Source: Kribbella pratensis
GTDB lineage: Bacteria > Actinomycetota > Actinomycetes > Propionibacteriales > Kribbellaceae
Reading direction: 5' to 3'
Length of the DNA stretch: 64,000 bases
NCBI RefSeq assembly: GCF_004366075.1
Contig: NZ_SODU01000003.1
Span: forward strand, 682,001 to 746,000
A program made the translations under genes and the position numbers. Under the pieces are notes generated by a model. The model ran no database searches and was not told where the DNA came from. It saw only the letters and a list, made by a program, of their open reading frames with translations. How positions within the stretch are numbered: position 1 is the first letter of the stretch; each line of letters begins with the position of its first letter. This document shows, piece after piece, positions 1 through 64,000 of this stretch.

Positions 1-75
1 AGCGCCGGACCGAAGGCGGGCGGTGGTTACGAGGTGATCGCCAGACTGCCGTACAACCTGCCGACTGGAGAGTAA
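1..75 (+). CDS. Sensor histidine kinase, C-terminal end only (5' part outside window)
   Basis: Frame 1 is open from the window edge to a TAA at 73-75. The 24 residues (SAGPKAGGGYEVIARLPYNL then PTGE) fit the last strand of a histidine-kinase HATPase domain, where a G-rich loop is followed by a hydrophobic strand ending in LP. The stop shares its last A with the ATG of the response regulator (TAATG), so the two genes are translationally coupled and form a two-component pair. Only the tail is visible, so the sensing domain is unknown. Confidence 0.7.
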   Translation, partial: SAGPKAGGGYEVIARLPYNLPTGE

Positions 76-743
76 TGGAAGACGACGTGATCCGGGTGTT
101 CCTCGTGGACGATCAGGAACTCGTCAGAGCGGGCTTCACGATGCTCGTGGACTCGCAGGCCGACATGCGGGTGGTCGGCCAGGCGGGCGACGGCGGTGAG
201 GCGCTCGAGAAGATCCAGGTGACCGCGTGCGACGTGGTTCTGATGGACGTCCGGATGCCGCGGCTGGACGGCGTCGAGGCCACCCGCCGGCTGCAGTCGT
301 TGCCCGAGGCACCAAGAGTGATCGTGCTGACCACGTTCGACCTGGACGAGTACGCGTTCGCCGCGATCAAGGCCGGCGCGTCCGGCTTCCTGCTCAAGAA
401 CACCCCGCCCGCCGACCTGCTGAACGCGATCCGGCAGGTGCACTCCGGCGACGCCGTCGTCTCCCCCAGTACGACGAGACGTCTCCTGGAGCACTTCGCC
501 GGCGCCCTGCCCGACGAGCAGACCGAGCGACCGGACCTTGCCGACCTGACGGCCCGCGAGCGCGAGGTGCTCGTCGAGGTCGCCCGCGGCCTGTCGAACA
601 CCGAGATCGCCAGGCTCTTCACGTTGTCCGAGGCAACGGTCAAGACCCATATCGGGCGGATCCTGGCCAAGACCGGCCTGCGGGACCGGGTCGCCCTCGT
701 CGTCCTGGGGTACGAGACCGGGCTCGTCCGCCCGACCAAGTAA
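75..743 (+). CDS. NarL/LuxR-family response regulator
   Basis: 222 aa with the usual two-domain layout: receiver domain about 6-125 with acidic pair D12-D13, phospho-acceptor D58 in LMDVRMP, and a conserved TTFD/K (AGASGFLLK) switch region; LuxR-type HTH about 150-215 (LTAREREVLVEVARGLSNTE, then TVKTHIGRILAKTGLRDR). It is the partner of the sensor kinase whose end is at 1-75. The ABC exporter genes follow after about 100 bp, the arrangement typical of envelope-stress or peptide-sensing systems that control their own exporter. That it controls this exporter is inference. Confidence 0.95.
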   Translation: MEDDVIRVFLVDDQELVRAGFTMLVDSQADMRVVGQAGDGGEALEKIQVTACDVVLMDVRMPRLDGVEATRRLQSLPEAPRVIVLTTFDLDEYAFAAIKAGASGFLLKNTPPADLLNAIRQVHSGDAVVSPSTTRRLLEHFAGALPDEQTERPDLADLTAREREVLVEVARGLSNTEIARLFTLSEATVKTHIGRILAKTGLRDRVALVVLGYETGLVRPTK

Positions 744-841
744 TACCCAGGTCGTACGCATACTGCAGTCTCCGGTCCGACGAGATCCCGCCGCGCGCTG
801 ACTAACTTCTTCACCAACGTTCAGTTGAGTTGAGGAGTGAC

Positions 842-1621
<780 letters not shown>

Positions 1622-1622
1622 C

Positions 1623-4085
1623 GTGCGACGTTCGCTCCTCTCCTCGCTGCGCGCCCACATGGGCCGCTTGGTCGCCGCCTGTCTGGCGATCGTCCTCGGG
1701 GTCGGCTTCGGCTCGCTCGCGATGATCGTGCACGCGTCCGCGTCGCACGGCGTCGACGAGACGATCGGCGCGCAGTACAAGGGCGTTGACGCCGTCGTCT
1801 ACCCGGACAACGCGACCATCTCCCCCGCCGACATCGCCAAGGTGCAGAAACTGCCGCAGGCCGCAGCGGTCGTCACACTGACGACCGCGTACATGGATTT
1901 CGCGTTCCCCGACCTCGTCCGCGGTACCACGGTCCCGATCGACGCGCTCTACAGCACGGCGCAGATCGCCGGCCCCGGCACCTCGTCCGGACGGTTGCCG
2001 ACCGCAACGAACGAGATTGCCCTCCCGGCACGGATCGCAGCCAAGCACAAGATCGGCGTCGGCCAGAGCTTGCGGATCAGCTCGTACGACGACAAGTCGT
2101 GGACCGTCACCGTCGTCGGACTGGTGGACGACTCGAAGTACGTCGGAAGCGCTTCCGCGGTCGCGACTCCGGCCGCGGTGAAGATCTTCGACCCGGGCGC
2201 ATTCACCCGGGGAGTCGCCTTGGCCGCGAAGCCCGGCGTCAGCCAGCAGCAACTGACCGACGCCGCGCAGGCCGTCGTGGCGAGCGGTCTGACCGTCTTC
2301 ACCGGTGAGGCGTTCATCCAGCACGAGGTGGAGGGTCTGACCCACGGTATCGACGTCCTCGGCGGCGTGTTCGGGATGTTCGCCTTGATCGCGTTGTTCG
2401 TGGCCTGCCTGGTGATCGGCAACACCTTCACGATCGTGATCGCCCAGCGCACCCGCGAGATGGCGCTGCTGCGCTGCGTGGGCGCCTCCCGCCGGCAGGT
2501 CTTCTCGTCTGTCCTCGCCGAGGCCACCGTGGTCGGCGTGATCGCGTCCGCGATCGGTGTCGTCTTCGGTGTCGCCCTGTCCGCGCTGGGCCTGGCGCTG
2601 TCCCGCGAGTTCGACTGGGGTATTCCGCCCGTACCACTGCACCTGGACCTGGTGTCGCTGTTCCTGCCGCTGGTCATAGGTGTCGCAGTCACGCTCCTGG
2701 CAGCCGTTGTACCCGCCCGGCGGGCAACCAAGGTAGCGCCGTTGGCAGCGCTTCGTCCCGAGGTGGCTCCGGCGGCCACGACCAAGGCCGGCGTACTGCG
2801 GTTGGTCCTGGGCTTCCTGCTCCTCGCCGGCGGCGGCCTACTGCTGGCGGTCGGGGCCAAGCAGCACCAGGTGCTGATCGGTGTCGTGGGCGGCACCATC
2901 TCGTTCATGGGCATCCTCGCGGTCGGCGCGCTGCTCGTCCCGGCACTGATCCGCGTGATCGGCGCACTCCCCGCCCGCAGTGGCGGCGTACCCGCCCGGA
3001 TCGCCGTCGCGAACGCGGTCCGCAACCCCCGGCGTACGGCTGCCACCACGTCGGCACTGCTCATCGGCGTGACCCTGATCAGCCTCACCTGCGTCGGGAT
3101 CGCCTCGGTACGGAAAACGTTTGATGTATCGATGGACGGCCAGTACCCGGTCGATCTGATGGTGACGACGTACAAGGAGAAGATGCCGGCGAGCGCCGAG
3201 CAGCAGCTCCGCGACATCAAGGGCATCACCCAGGTCGTCCCGATCAGCACGGTGACCGTGAAGGCCGGCGGCGAAGAGATCGACGTGACCGGTATCGACG
3301 CGGGCAAGGCGCGCTCGGTGATCCACAACGCGGCGCTGAGCGAGAAGCTGAAGCCGGGTACGGCGTTGGTCACCTACCCGGTGATGCAGCAGCTGAAGCT
3401 CGAGGACGGCTCGCCGGTGACGATCGTGTCCGGGCAGCACAAGGTCACGCTGACCGCCCGGCTGGCGATCGGGGTCGACCCGATCACCGCGACCTCGGCC
3501 GATCTCGCGAAGCTGGTGCCGAGCGCGCCCGTGACCGGGTTCTGGCTGGCGTCGGACCCGAAGGCGGACGGCGCCGACGTGGTCGACGCCGTCGAGCAGT
3601 CGATCCCGACCGTCAAGGATCTGTCCGTGCAGGGCGGCTTGGCCGAGCGGACCAGCTACACCAAGGTCTTCGACGTACTGCTGATCGTCGGCATCGGTCT
3701 GCTCGGGGTCTCGGTGCTGATCGCACTGGTCGGGGTCGGTAACACGCTCAGCCTGTCGGTGCTGGAGCGGACCCGGGAGAACGCGCTGCTCCGGGCGATG
3801 GGGCTGTCCCGCCGCCAGTTGCGCGGGATGCTCGCGGTCGAGTCGTTGCTGATGGCACTGGTCGCGGCCGGTCTCGGGATCGCGCTCGGTCTGATCTACG
3901 GCTGGACCGGGACGAGCGCGCTGATGGGCGGCCAGACGGTCGAGGGCGGCGTGGAGTACGCCGTACCCGGGACCCTGCTGATCACCATCGCCGCCGTCGC
4001 CGCCGTCGCAGGCCTGCTCGCCTCGGTGCTACCCGCCCGCCGCGCGGCCAAGGTCGCACCAGCCGGCGCACTGGCGACCGAATAA
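1623..4085 (+). CDS. ABC transporter permease with two FtsX domains
   Basis: 820 aa from a GTG immediately after the ATPase stop (TGAcGTG). An N-terminal membrane segment (about 15-36) is followed by a MacB-like extracytoplasmic region, an FtsX domain (about 245-375, with the RTREMALLRCVGASRRQ coupling helix), four more membrane segments, a second extracytoplasmic domain and a second FtsX domain (about 690-815, RTRENALLRAMGLSRRQ). This duplicated form is usual for actinobacterial antimicrobial-peptide or lipid exporters and means one polypeptide could serve both halves of the transporter. The substrate cannot be read from the sequence. Confidence 0.93.
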   Translation: MRRSLLSSLRAHMGRLVAACLAIVLGVGFGSLAMIVHASASHGVDETIGAQYKGVDAVVYPDNATISPADIAKVQKLPQAAAVVTLTTAYMDFAFPDLVRGTTVPIDALYSTAQIAGPGTSSGRLPTATNEIALPARIAAKHKIGVGQSLRISSYDDKSWTVTVVGLVDDSKYVGSASAVATPAAVKIFDPGAFTRGVALAAKPGVSQQQLTDAAQAVVASGLTVFTGEAFIQHEVEGLTHGIDVLGGVFGMFALIALFVACLVIGNTFTIVIAQRTREMALLRCVGASRRQVFSSVLAEATVVGVIASAIGVVFGVALSALGLALSREFDWGIPPVPLHLDLVSLFLPLVIGVAVTLLAAVVPARRATKVAPLAALRPEVAPAATTKAGVLRLVLGFLLLAGGGLLLAVGAKQHQVLIGVVGGTISFMGILAVGALLVPALIRVIGALPARSGGVPARIAVANAVRNPRRTAATTSALLIGVTLISLTCVGIASVRKTFDVSMDGQYPVDLMVTTYKEKMPASAEQQLRDIKGITQVVPISTVTVKAGGEEIDVTGIDAGKARSVIHNAALSEKLKPGTALVTYPVMQQLKLEDGSPVTIVSGQHKVTLTARLAIGVDPITATSADLAKLVPSAPVTGFWLASDPKADGADVVDAVEQSIPTVKDLSVQGGLAERTSYTKVFDVLLIVGIGLLGVSVLIALVGVGNTLSLSVLERTRENALLRAMGLSRRQLRGMLAVESLLMALVAAGLGIALGLIYGWTGTSALMGGQTVEGGVEYAVPGTLLITIAAVAAVAGLLASVLPARRAAKVAPAGALATE

Positions 4086-4129
4086 GCCAGCGGCTCGCCC
4101 AGCTTGAGGGGGCCGGGCGGGCCGCTTCC

Positions 4130-4477
4130 TTACACGATCTCCACCCGGTTCCCGTGGCCGTCGGCGGTGTGGAAGCGGCGGCGGCCCGGGATTGTGTCGT
4201 TGTCCCAGGTCACCGGGAAACCCAGATCTGCCAGCCGGGAAGCCAACGCGTCCATGTTGTCGACGGCCAGCGCGGGATGCGCCTTCTTCGCGGGCGTGAA
4301 GTTCTGCTCCACGCCGACGTGGATCTCCGCAGCACCGGCCTTGAACCAGCACCCGCCGCGCGGCTTGAGCAGCTCCGGCTTCTCCACCTCGGTCATCCCG
4401 AGCGCATCGCGATAGAACGCCCGCGCCACGTCCTCACCACCGGGCGGACAAGACACCTGCACGTGATCGAGCCGCAT
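4130..4477 (-). CDS. VOC (glyoxalase/bleomycin-resistance fold) family protein
   Basis: 115 aa single VOC module: MRLDHVQVSCPPG at the start, then RAFYRDALGM, the GGCWFKAG strand, AEIHVGVEQNF and a terminal FHTADGHGNRVEIV that carries the typical metal-site Glu. Start: ATG 4477 has AGAAGG at a 6-base spacing; ATG 4483 (two codons earlier) would overlap the tam stop as ATGA but has GGG abutting it. Transcribed after the tam gene on the same strand, possibly coupled. VOC proteins include lyases, dioxygenases and drug-binding proteins; I cannot assign the reaction. Confidence 0.85.
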   Translation of the reverse strand: MRLDHVQVSCPPGGEDVARAFYRDALGMTEVEKPELLKPRGGCWFKAGAAEIHVGVEQNFTPAKKAHPALAVDNMDALASRLADLGFPVTWDNDTIPGRRRFHTADGHGNRVEIV

Positions 4478-4479
4478 GG

Positions 4480-5265
4480 TCATCCCTTCTTGTGCGCAAC
4501 CGCGAAGATCCGCCGGAACGGAAGCAGCGTCCCGTACTCCCGCTGCGGATACGCCTCCGCCAGCCGAGCGCCGTACTCCGCCTCGAACTTCGGACGTACG
4601 TCGTCCGGCAGCGACTGCAGCACCGGCCGCGCGCCGGTCCCCTTCACCCACTCCAGTACGGCGTTGTCGCCCGACAGCAGGTGGAAGTACGTCGTCTCCC
4701 ACGCGTCCACCACGCAACCTTCCGCGCTGAGCGCGTCGACGTACTCGGCCGGACCAGGTACGTCGGGACGCAACGACGTGTCCCTCGCGTACTCCGCGTA
4801 CGGCTCGCGGCCGGCCAGCTCTCGCAGGATCGCGTGCGACGGAGCATCACCGTTGCCCGGGATCTGGATCGCCAACCACCCGCCCGGCCGCAGCGCCCGG
4901 ACGAACCCGGGCAGCAGGTCGAGCTGCTCCGGGACCCACTGCAGCGTCGCGTTCGTGACGATCACATCCAGCGAACCGGGCTCGACGCTCCACTCGCGGA
5001 CGTCACCGAGCTCGAAGCTCAGGTGGTCGTCGGCGTACTGCGCGGCCGCCTCGAGCATCTGCGGCGAGCTGTCGATCCCGCGGATCACGGCCTCCGGCCA
5101 GACCTGACGCAGCGTCGCGGTCAACGTGCCCGGTCCGCAGCCGAGGTCGACCACGGTCCGTACGTCGGTCGCCCGGACCCGCTCGACCAGGTCCCGGAAC
5201 GGCCGGGCACGCTCGTCGGCGTACGTGCCGTACTGCTCTGGACTCCACACCGGTGACGTGCGCAT
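4480..5265 (-). CDS. tam: trans-aconitate 2-methyltransferase
   Basis: 261 aa class I SAM methyltransferase. Motif I VVDLGCGPG near residue 38, the post-motif acidic residue in GIDSSPQM, and the Tam-specific blocks WSPEQYGTYADERARPF, ATLQWVPEQ, GGWLAIQIPGN and TTYFHLL match the E. coli Tam pattern along the full length. Tam methylates trans-aconitate, an inhibitory by-product of the citric acid cycle, to a monoester. Start ATG 5265 has GAGAGG upstream. The divergent MarR gene and the two shared palindromes match the tam-tamR arrangement known in Streptomyces, where the repressor senses citrate and aconitate. Confidence 0.9.
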   Translation of the reverse strand: MRTSPVWSPEQYGTYADERARPFRDLVERVRATDVRTVVDLGCGPGTLTATLRQVWPEAVIRGIDSSPQMLEAAAQYADDHLSFELGDVREWSVEPGSLDVIVTNATLQWVPEQLDLLPGFVRALRPGGWLAIQIPGNGDAPSHAILRELAGREPYAEYARDTSLRPDVPGPAEYVDALSAEGCVVDAWETTYFHLLSGDNAVLEWVKGTGARPVLQSLPDDVRPKFEAEYGARLAEAYPQREYGTLLPFRRIFAVAHKKG

Positions 5266-5288
5266 CGGGCTGCCCCTCTCAGATGATT

Positions 5289-5306
5289 TATCTTGACGTC
5301 GAGATA
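5289..5306. promoter_or_regulatory. Operator 1 of the tam/MarR intergenic region
   Basis: TATCTTGACGTCGAGATA is an 18-bp palindrome with a single mismatched pair, centred 32 bp upstream of the tam start. It shares the core TCTTGAnGTCnAGA with operator 2. Palindromes of this size between divergent genes are the normal target of dimeric MarR proteins. Confidence 0.75.
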
Positions 5307-5324
5307 CTCTAGCCCTCCGACTTG

Positions 5325-5338
5325 TCTTGATGTCAAGA
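5325..5338. promoter_or_regulatory. Operator 2 of the tam/MarR intergenic region
   Basis: TCTTGATGTCAAGA has perfect 6-bp arms around a 2-bp centre and lies 25 bp ahead of the regulator start at 5363, 36 bp (centre to centre about 34) from operator 1. The placement suggests autoregulation and repression of tam by one protein. Confidence 0.75.
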
Positions 5339-5362
5339 GTCTTGATGGGTACTCTCGAACGC

Positions 5363-5860
5363 ATGGAGGACGAGGTCGATCGGCTGATCGAGGCCTGGCG
5401 CCGCGAGCGCCCCGATCTCGACGTGGCACCGATGGAGGTGCTGTCCCGGGTCAGCCGGCTGGCGCGGCATCTCGATCGCGCCCGCAGCCAGGCCTTCGGC
5501 ACCCACGGCCTGGAGTCCTGGGAGTTCGACGTCCTCGCGGCCCTGCGTCGAGCGGGTACGCCGTACCAACTGTCCCCCGGCAAGCTGCTCAAGGAAACCC
5601 TGGTCACGTCCGGCACGATGACGAACCGGGTCGACCGGCTGGCCGCACGCGGCCTGGTCGAGCGGCTGCCGGATCCGCATGACCGCCGCGGCGTGCTGGT
5701 CCAGCTGACGCCCGCCGGCCGGGACAAGGTCGACGCCGCGATGGCCGACCTGCTCACCCACGAGCGCGCGCTGCTCGGCGGCCTCAGCGACGGCGACCAG
5801 CAGAAGATCGCCCGGGCGTTGCGCGAGCTGGTCCGCCCGTTCGACCTGGAAAAGCACTGA
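5363..5860 (+). CDS. MarR-family regulator, TamR-like
   Basis: 165 aa from ATG 5363 (MEDEVDRLIEAWRRERPDLD), preferred because operator 2 overlaps an earlier in-frame ATG at 5330; ATG 5345 remains possible. The winged helix is at about 55-120 (LLKETLVTSGTMTNRVDRLA recognition helix, then the wing DPHDRRGVLVQLT). Divergent to tam with two palindromic operators between them. The N-terminal sequence and context match TamR of Streptomyces, a repressor released by citrate, cis- and trans-aconitate; the ligand here is inference from that match. Confidence 0.88.
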   Translation: MEDEVDRLIEAWRRERPDLDVAPMEVLSRVSRLARHLDRARSQAFGTHGLESWEFDVLAALRRAGTPYQLSPGKLLKETLVTSGTMTNRVDRLAARGLVERLPDPHDRRGVLVQLTPAGRDKVDAAMADLLTHERALLGGLSDGDQQKIARALRELVRPFDLEKH

Positions 5861-6096
5861 CCGAAACAATCGTTTGCGTCGCCTGCAAAGCCGCTTGTTC
5901 GTACGGACAAAGCACGGCCGAAATACCCCGGAATTATCCGAAAAGACGACCCGTCACTTCGGCCCGGGTCCGATCGTTGCTAGTTGCAACGAGATCGAGA
6001 GATTGCTGTAGCCGACCACTATCGACACCGGCTGGGCCCACTACTAGGGTCGTCACCGTCGGTGGTTGATCGACTACAAAATGTCAGAACACGGTG

Positions 6097-6128
6097 ACTT
6101 CGGCGGCAAGAGGTGGTCCGCCGAAAGT
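6097..6128. terminator. Hairpin in the tamR/ABC-F convergent gap
   Basis: ACTTCGGCGG (6097-6106) pairs with CCGCCGAAAGT (6118-6128) with one bulged A around an 11-base loop. No T-run follows. It lies between two converging transcripts, so it may act on either. Confidence 0.45.
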
Positions 6129-6199
6129 GGCCGCGCGGTGTCCGGGGCTCGGGGCTCGAACAACGCCGGCCGGCACGGGGCCCGCTCACCCACGAGCTC

Positions 6200-6237
6200 G
6201 GCGCCCCCTCCGAATGACAGGGGATCGGAGGGGCGCC
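6200..6237. terminator. Strong GC-rich terminator hairpin downstream of the ABC-F gene
   Basis: GGCGCCCCCTCCGA (6200-6213) pairs with TCGGAGGGGCGCC (6225-6237), 13 pairs with one bulged C and an 11-base loop. It begins 17 bp past the ABC-F stop in the transcription direction. No U-tract is present, as is common in actinobacteria. Confidence 0.7.
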
Positions 6238-6254
6238 GCAGCTCGAAACCCCTG

Positions 6255-8075
6255 CTACTCCGCGCGTTCCGCCGCTTCGAACCACGCCGTTTCCAGCTCG
6301 CCGCGCTCGTCGGCCAGCATGCGGAGCTCGGCGTCCAGCTCGGAGAGCCGCTCGTAGTCGCTCGCACTCGCAGCCAGCTGGTCGTGCAGTTTCGTCTCGG
6401 CCTCGGTGATCTTCGCGAGCTGCCGCTCGATCCGGTTCAGTTCTTTCTTCGCCGCCCGGGCCGCTGCCGCATCAGCCGTCGGGCGTTCAACTACCTGGCC
6501 GTTTTCCGCCGTTGACAAATCGGTGGACACTTCTGTGGCCGGCGTCAACGCATTCGACGCCGGCCGCCGCGGAATTCCGGCCGCGAGTTCGTCGAGATAC
6601 TGATCGACACCGCGCGGCAGATGCCGGACCCGGGCGTCACCCATGATCGCGTAAACCATGTCGCTGACCCGCTCCAGGAAGTACCGGTCGTGGGTGACGG
6701 TGACGACGACGCCGGGCCAGCTGTCCAGGAAATCCTCGAGCACGGTCAGCGTCTCGACGTCCAGGTCGTTGGTCGGCTCGTCGAGGATCAGCACGTTCGG
6801 CTCGTCGAGCAGGATGCGCAGCACCTGCAGCCGGCGCCGCTCACCACCGGACAGGTCCGAGATCCGCGTCGTCAGCTTGTCGCCGGTGAACCCGAAGCGC
6901 TCGAGCAGTTGCGACGACGTCAGCTCACCGCCCCGGCCCGCGAGCGCCGCCGTACGACGGATCGCGGTGATGTGGTCGAGGACGGTGACCGTGCCGTCGA
7001 TCTCCTCGAGGGTCTGCGACAGGTTGGCGATCCGGACAGTCTTGCCCCGCTTGACCAGGCCGCGGTCCGGCGCGAGCTGCCCGGTCAGGACCTTCAGGAA
7101 CGTGGTCTTGCCGGCGCCGTTCGGGCCGAGCAGCCCGATCCGGTCGGCCGGACCGAGCCGGAACGTGACGTGGTCGAGCATCTTCCGGTCGCCGAAGCTC
7201 AGACTGACGTCCTCGACGTCGAACACGTCCTTGCCGAGCCGCGCGGTCGCCAGCTGCGACAGTGCGAGCTTGTCCCGCGGCGGCGGCACGTCCTCGATCA
7301 GCGCGTTGGCCGCCTCGATCCGGAACTTCGGCTTGGTGCTGCGGGCGGGCGCGCCGCGACGCAGCCAGGCGAGCTCCTTCTGCAGGAGGTTCTGCCGCTT
7401 GGCCTCGGTGACCTGCGCGGTGCGGGCCCGCTCGGCCTTGGCGAGGACGTACGCCGCGTACCCACCGTCGTACGACGTGACGCGGCCGCCCTGCACCTCC
7501 CACGTGTCGGTGCAGACCTCGTCGAGGAACCAGCGGTCGTGGGTCACCACGATCAGCGCGCCCGCCCGGTCGACGACGTGCTCGGCGAGCCAGCTGACGG
7601 CTTCGATATCGAGATGGTTGGTGGGCTCGTCGAGAATCAGCAGGTCGACCTCGGTGAGCAGGAGTCTGGCCAGGGAGGCCCGGCGGCGCTCACCACCGCT
7701 CAGGCTGCCGACCTGCGCCTGGTGGTCGACTTCGCCGAGCAGGTGCTCCATGACGGAGCGCGCCCGCGGGTCGGCCGCCCAGGTGTAGGTCTCGACATCG
7801 CCTAACACCGCGTGCAGGACGGTCTGGTCCGGGTCGAGGTCGTCGCTCTGACCGAGGTACCCGAGCCGTAGCTCGCGGTTGTGGGTGATCCGGCCGCTGT
7901 CGGGCTCCTCACGCCGGGCCAGGACCTGCAGGAGCGTCGACTTGCCGTCGCCGTTGCGCCCGACCACGCCGATGCGCTCACCACGGCCTACGCCGAGACT
8001 GACCGAGTCGAGCAGTGTGCGGGTCCCGAAGCCCTTCGAAACAGCTTCCAGATTGACCAAGTTAGGTGCCGCCAT
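6255..8075 (-). CDS. ABC-F family ATPase (translation factor type)
   Basis: 606 aa with two ABC domains in one chain and no membrane segments. Domain 1 has VVGRNGDGKST, LSGGERRRASLARLL and LILDEPTNHLD; domain 2 has LLGPNGAGKTT, LSGGERRRLQVLRILL and LILDEPTNDLD. Both keep the catalytic Glu. A charged interdomain linker (KRQNLLQKELAWLRRGAPAR, the site that reaches the ribosomal P-site tRNA in this family) and a C-terminal coiled coil of about 80 residues (KKELNRIERQLAKITEAETK) resemble Uup-type members. Likely acts on ribosomes rather than in transport. The start ATG 8075 faces the fructosamine kinase gene divergently. Confidence 0.93.
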   Translation of the reverse strand: MAAPNLVNLEAVSKGFGTRTLLDSVSLGVGRGERIGVVGRNGDGKSTLLQVLARREEPDSGRITHNRELRLGYLGQSDDLDPDQTVLHAVLGDVETYTWAADPRARSVMEHLLGEVDHQAQVGSLSGGERRRASLARLLLTEVDLLILDEPTNHLDIEAVSWLAEHVVDRAGALIVVTHDRWFLDEVCTDTWEVQGGRVTSYDGGYAAYVLAKAERARTAQVTEAKRQNLLQKELAWLRRGAPARSTKPKFRIEAANALIEDVPPPRDKLALSQLATARLGKDVFDVEDVSLSFGDRKMLDHVTFRLGPADRIGLLGPNGAGKTTFLKVLTGQLAPDRGLVKRGKTVRIANLSQTLEEIDGTVTVLDHITAIRRTAALAGRGGELTSSQLLERFGFTGDKLTTRISDLSGGERRRLQVLRILLDEPNVLILDEPTNDLDVETLTVLEDFLDSWPGVVVTVTHDRYFLERVSDMVYAIMGDARVRHLPRGVDQYLDELAAGIPRRPASNALTPATEVSTDLSTAENGQVVERPTADAAAARAAKKELNRIERQLAKITEAETKLHDQLAASASDYERLSELDAELRMLADERGELETAWFEAAERAE

Positions 8076-8135
8076 AACGCGCCCAAGGGTAGCTGACGCG
8101 GACACCGTTCCCCGGATCGTGCCAGGATCGTCCAG

Positions 8136-8984
8136 GTGTTGACTACCGCCTGGCTCGAAGGACTGTCCCTCGGCGACGCGATCGCCGCCGATCCGCTGGA
8201 AGGCGGCTACGCCAGCAAGACGTTCCGCGTGCGGACGACGCTCGGCGAATCGGTGGTCGTGAAGACGCAGGACGGCCTGCCGGCGGACCTGTACGCGCTG
8301 GAGGCCGACGGTCTCGACGCGCTGCGTGCACCCGGCGGATTCGCCGTACCAGAGGTCCTTCGGGTGACGCCGGCGTTCATCGTGCTGTCTGACCTCGGTA
8401 CGTCGGAACCGTCGCCGACGTACTGGGAAGACGCCGGGCGGGCGCTGGCGCTGCAGCATCAGCAGACCGCGGACAAGTTCGGGTACCACCAGGACAACTA
8501 CCTCGGCACTCTCCCGCAGCGGAACCCGTGGACAAGCGACGGGTACGCGTTCTTCGCCGAGCACCGCCTGCTCCGCTACCTGGAGGAGCCGAACTGCCAC
8601 AACCAGCTCCCGGAAGCCGATCGCCGCCGCCTCGAACGCGTCGCCAACCGCCTCCCCGAGCTGATCCCGCCACAGCCGCCGTCCCTCCTCCACGGCGACC
8701 TGTGGCACGGCAACCTCCTCCCGGCGCCCGACGGCGGCCCGGCCATGATCGACCCTGCCGTCCACTACGGCTGGCCCGAGGCCGACCTGGCCACCCTCCT
8801 CATCTACGGCCATCTCTCCGAGACGTTCTTCGACGCCTACGAGGAGGTCCACCCGCTGGCCGCTGGTTGGCGTGACCGCCTCCCGCTCCTCCACCTCCGA
8901 GAACTCATCTGCATCACCGCCCACTGGCCGGACCGCCCCGAAGCCGTCGCCGAAATCTCCACCATCCTCAAACAGCTCGACTGA
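8136..8984 (+). CDS. Fructosamine/ketosamine-3-kinase family protein
   Basis: 282 aa kinase of the aminoglycoside-phosphotransferase fold. Seen: GGYASKTFRV phosphate loop, VVVKTQD with the ATP-binding Lys, HGDLWHGNLL catalytic loop and MIDPAVHYGW metal-binding Asp; GYHQDNYLGTLPQRN is a hallmark of the fructosamine-kinase group. Such enzymes phosphorylate sugar adducts on amines and so start their removal (deglycation). GTG 8136 is chosen with AGGA upstream. Its last 17 bases overlap the end of the convergent ribosomal-protection gene. Confidence 0.88.
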   Translation: MLTTAWLEGLSLGDAIAADPLEGGYASKTFRVRTTLGESVVVKTQDGLPADLYALEADGLDALRAPGGFAVPEVLRVTPAFIVLSDLGTSEPSPTYWEDAGRALALQHQQTADKFGYHQDNYLGTLPQRNPWTSDGYAFFAEHRLLRYLEEPNCHNQLPEADRRRLERVANRLPELIPPQPPSLLHGDLWHGNLLPAPDGGPAMIDPAVHYGWPEADLATLLIYGHLSETFFDAYEEVHPLAAGWRDRLPLLHLRELICITAHWPDRPEAVAEISTILKQLD

Positions 8985-10872
8985 GGTTCAGGACGTACTG
9001 CTTCTCGTTGAGGGGGTTGCCGTCCGTGCGGGCGCGGCTGGGGGCCGGACCTGGGACAGGGCTGTAGCTGTCGAAGCTGGTGGCGAGGAGGGCCTCGCCT
9101 CGGCCGAGGGTCGGGAGCATGGACTCGAAGGGGTGTGTGGTGGCGGCCGGGATAGTGCCTTCGATGTGGGCCTGTGTCTCTGTGAGGCTGGTCTGCGTGA
9201 CGACGCCGCGGTGTTCGGCCACGTGCGCGAGGACCCGCGAGACGGTGTCGGACGGAACATCGAGCTCGAAGTGGTTGACCGGCTCCAGGACCGTCGTGCC
9301 GGCCTCGGCGATCGCCTGCAGGAGGACGAGTGGCACCAGGCGGCGGAAGTCGGCCGCCACGGTGACCGGGCTCCAGTACGCCGTGTGCGTGAGATCCACC
9401 CGGATGTCCGGGATCTCCCACCCGAACAGCCCCTGGTGCAGGGTCTGCCGGACCGTCTCCTCGATCGCCGTGTGGAACGCGCGCGGCAACGCGCCGAGCT
9501 CCACCTCCAGGTTGTACTCGATGCCCTCGGCGACCGGTGAGACCCGGAAACCGACACCCGCCGCCCACGGACCCTCCGTGATCTCGCGGGTCGCCGTACC
9601 GGTGCCGATCAACCGCTCGACATGGATCGGGGTCGTCTCGCTGAAGGTGACGTCGACGCCGTACTCGGACTCGAGCAGTGACGCGATCACCTCCTTCTGC
9701 ACCTCGCCGTACAGGCTCACGGTGATCTCGTCGGCCTTCCGGACCCGGATCAGCGGATCCTGCTCGGCGAGCTGCGTCAACGCCTGGAACAACTTCACGC
9801 GGTCCCGCGCACTCACCACGGTCTCCAGCGTCGGCGGCGCGAACAGCCGCCCCACGTCCGCCGTCCGTACGCCGAGCTGATCGCCGATCCGGATGCTCTT
9901 CAGTCCCCGCAACGCCACGATCTGACCGGCCTCGGCCCGATCCACCGGGTGCCGGCCGCCGTCGCCGAACACATCGATCCCGCTCGGCCGGACCTGGTAC
10001 GCCGGACCGTCCACGGGATGCACCGCGACCGAGGTCCGCGCGGCCAGCGTCCCGCTGACGATCCGCGCGGACGCGATCTTCTGCCCGGCCGCACCCCGCT
10101 CGACCTTGAACACCCGCGCCCGCAGCTCGTCCTCCGGCGCCGCGATTGCTCGCGGCAACCACGTACGAATTCCCTCGATCACCTCGGCGATCCCGACTCC
10201 GGTCATCGCAGATCCGAAGTACACCGGATACATCTCGGCCTTCGCGACCTGACGCCGCAGCTCTGCCGCATTGTCGGCCGCCGCGCCTTCGAGGTACAGC
10301 TCGAGGAACGAATCATTGCGCTCGGCAAGCATCTCGCTCACTTCGGCGCGCTGCACCGGCAGGGGTACGACGGACGCCGTACGCAGGCCGAGCTCCGCCA
10401 CCGACTCCATCGGTACGGCGGCCGGCGTCAGCAAGCGCCGGATGTCGGCGAGCAACTCGTCGTACCGCGCACCCACCCGGTCGATCTTGTTCACGAACAG
10501 CAGCGTCGGGATCCGCAGCCGGTCCAGCGTGCGCATCAGCAACCGCGTCTGCGGCTGCACGCCCTCGACCGCGGAGATCACCAGCACCGCGCCGTCCAGC
10601 ACGGACAGCGCGCGCTCGACCTCGGCGATGAAGTCGGAGTGCCCGGGAGTGTCGATCAGGTTCACCGGCAGGTCGCCGAGCGCGAACGACACCACCGCCG
10701 AGCGGATCGTGATGCCGCGTTTCCGCTCGAGGTCCATCGAGTCGGTATGCGTGTTCCCGTCGTCGACCCGGCCGACCCGGTCGATGACGCCGGCGGCGTA
10801 CAGCAGCCGCTCGGTCAGGCTGGTCTTACCGGCGTCGACATGCGCCACAATACCCATCGTCAGAGAGTTCAA
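8968..10872 (-). CDS. Tetracycline-resistance-type ribosomal protection protein (OtrA/TetM family)
   Basis: 634 aa from TTG 10872 (preceded by GAGGA), giving MNSLTMGIVAHVDAGKTSLT, the same spacing as OtrA; ATG 10857 is the alternative. It is an EF-G paralogue: G1 AHVDAGKT (10-17), DSMDLERKRGITI switch, DTPGH, NKIDR and a five-domain layout ending with NPLNEKQYVLNL. Family members dislodge tetracyclines from the 70S ribosome by GTP hydrolysis. The VNLIDTPGHSDFIAEVERAL and VEGVQPQTRLLMRTL blocks are far closer to Otr/Tet proteins than to EF-G. Chromosomal copies occur in many actinobacteria that make no tetracycline, so resistance is likely but not certain. Confidence 0.9.
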   Translation of the reverse strand: MNSLTMGIVAHVDAGKTSLTERLLYAAGVIDRVGRVDDGNTHTDSMDLERKRGITIRSAVVSFALGDLPVNLIDTPGHSDFIAEVERALSVLDGAVLVISAVEGVQPQTRLLMRTLDRLRIPTLLFVNKIDRVGARYDELLADIRRLLTPAAVPMESVAELGLRTASVVPLPVQRAEVSEMLAERNDSFLELYLEGAAADNAAELRRQVAKAEMYPVYFGSAMTGVGIAEVIEGIRTWLPRAIAAPEDELRARVFKVERGAAGQKIASARIVSGTLAARTSVAVHPVDGPAYQVRPSGIDVFGDGGRHPVDRAEAGQIVALRGLKSIRIGDQLGVRTADVGRLFAPPTLETVVSARDRVKLFQALTQLAEQDPLIRVRKADEITVSLYGEVQKEVIASLLESEYGVDVTFSETTPIHVERLIGTGTATREITEGPWAAGVGFRVSPVAEGIEYNLEVELGALPRAFHTAIEETVRQTLHQGLFGWEIPDIRVDLTHTAYWSPVTVAADFRRLVPLVLLQAIAEAGTTVLEPVNHFELDVPSDTVSRVLAHVAEHRGVVTQTSLTETQAHIEGTIPAATTHPFESMLPTLGRGEALLATSFDSYSPVPGPAPSRARTDGNPLNEKQYVLNLSRAV

Positions 10873-11017
10873 GAGTCCTCGCGAATGCGTCGAAACGATC
10901 AGTACCCATGGGGTGGATCGATCCGCGGCGCATCCCGGTCTCCTGTCGGTGTCTGTCTCTGTGTCGATGGATTCTCTCGGACGGTAACACCACCAGAGCC
11001 CGAGGACGAGCGATTTT

Positions 11018-11950
11018 CTAGCGGCTGATGGTGGCGGGCAGGATCCGGGCGCCCGGGACCGGGCCCTCGGCCTGGCGGACCATGCGGCAGCGGCCGGATT
11101 CGGCGAGCTCCACGGCCAGGTCGACAGCGCTGCGGCTGTCGGCGGCGAGAAAGAGGCACGTGGGGCCGGAACCGGAGATCTGCGCGGCCAGAGCACCCTG
11201 GTCGAGGCCGAACTGGAGCGTCTCCCCCAGCTCGGGACGCAGCGACAACGCCGCGGCCTGCAGGTCGTTGCTGAGCGCAACGGCGAGTGCGCTTGGCTGC
11301 CCGGACAGCAGGGCGGACATCAGCTCCGGACGGACCTGCGGCGCCTCGACGCGACGCAGCGGACGCATCCGGTCCAGCTCGCGGTAGACGTCCGGCGTCG
11401 ACAACCCGCCGTCAGCGATCGCGAACACCCAGTGGAACGTCCCGCGGGACATCACCTCGGTGACCTGCTCGCCACGGCCCTGACCGAGCGCCGTGTGGCC
11501 GACCAGGCAGAACGGTACGTCGCTGCCGAGCTCCGCAGCGTGGTGCTGCAGCTCGGTCTGGGTCAGCTGCAGGCCCCACAGCCGGTTGCACGCCACCAGG
11601 GTCGCTGCCGCGTCAGTCGATCCGCCGGCCATCCCGCCGGCCACCGGGATCGTCTTGCGGATCGTCAGGTCGACGCCCTCGTCGACGTCGTACTCCGCCT
11701 GCAGCAACTGCGCCGCCCGCACCGCGAGGTTGGTCTCGTCGGTCGGCACGTCGTCCGCGAAGTCGCCGGAGATCTCGACCGAGACCTCGCCGTCGCCGTC
11801 CCGCAGTACCGCGGTCACGTCGTCGTACAGGGCAACGGCCTGATACACCGTGGCGACCGGGTGGAACCCGTCCGGGCGCGGCGGACCGACCGACAGACCG
11901 AGATTGATCTTGGCCGGCGCCCGCACCGTGACCTCAGCAGAAGGTGGCAC
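11018..11950 (-). CDS. ispE: 4-(cytidine 5'-diphospho)-2-C-methyl-D-erythritol kinase
   Basis: 310 aa GHMP kinase of the MEP isoprenoid pathway, phosphorylating CDP-methylerythritol. Motifs: VRAPAKINLGL with PDGFHPV near the N-terminus, the ATP loop IPVAGGMAGGSTDAAA, and ISGSGPTCLFL near the C-terminus. GTG 11950 gives a normal length. It follows rsmA on the same strand after a 183-bp gap filled by a large palindrome; the rpfB-ksgA-ispE order is the one in M. tuberculosis (Rv1009-Rv1011). Confidence 0.95.
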   Translation of the reverse strand: MPPSAEVTVRAPAKINLGLSVGPPRPDGFHPVATVYQAVALYDDVTAVLRDGDGEVSVEISGDFADDVPTDETNLAVRAAQLLQAEYDVDEGVDLTIRKTIPVAGGMAGGSTDAAATLVACNRLWGLQLTQTELQHHAAELGSDVPFCLVGHTALGQGRGEQVTEVMSRGTFHWVFAIADGGLSTPDVYRELDRMRPLRRVEAPQVRPELMSALLSGQPSALAVALSNDLQAAALSLRPELGETLQFGLDQGALAAQISGSGPTCLFLAADSRSAVDLAVELAESGRCRMVRQAEGPVPGARILPATISR

Positions 11951-11962
11951 GTCGGACAGGCT

Positions 11963-12126
11963 AGGGCATGCCGAGGTTTTCCGCGCCGTCGCGAGCAGGT
12001 GCTCGGCGGAGTGCCTCGGGGTGCTGGGGTGGAGGTCGCGATGCGGAGCATCGTGGCCTTCGCCACAGTGCCGCGAGGTGCCCGCCGAGTGCCGCGCAGT
12101 AGGCGCGGAAGACCTCGGCATGCCCT
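11963..12126. repeat. 164-bp imperfect palindrome between rsmA and ispE
   Basis: The outer arms 11963-11987 and 12102-12126 are 25-bp inverted copies with one mismatch (they begin AGGGCATGCCGAGG). Inside are weaker matched segments (TGCTCGGCGG against CCGCCGAGTG) and a small central hairpin CGATGC-gga-GCATCG near 12040. It fills almost all of the rsmA-ispE gap, 8 bp after the rsmA stop. It may be a mobile palindromic (MITE-like) insert or a long RNA stem. Confidence 0.75.
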
Positions 12127-12133
12127 GGGGGCA

Positions 12134-13012
12134 TTACACCGTCCGACCTGCACCGGCGAGGGCGGCGAACTCTGTGATCCCGAGCATCTCCCCGCGTACT
12201 CGCGGGTCGATTCCTGCGGCGCTGAGCACCTCGTCGAGCCGTGCGCGGTCCGGCATCCAGCGGGCCAGCGCGGAGCGGATCGTCTTACGGCGCTGCGAGA
12301 ACGCGGCCTCGATCACGGCGAACACCTCCTCGCGGCTTGCCTCCGTCACGGGCGGTTCGCGGCGCTCGAACGCGACGAGCCCGGAGTCCACGTTCGGCGC
12401 CGGCCAGAAGACGTTCCGTCCGATCGGCCCAGCGCGCCGTACGTCGGCGTACCAGGCGGCCTTCGCGGACGGTATGCCGTACGTCCGCGAACCCGGTCCG
12501 GCCGCCAGGCGGTCCGCGACTTCGGACTGCACCATCACCAGGCCGTGCCGCAGCGAGTCCGAGACCCGGAGCAGGTGCAGCAGGACGGGGACGGCGACGT
12601 TGTACGGCAGGTTCGCCACGCAGGCGGTCGGCTCGCCGATCTCCGCGGGCGTCACGTCCATCGCGTCGGCCTCGACCACGGTCAGCCTGTCGGCCTGGTG
12701 CGGCGCGTACGACGCGACGGTCGACGGCAGCGCCTGCGCGAGCAGCGGGTCGATCTCGACCGCGGTGACCCGGTGCCCTTCCGCGAGCAGTGCGAGCGTC
12801 AGCGACCCGAGCCCCGGGCCGACCTCGAGAACCGTCTCGCCCTCCGTCAGGTCGGCGGCCCGCACGATCCGGCGCACCGTGTTCGGGTCGATGACGAAGT
12901 TCTGGCCGCGCTGCTTGGTCGGACGCACCCCGAGGGACGCGGCCAGCGAACGCACATCAGCCGGACCGAGCAGTCTCGGTCCGGCTGATGTGGATGAATC
13001 AGACGAGGTCAC
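12134..13012 (-). CDS. rsmA: 16S rRNA (adenine1518/1519-N6)-dimethyltransferase
   Basis: 292 aa KsgA-family enzyme that dimethylates two adjacent adenines in helix 45 of 16S rRNA. Seen: [15 protein letters not shown], motif [12 protein letters not shown], the EIDPLLA post-motif and the catalytic NLPYN. GTG 13012 is 16 bp past the rpfB stop; starting later would remove [11 protein letters not shown], which is conserved in the mycobacterial protein, so an upstream start is favoured. Loss of this enzyme gives kasugamycin resistance in many bacteria. Probably cotranscribed with rpfB and ispE. Confidence 0.95.
12953..12992 (-). terminator. Perfect 18-bp hairpin in the 5' coding region of rsmA
   Basis: Arms 12953-12970 and 12975-12992 match at all 18 positions around a 4-base loop. 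The stem starts 36 bases after the rpfB stop and covers rsmA codons 7-20. No U-tract follows. It would be a strong stem in the rpfB-rsmA transcript and could reduce read-through from rpfB or slow rsmA initiation while remaining coding. Confidence 0.6.
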
Positions 13013-13027
13013 CTCGTCAGTCTTGCA

Positions 13028-14188
<1,161 letters not shown>

Positions 14189-14376
14189 CACGGGGTGGGA
14201 CAGCACAGGCACCGATCGCGACGCCGGACTGGCTGCCCGGAGCTTCTGATCCCGCCGAGGGGTTGTGCTGCCCGGAATCTTCCCCGATCCCGGCCAACAT
14301 CACGGGACCATAACGAAGAAGTCGCGGAAGCGCCAATCCCCTGGTCGGCGAGTCGGAAAAAGGTGTAACGGCGTAC

Positions 14377-14991
14377 TCACACCGTGTGATGGCCCCACTG
14401 CCCCCGATGCACCACTTCGGCGGTCGTCCGGCGCCCCCGTTTCAGCGACGGCGAGCGCTTGTCCGGGGCCCGGTGACCGACCGACAACACCCCCACCAGA
14501 TCGAACCCCTCGGGTACGCCGAACTCCTTGAGCAACCGGCCCACCTTGTCCGCGGGAGGCCCGAAAAAGCAGGCTCCCAGGCCTTCGTCGACGACCGTCT
14601 GCAACATCAGCAGGACCGCCATCCCGGTGTCGACGTACCAGTACGGCGCGGTCCAGCGACCCTCGTCCCGATCGGTCCAGCCCTTGTCCGGTTCGGTGTA
14701 CCGATCGAGGTACGCGTCCTTGTGCGCGAAGGCCAGAATCAGCAACGGCGCCCGGCGCAGCCCTGTGATCCATTCAACATACTTGGGATCCGGATCCTCG
14801 GCCGAAATCCGCCAGTACCGCTCCCGCTCGTCCCCCTCCAACGTCAGGAACGCCCACCCCTGACTGAACCCACCCGAAGGCGCCCGCAACCCGTTCCCCA
14901 GAATCCGCTCCCGGACGTCGTCCGGCACCACCCGATCCGGGTCGTAGTTCCGCACCATCCGCCGCCGCCGAACCACCTCACTGAACTCCAT
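14377..14991 (-). CDS. Nitroreductase-family flavoprotein
   Basis: 204 aa. The N-terminus MEFSEVVRRRRMVRNYDPDRV is the nitroreductase signature with FMN-phosphate-binding Arg residues; LRAPSGGFSQGW and the C-terminal VGVLSVGHRAPDK strand complete the FMN fold. Members reduce nitro groups, quinones or other electrophiles with NAD(P)H. It starts 9 bp after the tatD stop, so it is probably in one transcript with tatD and upstream of rpfB. A nitroreductase is not part of the mycobacterial tatD-rpfB segment, so this gene is an addition to that neighbourhood. Confidence 0.88.
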   Translation of the reverse strand: MEFSEVVRRRRMVRNYDPDRVVPDDVRERILGNGLRAPSGGFSQGWAFLTLEGDERERYWRISAEDPDPKYVEWITGLRRAPLLILAFAHKDAYLDRYTEPDKGWTDRDEGRWTAPYWYVDTGMAVLLMLQTVVDEGLGACFFGPPADKVGRLLKEFGVPEGFDLVGVLSVGHRAPDKRSPSLKRGRRTTAEVVHRGQWGHHTV

Positions 14992-15000
14992 AGGGCTTGT

Positions 15001-15912
15001 CTACCAGGCCCCTCCGAAGGCGCGATTCGCGTTGTCGTTCAGGGATGCGCAGAGTTCTGGGACGGAGATGTTGAGGACGTCGGCCATTTTGCGGACCGTG
15101 TGCGGGATGAGGTAGGACGCGTTCGGTTTGCCGCGGTACGGCGATGGCGTCAGGTACGGGGCGTCGGTTTCGACGAGGATGCGGTCGAGGGGGGTCACGG
15201 CCAGGGCGTCGCGGAGGGACTGGGCGTTCTTGAACGTTACGACGCCGGCGAAGCTCAGGTAGGCGCCGCGGTTCACGCATTCGCGGGCGAACTCGGTGTC
15301 GCCGGAGAAGCAGTGCATCACGACCCGGTCCGGCACGCCTTCGCGGTCGAGGATGCGCAGGATGTCGTCGTGCGCGTCCCGGTCGTGGATCATCAGCGTC
15401 TTGCCCAGGCGCTTCGCCAGCTCGATGTGCGCGGCGAACGACTCGTGCTGCGCGGCCCGGCCGTCTTCACCGGTGCGGAAGTAGTCGAGCCCGGTCTCAC
15501 CGATCACCCGGACCTTGTCCGAGCTCGCCGCGAGCTGCTCGATCTCGGCCAGCGCGCTCTCCAGCTCACCGGCCGCTTTCAGCTTCGGCGCCTCGTTCGG
15601 GTGCAGGGCGACGCCGGCGACCAGGTTCGGGTACTGCGTGGCAGCCTCGACAGCCCACACCGCGCCCGGCAGATCGCAACCCACCTGGACGATCCGGGTC
15701 ACGCCGACCGACTTGGCCAGCCGGATCGCCTCCGCCGGACTCAGCCAGTCCCCGTCCTCGCCGTCGGCGATATCAAGATGGCAGTGCGCGTCGACCACAC
15801 TCATCGGCAACGGATCAGGCACCGCCGGCCGGCTCCGGTCCCGCGACCGCCCGTCCTCCCCCACCGCAGCCCGCTCCCGAGTCGGCCGACCCACCTCCAC
15901 ACCATCAGACAT
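15001..15912 (-). CDS. tatD: TatD-family metal-dependent deoxyribonuclease
   Basis: 303 aa TIM-barrel hydrolase. The metal site is visible as VDAHCHLD, the bridging Glu in VIGETGLDYF, His in MIHDRDAH, HCFSG and the final Asp in VETDAPYL. TatD enzymes are 3'-5' exonucleases that act on DNA ends. The first 36 residues are charged and variable; an internal ATG 37 codons in (MSVVDAHCHL) would give the usual length of about 265 aa and is a real alternative start. In M. tuberculosis tatD (Rv1008) lies directly upstream of rpfB. Confidence 0.92.
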   Translation of the reverse strand: MSDGVEVGRPTRERAAVGEDGRSRDRSRPAVPDPLPMSVVDAHCHLDIADGEDGDWLSPAEAIRLAKSVGVTRIVQVGCDLPGAVWAVEAATQYPNLVAGVALHPNEAPKLKAAGELESALAEIEQLAASSDKVRVIGETGLDYFRTGEDGRAAQHESFAAHIELAKRLGKTLMIHDRDAHDDILRILDREGVPDRVVMHCFSGDTEFARECVNRGAYLSFAGVVTFKNAQSLRDALAVTPLDRILVETDAPYLTPSPYRGKPNASYLIPHTVRKMADVLNISVPELCASLNDNANRAFGGAW

Positions 15913-15977
15913 GTCCCCCAGATTACTGAGTCACCGACCGCCTCACCGGCGCGAGGGGCGGGGCCGGCGGTGGGGAG

Positions 15978-16008
15978 TGGGGACAGGCGCTGGTGACTGG
16001 GGACAGGC
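15978..16008. repeat. Two 11-bp direct repeats upstream of tatD
   Basis: TGGGGACAGGC occurs at 15978-15988 and 15998-16008, exactly 20 bp apart (two helical turns), 66 bp upstream of the tatD start. The spacing suits side-by-side binding of a protein; no regulator is obvious. Confidence 0.45.
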
Positions 16009-16082
16009 AACAGCAGGTGCCGACCCACCATTACCTGTCGCACGTCCCCGGATCGCGCTCCCCGATCTACCGGAACAACCCG

Positions 16083-16505
16083 CTATTCGGAGGATTCGGC
16101 GGACTGTTTGACCTTGGCCAGGAGTTGTTCCCACATCCCCTGGGAGTGCTTGGCCTCGTCCTCGCTGCCGTTGTTGTCTTGTTCTAGTTTCAGGTGGGTG
16201 TTGGCGGTCAGCGTGTAGGTGAGGGTGTGGTAGTTCTCCGGTACGTCGGGTTGGCCCGTGAGGGGGCTGAAGTGGGTGAACTTCAGTAACCGGCCGGGTT
16301 CTACGGCGAGGATTTCGCCTTTGTCCTGGTAGGACTTGCCTTCCCATTCGCCGGTCCAGGTGATGGGACTGCCTACCTTCCAGTCGGTGTCTACCTTCGC
16401 CCCGAACCACAGCTGTTTCAGCTGCTCCGGACTCGTCAGTACGTTCCACACTCGTGCGGTCGGCGCGTCGATGTCGATCTCGGCTACTGCCACGATCCCA
16501 GTCAT
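16083..16505 (-). CDS. SRPBCC-family protein (AHSA1-like helix-grip fold)
   Basis: 140 aa from ATG 16505, which has GGGAG about 8 bases upstream. The pattern VAEIDIDAPTARVWNVLTSP, LWFGAKVDTDWKVGSPI, then DKGEILAVEPGRLLKFTHFS is the AHSA1/START-like fold that forms a cavity for hydrophobic ligands. Members range from Hsp90 co-chaperone-like domains to polyketide cyclase-like and stress proteins. No partner gene is linked; transcribed divergently from the 5'-nucleotidase. Specific function unknown. Confidence 0.85.
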   Translation of the reverse strand: MTGIVAVAEIDIDAPTARVWNVLTSPEQLKQLWFGAKVDTDWKVGSPITWTGEWEGKSYQDKGEILAVEPGRLLKFTHFSPLTGQPDVPENYHTLTYTLTANTHLKLEQDNNGSEDEAKHSQGMWEQLLAKVKQSAESSE

Positions 16506-16670
16506 TGTGAAACTCCCTTCTGCCCCGACAGTACGGTTCCCCTCCGCCATGCGCTTGTAGAAAAGCGTCAGCCGGATCGTGCAGGAAGTCAGCATTCGAG
16601 GCCATGTCCTCCGGCGTACGGCGGCCAGTACGTTGCAGCGAGGTCCCGCCCGACCGAACAGGAGCAGCCG

Positions 16671-18818
16671 ATGCCCGTAAGAACCAGGATCAGCTCAGTT
16701 CTCGCCCTCCTCGGCCTGGTGGTGGGAACCACCGCGCTGCCGGCCGAGGCCGCCGCACCGATCCCCGTGCAGATCCTCAGCCTGACCGACCTGCACGGCT
16801 ACCTGTCCGAGACCGAGAACCTGACCATCGCCGGCCCGTCCGGCACCCAGCAGGTCGGCGGCGCCGGGTACCTCAAGGCCCACCTCGACCGGCTCCGGAA
16901 GCCGAACAGCTTCCTGATCGGCTCGGGTGACCAGTTCAGCGGCTGGCCCGACTACACGCAGGCGTTCGCGAACGAGCCGACCATCGAGGTGCTCAACGCG
17001 TTCGGGATGGACTTCGATGTCGCGGGCAACCACGAGTTCGACCGCGAGTTCCCGTTCCTGCGCCGGATGACCACCGGCGCCTGCTACGGCAAGCCCGGTT
17101 TCGACAGCTGCTTCAAGGACTCGACCGGCCGGAACTTCCACGGCACCGACTACGCGTACCACGCGGCGAACATCGTCGACCCGCGGACGAAGCGCCCCGT
17201 GCTCCCGCCGTACTGGATCGGGCAGGCCGGCTCGCAGCGGATCGGGTTCATCGGGCTCGGCTTCCCGGGGACGCCGACCGAGACGCTGTCGATCGAGGGG
17301 TCGGGGTTCGAGTTCCAGGGCCTCGTCGACGCGGCGAACCGGGCCGCGGCCGAACTGAAGGCCCAAGGCGTGAACGCGATCGTGGTCAGCATGCACGAGG
17401 GCGGTCAGCAGGGCGGCCTGTACGACGAGTGCAAGAACCCGACCGGTCCGATCTTCGACGCCGCCCGGGCGATGTCCCCCGATATCGACGTGATCCTCGG
17501 CGGCCACTGGCACACCGCGTTCAACTGCATGATCCCGGACCCGAACGGCGTACCGCGGCCGGTCCTGGAAGCGAGCAATCACGGGCGCGTGCTCGGCGAG
17601 GTGAACCTGGAACTCGATCCGGCGACCGGTGACGTGATCCGCTCGAAGACCACTGCCACCAACCACGCGGTCACCAAGGACGTCACGCCGGACCCGGGAG
17701 TCCAGAAGATCGTGAAGTACTGGATGGACAAGTGGACCGCCCGGCAGCAGGAGCCGCTCACCAAGCTCGATGGTGACCTCGATTTCGCGCGGACCGCCGA
17801 GAGCCGCACCGGCAACCTGGTCGCGGACCTCTACAAGGCCGAAGCCGACGGCGACTTCGCGCTGGTACCGGCCGATCTCGGCGTCGACGTGATCGCCGCG
17901 GGGCTGGAGGCCGGCACGGTGACGTACGGCGAGGCGTGGCCGGTTGCCGGGATCTCGCCGATCACCACGCTGGCGATGAAGGGCTCGACAGTCGAGGCCG
18001 TCCTGGAGCAGCAGTGGATCCCGCCGGCGTACGGCTGCAGCAGACTGTCCGCACTCGCGACCTCGGCCAACTTCCGCTACACCTACGATCTCGGCCGACC
18101 GGTCGGCGACCGTGTCGATCCGGCCAAGGTCCTGATCAACGGCGAGCCTCTTCAACTCGACAGGACCTACCGGGTTACGACCAGCGCGGCGATGCCCTTG
18201 CACGGAACGCAGTACGGCTATCCGGGCTTCCAGCAGTACACGAACCTCGAAAGGGCGCCGCGGATGGGTCAGGAGGTCTTCCTCAACTACCTGCGGACCC
18301 ATCCGTTGCTCAAGGCACCAGATCTGGGACGGGTGACCGCGATCCCGGGTACGCCGCCACCGGCCGACGGACCGTTCGGCCCGCTGACCCTGCTTCCGCA
18401 GAACGAGATGACGGCGACCGCCACGAGCCAGGGATCGTCCGCGTACAGCGCATCCGCCGCGATCGACGGCAGCTGCACCACCATGTGGCACTCGAACTGG
18501 AGCCCACATGCCCCGCTCCCGCAGTACATCACTCTCGATCTCAAGACGCCACGTGCGATCGAAGCGCTCGTCTACACACCGCGCCAGGACGCCGACGTAC
18601 CGAACGGCCGCATCTCGTCGTACGACGTCCAGACGAGCACCGACGGCACTACGTTCACGTCGGTGACGAAGGGAACCTGGGACGGCACGGTCGACGCGAA
18701 GATCGCTCGCTTCCCCGCGGGTACGACGGCACGCTACGTGCGGCTCGTAGGACTGGCCGGCGGGGCGGACTACGCGGCGGCGACCGAGCTCAATATAGCT
18801 CTAGCTCCGGCTTCCTGA
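16671..18818 (+). CDS. Secreted 5'-nucleotidase/phosphodiesterase with C-terminal discoidin domain
   Basis: 715 aa exported enzyme. Signal peptide at 1-28 (ending AEAAA). Metallophosphoesterase core about 33-330 with metal motifs LTDLHGYL, GSGDQFSG, GNHEFD, HEGGQQGG and GGHWHTAF; 5'-nucleotidase C-terminal domain about 355-560 that binds the nucleoside; then about 575-715 an F5/8 type C (discoidin) carbohydrate-binding domain. Such enzymes release phosphate from extracellular nucleotides. The discoidin domain would tether it to a polysaccharide or cell wall. ATG 16671 has AGGAG 7 bases upstream. Its end overlaps the convergent AraC gene by 29 bp. Confidence 0.93.
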   Translation: MPVRTRISSVLALLGLVVGTTALPAEAAAPIPVQILSLTDLHGYLSETENLTIAGPSGTQQVGGAGYLKAHLDRLRKPNSFLIGSGDQFSGWPDYTQAFANEPTIEVLNAFGMDFDVAGNHEFDREFPFLRRMTTGACYGKPGFDSCFKDSTGRNFHGTDYAYHAANIVDPRTKRPVLPPYWIGQAGSQRIGFIGLGFPGTPTETLSIEGSGFEFQGLVDAANRAAAELKAQGVNAIVVSMHEGGQQGGLYDECKNPTGPIFDAARAMSPDIDVILGGHWHTAFNCMIPDPNGVPRPVLEASNHGRVLGEVNLELDPATGDVIRSKTTATNHAVTKDVTPDPGVQKIVKYWMDKWTARQQEPLTKLDGDLDFARTAESRTGNLVADLYKAEADGDFALVPADLGVDVIAAGLEAGTVTYGEAWPVAGISPITTLAMKGSTVEAVLEQQWIPPAYGCSRLSALATSANFRYTYDLGRPVGDRVDPAKVLINGEPLQLDRTYRVTTSAAMPLHGTQYGYPGFQQYTNLERAPRMGQEVFLNYLRTHPLLKAPDLGRVTAIPGTPPPADGPFGPLTLLPQNEMTATATSQGSSAYSASAAIDGSCTTMWHSNWSPHAPLPQYITLDLKTPRAIEALVYTPRQDADVPNGRISSYDVQTSTDGTTFTSVTKGTWDGTVDAKIARFPAGTTARYVRLVGLAGGADYAAATELNIALAPAS

Positions 18819-19707
18819 CCGCGGCGCGATGGGCCGTCGGGGACATGCCGTACCGACGGCCGAACTGGCGGCTCAGGTAGTGCGGGGAGTCGAAGCCGAC
18901 CGCGGCCGCGATCTGTGCGACGGACATGTCGGTGGCGCCGAGCAGTTCGGCCGCGCGCTGCAACCGGAGCGCGAGGACGACGTTCATGATCGAGTCACCG
19001 ACCTGCTCCTTGAACAGGTGGGCGAGGCGGGACACCGAAACCTGCGCGAGCCCGGCCAGTGACGTCAGGGTGTGCGGCCGGGCCGGGTCGGCGGTGATTG
19101 CCTCGAGCACCAGGTGTACGCGGGCGTCCAGGTGCTGCGTCTCCCGGCGCAGGCTCGCGACCGCGGTCAGCAGCACCTCTTCGATGCCGTTCATGGTCAG
19201 CTCGGTGGCAACACTCTTCTCGAGCAGGTGCAGCTCGGTGTCGCCGGTCGGGGACAGCCCGGCGCGTTGCGCGTCGCGATGCAGCCGATCGAACGCGGAC
19301 ACCACGCGGTCCGTCTCCGAGGACCTGGTCAACCGCACGTAGGACAGCCCGGGCATTGCCTGTGGCAACGACAACCAGGAGTGCCACTCGCGGCGCGGTT
19401 GGAAGTGCGCCCACCACGACTCCCAGTACGTCCCGACGGTCCCGTAGTCGTGCGGTGTCCCAGGACTCACCAGTACGACGTCCCCGTGGCGCAGCATCAG
19501 CTTGTTCTGGCCGATCATGTACCGTCCCGTGCCGGAGGCGGTGTAGAGCAGGTACCAACTGCCCACACCGTCCGGCCGTACGACGCGATAGTCGCCGCCG
19601 CTGTGGAAGTGGCCGGTCACCAACTTGCTCGGCGGCGGGATCTCGCTGTACAGCTCGATGAGCACCTGGGTAGCAAGATCGTGCTCGAAGTCAGCAGGCT
19701 CCGTCAT
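18790..19707 (-). CDS. AraC-family regulator of the adjacent alpha-galactosidase operon
   Basis: 305 aa from ATG 19707, with GAGGAG 7 bases away. N-terminal cupin sensor (about 30-160; RPDGVGSWYLLYTASGTGRY, HGDVVLVSPGTPHDY) and a C-terminal pair of HTH motifs (about 205-300; LAGLAQVSVSRLAHLFKEQ and VAQIAAAVGFDSPHYLSRQF). The cupin half resembles that of sugar-responsive MelR/AraC regulators. It is divergent from a GH36 alpha-galactosidase with only 76 bp between, so alpha-galactoside control is likely but inferred. Confidence 0.9.
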   Translation of the reverse strand: MTEPADFEHDLATQVLIELYSEIPPPSKLVTGHFHSGGDYRVVRPDGVGSWYLLYTASGTGRYMIGQNKLMLRHGDVVLVSPGTPHDYGTVGTYWESWWAHFQPRREWHSWLSLPQAMPGLSYVRLTRSSETDRVVSAFDRLHRDAQRAGLSPTGDTELHLLEKSVATELTMNGIEEVLLTAVASLRRETQHLDARVHLVLEAITADPARPHTLTSLAGLAQVSVSRLAHLFKEQVGDSIMNVVLALRLQRAAELLGATDMSVAQIAAAVGFDSPHYLSRQFGRRYGMSPTAHRAAVRKPELELY

Positions 19708-19724
19708 GGTGGATCTCCTCGTAG

Positions 19725-19767
19725 GCACCCCAAGATTAGCGGAACGTCAGCAAGATCCTGCACCCCA
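19725..19767. promoter_or_regulatory. Direct repeats in the araC/alpha-galactosidase gap
   Basis: GCACCCCA occurs at 19725-19732 and 19760-19767 and CAAGAT at 19731 and 19751 (20 bp apart). AraC proteins bind direct repeats spaced by about 20 bp, so these are reasonable operator half-sites; the divergent promoters must also fit here. Confidence 0.45.
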
Positions 19768-19783
19768 GGGAAACGAGGGATCC

Positions 19784-21100
19784 GTGCCTTTCAGCCCCGT
19801 CGCCGAGCTCGAGTACGACGCCTCCACGCTGGTCTTCGAGCACGGATGGCAGTCGTGGAGCCCGAGTGGCTGGTACCGGCTCGACGCGCGTCCACCGCGT
19901 CCGACGGCGCCGAATCATCACGTGATGGCGTACCGTCCGGGCGTCGACGCCGGCCGCTTCCAGGGTGAGGGCCTGCTCGCGGTCGCGACGGCCGGCGAGG
20001 TCACGGTCATCGCGGCGACGAGTCCCGACCAGGTCCCGTCGATCCGCGCGGACCTCCACGGCGACCGGCTGGTGATCTCGGCCGATGGCGCCGTACAGCA
20101 AACAACCTCGACGCAGGCCAACGCCAATCAAGCACTCGCCGACTGGGCCGACGCCTTCGCGGCCGGTGCCCCGCCGGTCCGCGTGTTCGGACCGTCCTGG
20201 TGCAGCTGGTACGCGTACTGGGGCAAGGTCACCGAGCGCGACGTGATGACCGACGTACGCCAGTTCGACCAGCATGACCTGAGCGTCGATCTGGTCCTTC
20301 TCGACGAGGGGTACCAGGCCGCGATCGGCGACTGGCTGACACCGCGGGACGACTTCGGGTCGACTGTCACGCTCGCCGCCGACATCCGCTCGAGCGGTCG
20401 TCGCGCAGGCATCTGGGTCGCACCGTTCCTGGTCGCGAGCGGCAGCGAGACCGCGCGTCACCACCCGGAGTGGCTGGTCCCCGGGATCAGCGCCGGCACC
20501 AACTGGGGCCAGGAGCAACTGGTTCTCGACGTGACGCACCCGGGCGCCGCACACCACATCCAGGACGTCTTCACCGAGCTGTGCCGCCAGGGGTACGACC
20601 ACTTCAAACTCGACTTCGTGTACGCCGGGGCGATCGACGGGCCGCGCCACGAGCAGGTCGACGGCGTCACGGCGTACCGGCACGGAATGCGCCTGCTGCG
20701 CGAGGCCGTCGGACCCAACCGGATCCTGCACGGTTGCGGCGCTCCGATCCTCCCGAGCCTCGGACTCGTCGACTGCATGCGGATCTCGCCCGACACCGAT
20801 CCGTTGGTCGACCCACCGTCGGGCGACATCAGCCAGCCCGGCCAGCGTGGCGCGCGGTCCACCTCGGTGGCGCGCGAGTTCCTGCACGGCCGGTGGTGGG
20901 CGAACGACTCCGACTGCCTGATCGTGCGGCCCGACGTGCAGGAGCGCGAGCTCTGGGCGCAGCACATCGCGACGGGTCCAGGTTTGCGGATGTCGAGCGA
21001 CCCGATCGGCGCGCTCGACCGGTGGGGGCTCGATCGCACCCGCGAGCTGCTCGTCCCGAGCTCGCCGCGCCCGCACCCGCTGAAGGATCCCGATGCTTAG
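19784..21100 (+). CDS. Alpha-galactosidase, GH36 type
   Basis: 438 aa (GTG 19784, GAGGGA upstream) with the GH36/clan D TIM barrel: LLDEGYQAAIGDW substrate-binding segment, GIWVAPFLVA, HFKLDFVYAGA with predicted nucleophile D277, and RISPDTDP with predicted acid/base D337. Shorter than classical 700-aa GH36 enzymes because the N-terminal beta-sandwich is reduced. There is no signal peptide, so it works in the cytoplasm on imported alpha-galactosides. It is the first gene of an operon with a sugar ABC importer and overlaps the first permease by 8 bp. Confidence 0.88.
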   Translation: MPFSPVAELEYDASTLVFEHGWQSWSPSGWYRLDARPPRPTAPNHHVMAYRPGVDAGRFQGEGLLAVATAGEVTVIAATSPDQVPSIRADLHGDRLVISADGAVQQTTSTQANANQALADWADAFAAGAPPVRVFGPSWCSWYAYWGKVTERDVMTDVRQFDQHDLSVDLVLLDEGYQAAIGDWLTPRDDFGSTVTLAADIRSSGRRAGIWVAPFLVASGSETARHHPEWLVPGISAGTNWGQEQLVLDVTHPGAAHHIQDVFTELCRQGYDHFKLDFVYAGAIDGPRHEQVDGVTAYRHGMRLLREAVGPNRILHGCGAPILPSLGLVDCMRISPDTDPLVDPPSGDISQPGQRGARSTSVAREFLHGRWWANDSDCLIVRPDVQERELWAQHIATGPGLRMSSDPIGALDRWGLDRTRELLVPSSPRPHPLKDPDA

Positions 21101-22007
21101 GCGAGCGCCCCGGCGTACTCGCCGGATCGGAGGCGGACGGCAGGCGGCCGTCGCGTACGCGCTGCTGGCGCCGAGCCTGGTCGGCGTCCTCGGCTTCCTG
21201 CTCGCGCCGGTCGTGATCGTACTGGTGCTCAGCCTGTTCGACTGGAAGTTGCTCTCGACTCCCGAGTTCGTCGGGCTGGCCAACTACCAACGGTTGTTCA
21301 CCGACTCCGACGTCTGGCACTCGCTGCTGGTCACCGTGTACTACGTGGTGATCTGTGTGCCCGGTACGACGATCCTCTCGCTGCTCCTGGCGCTCCTGGT
21401 CGACCGGAAACTGCGCGGAATGAAGTATTTCCGGGCGTTGCTCGTGATTCCGTGGATGGCGACGCCGGTGGCGCTCGGCCTGGTCTGGAGCTGGATCTTC
21501 GACCCGGGCCGGGGTGCGCTGAACCAGTTCCTGGGTGTGTTCGGGATCGACGGCCCGGCGTGGCTGTCGTCACCGGTGCTGGCGATGCCGAGCGTCGCGG
21601 CGGTCCACATCTGGCAGTTCGCCGGGTACAACATGCTGTTCTTCCTGGCCGGTCTCCAGAACATCCCGCGGTCGTTGCGCGAGGCCTCGTCGCTGGACGG
21701 CGCGTCCCCGGTCGCGCACTTCTTCACGATCACGCTGCCGCTGCTGCGGCCGACGATGCTGTTCGTGCTGATCACCAATGTGATCGGCTCCTTCCAGGCG
21801 TTCGACACGATCTTCGTGATGACCGAGGGCGGGCCCGGTGACAGCACCGAGGTGGCGACGTACCTGATCTACGACGAGGCGTTCCGCAAGTTCGACTTCG
21901 GCTACGCGTCCACGATCTCGGTGCTGCTGTTCGCGGTGGTGCTGATCGCGACGATCTCCCAGTTCGTCTACTTCGAACGCCGTACGACCTATGAGGTGTC
22001 CGGATGA
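21093..22007 (+). CDS. Sugar ABC transporter permease (MalF/UgpA type)
   Basis: 304 aa with six predicted membrane segments and the CUT1-family coupling loop EASSLDGASPVAHFFTITLP (EAA motif). Basic N-terminus, then YALLAPSLVGVLGFLLAPVV as first membrane helix. It pairs with the next permease (ATGA overlap). No ATPase gene is in the operon; in actinobacteria CUT1 importers usually share a multitask ATPase such as MsiK encoded elsewhere. Confidence 0.93.
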   Translation: MLRRAPRRTRRIGGGRQAAVAYALLAPSLVGVLGFLLAPVVIVLVLSLFDWKLLSTPEFVGLANYQRLFTDSDVWHSLLVTVYYVVICVPGTTILSLLLALLVDRKLRGMKYFRALLVIPWMATPVALGLVWSWIFDPGRGALNQFLGVFGIDGPAWLSSPVLAMPSVAAVHIWQFAGYNMLFFLAGLQNIPRSLREASSLDGASPVAHFFTITLPLLRPTMLFVLITNVIGSFQAFDTIFVMTEGGPGDSTEVATYLIYDEAFRKFDFGYASTISVLLFAVVLIATISQFVYFERRTTYEVSG

Positions 22008-22813
22008 GACTGCGCATCTTCACGTACGCCGTCCTGGTGGCCGGCTGCCTGTTCGCGATCTTCCCGTACTTCCTGACCGTGCTCACCGCGTTCAAGGGCC
22101 CCGGGCAACTGTCCGAGACGATGCCGTGGGAGCCAGGCCTGCCACCGAGTACGGCGGCGTTCGAGCGACTGTTCAACTCGGGCTTCGGCGGCTACCTGGT
22201 CAACACCGCGCTGGTCACGGCCGGGATCACCCTCGGCCAGGTCGTGTTCGCGATCTTGGCGGCGTACGCCTTCGCACGGCTCTCGTTCCCCGGCCGGGAC
22301 GCGTTGTTCTGGGTGTACTTGTCGACACTGATGGTGCCGCCGGTGGTCACGATGATCCCGCTGTACCTCATGATGCAGAAGCTCGGCCTGGTCGACACCT
22401 GGGCCGGGCTGATGCTGCCGACGATGCTCGGTACGCCGTACGCGATCTTCCTGCTCCGCCAGTTCTTCCGCGGCATCCCCGCGGATCTCGAGGACGCGGC
22501 CCGGATCGACGGCGCCGGGCGGGTCCGGACGCTGCTGTCGATCGTGCTGCCGTTGTCGAAACCGATCCTGGTCACCGTCACCACCCTCGCCGTGGTGGCG
22601 AACTGGAACAGCTTCCTGTGGCCGCTGATCATCACCAGCAGCGAGGACAAGCGGCTGCTCTCGGTCGGGATCGCCTTGTTCAAGGGGGAAATCGGCGTCG
22701 ACTACAACGCCGTGATGGCCGGCAGCCTGATCGCGCTGGCGCCGCTGCTCGTGCTGTTCATCGTCTTCCAGCGCTTCATCGTCCGCTCGGTCGCTGTTAC
22801 CGGGCTCAAGTAG
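22004..22813 (+). CDS. Sugar ABC transporter permease (MalG/UgpE type)
   Basis: 269 aa, six membrane segments, with the EAA loop EDAARIDGAGRVRTLLSIVLP and the TLMVPPVVTMIPLYLMMQKL segment usual for MalG homologues. Overlaps the previous permease by ATGA and is followed after 13 bp by the binding protein gene. Forms the second half of the channel of the presumed alpha-galactoside importer. Confidence 0.93.
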   Translation: MRLRIFTYAVLVAGCLFAIFPYFLTVLTAFKGPGQLSETMPWEPGLPPSTAAFERLFNSGFGGYLVNTALVTAGITLGQVVFAILAAYAFARLSFPGRDALFWVYLSTLMVPPVVTMIPLYLMMQKLGLVDTWAGLMLPTMLGTPYAIFLLRQFFRGIPADLEDAARIDGAGRVRTLLSIVLPLSKPILVTVTTLAVVANWNSFLWPLIITSSEDKRLLSVGIALFKGEIGVDYNAVMAGSLIALAPLLVLFIVFQRFIVRSVAVTGLK

Positions 22814-22826
22814 TACGGAGGCTCTC

Positions 22827-24098
22827 ATGTCCTTGTCCAGGAGGACTTTTCTGATCGGCGCCGGCAGTGTGCTCGCGCTGGCCGGCTGCGGCTCGTCGGA
22901 CAACAAGGCGAGCAGCGGCGGCAAGGTCGAACTCGTGTACCGCTTGTGGGACGAGCAGCAGGAGGTCGGCTACAAGGCGGTGTTCGCGGAGTTCACCAAG
23001 CAGAACCCGGACATCACCGTCCGGATGGAGGTCCTGCCGTGGGACCAGTACTGGACCAAGCTGACCACCGAACTCGCCAGCGGCAAGGCGCCGGACGTGT
23101 TCTGGCTGACCGTCGACTACTTCCCGGACTTCGCGAGCAAGGGCGTCCTCGCACCGCTCGACGACCTGATCTCGAAGGCCGGCCTGAAACTCGACTCGTA
23201 CCACCCGAACGTGGTGCAGTCGTACAAGTTCGAGGACAAGCAGCTCGGGATGCCGAAGGACATGGGCATCGTCGGCCTGCTCTACAACAAGGACCTGGTC
23301 GCGAAGGCCGGGATCACGATGCCGGCCGAGCTCACCTGGGCGCCGGACGGCTCGGGCAGCTTCCTCGAGGTGGCGCGCAAGCTGACCGTCGGCAGCAAGC
23401 AGTGGGGTTTCTGCTCCTGGAACCACAGCCAGACCCAGTGGCTGAACTGGATCGCGTCGAACGGCGGCCACGCGATGGACAAGCCGTACGGCGCCTTCGA
23501 CTTCGCGAGTCCGAAGTCGGTCGAGGCCCTGCAGTTCGCGCGCGATCTGGTGTTCAAGTGGAAGGTGTCTCCGGACGGCACCCGCACGAACCCGCCGACC
23601 GGGCAGGCGACCGAGATGTTCTACCGCGGCGAGGTCGCGATGTTCCCGGCGAACAACGCGCTGCTCCCGTTCGCGCTGCCCGAGGTGAAGTTCCCGATCG
23701 GGGTCGCCGCGATGCCGGCCGGCCCGGCCGGGCGGACGGTGGTGATCAACGGACTCTCCGAGGCGATGTTCGCGAAGACGAAGCACCCCGACGAGGCAGG
23801 CAAGCTCGTCGCCTTCCTCGGCTCGGAGAAGGCACAGAAGCTGATGGGCGACGCGGGCTACATCATCCCGGCGCTCAACAACGCGGGCGCCGGCTACCAG
23901 GCGTTCTGGAAGCAGAAGGGCATCGACGTCCAGCCGTTCCTCGACTCGGCCGCCGGCAGCACCGTCAACCTCCCGATCGCCGAAGGCTGGACCGCCAAGT
24001 CCCCCGAGATCAACAAGACCGTCAACGACCTGTACCTCGACAAGATCGCCGTCCCTGACATCGCAGCGGCCATGGACAAGATTGGCAATGACAAGTGA
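22827..24098 (+). CDS. Sugar ABC transporter substrate-binding lipoprotein
   Basis: 423 aa family 1 solute-binding protein. The N-terminus MSLSRRTFLIGAGSVLALAG-C has a twin-arginine motif (SRRTFL) plus a lipobox, so it is probably a Tat-exported lipoprotein anchored at Cys21. Mature domain starts LVYRLWDEQQEVGYKAVFAE and contains the hinge-region pattern of MalE-like proteins. GGAGG precedes the ATG. It should deliver the sugar to the two permeases; an alpha-galactoside is suggested by the first gene of the operon. Confidence 0.92.
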   Translation: MSLSRRTFLIGAGSVLALAGCGSSDNKASSGGKVELVYRLWDEQQEVGYKAVFAEFTKQNPDITVRMEVLPWDQYWTKLTTELASGKAPDVFWLTVDYFPDFASKGVLAPLDDLISKAGLKLDSYHPNVVQSYKFEDKQLGMPKDMGIVGLLYNKDLVAKAGITMPAELTWAPDGSGSFLEVARKLTVGSKQWGFCSWNHSQTQWLNWIASNGGHAMDKPYGAFDFASPKSVEALQFARDLVFKWKVSPDGTRTNPPTGQATEMFYRGEVAMFPANNALLPFALPEVKFPIGVAAMPAGPAGRTVVINGLSEAMFAKTKHPDEAGKLVAFLGSEKAQKLMGDAGYIIPALNNAGAGYQAFWKQKGIDVQPFLDSAAGSTVNLPIAEGWTAKSPEINKTVNDLYLDKIAVPDIAAAMDKIGNDK

Positions 24099-25006
24099 AA
24101 GAACTGACGGACTCGTACGACGACTTGAAGGACGCCGCCGTACTACGGTCTCGCCTCGCGAGCGATGGTTATCTGTTCTTCCGGGGGTTGCTGCCGCGTG
24201 AGGTGGTGGCGGACGTTCACGAGCAGTTGGCGCGAATCCTCTACGACAGCGATTGGCTGGCGCGCGATGCTGATCCGCGGGAGTTGGTCGCGTCGGGGCG
24301 GGCCGTGGAGGAAGGATCGGCGGGGTTCTTCGGGGCCTACACGGCGATCCAGAGCACCGAGGCGTTTCATCGGTTGGCCGTGCGCCCGGAGTTGCTGGAG
24401 CTCGCCGGCCGGTTGCTGGGTGAGGACGCGTTCGCGCATCCGGCGCACATCTGCCGGATCGCGCCGCCGTCGCCGGGAGCGAATCCGACCCCGATCCATC
24501 AGGACTACCGGTTCATCCAGGGGTCTGTCGACACGCTCACCACCTGGTTGCCGTTGAGTGCGGCGCCGCCGGAGATCGGTGGGTTGCGAGTGCTGGCCGG
24601 GTCGCCGCGGCTCGGCGTGCTGCCGGTGAAGGCGTCCGACGGGCCGGGAATGATGCGGGCCGAGGCCGACGAGAACCATCCGGAGTGGCGTACGACGTCG
24701 TACCAGCCTGGCGATGTGCTGCTGTTCGGGAGTCTGACCGTGCACGGCGCGATGCCGAACCGGACGAAGCAACTGCGATTGTCGGCCGACTTCCGGTACC
24801 AGGCGCTGAGCGCGCCGATGGCCCGCGACCTGCTCGGCACCGGGAAGCCGCATTACCACCCGGAAGTGCCGGACTTCGGAACCCTCACCCGCGGCTGGAC
24901 CTCGACGGAGTGCGTCGAGGTCCCGGCCGGGGTGACCTTCGTGGACCGCTGGGATCCGCGCGTGGACGACGTACCGACCCCGCCGTCCCGCTTCGCGTAC
25001 GCGTAA
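24095..25006 (+). CDS. Phytanoyl-CoA dioxygenase (PhyH) family protein
   Basis: 303 aa from a GTG that overlaps the binding-protein stop (GTGA). Double-stranded beta-helix Fe(II)/2-oxoglutarate oxygenase: HQDYRF gives the iron H-x-D, VHGAMPNRT the second His, and QLRLSADFRYQ a 2-oxoglutarate-binding Arg. Members hydroxylate small molecules; the substrate is not evident. Its translational coupling to a sugar importer is unusual. A large stem follows the stop. Confidence 0.88.
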   Translation: MKELTDSYDDLKDAAVLRSRLASDGYLFFRGLLPREVVADVHEQLARILYDSDWLARDADPRELVASGRAVEEGSAGFFGAYTAIQSTEAFHRLAVRPELLELAGRLLGEDAFAHPAHICRIAPPSPGANPTPIHQDYRFIQGSVDTLTTWLPLSAAPPEIGGLRVLAGSPRLGVLPVKASDGPGMMRAEADENHPEWRTTSYQPGDVLLFGSLTVHGAMPNRTKQLRLSADFRYQALSAPMARDLLGTGKPHYHPEVPDFGTLTRGWTSTECVEVPAGVTFVDRWDPRVDDVPTPPSRFAYA

Positions 25007-25011
25007 GCGCC

Positions 25012-25111
25012 GGACCTCCGCCACTCACCAACCGGCGGCGGCCGCGTGCGGCCACGCGTAGGCCGCTGTGGCAGGCCCACGCGGGCGCGGGTTGGTGAGT
25101 GCGGGGGGTCC
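25012..25111. terminator. Large inverted repeat between convergent genes
   Basis: Arms 25012-25033 and 25090-25111 match at 19 of 22 positions (core CACTCACCAACC against GGTTGGTGAGTG). The 56-bp interior has further GC-rich self-complementary pieces around GCGGCCGCGTGCGGCC. It lies exactly between the ends of the PhyH gene and the convergent oxidoreductase and would end transcription from both sides. Confidence 0.65.
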
Positions 25112-25113
25112 GC

Positions 25114-26013
25114 CTACGGACGGAGGACGATCTTGCCGCGGGCGTGGCCGGACTCGCTCAGCTCTTGAGCCTTGGCCGCGTCCGCGAGCGCGAACGTCTC
25201 GGCGATCCGGGTAACGAGCGTGCCGTCGGCGGCGGCCTGCAGCTGCGCATCCAGCCCCGCCCGGATCCGCTCGGGGTTCCCACCGCCCCCGGAGGTCTGG
25301 ATGCCGAGCTCACCGGCCGCGGCGTAGTCCGCGATCGTGACGATCCGCTCGGTGCCGCCGCGCAGCTCGACCGACTCGTGCAGCCCGCCCTTCCCAGCAC
25401 TGTCGAACACGGCGTCGACGCCCTGCGGGGCGGCGGCGCGAACGCGCTCGACGAGCCCGTCGCCGTACGCGACGGGCATCGCCCCGATCGCCTGCAGGTA
25501 CCCGTGGTTCACCGCCGACGCCGTACCGATGACGGTCAGGCCCGCCGCCTTGGCGAGCTGTACGGCGATCGCGCCGACCGCACCCGCGGCGCCGTGGATC
25601 AGGATCGTCTCGCCGGACTTCACCTCGAGCAGATCGAGCACCCGCTGCGCGGTCTCACCGGCCACCGGGATGCTGACCGCCTGCTCCCAGCTGACGCCGG
25701 CGGGCTTGCGCGTCACGGTGCCGGCGATCGCGTACTCGGCGTACGCACCACCCACCGCCCAGCCGACGACCTCGTCACCGACGGCGAACTCCGCGCCGTC
25801 ACCGGCCTCGTCCACCACACCGGCGACCTCGAACCCCGGGATCAGCGGCAGCGCAGCGTTCGTCAGACCGCGGCGAACCTTGTAGTCGAACGGATTCACC
25901 CCCGCCGCGCGTACCTGGATCCGCACCTGCCCGGGCCCGGCCTGCGGCTCAGGAACGTCCCGGACCTCCAGCACCTCGGGACCGCCGAACTCCTCGAACA
26001 CCACAGCCCGCAT
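25114..26013 (-). CDS. NADPH:quinone oxidoreductase-type MDR protein
   Basis: 299 aa zinc-free medium-chain dehydrogenase/reductase. N-terminal MRAVVFEEFGGPEVLEVRDV and AAGVNPFDYKVRRG, nucleotide loop ILIHGAAGAVGAIAVQLAKA, and end ARGKIVLRP are typical of the quinone-reductase branch; catalytic-zinc Cys and His ligands are absent. ATG 26013 follows GGAGG at 8 bases. Usually reduces quinones or enones with NADPH. It is downstream of the ECF42 gene on the same strand after 29 bp and may be in its transcript. Confidence 0.9.
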   Translation of the reverse strand: MRAVVFEEFGGPEVLEVRDVPEPQAGPGQVRIQVRAAGVNPFDYKVRRGLTNAALPLIPGFEVAGVVDEAGDGAEFAVGDEVVGWAVGGAYAEYAIAGTVTRKPAGVSWEQAVSIPVAGETAQRVLDLLEVKSGETILIHGAAGAVGAIAVQLAKAAGLTVIGTASAVNHGYLQAIGAMPVAYGDGLVERVRAAAPQGVDAVFDSAGKGGLHESVELRGGTERIVTIADYAAAGELGIQTSGGGGNPERIRAGLDAQLQAAADGTLVTRIAETFALADAAKAQELSESGHARGKIVLRP

Positions 26014-26042
26014 ACCGCTGCCTCCGTCATTTGATGATCTGT

Positions 26043-27332
26043 TCATTCGAAGGCCGGCGGCTGCTCGCGCATTCCCAGACGCGCCGCCCGAGAGTGAAGA
26101 TAGCGCTGCTCCGGGGCGCTGACGGTCAGCTTGGCAGCGGTGAGGTAGGCCTGGCGCGCGGCATCCAGGGAGCCCGACTGTTCCAGGAGGTGTGCGCGGA
26201 CGGCGGCCAGGCGGTGGTGGTCGGCCAGCTTCGGGTCGGCGGCCAGGCTGTCGAGCAGCTCCAGGCCGGCTGCCGGTCCGCGGTGCATGGCGACGGCGAC
26301 CGCCGAGTTCAGCCGGACCATCGGATCCGCGGACATCCGGACCAGGACGTCGTACAGCGCGACGATCTGCGCCCAGTCGGTGTCCTCGAACCGCTCGGCC
26401 TCGGCATGGACGGCGGCGACCGCGGCCTGCAGCTGGTACGGGCCGGGTCGTCGTCGCGGCAGCACCTCCTCGAGCAGCGCGACACCTTCGGCGATCAGGT
26501 CGCGGTCCCAGCGGGTCCGGTCCTGTTCTGCCAGCGGGATCAGGTCGCCGGTCGGACCGGTGCGGGCGCGGCGGCGCGCGTGCGTCAGCAGCATCAGCGC
26601 CAGCAGGCCTCCGACCTCGGGCTCGGACGGGAGCTTCTCGCGCAGCATCCGGGTCAGGCGGATCGCCTCCGCGGCGAGCTCGACCCGCTGCAACGTCGTA
26701 CCCGACGAGGCGGTGTAGCCCTCGTTGAAGATCAGGTACAGCACCTGCATCACGACGTCGAGCCGTTGGCGGCGCTCCTCCGGCTCCGGCAGCCGGAACC
26801 GTGCGCCGGACTGGCTGATCCGCTGCTTCGCGCGGCTGATTCGCTGGCCGACGGTGGCCTCCGGTACCAGTAGTGCTCGCGCGATCTCGGCCGTCGTCAG
26901 ACCGCCGACGGCCCGCAAGGTCAGCGTCAGCTGGCTGGCCGGTTGCACATCCGGATGGCAGCACAGGAAGAGGATCACCAGCGTGTCGTCCTGGTCGGCA
27001 GTGCTGATGCTGTCGCTGCCGCCGTCGAGCAGACTCTGCGGCAGGCTGCGGGTCGCGTCCAGCTGCTCCCGCCGGCGCCTGGCCTGCTCGCTGCGCAGCA
27101 TGTCGGTCATCCGGCGTACGGCGACCGTCGTCAACCAGGCGGCGGGATTCGGCGGTACGCCGTCCTCGGCCCAGCCGGTCACCGCCGCCAGCAACGCTTC
27201 CTGGACGGCGTCCTCGGCGAGATCGAACCGGCCGAACCGGCGCGTGACAGCGGCGAGGACCCGCGGCGCGAGCTCGCGCAGCAGGTCCTCGATCCGGAGG
27301 TCTCCGGGGAGCTCCTCGGCCGGCCCGGTCAC
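26043..27332 (-). CDS. ECF sigma factor, ECF42 group with C-terminal helical extension
   Basis: 429 aa. Sigma region 2 at about 15-85 (RFDLAEDAVQEALLAAVTGW), sigma region 4 at about 125-180 (GGLTTAEIARALLVPEATVG), then a long C-terminal helical (TPR-like) half of about 230 residues containing LYLIFNEGYTASSG and LQAAVAAVHAEA. This layout and the adjacent DGPF-protein gene define ECF42, a group with no classical anti-sigma whose C-terminal extension is needed for activity. GTG 27332 overlaps the DGPF stop (GTGA). Confidence 0.92.
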   Translation of the reverse strand: MTGPAEELPGDLRIEDLLRELAPRVLAAVTRRFGRFDLAEDAVQEALLAAVTGWAEDGVPPNPAAWLTTVAVRRMTDMLRSEQARRRREQLDATRSLPQSLLDGGSDSISTADQDDTLVILFLCCHPDVQPASQLTLTLRAVGGLTTAEIARALLVPEATVGQRISRAKQRISQSGARFRLPEPEERRQRLDVVMQVLYLIFNEGYTASSGTTLQRVELAAEAIRLTRMLREKLPSEPEVGGLLALMLLTHARRRARTGPTGDLIPLAEQDRTRWDRDLIAEGVALLEEVLPRRRPGPYQLQAAVAAVHAEAERFEDTDWAQIVALYDVLVRMSADPMVRLNSAVAVAMHRGPAAGLELLDSLAADPKLADHHRLAAVRAHLLEQSGSLDAARQAYLTAAKLTVSAPEQRYLHSRAARLGMREQPPAFE

Positions 27333-27718
27333 ATCTCCTGGCCGCCCTGCTCCATCACCGGCCGCAGCTCGACCCGGGTCTCCACCAGCGCCGAGAAGCG
27401 CGCCGCCAGCTCGACCGCCCGGTCGTGTGAGTCGACCTCGATGATGCCGAAACCGGCGAGCACCTCCTTCGCCTCGGCGTACGGACCGTCCGAGGCGACC
27501 GGGCGGCCGTCGACGATCTCGATCGTCATCGTGTGCGACGGATCGGCCAGGCCGAAACCGGTGACGAGCTCACCGTTGGCCGCGAGCTCGGCGTAGAACT
27601 CGCCCATCGCCTGGAAGTGGGCGTCCACCTGTTCCTGCGACCAGGTGGACTCCCGGCCGCCGAGCCCGAGGGTGTCCCAGGCCGACTCGTCCCCGAACGT
27701 CATGATCATGTACTTCAC
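27329..27718 (-). CDS. DGPF/YCII-family protein (ECF42 partner)
   Basis: 129 aa ferredoxin-like YCII fold. Seen: MKYMIMTFGDE start, DGRPVASDGPYAEAKEVLAG with the DGP(Y) motif that names the family, and GFGIIEVDSHDRAVELA. GTG start at 27718. Overlaps the ECF42 start by 4 bp. These proteins are nearly always encoded with ECF42 sigma factors and are their usual regulon members; what they do biochemically is not settled. Confidence 0.9.
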   Translation of the reverse strand: MKYMIMTFGDESAWDTLGLGGRESTWSQEQVDAHFQAMGEFYAELAANGELVTGFGLADPSHTMTIEIVDGRPVASDGPYAEAKEVLAGFGIIEVDSHDRAVELAARFSALVETRVELRPVMEQGGQEM

Positions 27719-27725
27719 TGCCGAA

Positions 27726-28136
27726 TCACCCCACCCGCGTCATGGTCGACTCGTACCCGCCGCCCGGCCACTCCCAGGCACCGGTGTTCACCGACTGGTC
27801 CGCGTTGAACTCCCCGACGAACTTGGCCGGCGAATCGGTGTCTCCGAACCAGATCGTCAACGTGTTGCCGGCCAGCTGGTAGGTGTACTCGAGGATCTTG
27901 CCGGTGTTCGAGAAGTAGTGGGACCGGAGTGTACCGGTTTCGGTGTCCAGGCCGATGTACTCGACGCCGCGGCTGGTCTCGCCGTCGCTGACCAACTCGA
28001 TCCGCTGCACGACGAACGCGCCGTCCTCGAACCATTCGTAGCTGACGGTCCCGTGATGCCCGGGCCCCTCGACGGTCCAGGTCCCGATCAACGGTGCGAG
28101 ACTGCGCAGCGCCTCGACAGGTGACTGCTCAGACAT
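27726..28136 (-). CDS. Small beta-barrel protein of unknown function (DUF1579-like)
   Basis: 136 aa from ATG 28136, internal to a longer open frame. LAPLIGTWTVEGPGHHGTVS followed by alternating strands (YEWFEDGAFVVQRIEL, LRSHYFSNTGKILEYTYQL, LTIWFGDT) suggests a calycin or nitrobindin-like barrel; such GTW starts are typical of DUF1579-like lipid or heme-binding folds. Its start overlaps the DoxX stop by 8 bp and it precedes the DGPF gene by 7 bp, so it belongs to the ECF42 operon. No catalytic residues can be assigned. Confidence 0.75.
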   Translation of the reverse strand: MSEQSPVEALRSLAPLIGTWTVEGPGHHGTVSYEWFEDGAFVVQRIELVSDGETSRGVEYIGLDTETGTLRSHYFSNTGKILEYTYQLAGNTLTIWFGDTDSPAKFVGEFNADQSVNTGAWEWPGGGYESTMTRVG

Positions 28137-28533
28137 GGCGGCCTCCCCGGCTGTCCTGGTGCCGCCGGGAGTACGCGACCACCGCGGCCAGCACACCGAA
28201 CACCAGCGGCACGGTCGGCGCGATGCCGAGAACCGCGACGTTGGTGACCACCGCGCCGGCCATCAGTGCGACCAGCCCCAGGGCCGCGGCCGCCGCCAGA
28301 CGCGGGACCAGCAGCCCGATCGCGCCGGCGATCTCGAGGACGCCGACGAACACCCGCAGCCACTGACCGGCGCCGATGTCGTCGAACATCCGCACCATCT
28401 GCTCGGAGCCGGCGACCTTGCCGGCGCCACCGGCTCCGAACTGCACGGCCAGGGCCACGCGCACGGCCCAGACGGCGATCGTCCGGATCCGTGCGGCGGA
28501 CCGGCCCACTCCAGGAACTACACGCTCACTCAT
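28129..28533 (-). CDS. DoxX-family membrane protein
   Basis: 134 aa with four predicted membrane helices (WAVRVALAVQFGAGGAGKVA, FVGVLEIAGAIGLLV, AAALGLVALMAGAVVTNVAV, VPLVFGVLAAVVAYS). The FGAGGAGKVAGS and ALEIAGAIGLL-like blocks are DoxX features. First gene of the unit doxX-DUF1579-like-DGPF-ECF42. DoxX-like proteins are linked with redox or thiol stress in mycobacteria; here the role is unknown. Confidence 0.85.
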   Translation of the reverse strand: MSERVVPGVGRSAARIRTIAVWAVRVALAVQFGAGGAGKVAGSEQMVRMFDDIGAGQWLRVFVGVLEIAGAIGLLVPRLAAAAALGLVALMAGAVVTNVAVLGIAPTVPLVFGVLAAVVAYSRRHQDSRGGRHV

Positions 28534-28616
28534 CGTTCGCTCCGATCGATCAGGGTCACTTTCACCCCGTTATCGGAGCCACCACCGCGCCTTCGACAGC
28601 GCGGCCGAACTTTTTC

Positions 28617-30182
28617 TCAGCTTTCTTCGAGACGCGGGAACAGGGGCTCGCCCTTGGTCAGGGTCGCGCCGGCCGGGAGCTGGCACCAGGTGCCGGCGTC
28701 CTGTACCCGCTGGTCGTTCAGGGCGCCGAGCTTCTCCTCCGCGCCGAGCAGCTCCCACAGCTTCGCGGACGTCTTCGGCATCGTCGGGTTGTGCAGTACG
28801 GCGACCGCGCGCAGGACCTCGGCGGCGGAGTACAGGATCGTCGCCAGGCGGTCCCGCTTCGTGTCGTCCTTCGCGACCTTCCACGGCTCCTGCTCGGTGA
28901 CATACCCGTTCACCGCGCCGACCAGTTCGTTGATCGCGGCCAGGGCGTCCTGGAATGCGAGAGTGTCCAGGGCCTTGTCCGCGGTCGCCACGGTCTGCGC
29001 GAGCTTGTCCGCGAGCGCCTGCTCGGCCGGTCCGTGGTCGGTCGGCTCCGGCAGCGCGCCGTCGAAGTACTTGCCGACCATGGCCGCGATCCGGCTGGCC
29101 AGGTTGCCGAGACCGTTGGCGAGCTCGGAGGTGTAGACCGCGCTCAGGTGCTCCCACGAGAACGAACCGTCCGACCCGAACTGGATCGTGCGCAGGAAGT
29201 AGTACCGGAAAGCGTCCGAGCCGAAGTGGTCGGTGATCTCGTGCGGCGCGATCGCGGTGAGCTTCGACTTGCTCATCTTCTCGCCGCCGACCAGCAGCCA
29301 CCCATGGGCGAACACCTGGCGCGGTACGGCGACCTCGGCGGCCATCAGCATCGCCGGCCAGATCACCGCGTGGAACCGGAGGATGTCCTTGCCCACCAGG
29401 TGTACGTCGACCGGCCACAGCTCCTCGAACCGCTCCGGGTCGGTGCCGTAGCCCGCGGCCGTCACGTAGTTCAGCAGGGCGTCGATCCACACGTACAGGA
29501 CGTGGTCCTCGTCCCACGGGACCGGGATGCCCCAGTCGAACGTCGATCGCGTGATCGACAGGTCCTGCAGGCCCTGCTTCACGAACGCGATCACCTCGTT
29601 GCGGGCACTCGCGGGCGCGACGAAGTCCGGCTGCGACTCGTACAGCTCCAGGAGCTTGTCGCCGTACGCCGAGAGCCGGAAGAAATAGTTGGTCTCGGAG
29701 ACCGTCTCCAGTTCGGTGCCGTGGATGATGCACCGCTGCGTGCCGTCCTCGTCGGTCCGGATGTCCGCAGGGAGCTTGAACTCCTCACAGCCGACGCAGT
29801 ACAGGCCCTCGTACTCGCCCTTGTAGACATCGCCCTTGTCGTACAGCTTCTGCCAGAACTCGCGGACCCGCTCGGTGTGCCGCTGCTCGGTGGTCCGGAT
29901 GAAGTCGTCGTACGCGATGTCGACGTCGACCCAGGCCGGCTTCCACGACTCCTCGACCAGCTTGTCCGTCCAGGCCTGCGGCGACATCCCCTGCGCCTCG
30001 GCGCTGCGCATCACCTTCTCGCCGTGCTCGTCGGTACCGGTCAGGTACCACTTGCGCTCGCCGCGCTGCGCGTGCCAGCGCGTCAGGACGTCCCCGGCCA
30101 CCGTCGTGTAGGCGCTGCCGATGTGCGGCGGGGCCGTGACGTAGTAGATCGGGGTGGTGACGTAATAGGCCTTCTCGGACAT
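28617..30182 (-). CDS. metG: Methionyl-tRNA synthetase
   Basis: 521 aa class I synthetase charging tRNA-Met. PPHIGSAY is the HIGH motif (residues 18-25) and EKMSKSK the KMSKS loop (about 300-306). The connective peptide keeps one zinc knuckle, C-x2-C (YCVGCEEF) with C-x2-H (RCIIHGTE). No C-terminal tRNA-binding (Arc1p-like) domain, as in other actinobacterial short forms. Starts 29 bp after the rsmI stop on the opposite strand orientation order metG downstream of nothing obvious; ATG 30182 has AATTA-rich DNA ahead, unusual for the window. Confidence 0.97.
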   Translation of the reverse strand: MSEKAYYVTTPIYYVTAPPHIGSAYTTVAGDVLTRWHAQRGERKWYLTGTDEHGEKVMRSAEAQGMSPQAWTDKLVEESWKPAWVDVDIAYDDFIRTTEQRHTERVREFWQKLYDKGDVYKGEYEGLYCVGCEEFKLPADIRTDEDGTQRCIIHGTELETVSETNYFFRLSAYGDKLLELYESQPDFVAPASARNEVIAFVKQGLQDLSITRSTFDWGIPVPWDEDHVLYVWIDALLNYVTAAGYGTDPERFEELWPVDVHLVGKDILRFHAVIWPAMLMAAEVAVPRQVFAHGWLLVGGEKMSKSKLTAIAPHEITDHFGSDAFRYYFLRTIQFGSDGSFSWEHLSAVYTSELANGLGNLASRIAAMVGKYFDGALPEPTDHGPAEQALADKLAQTVATADKALDTLAFQDALAAINELVGAVNGYVTEQEPWKVAKDDTKRDRLATILYSAAEVLRAVAVLHNPTMPKTSAKLWELLGAEEKLGALNDQRVQDAGTWCQLPAGATLTKGEPLFPRLEES

Positions 30183-30211
30183 GTAATTAAGGGTAGTGCC
30201 GGGCGCCAGTG

Positions 30212-31054
30212 TTATTTACCAGGGTCCCGAGCAGCGAGTACGGCGTCGTACACCGTCCGTTTCGGGACGTTGAAGCGCTTCGCGACGTCAGAGATCGCCT
30301 GTTTGCGCGGCGTACCTGCCTCCTCGTCCTTCGCCACCTCCCGGGCCAGGTCCTCCGGGGTCATGACCTTGTGCGGGTCCGCCCCGGCCACCACCACGGT
30401 GATCTCACCCCGGACGCCGTCCTTGGACCAGGTCACGAGTTCGTCGAGCGGGCCGCGTTTCACCTCTTCGTACGTCTTGGTGAGCTCCCGGCACACCGCC
30501 GTACGCCGGTCCGCGCCGAACGCCTCGGCCATCGCCTCCAGGGACTGCGTGAGCCGGTGCGGCGCCTCGAAGAACACCATGGTCCGCGGCTCGTCCTTGA
30601 GCTCGCCGAGCCGTCGCGCGCGCTCCCCCGGCTTGCGCGGCAGGAACCCCTCGAACGTGAACCGGTCCACGGGCAGCCCGCTCAACGCGAGCGCCGTCAG
30701 CACCGCCGACGGTCCCGGTACCGCGGTCACATGGACGTCGGCCTCGATCGCCGCCGCCACCAGCCGGTACCCCGGGTCCGACACGCTCGGCATCCCCGCG
30801 TCCGTCACCACCACCACGGTCTGCCCGTCCAGCAGCGCCTGCAGCAACTCCGGCGTACGCTCCCGCTCGTTTCCCTCGAAGTAGCTGACCACCCGCCCGC
30901 TCAGCTGAATCCCCAGCTCGGACGTCAACCGCCGCAACCGCCGCGTATCCTCCGCGGCCACCACATCCGCCCCCACCAACACCCGCCCCAACCGCGCCGA
31001 AGCATCCGACACGTCCCCAATAGGCGTCCCCGCCAACACCAGCCGCCCGCTCAT
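30212..31054 (-). CDS. rsmI: 16S rRNA (cytidine1402-2'-O)-methyltransferase
   Basis: 280 aa tetrapyrrole-methylase fold. LVLAGTPIGDVSDAS start, AEDTRRLRRL, VSYFEGNERER, TDAGMPSVSDPGYRLV and PGPSAVLTALALSGL are the family blocks. It makes the 2'-O-methyl of m4Cm1402 in the decoding centre. ATG 31054 is the first after a region of poor coding and gives the usual length. Divergent from the O-mannosyltransferase 63 bp away, as Rv1003/Rv1002c in M. tuberculosis. Its stop is 29 bp before metG on the same strand, so metG is probably cotranscribed. Confidence 0.95.
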   Translation of the reverse strand: MSGRLVLAGTPIGDVSDASARLGRVLVGADVVAAEDTRRLRRLTSELGIQLSGRVVSYFEGNERERTPELLQALLDGQTVVVVTDAGMPSVSDPGYRLVAAAIEADVHVTAVPGPSAVLTALALSGLPVDRFTFEGFLPRKPGERARRLGELKDEPRTMVFFEAPHRLTQSLEAMAEAFGADRRTAVCRELTKTYEEVKRGPLDELVTWSKDGVRGEITVVVAGADPHKVMTPEDLAREVAKDEEAGTPRKQAISDVAKRFNVPKRTVYDAVLAARDPGK

Positions 31055-31117
31055 CAGGTCATCATCCCAGCCGCTCGCACAGACGCGGGGAGGCGGTGGT
31101 ACCGGGGCGTCCGTACG

Positions 31118-32800
31118 ATGGCGGGCGTGGCTGCTGTGATCGAGGACGGGACGGTACGGCGGAGTGACGCCGGCGCGGAGCGGGAGACGCTCGGGCGGGA
31201 CGTGCTCGGGAGACGGCTGCCGCCGCTCAAGGAGCGGTTGTACCCGGCGATGCCGCGGGACTTCGACGGCGGCTGGATCGCCACGCTGGTGATCACCGTG
31301 CTGGCCGGCGTACTGCGGTTCTGGCACCTCAGCAACCCGGTGAAGTTCGTCTTCGACGAGACGTACTACGCCAAGGATGCGTACAGCCTGCTCAAGTTCG
31401 GCTACGCACGGCAGTTCATCGACCAGCCGGAAGGCGCCGCGGACAAGGCGATCCTGGCCGGCAACCTGGACGTCTTCAAGGACACCCCGAGCCTGACCGT
31501 GCACCCCGAGGTCGGCAAGTGGATGATCGCCGCCGGCGAGCAGCTGTTCGGGATGACCCCGTTCGGCTGGCGGTTCATGCCGGCGCTGTTCGGCACGCTG
31601 ACTGTGCTGCTGCTGATCCGGACGGTACGCCGGATGACCCGGTCGACCCTGATCGGCTGCATCGCCGGCCTGCTGCTCGCGGTCGACGGCCTGCACTTCG
31701 TGATGTCCCGGGTCGCGCTGCTCGACATCTTCCTCGCGTTCTGGCTGGTCGCGGCGGTCTCCTGCCTGGTCGCCGACCGCGATTGGACCCGCCGCCGGCA
31801 CGCCGAGACCCTCGACAAGCCGGTCACCGACGGCGAGCGCCGTACGATCGGCCGCTGGCTGCTGATCCGGCCGTGGCGGATCGCCGCTGGTATCTGCTTC
31901 GGCCTCGCGCTCGGCACCAAGTGGTCGGCGGTCTGGGTGCTCGCCGCGTTCGGCGTGATGGCGTTCGCCTGGGACTTCGGGGCCCGGCGGGCGCTCGGAG
32001 TACGGTTCGCGTTCGTGAAGTCGGCCCTGGTCGACGGCATCCCGGCGTTCGTCAGCCTGGTGCTGGTCGCGGTCGTCACGTACGTCGCGACCTGGACCGG
32101 CTGGCTGCTGCACGACAACGCCTACGACCACAACTGGGCCGCGAGCAACCCGGCGCACGGCGTGATGAAGGTCGTGCCGGACGACTTCCGGTCGCTGCTG
32201 GCATACCACAAGGAAGTGCTCGCCTTCCACACAGGCGACTACATCAAGCACGCCACCCATCCCTACGCGTCGAACCCGGCCGGCTGGCCGATCATCGCCC
32301 GCCCGATCGGTTTCGACGCGGTCAACGACATCAAGCCCGGTACGCCGGGCTGCAACGCACCGGCCGGGACCAACTGCCTGCAGGTGATCTCTGCCCTCGG
32401 TACGCCGCTGTTGTGGTGGGGAGGTGCGCTCGCGCTGATCGCGGCACTGGTGCTGTGGATAGGCACGCGTGACTGGCGGCTCGGCATACCGATCGTCGGG
32501 TTCGTGACGTGCTGGGTGCCGTGGTTCGCGTTCGACGACCGGCCGATCTTCTTCTTCTACGCCGTCACGATGATCCCGTTCACGGTGATGGCGCTGGCGC
32601 TGATCCTCGGCAAGGTCCTCGGCCCGGCCCGGGAGGCGATGAGTACGGCGACCCCACGCCGGCTGATCGGCACCGCGGTGGTCGGCGCCTTCACGGTCCT
32701 CGTGGTGCTGAACTTCGCCTACATCTGGCCGATCCTGACCGACGAGGTCCTCCCCCACCCGGCCTGGCTCAGCCGCATGTGGTTCAAGACCTGGATCTAG
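31118..32800 (+). CDS. Protein O-mannosyltransferase (GT39 family)
   Basis: 560 aa polytopic membrane glycosyltransferase. After a cytoplasmic N-terminus comes WIATLVITVLAGVLRFWHLS, then the first extracytoplasmic loop with FDETYYAKDA, which carries the catalytic D-E pair of the PMT family, and about ten more membrane segments; LALGTKWSAVWVL is a conserved PMT block. Transfers mannose from polyprenyl-phosphate-mannose to secreted proteins. ATG 31118 is used; GTG 31127 is possible. Orthologue by sequence and position of Rv1002c. Its last 17 bp overlap the convergent acetyltransferase gene. Confidence 0.93.
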   Translation: MAGVAAVIEDGTVRRSDAGAERETLGRDVLGRRLPPLKERLYPAMPRDFDGGWIATLVITVLAGVLRFWHLSNPVKFVFDETYYAKDAYSLLKFGYARQFIDQPEGAADKAILAGNLDVFKDTPSLTVHPEVGKWMIAAGEQLFGMTPFGWRFMPALFGTLTVLLLIRTVRRMTRSTLIGCIAGLLLAVDGLHFVMSRVALLDIFLAFWLVAAVSCLVADRDWTRRRHAETLDKPVTDGERRTIGRWLLIRPWRIAAGICFGLALGTKWSAVWVLAAFGVMAFAWDFGARRALGVRFAFVKSALVDGIPAFVSLVLVAVVTYVATWTGWLLHDNAYDHNWAASNPAHGVMKVVPDDFRSLLAYHKEVLAFHTGDYIKHATHPYASNPAGWPIIARPIGFDAVNDIKPGTPGCNAPAGTNCLQVISALGTPLLWWGGALALIAALVLWIGTRDWRLGIPIVGFVTCWVPWFAFDDRPIFFFYAVTMIPFTVMALALILGKVLGPAREAMSTATPRRLIGTAVVGAFTVLVVLNFAYIWPILTDEVLPHPAWLSRMWFKTWI

Positions 32801-33254
32801 GGCGTGACGCGTAGTCGATCGAGTCGAACGGCCAGTGCGTCGTCAGCCAACTGCTCACGGCGTCGTACAGGACGATGTCCAGCTCGGCCCGGTCGCCACG
32901 TACCCAGGAGCGAACGTCGGTGATCCGTGCGTCCCGGCGGGCGGGATAGATGTACACGCACCCGATCACCTCGTCGCTCCCCGACTCGATCACCGTGTAG
33001 GTGAATCCACGGCGCCCGGCGAAATCGTCGGCGTGACGTCGTAGATCGCCGAGGTTCGCCTCGAGAGACATCCCGTCGACCGGCGGCCAACTGCCCTGGA
33101 AGCCCGGCGTCGCACGGATGTGGTCGATGCTGCCGGTCCACGCGGCGTAGTCGCGAGCGTTGTGTTCAGGCCCGAGCGGTTCCAGCCGGAACCGAGGCGT
33201 GATCAGCTCGGTGGGCACGTCGAAGTCGGCTGGGACGAAGGACTGGTCGGCCAT
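32784..33254 (-). CDS. GNAT-family acetyltransferase
   Basis: 156 aa. N-terminal LITPRFRLEPLGPEHNARDY and a central FTYTVIESGSDEVIGCVYIYP strand-beta-bulge segment are the GNAT acceptor and acetyl-CoA regions; the pyrophosphate loop is poorly conserved, so it may be a divergent member. Substrate unknown. It ends inside the last codons of the O-mannosyltransferase on the other strand. Confidence 0.8.
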   Translation of the reverse strand: MADQSFVPADFDVPTELITPRFRLEPLGPEHNARDYAAWTGSIDHIRATPGFQGSWPPVDGMSLEANLGDLRRHADDFAGRRGFTYTVIESGSDEVIGCVYIYPARRDARITDVRSWVRGDRAELDIVLYDAVSSWLTTHWPFDSIDYASRPRSRS

Positions 33255-33299
33255 GGCCGAAGGTTATGAGCCCGGAGCGCCGTACCGCACCCGAATTGC

Positions 33300-33971
33300 T
33301 CAGTGACCCAAGTGCCCGTGTCCCTTGGACTTCTTCTTGCCATGGCGTTTGGCCGAGGACTGGCCGCCGACGCCGCCGAACAGTGCCAGGCCCTTGACCA
33401 CGACGACGGGTGCGTTCGGGTCGGGGTTGTCGCTGCCGCGGGCGCCGAAGCCGCCGAAGATGCCGACGCCCTCGTTGCGTACCGTCACGCCTTCCGGGAC
33501 GGTGATGTCGATACCGCCGAACACCGCGAACGCCCAGATCGTCACCTCGCGGCCCTCGAAGACCGCGTTGGTCATGTCGAGGTCGTGCCCGCCGAACACC
33601 GCGAACGCGTTGGTACGGCGCTTCACCCGCCAGCGGCCGTTCCGCTCGCCGCCGCCGAAGATCGCCACCATCGTGTCGAAGCTCTGCTCCGGGTCGGCCG
33701 GCTCCTCGATCGGCACCAGGCTGGTGGACGCGGCCGCGGCGGGTTGCGCCGCGGGGGTCGGCTGACCGGGTACGACGAGGTCGCGGGTGATCGGTTCGAG
33801 CTCGCCGAGGGTCTTCGCCTCCAGCGTCTGCTCGAGGCGCTCGGCGTGCTCCTCCTGCGTCAACCGGCCCGACATCAGGGCCTCCCGCAGTACGTCGACC
33901 ACCTGATCACGATCAATGTCGGACGCCCGCAGATGCGCGTGCGGGTGCGGGCGGTCGGGCAGGTTCTCCAT
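33300..33971 (-). CDS. DUF1707 plus LiaF-like C-terminal domain protein
   Basis: 223 aa from ATG 33971. N-terminal DUF1707 (about 12-65: LRASDIDRDQVVDVLREALM, SGRLTQEEHAERL), an Ala/Pro linker, and a C-terminal beta-solenoid-like domain (about 105-210) with repeated FGG turns (AIFGGGER, AVFGGHDL, AVFGGIDI, GIFGGFGA, ALFGGVGG), as in the cell-wall-active antibiotic response (LiaF/DUF2154) domain. A basic HGKKKSKGHGH tail follows. DUF1707 proteins are common in actinobacteria and associated with envelope stress; no membrane segment is seen here. Confidence 0.85.
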   Translation of the reverse strand: MENLPDRPHPHAHLRASDIDRDQVVDVLREALMSGRLTQEEHAERLEQTLEAKTLGELEPITRDLVVPGQPTPAAQPAAAASTSLVPIEEPADPEQSFDTMVAIFGGGERNGRWRVKRRTNAFAVFGGHDLDMTNAVFEGREVTIWAFAVFGGIDITVPEGVTVRNEGVGIFGGFGARGSDNPDPNAPVVVVKGLALFGGVGGQSSAKRHGKKKSKGHGHLGH

Positions 33972-34046
33972 GAAACGGAACGATATATCGCAATCGGCTC
34001 GCTGAGGACCCCGATAAATCCCCGAATCGCCCCTGATCCACGTCGT

Positions 34047-34103
34047 CCTTGAGCACCCGTCAACCGTTTTCGGGGTGCCCAAATGGTTGATGGGTGCTCA
34101 AGG
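34047..34103 (-). terminator. Terminator hairpin of the metallophore-like operon
   Basis: Arms 34047-34065 and 34085-34103 match at 18 of 19 positions (CCTTGAGCACCC...), loop 19 bases. It starts 6 bp after the stop of the MFS gene, the last gene of the seven-gene run, and ends its transcript before the DUF1707 gene. Confidence 0.75.
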
Positions 34104-34108
34104 ATGCT

Positions 34109-35329
34109 TCACTCCGGCACGCGGTGGATGCGGAGGGCGAGGAGGAGGGCGGTGGTGGTGATCGCCGCGAAGGTGATCGCCGTACCGGGGTAGCCGCCGA
34201 GGCCTAGGCCGAGGCCGCCGATCGCGGCGCCGAGGAACGTGCCGAGGCTCATGCCGGCCGCGTTGACGCTGAGCGCGGATCCGCGGAGCTCACCGCTGCG
34301 GCGGACCAGCAGAGTGGTGACACAGGCCGCGACCGTTGCGTGGCTGGCGCCCATCAGTGCGGTGAGGAGCAGCGTGAGCGGGAGCGTCGGAGAGAAGTAG
34401 AACGCGGAGACTGCGAGCAGGGCGACGGTGATGCCGCCGGCGAGGAGTCGTTCGGGGGAGATCCACGGGCGATCGGTGGCGAGGTACCGGCCGGAGAGGA
34501 GGTTGCCGAGGAAGAACGATGCGCCGCTGAGCGACCAGACCAGCGCGAACCAACCCGGCGCAAGGTCGAACTTCTCGTCGTAGAACGCCGCGAGGTAAGC
34601 GAGGTAGCCCATGAAGGCCGCGGTTCGCAGCATCGCGATGGCAAGCAGCGGGAGCGCGCCAGGGATCCTGGCAAGCTCGCGGTACGTCGCCAGGTAGCTC
34701 ATCCGCTCCCGGTTGGTGATCGGCGCCTTGCGCCCGCGCCCGCGCCAGAAGAAGGCGCCCGCCAGGACGAGTGAGATCGCTGCCGCCGCCAGCAGGTTGC
34801 CCCGCCAGCCCCAGACCAGTCCCGGCCCGGCGAGCACCGGAGCCGCGAGCATCGCCATCGCCGACGTCGTCGCGGACACCAGCGTCGCCGCACGGCCCGC
34901 GGCGGCCGGCGACCTGAACCGATCCGCGGCCGCGGCGCCGATCGACGGCGCCAGGATCGAGGTCGACGCCCCGATCAGCAGGCAGAACGCGGCCAGCGCA
35001 AACACGTTGCCCACGGCCCCCAATGCGGCCGAGACACCCAGCAGCGCGAGCCCGCCCGCGGCGACCAGCTCACGCGGCACGCGATCCATCAGCGGCGCCA
35101 GCACAACGCCGACGGCTAGCGCTGCCAGCCCACCGAGCCCGCGCAGTCCACCGATCTCCGCAACGCTCCCGCCGGCGGCCTCGGAGATCGGCACCAGATA
35201 CATCCCGAACACCGTGAACGGGATCAGACTCACCGTCGACGCCAGCAGGAAAGGCCACAGCCTGCGGGCCATCCGAAGATCGCCCGGGACTGCTGCCGCG
35301 GGTGCGGTGAGGTTCTGCTGGGTGCTCAT
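34109..35329 (-). CDS. MFS efflux transporter, last gene of the metallophore-like operon
   Basis: 406 aa with twelve predicted membrane helices and the MFS layout (PLMDRVPRELVAAGG between helices 2 and 3, the central basic loop RGRGRKAPITNRERMS between 6 and 7). Overlaps the DUF364 stop as ATGA, so the two are coupled. In opine-metallophore loci (staphylopine cnt, for example) an MFS protein of this size exports the chelator made by the neighbouring enzymes; that role is my inference here. No ribosome-site anomaly. Confidence 0.88.
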   Translation of the reverse strand: MSTQQNLTAPAAAVPGDLRMARRLWPFLLASTVSLIPFTVFGMYLVPISEAAGGSVAEIGGLRGLGGLAALAVGVVLAPLMDRVPRELVAAGGLALLGVSAALGAVGNVFALAAFCLLIGASTSILAPSIGAAAADRFRSPAAAGRAATLVSATTSAMAMLAAPVLAGPGLVWGWRGNLLAAAAISLVLAGAFFWRGRGRKAPITNRERMSYLATYRELARIPGALPLLAIAMLRTAAFMGYLAYLAAFYDEKFDLAPGWFALVWSLSGASFFLGNLLSGRYLATDRPWISPERLLAGGITVALLAVSAFYFSPTLPLTLLLTALMGASHATVAACVTTLLVRRSGELRGSALSVNAAGMSLGTFLGAAIGGLGLGLGGYPGTAITFAAITTTALLLALRIHRVPE

Positions 35330-36135
35330 GTATCCGTCCTGTAGCGATAGAGGCTGCTCGGGCGGGAGCTGAACTGGGAAAAGGGAAAGGGTTCCGCGGA
35401 CAGCGCGGTAACGCCGGCGCCGAGGAAAGCACGGGCGACCGCACTACCGGTCTGAGCGTAGACGGCGAGCGGCTTCGATTGCTCACGGCAACGAGCAAGG
35501 AGTACGTCGAAGCTGCCGTTGGACAGTGTCATACCGGTGGCGACGACTGCGTCGGCCGCGTCGATCACCTCGATCATGTCGCGGGAAACGGGCAGGCCGG
35601 AGGCGGTCTCGCGGAGGTTGAAGTCGCACGGAAGGCAGACGCCCCCGCGTTCCGTGATCGCGTCGACGAGCGGGTTGACGACTCCGATCAAGGCAACTTT
35701 GGTGCCTTCGGCAACGTCCAGGAGTCCGGCGACAGCGGCGTCACGGGCGCGGGCACGAACATCCGGCGTACCAGCGGGAAGGACGACTTCCTCGGCGTAC
35801 GGCACTGTGTGGTGCGGCTCGACCGCGGCCAGGTAGGCGTCCAGCGCGGCGATCCGGACGGGGAGCGGGTCGTTGGAGGAGAGTACGTCGGCGAGCGTGC
35901 GGCCGGAGGTGTCGGCGCAGTACGCCGGGTCGAGCTCACCCGACTCGAAGGAGCAGGCACCGAACACCTCTTCTACTCGCAACAGCACGTAGTAGTTCCG
36001 ATAGGTGACGTCGGCACCAGGCAGGCGCGTCGTGTGGTGCAGCCAGAACGCACTGGTGATGTCGAGGTCCGCCGGTGCCGGACCACGCGCTCCGGCGAGA
36101 ACCTCTGCGGTCAGATCAGCCACGGAACGGGTCAT
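35326..36135 (-). CDS. DUF364 (Rossmann-like, 'putative heavy-metal chelation') protein
   Basis: 269 aa. The C-terminal half is PF04016-like: KVALIGVVNPLVDAITERGG, then DAADAVVATGMTLSNGSFDVLL, and GAGVTALSAEPF. The N-terminal half (about 35-130) resembles DUF4213. Cys residues at CLPCD and CSFESGELDPAYC are noted but no metal site is proven. The ATG at 36135 with GGGAGG 4 bases ahead is buried in a long stem. It lies between a PLP enzyme and an MFS exporter under a Zur-like box, so a role in making or handling a metal-binding metabolite is plausible; the reaction is unknown. Confidence 0.82.
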   Translation of the reverse strand: MTRSVADLTAEVLAGARGPAPADLDITSAFWLHHTTRLPGADVTYRNYYVLLRVEEVFGACSFESGELDPAYCADTSGRTLADVLSSNDPLPVRIAALDAYLAAVEPHHTVPYAEEVVLPAGTPDVRARARDAAVAGLLDVAEGTKVALIGVVNPLVDAITERGGVCLPCDFNLRETASGLPVSRDMIEVIDAADAVVATGMTLSNGSFDVLLARCREQSKPLAVYAQTGSAVARAFLGAGVTALSAEPFPFSQFSSRPSSLYRYRTDT

Positions 36136-36238
36136 GGGGCCTCCCGGCCTGGACTGAGGAGCGGAGGGAGCGAAGCGACTGGAGCGACGAGGGAAGGCCG
36201 GGAGTCACAGCCCCATGACCCGCGCGCCGGAGGCGCGC
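36130..36238 (-). promoter_or_regulatory. Structured leader in front of the DUF364 gene
   Basis: In the minus-strand RNA a small hairpin (GCGCGCC-tcc-GGCGCGC, 36222-36238) comes first, then a stem in two pieces: 36210-36220 with 36130-36140 (11 bp) and 36195-36204 with 36141-36150 (10 bp), a 5-base bulge between. The 3' strand of this stem contains both the ribosome site GGGAGG and the ATG 36135. An open frame of 45 codons from ATG 36253 runs through the whole leader and stops at 36117, overlapping the gene start. It could act as attenuator, translational switch or a mobile palindrome. Confidence 0.6.
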
Positions 36239-36291
36239 ATTCAATAGAGTCATGGGAGATCAGCCAGCCTTTCGGGTTGTCGTGCCTCACA

Positions 36292-37350
36292 TTAATGCGA
36301 CGGAGTCGCAGATGGAAACTCCTCGCGCTGAACCTGTGCGGAGTCCCGCCGGTCCCACGACATCGCCGACCAGGGCACCGCGAGTTCGTCCAGCGAGTCG
36401 ATCTCCCGCGGCCGCATCGACGCCATCGGCCGCGCCTCGGCGTGCCGGGCGAAGGCGGACTCGACGTACCGCGTGCCGGTGTCCGCGGCCAGGAAAACGT
36501 GTTTCCGGCCGCGGTCGCAGTTGTGCTCCCACAACGCCGACAGGTACGCCGCCCCGGCGGACAGCCCCGCGAAAACGCCGGACGTGCGGAGCAGATCCAC
36601 CGCCGCCGACATCGCATAGTCGAACGAGACCCAGTGCAACCGGTCGTACAGCTCGTGCCGCACGTTCCGGAACTCGATCGAGCTCCCGATCCCCGCGATG
36701 ATCATCTCCGGGTCCTGCGTGTGCCCGGCCCCGAACGTGATGCTCCCGAACGGCTGCACGCCGACCAGGTTCACGTCCCGGCCGCGCTCCCGCAGGTACG
36801 CCGCGATCGCGCCGGTCGAGGCGCCCGTACCGACACCGCCGACCAGGCACAGCGGACCGGTCGGCACCAGCTCCGCCACGAGATCCGCGATCGCGCCGTA
36901 CCCGAGGTAGTGGATGTCGTCGTGGTACTGCTGCATCCAGTGGTACGTCGGGTTGTCGCGGAGGATCTCGCCGATCCGGCGGACGCGCAGGTTCTGGTCG
37001 AGCTGCAGGTTGTTCGACGACGGCACCTGCTCGATGGTCGCGCCGAGGATCTCCAGCTGGATCTTGAGCGTCCGGTCGACCGTCGTGGAGCCGACGATGT
37101 GGCATTTCATCCCGTACCGGTGGCAGGCGAGCGCGAGCGCGTGCGCGTAGATCCCGCTCGAGCTGTCGATCAGCGTGTCACCGGGCCGGACCTGCCCGGT
37201 CTCCAGCAGCCGGCGGACGGCGCCGAGCGCGGAGTACACCTTCATGGTCTCGAACCGCAGGCAGATCAAGTCGTCCCCGGTGCCGGAACTGACGCGGATC
37301 GGGTCCGGGTCCTTGATGGCCTCCGCCAGGTGGTCGTGCAGTCGCGTCAT
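36292..37350 (-). CDS. Divergent cysteine-synthase-like PLP enzyme
   Basis: 352 aa fold-type II PLP enzyme. FETMKVYSALGAVRR holds K37, the likely PLP Schiff-base Lys; SSSGIYAHALAL (63-74) replaces the usual substrate loop TSGNTG; GGVGTGAS (171-178) is the phosphate-cup; TSGVFAGLSAGAAY near 290 matches the SAGA block. Overall it is nearer SbnA-like beta-replacement enzymes than CysK, but the CysK signature NPGSSVKDR is absent. It overlaps the ABC ATPase stop (ATGA) and precedes the DUF364 gene. Probable role: beta-substitution or beta-elimination building an amino-acid chelator; inference only. Confidence 0.82.
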   Translation of the reverse strand: MTRLHDHLAEAIKDPDPIRVSSGTGDDLICLRFETMKVYSALGAVRRLLETGQVRPGDTLIDSSSGIYAHALALACHRYGMKCHIVGSTTVDRTLKIQLEILGATIEQVPSSNNLQLDQNLRVRRIGEILRDNPTYHWMQQYHDDIHYLGYGAIADLVAELVPTGPLCLVGGVGTGASTGAIAAYLRERGRDVNLVGVQPFGSITFGAGHTQDPEMIIAGIGSSIEFRNVRHELYDRLHWVSFDYAMSAAVDLLRTSGVFAGLSAGAAYLSALWEHNCDRGRKHVFLAADTGTRYVESAFARHAEARPMASMRPREIDSLDELAVPWSAMSWDRRDSAQVQREEFPSATPSH

Positions 37351-38894
37351 CGGCGCGGTTCGCTCCTCGAGTCGGTTGTCAGCACGGGCGGAGTCTCTGC
37401 GGGCGGGGATTGGGGGTTGCCGATCCGGGTGGCTGCGACCAGCCGCCGGGTCAGCTCGTGGTGTGGCTCGGTCGTGATCGTCGCGGGCGGGCCTTGCTCC
37501 ACCACCCGGCCGGCGTCGAGGACCAGGACCCGGTCCGCGACGGCCGCGACCAGGCGCAGGTCGTGGCCGATCCAGATCAGCGCCGTACCGCGGTCCTTGA
37601 GCTCGGTCAGGAGGTCGAGTACGAGCGCCGTACCGTGGTCGTCGAGGGCGGTGGTGATCTCGTCGCAGATCAGTACGTCGGGGTTCGCCAGCACTGCTCG
37701 CGCGAGAGCCGCTCGTTGCAGCTCGCCGCCGGACAGCCGGCTCGGCGGGCGGGCGGCGGTGATCGCGGCGACCCCGAGACGGGCCAGCGTGGCGACGGCT
37801 TCGGCGTGCGCCTTGTCCGGCGCGAGTCCGCGCAGGCGTTGCGCCGTACGGGCGACCTGCTGGTCGACAGGACGGCGTTCGTCGAAGGAGCCACGGACCT
37901 CCTGCCAGACGTACTGGACGCGGCGGTGCTGGTCGCGGGTCCGCTTCCGGAGGACCGGGAGCGGTTCGTCGTCGAGCAGGATGGTGCCGGTGTAGCGCTC
38001 GTGCAGGCCGGCCAGGCAGCGGGCCAAGGTGGTCTTGCCGCTGCCGGAGCGGCCGACGACCCCGAGACAGGCGCCGGCGCGGACGGCGAGGTCGGCCTCG
38101 TGCAGGACGACGTCGCGCCCGCGGGGGCGCAGCGAGGCAGACAGGTTCATTGCCGTTAGCAACGGTTGTCCGGCAGCAGAGGTTCCCGTGACCTTCAGGT
38201 CCGGTGCAGGTGGGAGTACATCGGTGGCGATCACCTGACCGGCATCGAGGACGACAACACGGGATGCGAGGGCGCGGACCAGGTCGAGATCGTGACTGAG
38301 CAGCAAGATCCCGAGACCGGTGGCGGCGAGGTCCCTGAGTTCGTGGACGAGTTGCAGCCGGGTGATCGAGTCGAGACCGGTGCTCGGCTCGTCGAGCACG
38401 AGTACCTTCGGCCGGCAGGTGAGCGTTTGCGCGAGCGCCACTCGTTGCCGCTGGCCACCGGAGAACTGATACGGAAAACGTTTGAGGGTTGAGCGGTCTC
38501 CGGGCACCTGCGCCGCGCGGACGGCCTCGCGGGCGTCGCCGTCGTGCAGCTTCGCCAGCTCCTGCAGCGTCGTCCCGATCCGCCGGGCGGGGTTCAGCGC
38601 ACTGCCGGGATGTTGCGGCATGTACGCGACGACGCGGCCGCGTATCGATTGCGCGGCGGCAGTCACTCCGTTGCTGGCGACAACCAGCTGACCGTCTACC
38701 TCCACGTAACCGCCCAGTTGTACGCCGTCGGCATGTTCTCCTAGCAGCGCCAGCGCTGAGGTGGTTTTCCCCGACCCGGAGGCGCCGACGAGAGCGGTCA
38801 CCTCCCCCGCGACGACCTCGAACGAAACCCCGTCCACCAGCACCGCTTCCCCGGCGGTCGCGGACAACCCGGTCACGCGCACCACCGGCGTCAT
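37347..38894 (-). CDS. Fused double ATP-binding protein of a peptide/nickel-type ABC importer
   Basis: 515 aa carrying both ATPases of an Opp/Nik importer in one chain. Domain 1 (about 1-235): VGASGSGKTT, FSGGQRQRVALAQTL, LVLDEPSTGLD, LLSHD. Domain 2 (about 255-480): VGRSGSGKTT, LSGGELQRAALARAV, LICDEITTALDD, WIGHD. Q-loops MPQHPGSALNP and WQEVRGSFDERR are of OppD and OppF type. Domain 2 keeps the catalytic Glu. ATG 38894 overlaps the permease stop (ATGA), and its own stop overlaps the PLP gene. Confidence 0.93.
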   Translation of the reverse strand: MTPVVRVTGLSATAGEAVLVDGVSFEVVAGEVTALVGASGSGKTTSALALLGEHADGVQLGGYVEVDGQLVVASNGVTAAAQSIRGRVVAYMPQHPGSALNPARRIGTTLQELAKLHDGDAREAVRAAQVPGDRSTLKRFPYQFSGGQRQRVALAQTLTCRPKVLVLDEPSTGLDSITRLQLVHELRDLAATGLGILLLSHDLDLVRALASRVVVLDAGQVIATDVLPPAPDLKVTGTSAAGQPLLTAMNLSASLRPRGRDVVLHEADLAVRAGACLGVVGRSGSGKTTLARCLAGLHERYTGTILLDDEPLPVLRKRTRDQHRRVQYVWQEVRGSFDERRPVDQQVARTAQRLRGLAPDKAHAEAVATLARLGVAAITAARPPSRLSGGELQRAALARAVLANPDVLICDEITTALDDHGTALVLDLLTELKDRGTALIWIGHDLRLVAAVADRVLVLDAGRVVEQGPPATITTEPHHELTRRLVAATRIGNPQSPPAETPPVLTTDSRSEPRR

Positions 38895-39730
38895 CGCGCG
38901 CTCTCCACGAGACGGCGCGACCTGTGCACGAGTCGGTCGGCGAGGAGGTTGAAGCCCAACGTGAACGAGACGAGAAGGAGCGCCGGGGCGAGGACCGACC
39001 AGGGTTGGAGGAGCAGTCCTTCGCGGTTGCGGGACACGCTGACCGCCCAGTCCGGCGCGGTCGGGCTCAGACCGAGCCCCAGGAAGTTGACCGAGGCGAC
39101 GAGGAACACCGCGAGCGTGATCCGCGTGCCGAGATCCGCCGCGACCGGACCGAGGACCGAGCGTCCGACGTACCCGAGCTGGATCGTGAACCACGACTCC
39201 CGTTGCATCCGGAGCGCCTCGACCACCGGCCCGCTGGCCGCGTCCAGGGCAGCCGCTCGGACGAGTCGCGCGACGGTCGGGACGTTCACCATCGCTACGG
39301 CCACGGTGATTGCGATCGCGGACGCGCGCCAGCCGACCGCGACCACGCTGATCACGAGGAGGGACGGGAGCGGCAGCAGTACGTCGAGAGGCCGCATCAT
39401 GCCTTCGTCCAGCCACCGATGCCGGGTCGACGCGGCCGTGAGTCCGATCAGTCCACCGATCAGATACGCCAGCACCACCGCACCGATCGCCATCCCCAAC
39501 GCCGACCGCCCGCCGACGAGCAACAACCCCAGAACATCCCGGCCCAACCCATCCGTCCCCAACACGCCCTCGGGCGAGTAGGGCAGGCCGGGCCGAGCGT
39601 CGTACGGCAGCAGCGGCCCCAGCACTGCAACAACCAACGGCACCGCAACCAGTCCCACCGACACGCCGACTGACACGCCGCGCGGCATCCGCAGGCGTCG
39701 ACCGCTGGCGACACGCTCGCGCGGACTCAT
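38891..39730 (-). CDS. ABC transporter permease (DppC/NikC type)
   Basis: 279 aa with a basic N-terminus, five to six membrane helices and the LGTDGLGRDVLGLLLVGGRS segment that is the hallmark of DppC/OppC/NikC permeases; the EAA-like loop is EALRMQRESWFTIQLGYVGR. ATG 39730 overlaps the preceding permease (ATGA). Inner-membrane half-channel of the operon's importer. Confidence 0.93.
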   Translation of the reverse strand: MSPRERVASGRRLRMPRGVSVGVSVGLVAVPLVVAVLGPLLPYDARPGLPYSPEGVLGTDGLGRDVLGLLLVGGRSALGMAIGAVVLAYLIGGLIGLTAASTRHRWLDEGMMRPLDVLLPLPSLLVISVVAVGWRASAIAITVAVAMVNVPTVARLVRAAALDAASGPVVEALRMQRESWFTIQLGYVGRSVLGPVAADLGTRITLAVFLVASVNFLGLGLSPTAPDWAVSVSRNREGLLLQPWSVLAPALLLVSFTLGFNLLADRLVHRSRRLVESAR

Positions 39731-40665
39731 CGGAGCAGCGCCGTTCGGGGGACCAACCGGTTGCAGACGAGGTCTGCGCCAAGGTTGATGAGGAGGGCCG
39801 CGACGGCCAGTACGAGCGTCAGGCCCTGGACGGTCGGTATGTCTCGGGTCTCCACGCCGTCCACGAGCGCTGTGGCGAAGCCGGGGATGGCGAAGATGGC
39901 TTCGACGACCAGGACACCACCCAGGAGGGTGTCGCCGGTGCGGGCGAGTTCTTGTACGCCGGGAACGGCCGCGTTCGGGAGGACGTGGCGGAGCAGGAGT
40001 TGACGGCGTGGGATGCCGAGCCGTCGGGCCTGCGTCACGTACTCGGCGTTCAGAGCGGCAACTGTCCCGGCGCGGACCTGACGCGACAGCAGGCAGACCG
40101 TCCGGCCGAAGAGTACGGCGATGGGAAGGATCAACAGGGCCGGCGAGGACAGGAGGTTGCCGCCGATCCACGTCGCCGGCAACCAGCCGAGTTTCAGCGA
40201 GAACACGGCGACCAGGACGACCGCGATCACGAAGTCCGGGATCGCCGACAACGCCAACGTGATCGACGTGATCGCACGGTCGACGCGTCCGTTCTCACGG
40301 GTCCCCATCACGATGCCCAGGGCGACGGCCAGCGGTACGACGATCGCTAGCGTTGCTAGCGTGAGGACGAGTGTCGCGCCGATCGAGTGCCGCACGATGT
40401 CGACCACAGGTCCCCCGCTGATCAACGACGTACCCAGATCGCCGGTCAGCACATTGCCCAGCCAGTGCACGAACCGCTCGACAGGAGGCTGGTCGAGACC
40501 GAGCTCGGCGCGAAGCGCAGCGACCTGCGACGGCGTCAGCGTCTCGGTGAACCGCAGGTCCGCCGCATCTCCCGGCAGCAACGACGTCAGGACGAACACG
40601 AGCACCGAGAGCACAGCCAACTGAACGATCGCGAGCCCCGCCCGTTGGGCGGCGTACGACCGCAT
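39727..40665 (-). CDS. ABC transporter permease (DppB/NikB type)
   Basis: 312 aa. N-terminal AQRAGLAIVQLAVLSVLVFV helix, GDAADLRF and GDLGTSLISGGPV segments, six membrane helices and the coupling loop YVTQARRLGIPRRQLLLRHV identify the DppB/NikB group. Its ATG directly follows the binding-protein stop with no gap (TGAATG). With the DppC-type permease it forms the translocation pore. Confidence 0.93.
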   Translation of the reverse strand: MRSYAAQRAGLAIVQLAVLSVLVFVLTSLLPGDAADLRFTETLTPSQVAALRAELGLDQPPVERFVHWLGNVLTGDLGTSLISGGPVVDIVRHSIGATLVLTLATLAIVVPLAVALGIVMGTRENGRVDRAITSITLALSAIPDFVIAVVLVAVFSLKLGWLPATWIGGNLLSSPALLILPIAVLFGRTVCLLSRQVRAGTVAALNAEYVTQARRLGIPRRQLLLRHVLPNAAVPGVQELARTGDTLLGGVLVVEAIFAIPGFATALVDGVETRDIPTVQGLTLVLAVAALLINLGADLVCNRLVPRTALLR

Positions 40666-42207
40666 TCAGGCCAGCCACACCTTGTCGAACCGGCCCTGGT
40701 CCAAGGTGTTCGGCGGCACCGCCTGCACCCCCTGCACCTTCGACGACACCGCGATCAGGTAGTCCGGCAGCCCCCACGCGAGGATCCCGCCCTCGTCCCG
40801 CACGGTCCTCTGCAGTACGCCGTACTTCGCCGACCGCTCCTCCTCCGACGTCACCGCCCGCGCCGCCGCGAACGCGGTATCGAACGCCGGCCGCCGCCAA
40901 TGCGTCACGTTGAACGGCGAATGCGACAGCAACCGATCGGTGACGTACTGCGGAATCGGCATCGCTCCCGACCGATGGTTGCCAATGGCCCCCTTCGTGA
41001 GCAGGTCCTTCGCGTAGGTCTGCGGGCTCCCGGTCGTCACCTTCAACCGCACCCCCGCCTCCGCAACCTGCTCCGCGAACAGCGTCGCCGCCTCCACAAA
41101 TCCGGCCGACGCGTCCGCGGTGAAGATCTCCACCTCTTTGCCCGCCAGCCCCGCCTTCTTCAGCAAGCTCTTCGCCTGGTCGACATCACGCTCGCGGGCC
41201 GGCAGATCGGCCGGATAGTACTGATACCCCTTGCCGAACAGGTCGTTCCCCACCTCACCCCGCCCGGCGAGGACCACGTCCACCAGCCGCTGCCGGTCCG
41301 CGACCAGCTTGAACGCGAGCCGTACGTCGGGATTGTCGAACGGCGGCCGGTCGACCTTCATCACGAACGCCTGCATCGTGCTGGCCTTCGCCGCCACGAT
41401 CCGCACCGTCTTGCCGGCCTCCGCGGTCCGCGCGAACGTCGCGGTCATGTCGTTGGCGTACTCCGCCTGACCACCCTGTACGGCGTTCGCCCGCGCCTCG
41501 GAGTCCGCCGAGAGAATGTGCAGCTCCTCGATCCGCGCGGGCTCGTCCCAGTAGCCGTCGTACCTCGAAGCGACCATCGAGCGGCCGGCCTCGAACGACA
41601 CGTACCGGAAGGCTCCCGTGCCGACGGGCTTGGTGGGATCCTTGAACCCGTTCCGCACGATCTGCGTGCCGATTCCGGCCAGCAGCGCGGGGAACTCCGC
41701 GTTCGGCTGGTTCAGCACCAGCTCGACCGTCGACGGGCCGATCGCCTTGCTGCGCTTGAGATCCAGCGTCGCGAGCGACGACTGCGCGACCCGCTCCGGT
41801 ACGGCGGGATCCACGATCCGGGCGATGCTGTACAGGACGTCCTCGGCGACGAGTTTCGCGCCGTCGTGGAAGGTCGCGTCGCGCAGACTGAACCGCCAGG
41901 TGGTCGCGGTCCCGTCGTGTTCCCACTTCGACGCGAGCCGCGGTACCGGCTTCAGATCCGGGCCGAGTTCGACCAGCTTCTCGTAGATCGCCTTGTGCCG
42001 CGCGATGTCCACGAACAGGCTCTGCACGTGCGGGTCGAGCACCTCCTTCGCCCCGCCGCCGGCGTACACGGCCCGCAACCGTCCGCCCTGCCTGGGTTGC
42101 GCGGCCGCACCCCCGTCCGCCCCACATCCGGTGATCGCCGCCAGCCCGGCAACCCCGGCCATCCCCAGGAACCCACGCCTACCCAAAGCCTCGGACACGC
42201 GCCACAT
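40666..42207 (-). CDS. Substrate-binding lipoprotein, family 5 (peptide/nickel/metallophore type)
   Basis: 513 aa from ATG 42207 (AAGG five bases ahead; GTG 42213 is the alternative). N-terminus GRRGFLGMAGVAGLAAITG-C has a twin-arginine pair and a lipobox, so it is a probable Tat lipoprotein. Mature part shows SBP family 5 blocks: WRFSLRDATFHDGAKLVAED, VGTGAFRYVSFEAGRSMVAS, NPDVRLAFKLVADRQRLVDV. Family 5 proteins bind peptides, Ni chelates or metallophore-metal complexes. First gene of the operon, 13 bp from the Zur-like box. Confidence 0.92.
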   Translation of the reverse strand: MWRVSEALGRRGFLGMAGVAGLAAITGCGADGGAAAQPRQGGRLRAVYAGGGAKEVLDPHVQSLFVDIARHKAIYEKLVELGPDLKPVPRLASKWEHDGTATTWRFSLRDATFHDGAKLVAEDVLYSIARIVDPAVPERVAQSSLATLDLKRSKAIGPSTVELVLNQPNAEFPALLAGIGTQIVRNGFKDPTKPVGTGAFRYVSFEAGRSMVASRYDGYWDEPARIEELHILSADSEARANAVQGGQAEYANDMTATFARTAEAGKTVRIVAAKASTMQAFVMKVDRPPFDNPDVRLAFKLVADRQRLVDVVLAGRGEVGNDLFGKGYQYYPADLPARERDVDQAKSLLKKAGLAGKEVEIFTADASAGFVEAATLFAEQVAEAGVRLKVTTGSPQTYAKDLLTKGAIGNHRSGAMPIPQYVTDRLLSHSPFNVTHWRRPAFDTAFAAARAVTSEEERSAKYGVLQRTVRDEGGILAWGLPDYLIAVSSKVQGVQAVPPNTLDQGRFDKVWLA

Positions 42208-42219
42208 CCTCACCTTTAG

Positions 42220-42234
42220 TGAAAACGATTGTCA
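42220..42234. promoter_or_regulatory. Zur-like palindrome upstream of the metallophore-like operon
   Basis: TGAAAACGATTGTCA is a 15-bp imperfect palindrome (TGAnAA...TTnTCA) close to the TGAAAATnATTTTCA-type operator described for actinobacterial Zur repressors. It ends 13 bp before the start codon of the binding-protein gene, where a bound repressor would block initiation. It stands out as AT-rich in GC-rich surroundings. Identity as Zur rather than Fur or another metalloregulator is inference. Confidence 0.6.
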
Positions 42235-42417
42235 AATCCAGCGCGCATCCGAACCCGACGCGATCATTCTTTCGGGCACACTCCACCCAGCGCCCGCCGT
42301 AACGGCGTGTCACCACCGCCTACCCCCGAGTACCTGGAACGACCCCCAGCCATGAGCACTCGAATCGCAGATCGGATGGTTAGACGCTGACCGGAACGCC
42401 TCGGCGGACCGGTGTGC

Positions 42418-43359
42418 TCATCGCAGGGTGAGTGGGGTTGTGGAGGCGACGCGGGTCAGCTTCTGTGGGTTGCGGACGTAGTAGAGGCCGGTGATGTGGT
42501 TGTTCTCGACGCGGATCGCCAAGATGCCGTCGAACTCGCCGTTCACGTGGACGAGCAATGCCGGATTGCCGTTGACCACGGTGGCCTCGCAGGTGATCGC
42601 GGCTTCCGCCTTGGCGGTGCCGCCGAGGTAGTAGCGGGCCACCTTCTCGGCACCGATGACCGGCTGTGGCGCGGCCGTCTTCACGCCGCCACCGTCGCTC
42701 ACCAGGACGACCTCGGGGGCGAGCACATCGAGTAGGCCCTGCAGATCCCTGGTTTCCAGTGCGCGCTGGAACGTCTCCAGAGCCGCCCGAGCCTGGCCGG
42801 CAGAAATGGTCTCGCGCGGGCGACGGGCGTCGACATGCCGGCGGGCGCGGTGCGCGATCTGACGGACGGTCGCGGGACTCTTGCCGACGGCGGCCGCCAC
42901 CTCGTCGTAGCTGACACCGAAAACCTCGCGCAGCACGAACACGACACGTTCGGTCGGCGAGAGGCTCTCCAGGACGAGCATGAGCGCCATCGACACGCTC
43001 TCGGCGAGCTCGGCGTCCTCCGCCACGTCCGGCGTGGTGAGCATCGGCTCGGGAAGCCAAGCGCCGACGTACGTCTCCTTGCGACGCTTCATGGTGCGCA
43101 GCCGGTTGAGCGACTGCCGGGAGGTGATCCTGACCAGGTAAGCACGCCGGTCGGACACCTCGCTCACATCGACCTTGATCCAGCGCAGCCAGGTTTCCTG
43201 GAGCACGTCCTCGGCGTCGGCTGCCGAGCCGAGGATCTCGTAGGCGACGGTGAACAGCAGGTTGCGGTGGGCAACGAAGGCGTCGGTGGCGGAGTCCATC
43301 TGGCAGCCGTCGAGAGGCGGTCCGCCGGAACCCGACGCTACCTCGCTGTGCTCGTTCAT
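42418..43359 (-). CDS. ECF sigma factor, ECF41 group with SnoaL-like extension
   Basis: 313 aa from ATG 43359 (GGGAG upstream). Sigma region 2 about 20-90 (ADAEDVLQETWLRWIKVDVS), region 4 about 145-195 (SLSPTERVVFVLREVFGVSY), then a C-terminal SnoaL-like domain of about 115 residues that begins LQGLLDVLAPEVVLVSDGGG-VK, the DGGGK-like motif of ECF41. In this group the extension replaces the anti-sigma. Typical partner genes are oxidoreductases or decarboxylases, here the divergent SDR gene. Confidence 0.92.
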   Translation of the reverse strand: MNEHSEVASGSGGPPLDGCQMDSATDAFVAHRNLLFTVAYEILGSAADAEDVLQETWLRWIKVDVSEVSDRRAYLVRITSRQSLNRLRTMKRRKETYVGAWLPEPMLTTPDVAEDAELAESVSMALMLVLESLSPTERVVFVLREVFGVSYDEVAAAVGKSPATVRQIAHRARRHVDARRPRETISAGQARAALETFQRALETRDLQGLLDVLAPEVVLVSDGGGVKTAAPQPVIGAEKVARYYLGGTAKAEAAITCEATVVNGNPALLVHVNGEFDGILAIRVENNHITGLYYVRNPQKLTRVASTTPLTLR

Positions 43360-43419
43360 ACCTGCTCCCGGTTGTTGCTTCTCAGCCTGCTTTGCCACAA
43401 GACACCGGCCCTCACCTCC

Positions 43420-43468
43420 GCGTGACACGCCTGCCGGGTGGGCTGCGTCACACCTCTGCGGTGTCACA
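43420..43468. promoter_or_regulatory. TGTCAC-type elements between the ECF41 and SDR genes
   Basis: TGTCACA occurs on the plus strand at 43462-43468, facing the SDR gene 65 bp away, and CGTGTCACG on the minus strand at about 43421-43429, facing the sigma gene and followed after 16 bases by TGTC. ECF41 promoters carry a TGTCACA -35 and a CGTC -10, so both divergent genes may be read by this sigma. The plus-strand -10 match is weak. Confidence 0.4.
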
Positions 43469-43532
43469 AAGCGCGGGTTTGCGGTGCCTCATGGTCGTCA
43501 GTTCGGCCAACGCAGGTAGGAAGGTAAACATC

Positions 43533-44387
43533 ATGAGCAAGGTCTGGTTCGTCACTGGATCGTCCCGCGGCCTCGGCCGCGAATTCGTCGAGGCGGCCCT
43601 GTCGCGCGGCGACAAGGTCGCCGCGACTGCCCGCAGTACCGCGAGCTTCGACGAGCTGGTTGGCAACTACGGCGACGCGGTGCTCCCGCTCGCGCTGGAC
43701 GTCACCGACAAGGCGGCCGTCTTCGGCGCGGTGGAGCAGGCCGTGGCGTACTTCGGCCGCCTCGACGTCATCGTGAACAACGCCGGCTACGCCCAGATCG
43801 GTGCGGTCGAGGAACTCGCCGAGCGCGAGCTGCGTGACCAGCTCGAGACCAATCTGTTCGGTGCGGTGTGGGTGATCCAGGCCGCGCTGCCCTTTCTGCG
43901 CGGGCAGCGCTCCGGGCACATCATCCAGCTGTCCTCGGCCGCCGGTCTCGTCGCGATGCCCCTCGGCGGCGCCTACCACGCCTCCAAGTGGGCCCTGGAA
44001 GGTCTGAACGAGGCGCTCGCCGGTGAGGTCGCCGACTTCGGCGTCAAGGTCACCATCGTCGAGCCCGGCGGCTTCGCCACCAGGAACGGCAAGAACCCCG
44101 ATCCACTCGCCAACGGTCACATGGCAGACAAGGATCCGGCGTACGACGGCCTCCGCCTCCGACTCGGCGCGGCCACCGGCAAGCAGCCCGCTGGTGATCC
44201 CGCCGCGGCGGCGCAGGCACTCCTCAAACTCGCCGACTCCGACCACCCGCCGTTGCGGGTGCTGTTCGGGCAGGGCTTCTACCCGATGATCCAGCAGGCC
44301 TACGCCGATCGGCTCAAGACCTGGGCCGACTGGCAGGACCTTTCGGCGGAAGCTCAGGGCGATCTCGACCAAGCAGCCTCACGGTGA
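43533..44387 (+). CDS. Short-chain dehydrogenase/reductase (SDR)
   Basis: 284 aa classical SDR: TGSSRGLG cofactor loop (residues 7-14), NNAGYAQ, catalytic Ser in IQLSSAAGL and Tyr/Lys in YHASKWALEGL. The Thr/Arg positions after the Gly-rich loop (ATARST) suggest NADPH. ATG 43533 follows AGGAAGG at 8 bases. Divergent from the ECF41 gene and probably its target. Substrate unknown. Confidence 0.93.
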   Translation: MSKVWFVTGSSRGLGREFVEAALSRGDKVAATARSTASFDELVGNYGDAVLPLALDVTDKAAVFGAVEQAVAYFGRLDVIVNNAGYAQIGAVEELAERELRDQLETNLFGAVWVIQAALPFLRGQRSGHIIQLSSAAGLVAMPLGGAYHASKWALEGLNEALAGEVADFGVKVTIVEPGGFATRNGKNPDPLANGHMADKDPAYDGLRLRLGAATGKQPAGDPAAAAQALLKLADSDHPPLRVLFGQGFYPMIQQAYADRLKTWADWQDLSAEAQGDLDQAASR

Positions 44388-44478
44388 ACAACCGCACCGA
44401 TCACCCTCGGACGGCCGATGGGATCCTGCAGACGGTCACCGAGAAGGCGGTCGCGTAGCCCTCCGGCGCGTGGCCGGG

Positions 44479-44961
44479 TTACTCGTCGCAGTCGGGGCTG
44501 GCGCAGGTGGTGGGGAGGTTGGCAGCGATGCGGTTGAGGAGGATGGTGAGCTGGGCCTGCTCGTCCGCGGTCAGGTGGTCGAGGAAGTAGGTGCGGACGG
44601 CGGCGACGTGGTCGGGGGCGGCGGATTCGATCGCCTTGCGGCCGAGTGCGGTGAGGCGGACCATCGAGCCGCGCGCGTCCGAGGTGCATTCCTCACGGGT
44701 GACCAGGCCGCGCTTCTCCATCCGGCTGACCTGGTGCGACAAGCGGCTGCGTTCCCAGCCGACCGAACGGCCGAGGTCGCGGGTGCGGAGCAGGCCGTCC
44801 TCGGCCTCGGACAGCGGGTGCAGCAGCGCGTAGTCGGCGCCGGACAGGCCCGAGTTCGTGATCATCCGGGCCTCGAGGGCACGCATCAGTTCGCGATGCG
44901 TGTCACGGTACGACTGCCAGAGCCCCGCCTCCTGCGCCCCGAGCCATTCCGGTTCCTTCAT
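44479..44961 (-). CDS. MarR-family transcriptional regulator
   Basis: 160 aa. Winged helix about 55-115 (RTRDLGRSVGWERSRLSHQV recognition helix, wing TSDARGSMVRLTALG). The C-terminus has two Cys (TTCASPDCDE). It lies 43 bp after the copD stop on the same strand. A palindrome TGACATGTCA at 44985-44994, 24 bp upstream of the ATG, is a candidate autoregulatory operator. Ligand unknown. Confidence 0.88.
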   Translation of the reverse strand: MKEPEWLGAQEAGLWQSYRDTHRELMRALEARMITNSGLSGADYALLHPLSEAEDGLLRTRDLGRSVGWERSRLSHQVSRMEKRGLVTREECTSDARGSMVRLTALGRKAIESAAPDHVAAVRTYFLDHLTADEQAQLTILLNRIAANLPTTCASPDCDE

Positions 44962-44984
44962 CCATCCATTGTACGGACGGACGT

Positions 44985-44994
44985 TGACATGTCA
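44985..44994. promoter_or_regulatory. Palindrome ahead of the MarR gene
   Basis: TGACATGTCA is a perfect 10-bp palindrome 24 bp upstream of the MarR start, in the 43-bp gap after copD. A MarR dimer could bind here and repress its own gene. Confidence 0.4.
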
Positions 44995-45004
44995 CCGACT
45001 CACG

Positions 45005-45991
45005 TCAAGGGGTGCGCGACAGGGCGACGGCGAGGCCGATCGTGCCGGCCATCACCGCGAGTTCTAGCACTGCTAGCTGCCGGAACGCCCCCGCGTCGCC
45101 GGTCGCCACCCGCGGGATCGTGCTCTGCCGATGCAGCCGGCCGATGAACACCAGGAGCGCGAACGCGAGCGTCTTCCCGAGCACCAGAACGCCATACCCG
45201 GATGTCGCCCATTGCGTGATCAGCCCCCAGCCGTCCTCGCGACCGCCCAGGTGGATCTCGGCGGTGAGGAGTCCGGTGATGCCCATCGTCACCGCGCAGA
45301 CGAAGGCGAGCGTGCTGAACAGCTCGACGGCCTCGCGAGAGCGGGTGTAGCGCAGTACCGCACCCAGGCCGCCGATCCACGCGGTCGCGGCGACGACGTG
45401 GACGACGAGCGATGCGGTGGCGAGGACGGACCACAGGCTGGTGCGATCGATCGCGCCGTGGCCGGTGAGGAGCGGTCCGATAAGCGCAGCGATCGTGAGT
45501 ACGGCGGCCAGTCGGGCCGTGCGCAACGTCTTGGCGCCGCTCAAGATCAGGGCGAGTACGGCGGTCAGCACGACGGCGACTGCCAGCGCGCGGACCTGAC
45601 TCAGTTGGCCGGCCGCGTTGGCGTGCTCAGCCAGATGGGACAGCGGGATCCCGAGAATCACGGTCGCCGTCGCAATCAGTCCGCCGATGCTCGCCACCGC
45701 CCAGATCCCGGCGGCCGCTGCGGCATCCTGACAGGCGCGGATCGCCTTCTTTCCGAGCTTTCCGTCCTTCGCGGGCAGGAACAGTACGACGGCCAGCACA
45801 GCTCCCCCGGTTGCTACCGCGGCCGCATCCGCGAGAATCCGCAGTACCGGGACCGCCCAGGAAACAGCCAGTCCGGCGCCGAGCAGGCCGTCCGGCGCCC
45901 GCTTCGGCGCACCACCGGCGGCGAACAACGCCGCCACCATCACAACGATGCCGGTAGCAACTATCCCGGCCGGGACGAAAGCACGTTTCAC
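45005..45991 (-). CDS. copD: CopD-family copper-resistance membrane protein
   Basis: 328 aa from GTG 45991, which overlaps the copC stop (GTGA). Eight or nine membrane segments; the C-terminal half holds the CopD domain with HVVAATAWIGGLGAVL, the conserved His that is thought to bind copper, and FSTLAFVCAVTMGITGLL. Works with CopC in moving copper through the membrane. The operon order ycnI-copC-copD is the standard actinobacterial one. Confidence 0.9.
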   Translation of the reverse strand: MKRAFVPAGIVATGIVVMVAALFAAGGAPKRAPDGLLGAGLAVSWAVPVLRILADAAAVATGGAVLAVVLFLPAKDGKLGKKAIRACQDAAAAAGIWAVASIGGLIATATVILGIPLSHLAEHANAAGQLSQVRALAVAVVLTAVLALILSGAKTLRTARLAAVLTIAALIGPLLTGHGAIDRTSLWSVLATASLVVHVVAATAWIGGLGAVLRYTRSREAVELFSTLAFVCAVTMGITGLLTAEIHLGGREDGWGLITQWATSGYGVLVLGKTLAFALLVFIGRLHRQSTIPRVATGDAGAFRQLAVLELAVMAGTIGLAVALSRTP

Positions 45992-46494
45992 GAGGCCGGC
46001 CGGCGGCGGACGATCACCACGGCCAACGCCACGACCACGAGCATCACCAAGCACATCGCGACGATCGTCACCGTGTTGGAGTTGCCCTCGGGCTGCGCCG
46101 GAGCATCGGCCGGTTGGGTGGCCGGATGGCCGGCGTGCGTAACGGTGAAGGCGCCGCTGACCGTGATCGGGTGACCGTCGGACGAGACCACGCGGGCCTC
46201 GACCGTGTACCTGCCGGCCTCGATCATCGCGCCGACCGGCTGGGTGACCGTGTTGTCGACCACCTGGACGGCACCATTCGCGACGTTCGTGCCGCTAGGC
46301 GATTTCACCTGCACCTGCGTCCCGTTGGACCCGACCGGCTCGTTGAAGGTCAGGATGACCTTCGTCGGCGGCGCGGCCATCGACGAACCGTCGGTCGGCG
46401 TCATCGACTCGAGCTTGGCGTGCGCCACTGCCACGCCGGCGGAAGCCACCAGCGTGTACAGCGACGCGACCAGTACTGCGATCAATCGGCGCAC
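45988..46494 (-). CDS. copC: CopC-family copper-binding protein with C-terminal anchor
   Basis: 168 aa. Signal peptide (1-24, ending VAVA) followed directly by HAKLESMTPTDGS, giving the mature N-terminal His that is the copper ligand of CopC; a second ligand region is RVVSSDGHPITVSGAF (Asp-Gly-His). The C-terminus carries a membrane helix (TVTIVAMCLVMLVVVALAVV) and a basic tail, so it is anchored with the domain outside. Starts 2 bp after the ycnI stop. Confidence 0.92.
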   Translation of the reverse strand: MRRLIAVLVASLYTLVASAGVAVAHAKLESMTPTDGSSMAAPPTKVILTFNEPVGSNGTQVQVKSPSGTNVANGAVQVVDNTVTQPVGAMIEAGRYTVEARVVSSDGHPITVSGAFTVTHAGHPATQPADAPAQPEGNSNTVTIVAMCLVMLVVVALAVVIVRRRPAS

Positions 46495-46496
46495 GG

Positions 46497-47180
46497 CTAC
46501 TGCTTCTCCACAACAGCTGCGGCACGACGAGGCCGCAGCCCGAAGGCCAGACCGAGCAGCCCGACCAGCAAACCACCGCCGCCGAGCCAGCGCGCCAACG
46601 TGTCAGAAGAATCCACAGAGGTCGTCGCCGCAACCGGCGTGATCGCCGCCGCCAGCTTCAACGTGGGCGCCGGATGTTCGGCCTCGGCACCGTCCTTGGC
46701 GACATCGGCCCACTTCACCACCTCGCCGTCGCTGTAGGTCTGATCCGCCGGAAAGCTCAAGGCGTCCACGCCCTCGGGCAGCTTCCCGACCGACAGCGAG
46801 AACTCGTCGAAGTCGTTCGGCGGGATCCCGGCCGCGGTCGCGGTCCAGGTGACCGTCGTGATCGCCTTGGTCAGCGTGACGTCACCGACCTTCACCGCGG
46901 CCGGCAGCTTCTCTTCTTTCTTCTCCACCTTCCATCCGTCCTTCACCTGCGCACCCACGTGCGCGAACGGATGGTCCTTGGGCAACGAGACGAGGAGCTT
47001 CGTGGTGCTGGTGTTGTCCGACTCGGTCGGCACGCGGAACACCAGCTTGGCGTACCCGCCGGGCTTGGCGTCCGGCGACGACACCGTGACGTGCGCCGAC
47101 GCCGAGCTCGCGGCGCCGATCACGACGAGCGCGGAGGCCGCGACGATCGCGCCGGCGCGCAGGGCGAATCTCTTGGGCAT
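46497..47180 (-). CDS. ycnI: YcnI-family (DUF1775) copper-associated exported protein
   Basis: 227 aa. Signal peptide ending SSASA then HVTVSSPDAKPGGYAKLVFR, so the mature protein begins with His, the Cu(II) ligand of YcnI. LVFRVPTESDNTSTTKLLVS and GIPPNDFDEFSLSVGKLPEG are conserved family blocks. A C-terminal membrane helix (WLGGGGLLVGLLGLAFGL) anchors it. ATG 47180. First of the ycnI-copC-copD trio. Confidence 0.92.
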   Translation of the reverse strand: MPKRFALRAGAIVAASALVVIGAASSASAHVTVSSPDAKPGGYAKLVFRVPTESDNTSTTKLLVSLPKDHPFAHVGAQVKDGWKVEKKEEKLPAAVKVGDVTLTKAITTVTWTATAAGIPPNDFDEFSLSVGKLPEGVDALSFPADQTYSDGEVVKWADVAKDGAEAEHPAPTLKLAAAITPVAATTSVDSSDTLARWLGGGGLLVGLLGLAFGLRPRRAAAVVEKQ

Positions 47181-47227
47181 GAGTGAACCTTTCAAGGCAT
47201 ACGAGTAGTCCGGCGCGATCGGCCGGC

Positions 47228-47743
47228 TCAGAAAGCAGTTACTCGTACGCCGGGAGGCCCGCGGCCGGAGACGCTCGTGCCGAGCCGGGATCCGCTCGGC
47301 GTCCACGCCGCGAAGAAAACGTGTTCCGCGTCGACCCGGCGTACCGGACGCGACATCGGCAGTTCGGGCAGCAGCCGCGCGAACACCCGCCGTACCCGAT
47401 GGACCCACCGGTGCGCCTGGCCGATCAGGAGGACGCCCGCCAGCAACGCACCCAGGTGGGTCCCCGTCATCATCAGGCTGCTCGCGATCGACATCCCGTG
47501 ATGCATGGTGACCGAGTCCAACGCGACATGCACGAACAACTGCGCCCCGGCCAAGACGAGCCCCGTCAGCAGCAGCTCCCCCGCCAGGTACTCGCCGAGC
47601 AGCCAGCAGACGGCGGCCAACGCCACCAGCGGAGGTACGACGCCCAGCGGCACGCCGCCGCCCCCGACGAGCGCATGACCGACCACCGCCACCGCGACGC
47701 TCAGCGCCGCGACCGCGGACGTCGTCCTGCTCTCGGTCGGCAT
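47228..47743 (-). CDS. Unrecognised four-helix membrane protein upstream of ycnI
   Basis: 171 aa with four predicted membrane helices (AALSVAVAVVGHALVGGGG, VPPLVALAAVCWLLGEYLAG, LTGLVLAGAQLFVHVALDSV, MMTGTHLGALLAGVLLIGQA) and a polar C-terminal tail of about 60 residues. His and Met residues gather in DSVTMHHGMSIASSLMMTGTH, which could bind copper. It lies 47 bp before ycnI on the same strand and is probably part of the copper operon. Not assigned to a named family. Confidence 0.75.
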   Translation of the reverse strand: MPTESRTTSAVAALSVAVAVVGHALVGGGGVPLGVVPPLVALAAVCWLLGEYLAGELLLTGLVLAGAQLFVHVALDSVTMHHGMSIASSLMMTGTHLGALLAGVLLIGQAHRWVHRVRRVFARLLPELPMSRPVRRVDAEHVFFAAWTPSGSRLGTSVSGRGPPGVRVTAF

Positions 47744-47795
47744 GTGTATCCCCTCGCTCCAGTCACTCTACGGACCGGGGCGCCGCCTGGTTCCC

Positions 47796-48659
47796 TCAGT
47801 GCTGCGACGTGAACCGCAGTACGGCGTCGCGGAACGCGTCCGGCTCCTCGACGTGACCGAAGTGACCGCTCTCCTTCAGCACCACGAGCTCGGCGCCGGG
47901 GATCCCGTCGGCCAGCTCACGGGCCGAGTTCTCCGGGCAGATGAAGTCCGCGGTCCCGACGAGCACCAGCGTCGGTACGGTGATCTCACCGAGCCGTCCG
48001 CGGATGTCCCAGAGCGTGTCCTGCCGGTTCGGGTCGACGGTGAGGTCGACCGTCTGCTTCCACTCCCCGATCCGCGGGTCGATCGCCTCGAAGTCGTTGA
48101 AGTACACGGGCAGCAGCCGCTCGAGCGCGTCGAGCTCGGCCTCGCGACCGACCGGCTGCTCCTGCCACGCCGCGAGCACCTGCGCCGCGATCGGATCGCC
48201 GGCCGGCCGCGCCGCGACGTACGCCTCGAGATTCTTGAACGCCTGCGCCCCGAGCTCCGGGCCGTTGTAGGCCATCGAGTCATAGGCGATCACGCCGCGC
48301 AGCCGCTCGGGGTGGTCGAGCGCGGTCTGCAACGCGACGAAGCCGCCGTGCGAGTGACCGAGCAGGAAGACCGGCTCGGCGCCGAGATGTCGAGCAAGCT
48401 GCTCGACGAAGGACGCGTATCTCTCCATCGAGTAGTCGCCGTCCGGGAGCAGGTCCGAGTTCCCGGTACCGACCGGTTCGACGTACACCATCGTCAGGTG
48501 CTGCTCGAGGTCCGGCATCCGCAGGTACGGCCAGTGCACCCCCGGTCCACCCGGATGCGCGATACACACCGGCCCACTGCCGTACATGTGGTAGCTGACC
48601 CGGACACCGTCGAGCATGACTTGAGGCACGGAAAAAGTGTGCCGTAGTCGTGCAACCAT
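47796..48659 (-). CDS. Alpha/beta hydrolase (proline-iminopeptidase-like)
   Basis: 287 aa. Oxyanion-loop motif HPGGPGVHW, nucleophile elbow LLGHSHGG with the catalytic Ser, a lid of about 90 residues, Asp in VGTADFICPE and His in ESGHFGHVEEP form a full triad. The HPGGPG sequence is typical of the prolyl aminopeptidase branch, though many such proteins hydrolyse other small esters or amides. GTG/ATG choice near the N-terminus is uncertain (VPQVMLDGVRVSYHM may be the start). Confidence 0.88.
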   Translation of the reverse strand: MVARLRHTFSVPQVMLDGVRVSYHMYGSGPVCIAHPGGPGVHWPYLRMPDLEQHLTMVYVEPVGTGNSDLLPDGDYSMERYASFVEQLARHLGAEPVFLLGHSHGGFVALQTALDHPERLRGVIAYDSMAYNGPELGAQAFKNLEAYVAARPAGDPIAAQVLAAWQEQPVGREAELDALERLLPVYFNDFEAIDPRIGEWKQTVDLTVDPNRQDTLWDIRGRLGEITVPTLVLVGTADFICPENSARELADGIPGAELVVLKESGHFGHVEEPDAFRDAVLRFTSQH

Positions 48660-48707
48660 TCATGCGGCCCACCACGTTTGACTCGGCATGACTGGGGAGC
48701 GCCGCGC

Positions 48708-49229
48708 GTGAGAGCGGAGACGGAGCAGGACTACGTCGAGTTCGTGACGCATCATGCCAACTCTCTGTGCCGGACCGCTTACCTTCTGTGCGGCGATTGG
48801 CGGCGGGCGGAGGACGCGACCCAGGAGGCCCTGATCCGGCTGTACCGGGTCTGGGGCCGGATCCAGCGCAAGGGCGCGGTCGGTGCGTACGCGCGGAAGG
48901 TCGTGGTCTCCACCACCCTCGACGCGCTGCGCCGCAAGTCCAGCCAGGAGGTCGTCGGCGGCGACGAGTACTTCGCCAACGAGGCCGACGCCGACGCGTT
49001 GGGCGTCGTCGAGAACCGGATGGTGATCACCAAGGCCCTCGCCGAGCTACCGCCCCGGCAGCGAGCGTGCGTCGTACTGCGGTATTTCGACGAACTCTCC
49101 GTCGACGAGACCGCGATCGCCCTCGACTGCCGACCCGGAACCGTGAAGAGCCAGACGTTGCGCGCCCTGGAGAAGCTGCGCGCCCATCCGTCCCTGGCCG
49201 AACTCTCCGACCTGGTGGGGATGAAATGA
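48708..49229 (+). CDS. ECF sigma factor, SigE/SACE-type (cytoplasmic-sensor-lacking)
   Basis: 173 aa from GTG 48708 with GGGGAG at about 8 bases; an upstream TTG in frame has no ribosome site. Region 2 about 10-75 (DYVEFVTHHANSLCRTAYLL, then DATQEALIRLYRVW) and region 4 about 110-165 (LPPRQRACVVLRYFDELSVD, GTVKSQTLRALEKL). The FVTHHANSLCRTAYLLCGDW start is that of the actinobacterial 'SigE family' ECF group. The next gene overlaps by ATGA and encodes a membrane protein, its probable regulator. Confidence 0.92.
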   Translation: MRAETEQDYVEFVTHHANSLCRTAYLLCGDWRRAEDATQEALIRLYRVWGRIQRKGAVGAYARKVVVSTTLDALRRKSSQEVVGGDEYFANEADADALGVVENRMVITKALAELPPRQRACVVLRYFDELSVDETAIALDCRPGTVKSQTLRALEKLRAHPSLAELSDLVGMK

Positions 49230-49999
49230 CGGGCGAACTGAAGACCTTGATGGACCAGGCCACCGACCGCGGTACGTCGTTCGCACCCGACGTGACCGAA
49301 CTGGTCGCGGCCGGTCGGCACCGGACCCGGCGCCGTCGCGCGATGCTGGGCGCAGCCACGGTCGTCGGCACCGCGACTGCTGTGGTCGCCGTACTGCTGG
49401 TGGGCCGGATCGGAGACCCCCGGACGAAGCCGCAGCCGGCGACCGTCTCCCAGCCGGCTGCGATCACCGACCTGTGCGCGAGGTCCGACGACTTCTTCCG
49501 GACCGCGAACGACGACGCCTGGCGACGGCAGGTGGTCGCCAACTGGACCGACAAGGTCGTCGAGGTGAGCGATGCCGACGGCGCGATGACGGTCCGCCGG
49601 TCGCCCGACGGATCGCAGTACGCGTACTGCGTGGCGGGGGTGCCGATCCAGAAGCAACCGCTGGGCGGGTTCGGCGCGACGCTGCTGAACGTCGGCATCG
49701 TCACCCGCGAGTACCAGATCCAGCGCTACTGGAGCATGGGGTGCGGCAACGAGCCGGTGGAGAGGGATTACCGGCAGACCAGTTGCACGGGTGTGCGGTA
49801 CAGCTACGCGGGCCGGGTGCCGGAGGGAGTCACCCGGATCGCGTTCACCGGCCTCGGGCAGCAAGGCGACGCCACCGTCAAGGACGGGTACTGGGTGCAC
49901 CGCGTCTACACGGACGACATCAGGAAGGGGAACACCGACCCGATCTACATCACGATGTACAACGACTCCGGACAGGCGGTGTTCAAGGAGCGGTACTGA
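49226..49999 (+). CDS. Membrane-anchored protein coupled to the ECF sigma gene
   Basis: 257 aa. Short cytoplasmic N-terminus (about 1-38, LKTLMDQATDRGTSFAPDVT), a basic RTRRRR stop-transfer, one membrane helix (AAATVVGTATAVVAVLLVG region, 42-62) and an extracytoplasmic domain of about 190 residues with four Cys. ATGA overlap with the sigma gene suggests an anti-sigma-like role, but no zinc-binding (ZAS) HxxxCxxC motif is seen. The outer domain has no family I recognise. Confidence 0.8.
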   Translation: MTGELKTLMDQATDRGTSFAPDVTELVAAGRHRTRRRRAMLGAATVVGTATAVVAVLLVGRIGDPRTKPQPATVSQPAAITDLCARSDDFFRTANDDAWRRQVVANWTDKVVEVSDADGAMTVRRSPDGSQYAYCVAGVPIQKQPLGGFGATLLNVGIVTREYQIQRYWSMGCGNEPVERDYRQTSCTGVRYSYAGRVPEGVTRIAFTGLGQQGDATVKDGYWVHRVYTDDIRKGNTDPIYITMYNDSGQAVFKERY

Positions 50000-50019
50000 C
50001 GTCCTGCGATGATGTGCGG

Positions 50020-50856
50020 ATGGACGTAGCTGTGCTGGAGATCGGGGGAAGCCACGTCACGGCGGCCGTGGTGGCGCCCGGCACGTGGGACGTGACCGAG
50101 GTGGACCGGGCGAAGCTCGAGTCGCAGCAGGCGGCCGAGGTGGTGGTCGAGCAGCTCGCGGAGACGGCCCGGAAGTTGCCGCTGGCAAACGGTCTGGCGG
50201 TTGCGCTGCCCGGTCCGTTCGACTTCGCCACCGGGGTCGCGTGGTACCGCGGGCAGGGCAAGTTCGACCAGCTGTACGGGTTCAACCTCGGCGCCGCGCT
50301 GAGCGGCGAACTCGGGATCGAGCGGTTGCTGTTCATGAACGACGCGGAGGCGTTCGCGGTCGGCGAGTGGACCGCGGGCGAGGTCCGCGGCGTCGAACGC
50401 TGCGTCGGCGTCACGATCGGCACCGGCATCGGTACGGCGTTCCTCGCCGACGGCCGCGTGGTCCGCGAGGGCGACTGCGTCCCGCCGGGCGGTGAGCTCT
50501 ACAAGACGACGTACGCCGGGAAGCCCCTGGAGGACTCGATCTCCGCGCGCGCGATCCTCCGCAGGTACGCCGAGAGCACCGGAACCGAAGCCCCCGGCGT
50601 CAAGGAGATCGCCGACCAGGCCCGCACCGGCGACACCGCCGCGCAGGAGGTCCTGACAGCCTGCTTCACCGACCTGGCCGCCGCCCTGAAGCCCTGGCTG
50701 GACCGCTTCGGCGTAACAAGAACCGTTCTCGGCGGCTCGATCTCAGGAGCCTTCGACCTGGTCGAATCGGTCCTCGACTTCCCCGCCTCCGCCACGCGCG
50801 ACACCGAGCACTCGGCCCTCGTCGGGGCGGCCGCCCACTACCTGCGGAGCGAATGA
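50020..50856 (+). CDS. ROK-family sugar kinase
   Basis: 278 aa from ATG 50020. N-terminal phosphate motif VAVLEIGGSHVTAA (the usual DIGGT is EIGGS here), LAVALPGPFDFATGVAWYRG, the catalytic Asp in LFMNDAEAFAVGEW, and VGVTIGTGIGTAF adenosine-phosphate loop. The zinc-binding CxCGxxGC segment of classical ROK kinases is absent (CVPPGGELYKT), as in other short actinobacterial members. Probably phosphorylates glucose or another hexose. Confidence 0.87.
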   Translation: MDVAVLEIGGSHVTAAVVAPGTWDVTEVDRAKLESQQAAEVVVEQLAETARKLPLANGLAVALPGPFDFATGVAWYRGQGKFDQLYGFNLGAALSGELGIERLLFMNDAEAFAVGEWTAGEVRGVERCVGVTIGTGIGTAFLADGRVVREGDCVPPGGELYKTTYAGKPLEDSISARAILRRYAESTGTEAPGVKEIADQARTGDTAAQEVLTACFTDLAAALKPWLDRFGVTRTVLGGSISGAFDLVESVLDFPASATRDTEHSALVGAAAHYLRSE

Positions 50857-50863
50857 CGGATCG

Positions 50864-50939
50864 CCAGGCCATCACAATCGCCCGAATCCGGCGACGCCCC
50901 GCGGGCGACCGCTCCAACGCCGCAATTGTGATGGCCTGG
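50864..50939. repeat. 76-bp inverted-repeat element, copy 1
   Basis: Ends are perfect 15-bp inverted copies: CCAGGCCATCACAAT at 50864-50878 and ATTGTGATGGCCTGG at 50925-50939, enclosing 46 bp of GC-rich DNA. It lies 8 bp after the ROK kinase stop. A second element with the same ends is at 60236-60310. Both could fold into a hairpin; the inside sequences differ. Confidence 0.85.
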
Positions 50940-50979
50940 GCGTCCGCCTGTTGTCGGTGGACGCCGCTAGGTTGACGCC

Positions 50980-51660
50980 ATGCCACCCCGGAAACCCGCC
51001 GCGATCGCAGCGCCACGACTACGCGCCGAGCTCGAGTCCACCCTGCCCGACGAGATCGAGGACGAGGAGCGGTTGCTCGATCTGGGGCTGGAGGACGTGG
51101 ATCTGAGTGATCTGGAGGCCGAGCACCTCGAGATCAGCGGTTGCCGGTTCACGCGGAGCAAGCTGGCCGGATCCGATCTGGAGAAGCTGATCCTGGTCGA
51201 CACGGAGCTCACCCAGTGCGACCTGGCGAACTCCCGCTGGTCCGACGCGGCCCTCACCCGGGTCGCGATCACCGGCTCCCGGATGATCGGGTTCGCCGGA
51301 CCGGGCGCGAACCTCCAGCACGTGACGATCCAGGACACCGTGCTCGACTTCGCGTCGTTCCGGTTCGCGAAGTTCTTCAAGGTCGAGCTCACCGACTGCC
51401 GCCTGCAGAGCGCCGACTTCGTCTCCGCCGACCTGACGGGCGCCCTGTTCCGGCGCTGCGACCTGTCCGGCGTGGAGTTCTCCCAGGTCAAGGCGGCCAA
51501 AGCGGTGTTCGTGGACTGCACCTGGGACGGCGCCAAGGGCCTCGCCTCGCTGTCCGGCGCGACAGTTGCAGCCTCCTCCCCGATCGACACTCTGGCATTC
51601 ACCAGCGCGGTCACCGTCGCGAGCGGCATCACCCTGGCGCATCCCGACGACCTCGAGTAG
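50980..51660 (+). CDS. Pentapeptide-repeat-type beta-helix protein
   Basis: 226 aa. After an acidic N-terminal helix (ELESTLPDEIEDEERLLDLG) the sequence runs in five-residue A(D/N)LxX-type turns: LEDVDLSDLEAEHLEISGCR, KLAGSDLEKLILVDTELTQC, ADFVSADLTGALFRRCDLSG. This predicts a right-handed quadrilateral beta-helix. Such proteins can mimic DNA (gyrase protection) but most have unknown functions. No neighbours suggest a role. Confidence 0.88.
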   Translation: MPPRKPAAIAAPRLRAELESTLPDEIEDEERLLDLGLEDVDLSDLEAEHLEISGCRFTRSKLAGSDLEKLILVDTELTQCDLANSRWSDAALTRVAITGSRMIGFAGPGANLQHVTIQDTVLDFASFRFAKFFKVELTDCRLQSADFVSADLTGALFRRCDLSGVEFSQVKAAKAVFVDCTWDGAKGLASLSGATVAASSPIDTLAFTSAVTVASGITLAHPDDLE

Positions 51661-51709
51661 GTCCTGGGCGTGATCCGGCCCACGTAGGAGTACGACGTAC
51701 GCCGGATAA

Positions 51710-53935
<2,226 letters not shown>

Positions 53936-54010
53936 CCACCACACCGCACAACCGCCAGGGCGAGCCGACCAACTTCGACCCCAGACCTCGCGTCGGCTCA
54001 TCTCTCTCCC

Positions 54011-54042
54011 AGCTCCCGGTGCCCGCCAGGGCGCCGGGAGCT
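54011..54042 (+). terminator. Terminator downstream of icd
   Basis: AGCTCCCGGTGCCC (54011-54024) pairs with GGGCGCCGGGAGCT (54029-54042) over 14 bp, one of them U-G, around the loop GCCA, followed by GCTTGTTCT. It is 75 bp past the icd stop and before proS. Confidence 0.85.
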
Positions 54043-54101
54043 GCTTGTTCTGCTGAGGAAATGCGTGGCCGCCACCGGATCGCGTTCCTACACTGGCGGG
54101 C

Positions 54102-55514
54102 ATGACAGCTTCCCGATCCGTGCTTGCCGCGCAGGCAACGGACTTTCCGCGATGGTTCCAGGATGTGATTGCCAAGGCCGAGCTCGCTGACAACGGGCCG
54201 GTGCGGGGGACCATGGTGGTGCGACCGTACGGTTACGGGATCTGGGAACTGTTGCAGGAGGCAATGAATCGCCGGATCAAGGCGACCGGGGCGCAGAACG
54301 CGTACTTTCCGTTGCTGATTCCGGAGAGCTACCTGCAGCGCGAGGCCGAGCACGTCGAGGGCTTCAGCCCGGAGCTCGCGGTCGTGACGCATGCCGGCGG
54401 CAAACAACTCGAGGAGCCCGCCATCATCCGGCCGACCTCGGAAACCGTTGTCGGCGAATATCTGGCCAAGTGGATCCAGAGCTACCGGGACCTCCCGCTG
54501 CTACTGAACCAATGGGCGAACGTCGTCCGCTGGGAGCTGCGCCCGCGCCTGTTCCTGCGCACCACCGAATTTCTTTGGCAGGAAGGGCATACCGCGCACG
54601 CCTCCGTCGAGGACGCCCGCGCCTTCGCGACGAAGATCCTGTACGACGTCTACCGCGAGGTCATGGTCGACGTGCTGGCGATCCCGGTCGTCGTCGGCCG
54701 CAAGACGCGGCGGGAACGGTTCGCAGGCGCTGTGAACACGATGACGCTCGAAGCGATGACGGGTGACGGCAAGGCCCTGCAGATGGGTACGTCGCACGAA
54801 CTCGGGCAGAACTTCGCGCAGGCGTTCGGCATCGGATACCTGTCGAGCGAGGGACGGCGTGAGCTCGCGTGGACCACCTCCTGGGGCAGCAGTACCCGGA
54901 TGGTCGGCGGCCTGATCATGGTGCACGGCGACGACGCGGGCCTCCGGGTCCCGCCTGCAGTCGCTCCGGTGCAGGTCGTCGTACTCGCCGTCAAGGATGA
55001 GGCGATCGCGGCGGCCCGCGGTATCGCCGACGAGCTGACAGCGGCCGGACTGCGCGTCACCGTCGACGACCGCGCCGACCAGCCGTTCGGGCGACGCGCG
55101 GTGAACTGGGAGCTCAAGGGCGTCCCGATCCGCATCGAGGTCGGCCCCCGCGACCTCGCCGCCGGCAACGCCACCGTCGTACGACGACTGCGCGACTCCG
55201 CCAAGGCCGCCGTCAGCCTGACCGAACTCACGGCCCACGTCGTCGCCGCGATCGAAGCGGACCAGGCTTACCTGCTGGCCGATGCAACCGCCAGGCAGAC
55301 CGCCCGCATCACCGCCGCCTCCACCATCGACGAGGCAATCGAGGCTGCCGCGTCCGGCTGGGCGCGCATCCCGTACGACGCCGTGGGCGAGCAGGGCGAG
55401 GACCGCCTGGCCGAATCGGGCATCACCGTCCGCTGCCTGCAACGCTCGGACGGCTCGCTGCCGCTGAACGACGACGAGCCGGACCTGGTCGCCTACGTGG
55501 CCCGCTCGTACTAG
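54102..55514 (+). CDS. proS: Prolyl-tRNA synthetase (archaeal/eukaryote-like type)
   Basis: 470 aa class II synthetase charging tRNA-Pro. Motif 2 [20 protein letters not shown] with QEGHTAH following, RPTSET, motif 3 in [15 protein letters not shown], anticodon domain about 285-380 and a C-terminal domain ending in Tyr, as in the short ProS type. The insertion editing domain of the common bacterial form is missing, so Ala-tRNA-Pro must be cleared in trans. Last 4 bp overlap the convergent regulator. Confidence 0.95.
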
Positions 55515-56494
55515 CGGGCCAGGTACCTGCGGACGTCGTCGGCCACCTGGGAGCGGTAGCGGAAACCGTATTTGCGGAGGATCGCGCTGAGGTGGGTCTT
55601 GACGGTGTTGAGGCTGACGCCGAGCTCAGCCGCCAGCTGGTCGTTGTCGAGACCGTCGGTCAGCAGGACGGCGACGGCCTGCTGGGCCTTCGTCAGACTG
55701 CTGAACCGGCGCTCGGGGCCCTCGTCGGTCTCCATCAGCATCTCGATCAGCTCGGACTGGATGTGCTCGGCGGCGTCGACGATCCGCCCCAGGTGCCTGT
55801 GGACGGCGGTGCCCACGTCCGGCTCGGCCAGCGCCTCGGCCGCGATCTCCCGGATCGATGCGACCCGGTGCGTCAGGTACTCCATCACGTGGTCGGACGT
55901 CAGCAGGTTCGGGCCGACGTCGCCCGCGGGCAGCCGGCGCAACGACTCCCGGTCCTCCCCCTCACGGGTCAGTACCCGCTCGACCACCTCGCACAGCCAC
56001 TCGAACGCCCGCACCGCGTTGTCGTCGTACGACCCGCGCTCGTAGCTCTGCATCGAGAGCATCCCGAACAGCTGATCGGGCCCGTCCTTGGTGGGCCGGA
56101 AGATCGGCACCGTCACCGCGTCCTCTGACCGTCGCTTCAGGTCCCCCACCGGTACGCCGGCGTGCAGCGTGGAACCGTTGTCGTAGGCGAACCGGTAGGT
56201 GTGCCGGTTCTTGATCAGCCAGGCCGTCTGCCCGTTCGGCCCGAAGATGTGGGTGTCCGGGTTCACGTACTCTCCATCGTCGTACCCGTACGGGTAGCGC
56301 ACCCGGCTGCTGCCTTGCAGGAACCCGACGTAGAAGGCGTCGACGCGCGCGATCTTCCCGGCCACCACCCGGACGTAGTCGTACAGGCTGTAATGGTCGG
56401 ACCGGAACAACGCCTCGATCTTGTGGTATGCCTCGCGCAGGATGATCGCGGTCTCCGCGTCAATCCTCAGCGGGGCGACCTTGTCTGCCTCCAC
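55511..56494 (-). CDS. GAF-type sensor plus LuxR HTH regulator
   Basis: 327 aa from GTG 56494 (GGGGAG 8 bases ahead); GTG 56512 is an alternative. N-terminal region about 15-165 reads like a GAF domain (EALFRSDHYSLYDYVRVVAG, FYVGFLQGSSRVRYPYGYDD, SEDAVTVPIF, GMLSMQSYE). C-terminal LuxR HTH at about 265-325 (SLTKAQQAVAVLLTDGLDND, LGVSLNTVKTHLSAILRKYG). No receiver domain, so it senses a small molecule or redox state directly. The targets are not clear. Confidence 0.87.
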   Translation of the reverse strand: MEADKVAPLRIDAETAIILREAYHKIEALFRSDHYSLYDYVRVVAGKIARVDAFYVGFLQGSSRVRYPYGYDDGEYVNPDTHIFGPNGQTAWLIKNRHTYRFAYDNGSTLHAGVPVGDLKRRSEDAVTVPIFRPTKDGPDQLFGMLSMQSYERGSYDDNAVRAFEWLCEVVERVLTREGEDRESLRRLPAGDVGPNLLTSDHVMEYLTHRVASIREIAAEALAEPDVGTAVHRHLGRIVDAAEHIQSELIEMLMETDEGPERRFSSLTKAQQAVAVLLTDGLDNDQLAAELGVSLNTVKTHLSAILRKYGFRYRSQVADDVRRYLAR

Positions 56495-56596
56495 AACGTC
56501 GGCTCCCCACACACACCTCTGCTGTATCGATCCCTCGACTATCGCGCTGTACCAGCGACTTGCCAAGTGATGCAGTGGAACATGTGGTGAAAAGCC

Positions 56597-56670
56597 GGTC
56601 GTGGGTGGTACCTCCAGGCTCCCGAGTCGCCCTCCCAAGCCTCGGCCGAACCCCGGCACCACCCACGACC
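56597..56670. repeat. Stem-forming inverted repeat in the LuxR/guaB1 gap
   Basis: 13-bp perfect arms (56597-56609 and 56658-56670) enclosing 48 bp. It lies about 100 bp upstream of the LuxR start and about 210 bp past the guaB1 stop. It could be a regulatory site, a processed 3' end or a small structured RNA. Confidence 0.5.
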
Positions 56671-56838
56671 ACGAGCAGGACACCTATACCTGTTGAGCCC
56701 CCGCGTCGATCGGTCCCGCCGCCCCCGGCGTGACCCCGACCCCCCGACGGATGGTTCGGTGCCCTTCCTCCCCCTGTTGACTACACCGTGCCACCGATCG
56801 CCCAGCGTGACCATCGCCCGGCGCATGATCTTGCCGGG

Positions 56839-56857
56839 CCCGGAGTCTCATTCCGGG
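56839..56857 (-). terminator. Short hairpin after guaB1
   Basis: CCCGGA (56839-56844) pairs with TCCGGG (56852-56857) around seven bases, 21 bp beyond the guaB1 stop. Weak, but in the right place to end the transcript. Confidence 0.4.
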
Positions 56858-56877
56858 GATGAGGACGCTGTAGTCGA

Positions 56878-58482
<1,605 letters not shown>

Positions 58483-58875
58483 CTAGGGAAGGTTTTGGGT
58501 GGGGAAGCCGAGGTCTCCAACCGAGGGTGGACCCTCGGCATCCCAGACTCTGGCATACGCCCCTGCCACGAGCGGCCAGATCTGTTGCAGGCCGTCTTCG
58601 ACCGACTCGATCTCCTTGGCGACGTCTCCGGAAACGACGAACTCGTGTGGGATGACGCGACCGGCCGCATCTTTCCGACCTAACGGATCGGGAAACCGCA
58701 GCGCGACCTTCCCGGCCGCACGGCGCCACGTGGCCGGCTCGTCCTCGAGACCCGCGAAGCTACGTTCGTAGTCCAAGAGTGGGTCGGACCGCCCTCCGTT
58801 GAGGAGGAAGCGGAACCCCCAGGAGCGCCCACGAGTGGCCCAGATGAGGCTCTCGGGTATGCCCTCAGAGCTCAC
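58483..58875 (-). CDS. Partner protein of the TRAFAC-type GTPase, unrecognised
   Basis: 130 aa. ATG 58875 overlaps the GTPase stop (ATGA), so the two are made together. Content: GFRFLLNGGRSDPLLDYERS, then WRRAAGKVALRFPDPLGRKD and DVAKEIESVEDGLQQIWPLV, predicted mixed alpha/beta and soluble. I do not recognise a family. Similar small proteins accompany GTPases in predicted bacterial conflict systems, so it may be an adaptor or effector. Confidence 0.75.
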   Translation of the reverse strand: MSSEGIPESLIWATRGRSWGFRFLLNGGRSDPLLDYERSFAGLEDEPATWRRAAGKVALRFPDPLGRKDAAGRVIPHEFVVSGDVAKEIESVEDGLQQIWPLVAGAYARVWDAEGPPSVGDLGFPTQNLP

Positions 58876-60059
58876 TTGAGGCTCCTGATGAGCAGCTTGT
58901 CCTTGACGCCTTGGTCCAGGTCCAGCCTGAACTGCGTGAGCGTCGCGGTCAGGAAGTCGTGGTCCTTCCGAGCCTGGGCATTGATCTCCCTGACTTGCGA
59001 CCCAGCCATCTTGGCGGCCGCAACGAGGACAGGGAACGCGACCTTAACGACTGGGCCGACCCTCGGCAACTTCGCCAACAACTTGTCGACACTGAGGAGC
59101 TTGCCGCCCACAAGGACCCCAGCCACGGTCTCAGCGCCGTCCGCCAGGGTGTCGAGTACCTTCCGGGGGATCTCCATCCGTTCGTTCCATTGAACGCGGC
59201 GCTCCAGGGGAAGCATTGAAGCCACCGGCAGGATGAGATCGAGCCCGACCCGTTGGGTCACATCGATCTCCGCCGGCTCCGCGCCGGCCACGGAGAGTTC
59301 GAACTTGGCCGATGAGAGCAGCATGAAGTCCTCGCCCACCGAGAGCGCGTCAGGCGTGTCCACGAGGTCCTTGAGCGTCGAGCGCAGGTCGTCGAGGTGG
59401 CTCGCCGCCCTTTCGATCACGAGATCGCGGAACGAGTAGACGTCCCAGTCTGGGAAGAGATCCGCCTTCGACAGGGCCATGATCCAGATGCGCGGGAACT
59501 CGACGAGGCGGTCCTCGTCGTCCAGGAGGTCGTCCTTGAGTCGCAGCACGCCTTGGCGGAAGTTCGTCAGGAGCGACTTGAGGTACCGTTCCTCCTCGCC
59601 CGCATAGTCCAGCAACTTCTGGCCATCCACCAGCAGGAGCGCGACATCGGAACGCAGCAGTGACCGGAAGGTGTCGACGCGACGATTGGCCTCTTCCTCG
59701 CTGCTCGGCGACTCCTCGAACCATTCCCCCGGGTAGTCGTGCCACGCGAGTCGCAGGGCGTCGAATGGCCTCTTCTTCGCCGCGGCGTTGTCTCCACCCT
59801 TGAGCTTCACCGAGAAGTAGTAAGTGGTGGCCGCGAATCGGGTGGGTGCCGGCGCCCTCCCGCGGTCTCGCATGCCGAGGTAGTTCTGGTAGAGCCGGTT
59901 GCCCTGGCCGGTGTCGTCTGCGACGAGGTCCCACAGGTCATTCGAATACGAGCCCTCCTGCGTGGGGCCGAAGAACGAGGAAACGAGCACCGTCTTCCCG
60001 GATCCGCTCTCTCCGAAAACGGCGATATGCTGCTCGCGGATCCTGGGGTATTTCGCCAT
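58872..60059 (-). CDS. TRAFAC-type GTPase of a predicted conflict/defence module
   Basis: 395 aa from ATG 60059; a TTG at 60077 is possible. Full set of GTPase motifs: G1 GESGSGKT (16-23), G3 DYPG (108-111), G4 SKAD (197-200), G5 SSAK (249-252). The G-domain is long, with an insert (QEGSYSNDLWDLVADDTGQG to VKLKGGDN) between G1 and G3. The C-terminal 100 residues are helical and hydrophobic (KLPRVGPVVKVAFPVLVAAA) and could touch membrane. No translation, transport or cell-division GTPase family fits. Coupled to an unknown partner; beside a toxin-antitoxin pair. Confidence 0.8.
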   Translation of the reverse strand: MAKYPRIREQHIAVFGESGSGKTVLVSSFFGPTQEGSYSNDLWDLVADDTGQGNRLYQNYLGMRDRGRAPAPTRFAATTYYFSVKLKGGDNAAAKKRPFDALRLAWHDYPGEWFEESPSSEEEANRRVDTFRSLLRSDVALLLVDGQKLLDYAGEEERYLKSLLTNFRQGVLRLKDDLLDDEDRLVEFPRIWIMALSKADLFPDWDVYSFRDLVIERAASHLDDLRSTLKDLVDTPDALSVGEDFMLLSSAKFELSVAGAEPAEIDVTQRVGLDLILPVASMLPLERRVQWNERMEIPRKVLDTLADGAETVAGVLVGGKLLSVDKLLAKLPRVGPVVKVAFPVLVAAAKMAGSQVREINAQARKDHDFLTATLTQFRLDLDQGVKDKLLIRSLK

Positions 60060-60235
60060 GCCGCGAACGTACCGCAAACGCTTGGCTCACACGCGGATAC
60101 CGAAGATTTAACGCAAGGCCCCATCAGCCGGCCCACGTGGGCTGGGGTCCACTGTTCCGTGGACGGATACGTCGTACCGGCCATCGACGAAACGGCCGCG
60201 GCTGTCAGTCCCGGCCTCGGCGCTGATACGGATGC

Positions 60236-60310
60236 CCAGGCCATCACAATTCCGGCACGTGGGTCGCTCCACGCTCACACCTTCGTCGCAGTGCAATTGT
60301 GAGGGCCTGG
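60236..60310. repeat. 75-bp inverted-repeat element, copy 2
   Basis: CCAGGCCATCACAATT (60236-60251) and AATTGTGAGGGCCTGG (60295-60310) match at 15 of 16 positions. Same ends and size as the element at 50864-50939, inside sequence different except for a short GGTCGCTCCACGC-like piece. It lies in the 286-bp gap between the GTPase start and the end of the toxin gene. Confidence 0.85.
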
Positions 60311-60345
60311 ACCCCTACGGCTGGACTCCGCGGCTTTTGCCGTGG

Positions 60346-60957
60346 TCAGCGGTCGAGGCGGAGGTCCGGTCGTGGTGAGGAGTCTGCGCGAGCTTGTCCG
60401 AAGCCGGAGGTCGCCAGTCGTCGCGACGTTGCCAAGGGCACCTGGCCGGAGAAGGCGTGTGCAACCGCGCGATTCGCATCGAGTTCGGCTCGGCGCTGGG
60501 CTTGGTTCTGCTTGAGGCTCGGCATGCGATCACCGAACACATTGAGACCCGGCTGACGATCATGGAGGTTTCGATTGAGCCGGGCGCACGTGTGCTCGTA
60601 GATGTTGCCGGACCCTTGCCGCGGCTTCCCAGCCAGCAACTCCCGGCGGGGAAGGTCGCCAGGCCCGGCAGGCGACATCTCCCGAAACACCAGCCGATAG
60701 TCCGCCTTCCGCTGCGGATCGGACTGCAGATAAGCAGTCACACAGTCCCGCAAATCCCCCTTCCCAGCCTCATACCCCAACGTGTGCCGCCCGTCAGTCG
60801 TCCCCTCGGCCAAGTCGCCGATCTGTTTCAGCACCTGACGATGGAGGTATCCGGCAGGGCCTCGCGGGTCCTTCTCCGCAGCCGCCGCAAGACGCATCAG
60901 GTCAACCGCGAACTCTTTGCCAAGAAGAATCTCGTACCTCGGCGAGTCCTCGCTCAT
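60346..60957 (-). CDS. Probable toxin of a Phd-linked toxin-antitoxin pair
   Basis: 203 aa, ATG 60957 overlapping the antitoxin stop (ATGA). N-terminal 85 residues (RYEILLGKEFAVDLMRLAAA, LHRQVLKQIGDLAEGTTDGR, then ADYRLVFREM) have the helix-helix-strand plan of RelE/ParE toxins. The C-terminal half (RQGSGNIYEHTCARLNRNLH, RRAELDANRAVAHAFSG) is longer than in RelE and conserved-looking rather than random. RNase activity is an inference from fold and context. Confidence 0.7.
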   Translation of the reverse strand: MSEDSPRYEILLGKEFAVDLMRLAAAAEKDPRGPAGYLHRQVLKQIGDLAEGTTDGRHTLGYEAGKGDLRDCVTAYLQSDPQRKADYRLVFREMSPAGPGDLPRRELLAGKPRQGSGNIYEHTCARLNRNLHDRQPGLNVFGDRMPSLKQNQAQRRAELDANRAVAHAFSGQVPLATSRRLATSGFGQARADSSPRPDLRLDR

Positions 60958-61496
60958 TGCGAGTTGTCTTCTCGCCGCGCGCCCTCCGCCTCCTCACGCT
61001 TCTCCTGGCGAATCTCCTCGAGCACCTGCTGGCTGTACGGCCCCATCATCGCGGCGATCTCGTCGAGAGTCATGGCACGGCTGGTCGGGAGTGGTTCGGT
61101 GGCGTAGACGCGGCGGGTCGGGTCGTCGATCGTGCCGGGTGGGGGTTCGTCGTCGCCACGCAGTTGGCGGTACTGCGAGGTCGACACGATCACGGCCTCC
61201 GGCTCACCGCCATCACCCCACACCACCGGCGCAAACGCCCCGGCCCGAATCGCGGCCACCATCGACCCCAGCTCCGCACCCACGACCTCAGCCGAAACCA
61301 CCCCAGGACGACGCTCGAACTTCGACTCACCCCCAAGATCCTCGAACTGGTCGTAGGTCAGCAGCACCGCCTCCGGCACCCCGTCATCACCGAAGCTGAA
61401 CGGCATGGTCTGCCCGTGACGGAACCGAGCGAGCACCCCGACAACATCCCGCCGTACGTCATCCACCGACCGAATCGCAGAACCTTCAGTAGCCAC
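60954..61496 (-). CDS. Phd/YefM-type antitoxin with two tandem Phd modules
   Basis: 180 aa. Two similar segments: about 10-55 (VVGVLARFRHGQTMPFSFGD, then PEAVLLTYDQFEDL) and about 72-112 (MVAAIRAGAFAPVVWGDGGE, then PEAVIVSTSQYRQL). Each is a Phd-like beta-hairpin and helix unit, normally found once per antitoxin. The C-terminal tail (about 140-180, helical and charged) should wrap the toxin. Precedes and overlaps the toxin gene. Confidence 0.78.
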   Translation of the reverse strand: MATEGSAIRSVDDVRRDVVGVLARFRHGQTMPFSFGDDGVPEAVLLTYDQFEDLGGESKFERRPGVVSAEVVGAELGSMVAAIRAGAFAPVVWGDGGEPEAVIVSTSQYRQLRGDDEPPPGTIDDPTRRVYATEPLPTSRAMTLDEIAAMMGPYSQQVLEEIRQEKREEAEGARREDNSQ

Positions 61497-61649
61497 AGCC
61501 CGACTCTACGACGCCGCCGCCTACACAAGCCGCTTATCCACAGCCTCCGTCCACGCTTGCAGGAAGCTGCAGAGCTGTGGATATCCGGGTCGGTGAACAC
61601 CCTCCGTATGCGAGGCTTAACTCGCCAGCACCAAAGAACGGAGCCCTCC

Positions 61650-62246
61650 ATGCCGCGCCGACCGGCCCTCGGAACCACCACCGCAGCCCTCTGCGCCCTC
61701 CTAGCGCTGACCGCCTGCCAAGGCTCCCCAGAAGCCGGCCAACCGAACACGGCCCCGCCGCCGTCCACCTCAGATCCCACCTCCTCCCCCACTCCGTCCC
61801 CGACTCCCAGCAACACGCCTGAGGACGTGGCTGTGGCCGCGGCTTCGGTTGCGTACCGAGGGTTCGTCGCCGCGACGGACGCGATGTACAGGAGTGGCGG
61901 CCGCAACGTGACCGCACTGAATAAGTACGCGAGCGGTGTGATGCTGAGAGCCGAGCTCGTCGAGGCAGAGAAGTTCCGCGGTTACAAATGGCACTCCGTC
62001 GGAAGTCTGCAGGTCGTCTGGATCAAGCCGTTGAGCATCGGCAAGCCGAATGCCAGTGGTCAGATCGACAGCCTGATCCTCAGCGCGTGCGTCGACTCCT
62101 CCAAGGCCGGCGCCGTGGACTCCAAAGGCAAGAGTGTCAGACTCCCTGGAACACCGAACCAAACCGTTGACGAGATGCGCATGCGCCGCGTCCAAGGCTC
62201 TTGGAAAGCTGACTTCGCGCAGAGCAGGAAACCCACGAAATGCTGA
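61650..62246 (+). CDS. Lipoprotein of unknown function (DUF6318-like)
   Basis: 198 aa from ATG 61650 (AACGGAG upstream). Lipoprotein signal with lipobox LTA-C at Cys24, a Pro/Ser/Thr-rich linker (about 30-68), and a compact domain beginning VAVAAASVAYRGFVAATDAM. The domain pattern resembles DUF6318 proteins of Nocardioides and Kribbella. Its last 7 bp overlap the next gene, so they form a pair of secreted proteins. Confidence 0.8.
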   Translation: MPRRPALGTTTAALCALLALTACQGSPEAGQPNTAPPPSTSDPTSSPTPSPTPSNTPEDVAVAAASVAYRGFVAATDAMYRSGGRNVTALNKYASGVMLRAELVEAEKFRGYKWHSVGSLQVVWIKPLSIGKPNASGQIDSLILSACVDSSKAGAVDSKGKSVRLPGTPNQTVDEMRMRRVQGSWKADFAQSRKPTKC

Positions 62247-63256
62247 CGTCCAAGCTCCTCGGCGTCGCCGCGATTCTGTCGGTCCTCGGATCATCCGCCG
62301 CATTCGCTGACCCAACACCCGACTCACCCGGGTGCGTCACCGGCTGGAGCGCTGGACAATGCGTCTACTCCGTGGGCGATGACGGTCATCCGCCGACCGT
62401 TTCCGTCAAGGCAACGCCCGGAGCCAAGAAGACCGGTGAGTCTGCCTGCGTCTGGGAAGGGCAGATGGTGCCATGCCGGACCGAGGACGGGTTCTTTGAT
62501 GCAGCATCAGGATGCTATCTGCATCCGCTGGCCGGGCCCAGATCTTTGGTCTCCCCGAGCGAAGTCAGCGACTACCCGCCGGGTACAAAGTTCTACGAAT
62601 GCTGGTTGATTCTTGGAGTCGACGAGGGGAGGCCGGTCGTCCAGATCACGCCCGAGTCTGTAAACCGGCCGCCGGGTGAGACGCGGACAATCGATCCGCG
62701 GGTTGCGGCTCGGCAGGTGGTGGAGACGATGAAATTTGTTGCGCCGCAGTTGCGAGTTTCGCCGTACGTGCAGAGTGCGGACCACGTCGGCATCGTCAAC
62801 GTGCCGATCTGGATGTGGGTGACCGATCCTGGGCCGACGACGACTGGACCGCAGACCAAGACCGCGGCGCTCGGTGGGGTCTCCATCACCGCGACCGGGA
62901 CCGTCGACCGCATCGAGTGGTCGATGGGTGCCGGTGACACCGTCAGTTGTAAAGGCGCTGGCACCGCGTTCACCCGCGAGATGGCGGTCGGCAAGTCGCT
63001 AAAAGACGTGCCCTCATCCCCTACGTGCGGCTACAAGTACAGCAAGGCTTCCCGGTGCGAGAAGGCCGGCGCGTACAACGTCACGGCGACGGCGTACTGG
63101 ACCGTCCACTGGACCGGCGGCGGCATGCAGGGCGATATCCCTCTCGACTTCAGCCGCTCCATCCCCCTCCGGGTAACCGACCTCCGACCCGTCCTGGTCG
63201 ACCCAGACGGCGGCTCGGCACAGCCGTCGACGCCGCCGCGCTCCTGCAGCAACTGA
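62240..63256 (+). CDS. Secreted Cys-containing protein of unknown function
   Basis: 338 aa. Signal peptide 1-24 (ends AAFA). The mature part has ten or so Cys (GCVTGWSAGQC, ACVWEGQMVPC, GCYLHPL, FYECWLIL, VSCKG, PTCGYKYSKASRC), suggesting disulfides, and an Ig/PKD-like tail (KAGAYNVTATAYWTVHWTGG). Coupled to the lipoprotein gene. Many actinobacterial genomes have such pairs near membrane ATPases; no function known. A terminator follows. Confidence 0.8.
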   Translation: MLTSKLLGVAAILSVLGSSAAFADPTPDSPGCVTGWSAGQCVYSVGDDGHPPTVSVKATPGAKKTGESACVWEGQMVPCRTEDGFFDAASGCYLHPLAGPRSLVSPSEVSDYPPGTKFYECWLILGVDEGRPVVQITPESVNRPPGETRTIDPRVAARQVVETMKFVAPQLRVSPYVQSADHVGIVNVPIWMWVTDPGPTTTGPQTKTAALGGVSITATGTVDRIEWSMGAGDTVSCKGAGTAFTREMAVGKSLKDVPSSPTCGYKYSKASRCEKAGAYNVTATAYWTVHWTGGGMQGDIPLDFSRSIPLRVTDLRPVLVDPDGGSAQPSTPPRSCSN

Positions 63257-63270
63257 GGCCGCGGTAGCCA

Positions 63271-63302
63271 GAAGGCCGGCTCCATCGACGGAGCCGGCCT
63301 TC
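63271..63302. terminator. Bidirectional terminator between the secreted-protein gene and katG
   Basis: GAAGGCCGGCTCC (63271-63283) and GGAGCCGGCCTTC (63290-63302) are perfect 13-bp arms with a 6-base loop, between convergent genes, 15 bp after the plus-strand stop. Confidence 0.88.
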
Positions 63303-63373
63303 CGGTCAGACAGTTGGGAAAGAAAGTTGCAACTGGTGACAAATTCTTTCCCGCGAGTCCTGCAGCGTGCTGC

Positions 63374-64000
<627 letters not shown>

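Follow-up and report, generated by a model that had tools for sequence, protein, structure and literature searches.

The nearest described counterparts of the element studied here are the Zur boxes of actinobacterial znuA, COG0523 and zinc-free ribosomal protein genes, with which it shares the exact palindrome, the overlap with a presumed promoter and the occurrence of the same box at the zinc genes of its own genome. The actinobacterial znuA consensus, taaTGaNAANNNTTNtCANta, was derived from znuA genes and Zur ChIP and has TGANAANNNTTNTCA as its core (PMC5472717). The operon behind the element is absent from the actinobacterial targets in a review on Zur (PMC6103462). A Zur-controlled zinc chelator made outside the NRPS and NIS pathways has been described for Amycolatopsis japonicum, namely [S,S]-EDDS (PMC4993170). 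The present operon, compared with the EDDS system at the level of published descriptions, would be similar in that a small-molecule zinc chelator is under Zur control in an actinobacterium; no mention of DUF364 in the EDDS pathway was found in the literature searched, in which the EDDS genes go undescribed. With regard to gene content, staphylopine/Cnt and opine-like zincophore systems likewise combine a family-5 binding protein, two permeases, a double ATPase, biosynthetic enzymes and an MFS pump, and they are also subject to Zur-type control, as is suggested here. The Nik/Cnt importer family comprises carriers of nickel as well as of staphylopine-metal complexes. To our knowledge, no activity has been proven for DUF364, and we know of no product of a gene pair encoding a PLP-dependent enzyme and a DUF364 protein (PLP-DUF364 pair).

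In the window, i.e., the whole stretch of 64,000 nucleotides from Kribbella pratensis that was analyzed, the preliminary description had correctly located TGAAAACGATTGTCA at positions 42220-42234 and called it close to the actinobacterial Zur consensus; the match to the palindrome TGANAANNNTTNTCA (7-1-7 layout) is exact, and in operon direction (minus strand) the box reads TGACAATCGTTTTCA. Sites in whole genomes were counted by pattern searches, and the matrix scan covered the window. Exact TGANAANNNTTNTCA palindromes occur at five places of the own genome (8,387,673 bp), the one at 42220-42234 included, and sites with at most one mismatch at 23, compared to 7 when the pattern was reversed. 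For 38 genomes of the same genus, 172 exact palindromes (a table sum) were counted vs. 2 for the reversed control. A matrix built from four other Zur targets of the own genome (TGAAAATGATTGTCA, TGACAACCGTTATCA, TGAAAACCGTTTTCA, and TGGTTATCGTTTTCA), with the 42220-42234 box left out, gave this box 22.1 bits, unlike a random AT-rich site and the top score in the window (runner-up 11.5 bits), and the leave-one-out scores of the four targets themselves, ranging from 15.0 to 20.3 bits, were all lower. Under an independent-base model, the chance expectation at 22.1 bits is about 7e-5 per 64 kb and about 0.009 per genome. The element at 42220-42234 is almost certainly a Zur box in function, and the operator appears to be an ordinary member of the actinobacterial kind, with the pathway under its control being what looks new. 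Of the five exact palindromes, one (TGACAACTGTTCTCA) lies near a MarR-family gene (L013:1501-1515; genome C1:3034750) and has no evident link to zinc.

The same box, and not a different motif, is found at the known Zur targets of the genome. The znuA box TGAAAATGATTGTCA, one base off the 42220-42234 box, belongs to an operon of znuA, an ABC-3 permease gene and zur; a second operon for ZnuA, ATPase and permease is preceded by the exact box TGACAACCGTTATCA, and a CobW/COG0523 gene by the exact box TGAAAACCGTTTTCA. A weaker, degenerate box, TGGTTATCGTTTTCA, has a zinc-free L33 gene on one side and, on the other, a second CobW/COG0523 gene with a zinc-free L31 gene after it (L239:2134-3688; genome C2:102133-103687). 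The Fur-family protein of the znuA operon scored 197 bits to the Zur of S. coelicolor and 178 bits to that of M. tuberculosis, and on this similarity it is unmistakably the predicted Zur of this genome. The former classification of the element as a Zur-like operator is thus supported by the genome matrix, by the boxes at zinc genes and by the Zur ortholog. In total, the genome contains four Fur-family genes. One adjoins a katG-like catalase-peroxidase gene, both lying mostly past the right end of the window (L027:5375-8010; genome C3:745374-748010).

The minus-strand reading of the site is TTGACAATCGTTTTCA, in which TGACAATCGTTTTCA is preceded by a T, resulting in a -35-like TTGACA (42230-42235, minus strand). 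The box covers five of the six bases of this hexamer and stops 21 bases short of the likely start codon GTG 42198, which bears out the earlier statement that it overlaps the expected initiation region. The overlap with TTGACA is kept in all 36 same-genus loci and in 21/21 non-Kribbella boxes read in operon orientation. GAGGAT (42206-42211, minus strand), 18 nt from TTGACA, is the probable -10 element; it matches TATAAT weakly and was not reported by the consensus scan. In both Kribbella clades TTGACA stays together with AGGAT about 17 nt further on; relative to the reference start, the box is positioned near -20 in one clade and near -65 in the other, in which the start lies approximately 45 nt further downstream. 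A promoter whose -35 element is overlaid by an operator would be expected to behave in this way, and we infer the promoter from it. The longest open reading frame of the binding-protein gene begins at 42213, and GTG 42198 is the probable start codon because, in a comparison of upstream regions, no other candidate lines up with the start of the other Kribbella clade; it gives the N-terminus MSEALGRRGFLG, a Tat-type lipoprotein signal. The starts GTG 42213 (annotated/upstream) and ATG 42207 fail to align in this way and are less likely. As the predicted transcript start would be located on or next to GTG 42198 in the clade of the window, the transcript would likely be leaderless there; the -10 element is weak.

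The operon spans positions 42198 to 34109 on the minus strand and consists of seven overlapping or adjoining genes. The first (40666-42198) encodes a NikA/CntA-like solute-binding lipoprotein of family 5 with a Tat-type signal (PF00496, E 1.8e-68), whose scores for Opp5A/NikA (134 bits) and CntA (61 bits) are both under the cut-off. It is followed by ABC permease 1 (39727-40665; PF00528, E 1.8e-28; Opp2B/Opp1B best), ABC permease 2 (38891-39730; PF00528, E 1.9e-16) and a double ABC ATPase (37347-38894; PF00005 twice; NikD/NikE/CntD/CntF-like), the latter two each overlapping the preceding gene by 4 bases. The importer thus has the ABC family and gene order of NikABCDE nickel/Opp importers; it differs from these in the Zur box at the promoter and in staying below every curated equivalog cut-off (NCBIfam; NikA 90/393, NikB 182/447, NikC 95/358 bits), and with such sub-threshold scores, family membership does not reveal what it transports. 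The next gene (36292-37350) encodes a cysteine-synthase/SbnA-like PLP-dependent enzyme (PF00291, E 2.2e-33). Its best curated family is SbnA, which acts with SbnB in diaminopropionate synthesis for staphyloferrin B, yet it reaches only 126.4 bits vs. the TIGR03945 cut-off of 349.95 (NCBIfam). All 76 PLP-enzyme sequences compared share K37, presumed to be the PLP lysine, as well as the FE-MK and SSSGI motifs. The Pfam and NCBIfam scans detected no SbnB-type partner in the operon, which instead contains a DUF364 protein (35326-36135), a putative metal-chelation enzyme. With 42.2 bits this protein passes the Pfam cut-off of PF04016 (23 bits), and it has an enolase-N/Rossmann fold match. A PDB sequence search yielded no close relative; its structural model (pLDDT 91) matched the DUF364 structures 3L5O and 3NPG best among PDB folds (TM about 0.6). 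For DUF364, a role in metal chelation was suspected earlier, and condensation or hydrolysis in the making of flavins, pterins or siderophores was suggested (PMC2954201). An MFS transporter, presumed to be an exporter, closes the operon (34109-35329; PF07690, E 1.6e-26; 4-base overlap with the preceding gene). An Opp/Nik-type ABC importer and an MFS exporter are therefore found in one operon, as in Cnt systems. In contrast to those, no nicotianamine-synthase-like enzyme or opine dehydrogenase was found among the operon proteins by the same scans, a PLP enzyme of beta-replacement type and DUF364 taking their place, and the importer is far under the Cnt cut-offs. A plain NikABCDE, Cnt or SbnAB assignment was rejected, since the operon proteins score below the curated cut-offs. 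On the other side of the box, an ECF-type sigma factor gene is located at 42418-43467 of the window, and beyond it, at 45005-47408, the translations showed by eye CopC, CopD, and YcnI-like copper-handling open reading frames.

The genes for the PLP enzyme and DUF364 were present in 38/38 same-genus genomes and linked in all 37 that carry both on one contig. Comparison of the window with 37 related same-genus loci revealed the importer gene in 36 loci of this set, each of them with a perfect upstream box (36/36). The arms of the box, TTGACAA and TTTTCA, are invariant, and the three center bases vary (TCG, CGA, CTA, CCG). Two genomes (G015 and G026; loci L120 and L123) have kept the PLP enzyme and DUF364 and lost most of the importer; no box is present in the stretch read, and the MFS gene is truncated in one and absent from the stretch read in the other. 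When named genomes were searched for the DUF364 protein, 80 loci were recovered, of which 60, at 63-72% identity, lie outside Kribbella. The non-Kribbella loci belong mostly to Streptomyces, but also to Amycolatopsis, Prauserella, Thermocrispum, Actinophytocola, Actinorugispora, and Actinopolymorpha. Together these 60 loci (1.16 Mb) contain 59 Zur-like sites at no more than one mismatch vs. 0 for the reversed pattern. The same importer was found in 10 of them, nine with a perfect box upstream, and outside the genus almost every named locus retains the PLP-DUF364 linkage.

Three settings of the PLP-DUF364 pair were observed: with the Nik/Cnt-type importer and the MFS gene, as in the window; with the MFS gene and no Nik/Cnt-type importer; and with the two genes swapped in order, downstream of a FecB-type binding protein gene and transporter genes of siderophore-like type. 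The reversed layout is seen in L150, L154, L169, L179, L188, L205, and similar loci; where flanking sequence was read, in L154, the pair comes after a Zur-like box and the genes for a FecB-type binding protein and siderophore-like transporters, and DUF364 has an unknown 259-aa protein in front of it. In a more distant relative (L125) the pair stands alone, with no importer nearby and a perfect box 135 bp upstream. The pair thus occurs with a Nik/Cnt-type, a FecB-type or no importer, a pattern expected of a biosynthetic unit that can move.

In many Streptomyces loci and in 18/37 Kribbella loci, about 0.75-1 kb separates the PLP gene from the DUF364 gene; in the Kribbella gene examined, this stretch encodes a PhyH-type dioxygenase. 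This gene is intact in those 18 Kribbella loci and lost in 19, the window being among the latter. Here, the gap between the two genes (36135-36291) holds a scar of about 30 bases of the dioxygenase 3′ end (36251-36280, minus strand; 29 of 31 bases match the corresponding end of the intact L088 gene). The remaining approximately 115 bases (36136-36250) are unrelated and partly self-complementary, GTCGCTTCGCTCCCTCCGCTC; a 13-base core of them recurs in two other stretches of the own genome, and they are possibly a small interspersed repeat. Mapped on the tree, presence and absence of the dioxygenase require at least seven changes, at least four of them under well supported branches, and the scars differ in their breakpoints. 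Given this repeated loss, the product probably exists in two or more versions among Kribbella species. Loss of the gene within one genus suggests that relatives have differing chelators and bears on the question of private vs. shared metal carriers.

Based on these sequence comparisons, it is very likely that the operon is repressed by zinc-bound Zur. With plentiful zinc, a zinc-loaded Zur dimer would occupy the box, mask TTGACA together with the beginning of the spacer, and deny RNA polymerase access. Upon zinc scarcity, Zur would leave, and one transcript would be made for the Nik/Cnt-type importer, the PLP enzyme, DUF364 and the MFS pump. The PLP enzyme might then join an activated serine to the amine of an amino acid, DUF364 might complete the small chelator, the MFS pump would export it, and the binding protein together with the ABC importer would return the zinc chelate. 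It is solely the regulator that points to zinc as the metal carried, and the steps from Zur binding and promoter use to repression and the whole chemistry are put forward as a proposal. We are quite confident that a Zur operator combined with such a zincophore cycle is the best explanation of the locus as a whole, with the zincophore reading of the operon being probable in itself.

The view that the box is an AT-rich palindrome that arose by chance can draw on the fact that random sequence of the make-up of the window gives 0.31 matches on average if three mismatches are allowed; the probability left for it is negligible, as it is ruled out by the exact match, the low per-genome expectation, the invariant arms with a drifting center in 36 genomes and the occurrence in other genera. 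Another metalloregulator, e.g., FurA or Nur of the Fur family, might be imagined to bind the box, given the four Fur-family genes, among them the one adjoining katG just outside the window and another whose product has PDB 3EYY, an S. coelicolor protein, as its closest solved structure. Nevertheless, the znuA-zur operon, the second znuA operon and the COG0523 gene carry the same box, and its sequence fits the consensus obtained from znuA genes and Zur ChIP (PMC5472717), which renders this very unlikely. Slightly less probable still is an activation of the operon by Zur. Zur is documented to activate via a box upstream of a promoter, as for the S. coelicolor exporter gene zitB, where 8 nt separate the box from the -35 hexamer downstream of it (PMC5472717), whereas in all genomes examined here the box sits directly on the -35-like hexamer, and importer genes are typically repressed by Zur.

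A different assignment of function would leave the Zur operator in place and have the importer take up zinc or nickel on foreign chelators or peptides, with the two enzymes processing the ligand or serving a zinc-sparing metabolism. The NikA/Opp-like character of the importer is compatible with this, as are the PLP enzyme, which is far under the SbnA cut-off, and DUF364, which has no known reaction beyond the suggested condensation or hydrolysis (PMC2954201). However, an exporter-type MFS pump closes the operon, the two enzymes stay together next to importers of other types and even, in L125, without any importer in the vicinity, still preceded by a Zur box, and a gene for a tailoring-type dioxygenase is situated between the two enzymes in many relatives. 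Import of foreign chelates is therefore considered unlikely, though to be taken seriously.

With the Zur-controlled zincophore as the preferred reading, the balance tips slightly towards an undescribed, widespread class of actinobacterial zincophores, made by an SbnA-like PLP enzyme and DUF364 as core with an optional PhyH dioxygenase, without NRPS, NIS synthetase or opine dehydrogenase, and recovered by interchangeable importers. If true, this would be the first biological role for DUF364. The operator names a metal, a regulator and a growth condition for the product, which makes the operon testable as a zinc-starvation system, and homologous gene pairs in Kribbella, Streptomyces, Amycolatopsis and relatives sit behind the same box.

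Loci of the second-best PLP enzymes in Amycolatopsis and relatives did not contain a Zur box. In Streptomyces sp. CC53 (L248:3781-8801), a different perfect box, TGACAATGGTTGTCA, precedes genes for an Orn/DAP-type decarboxylase and a distant PLP enzyme (28%), and the cluster continues with an aminotransferase and a methyltransferase; it could represent an EDDS-like cluster controlled by Zur.
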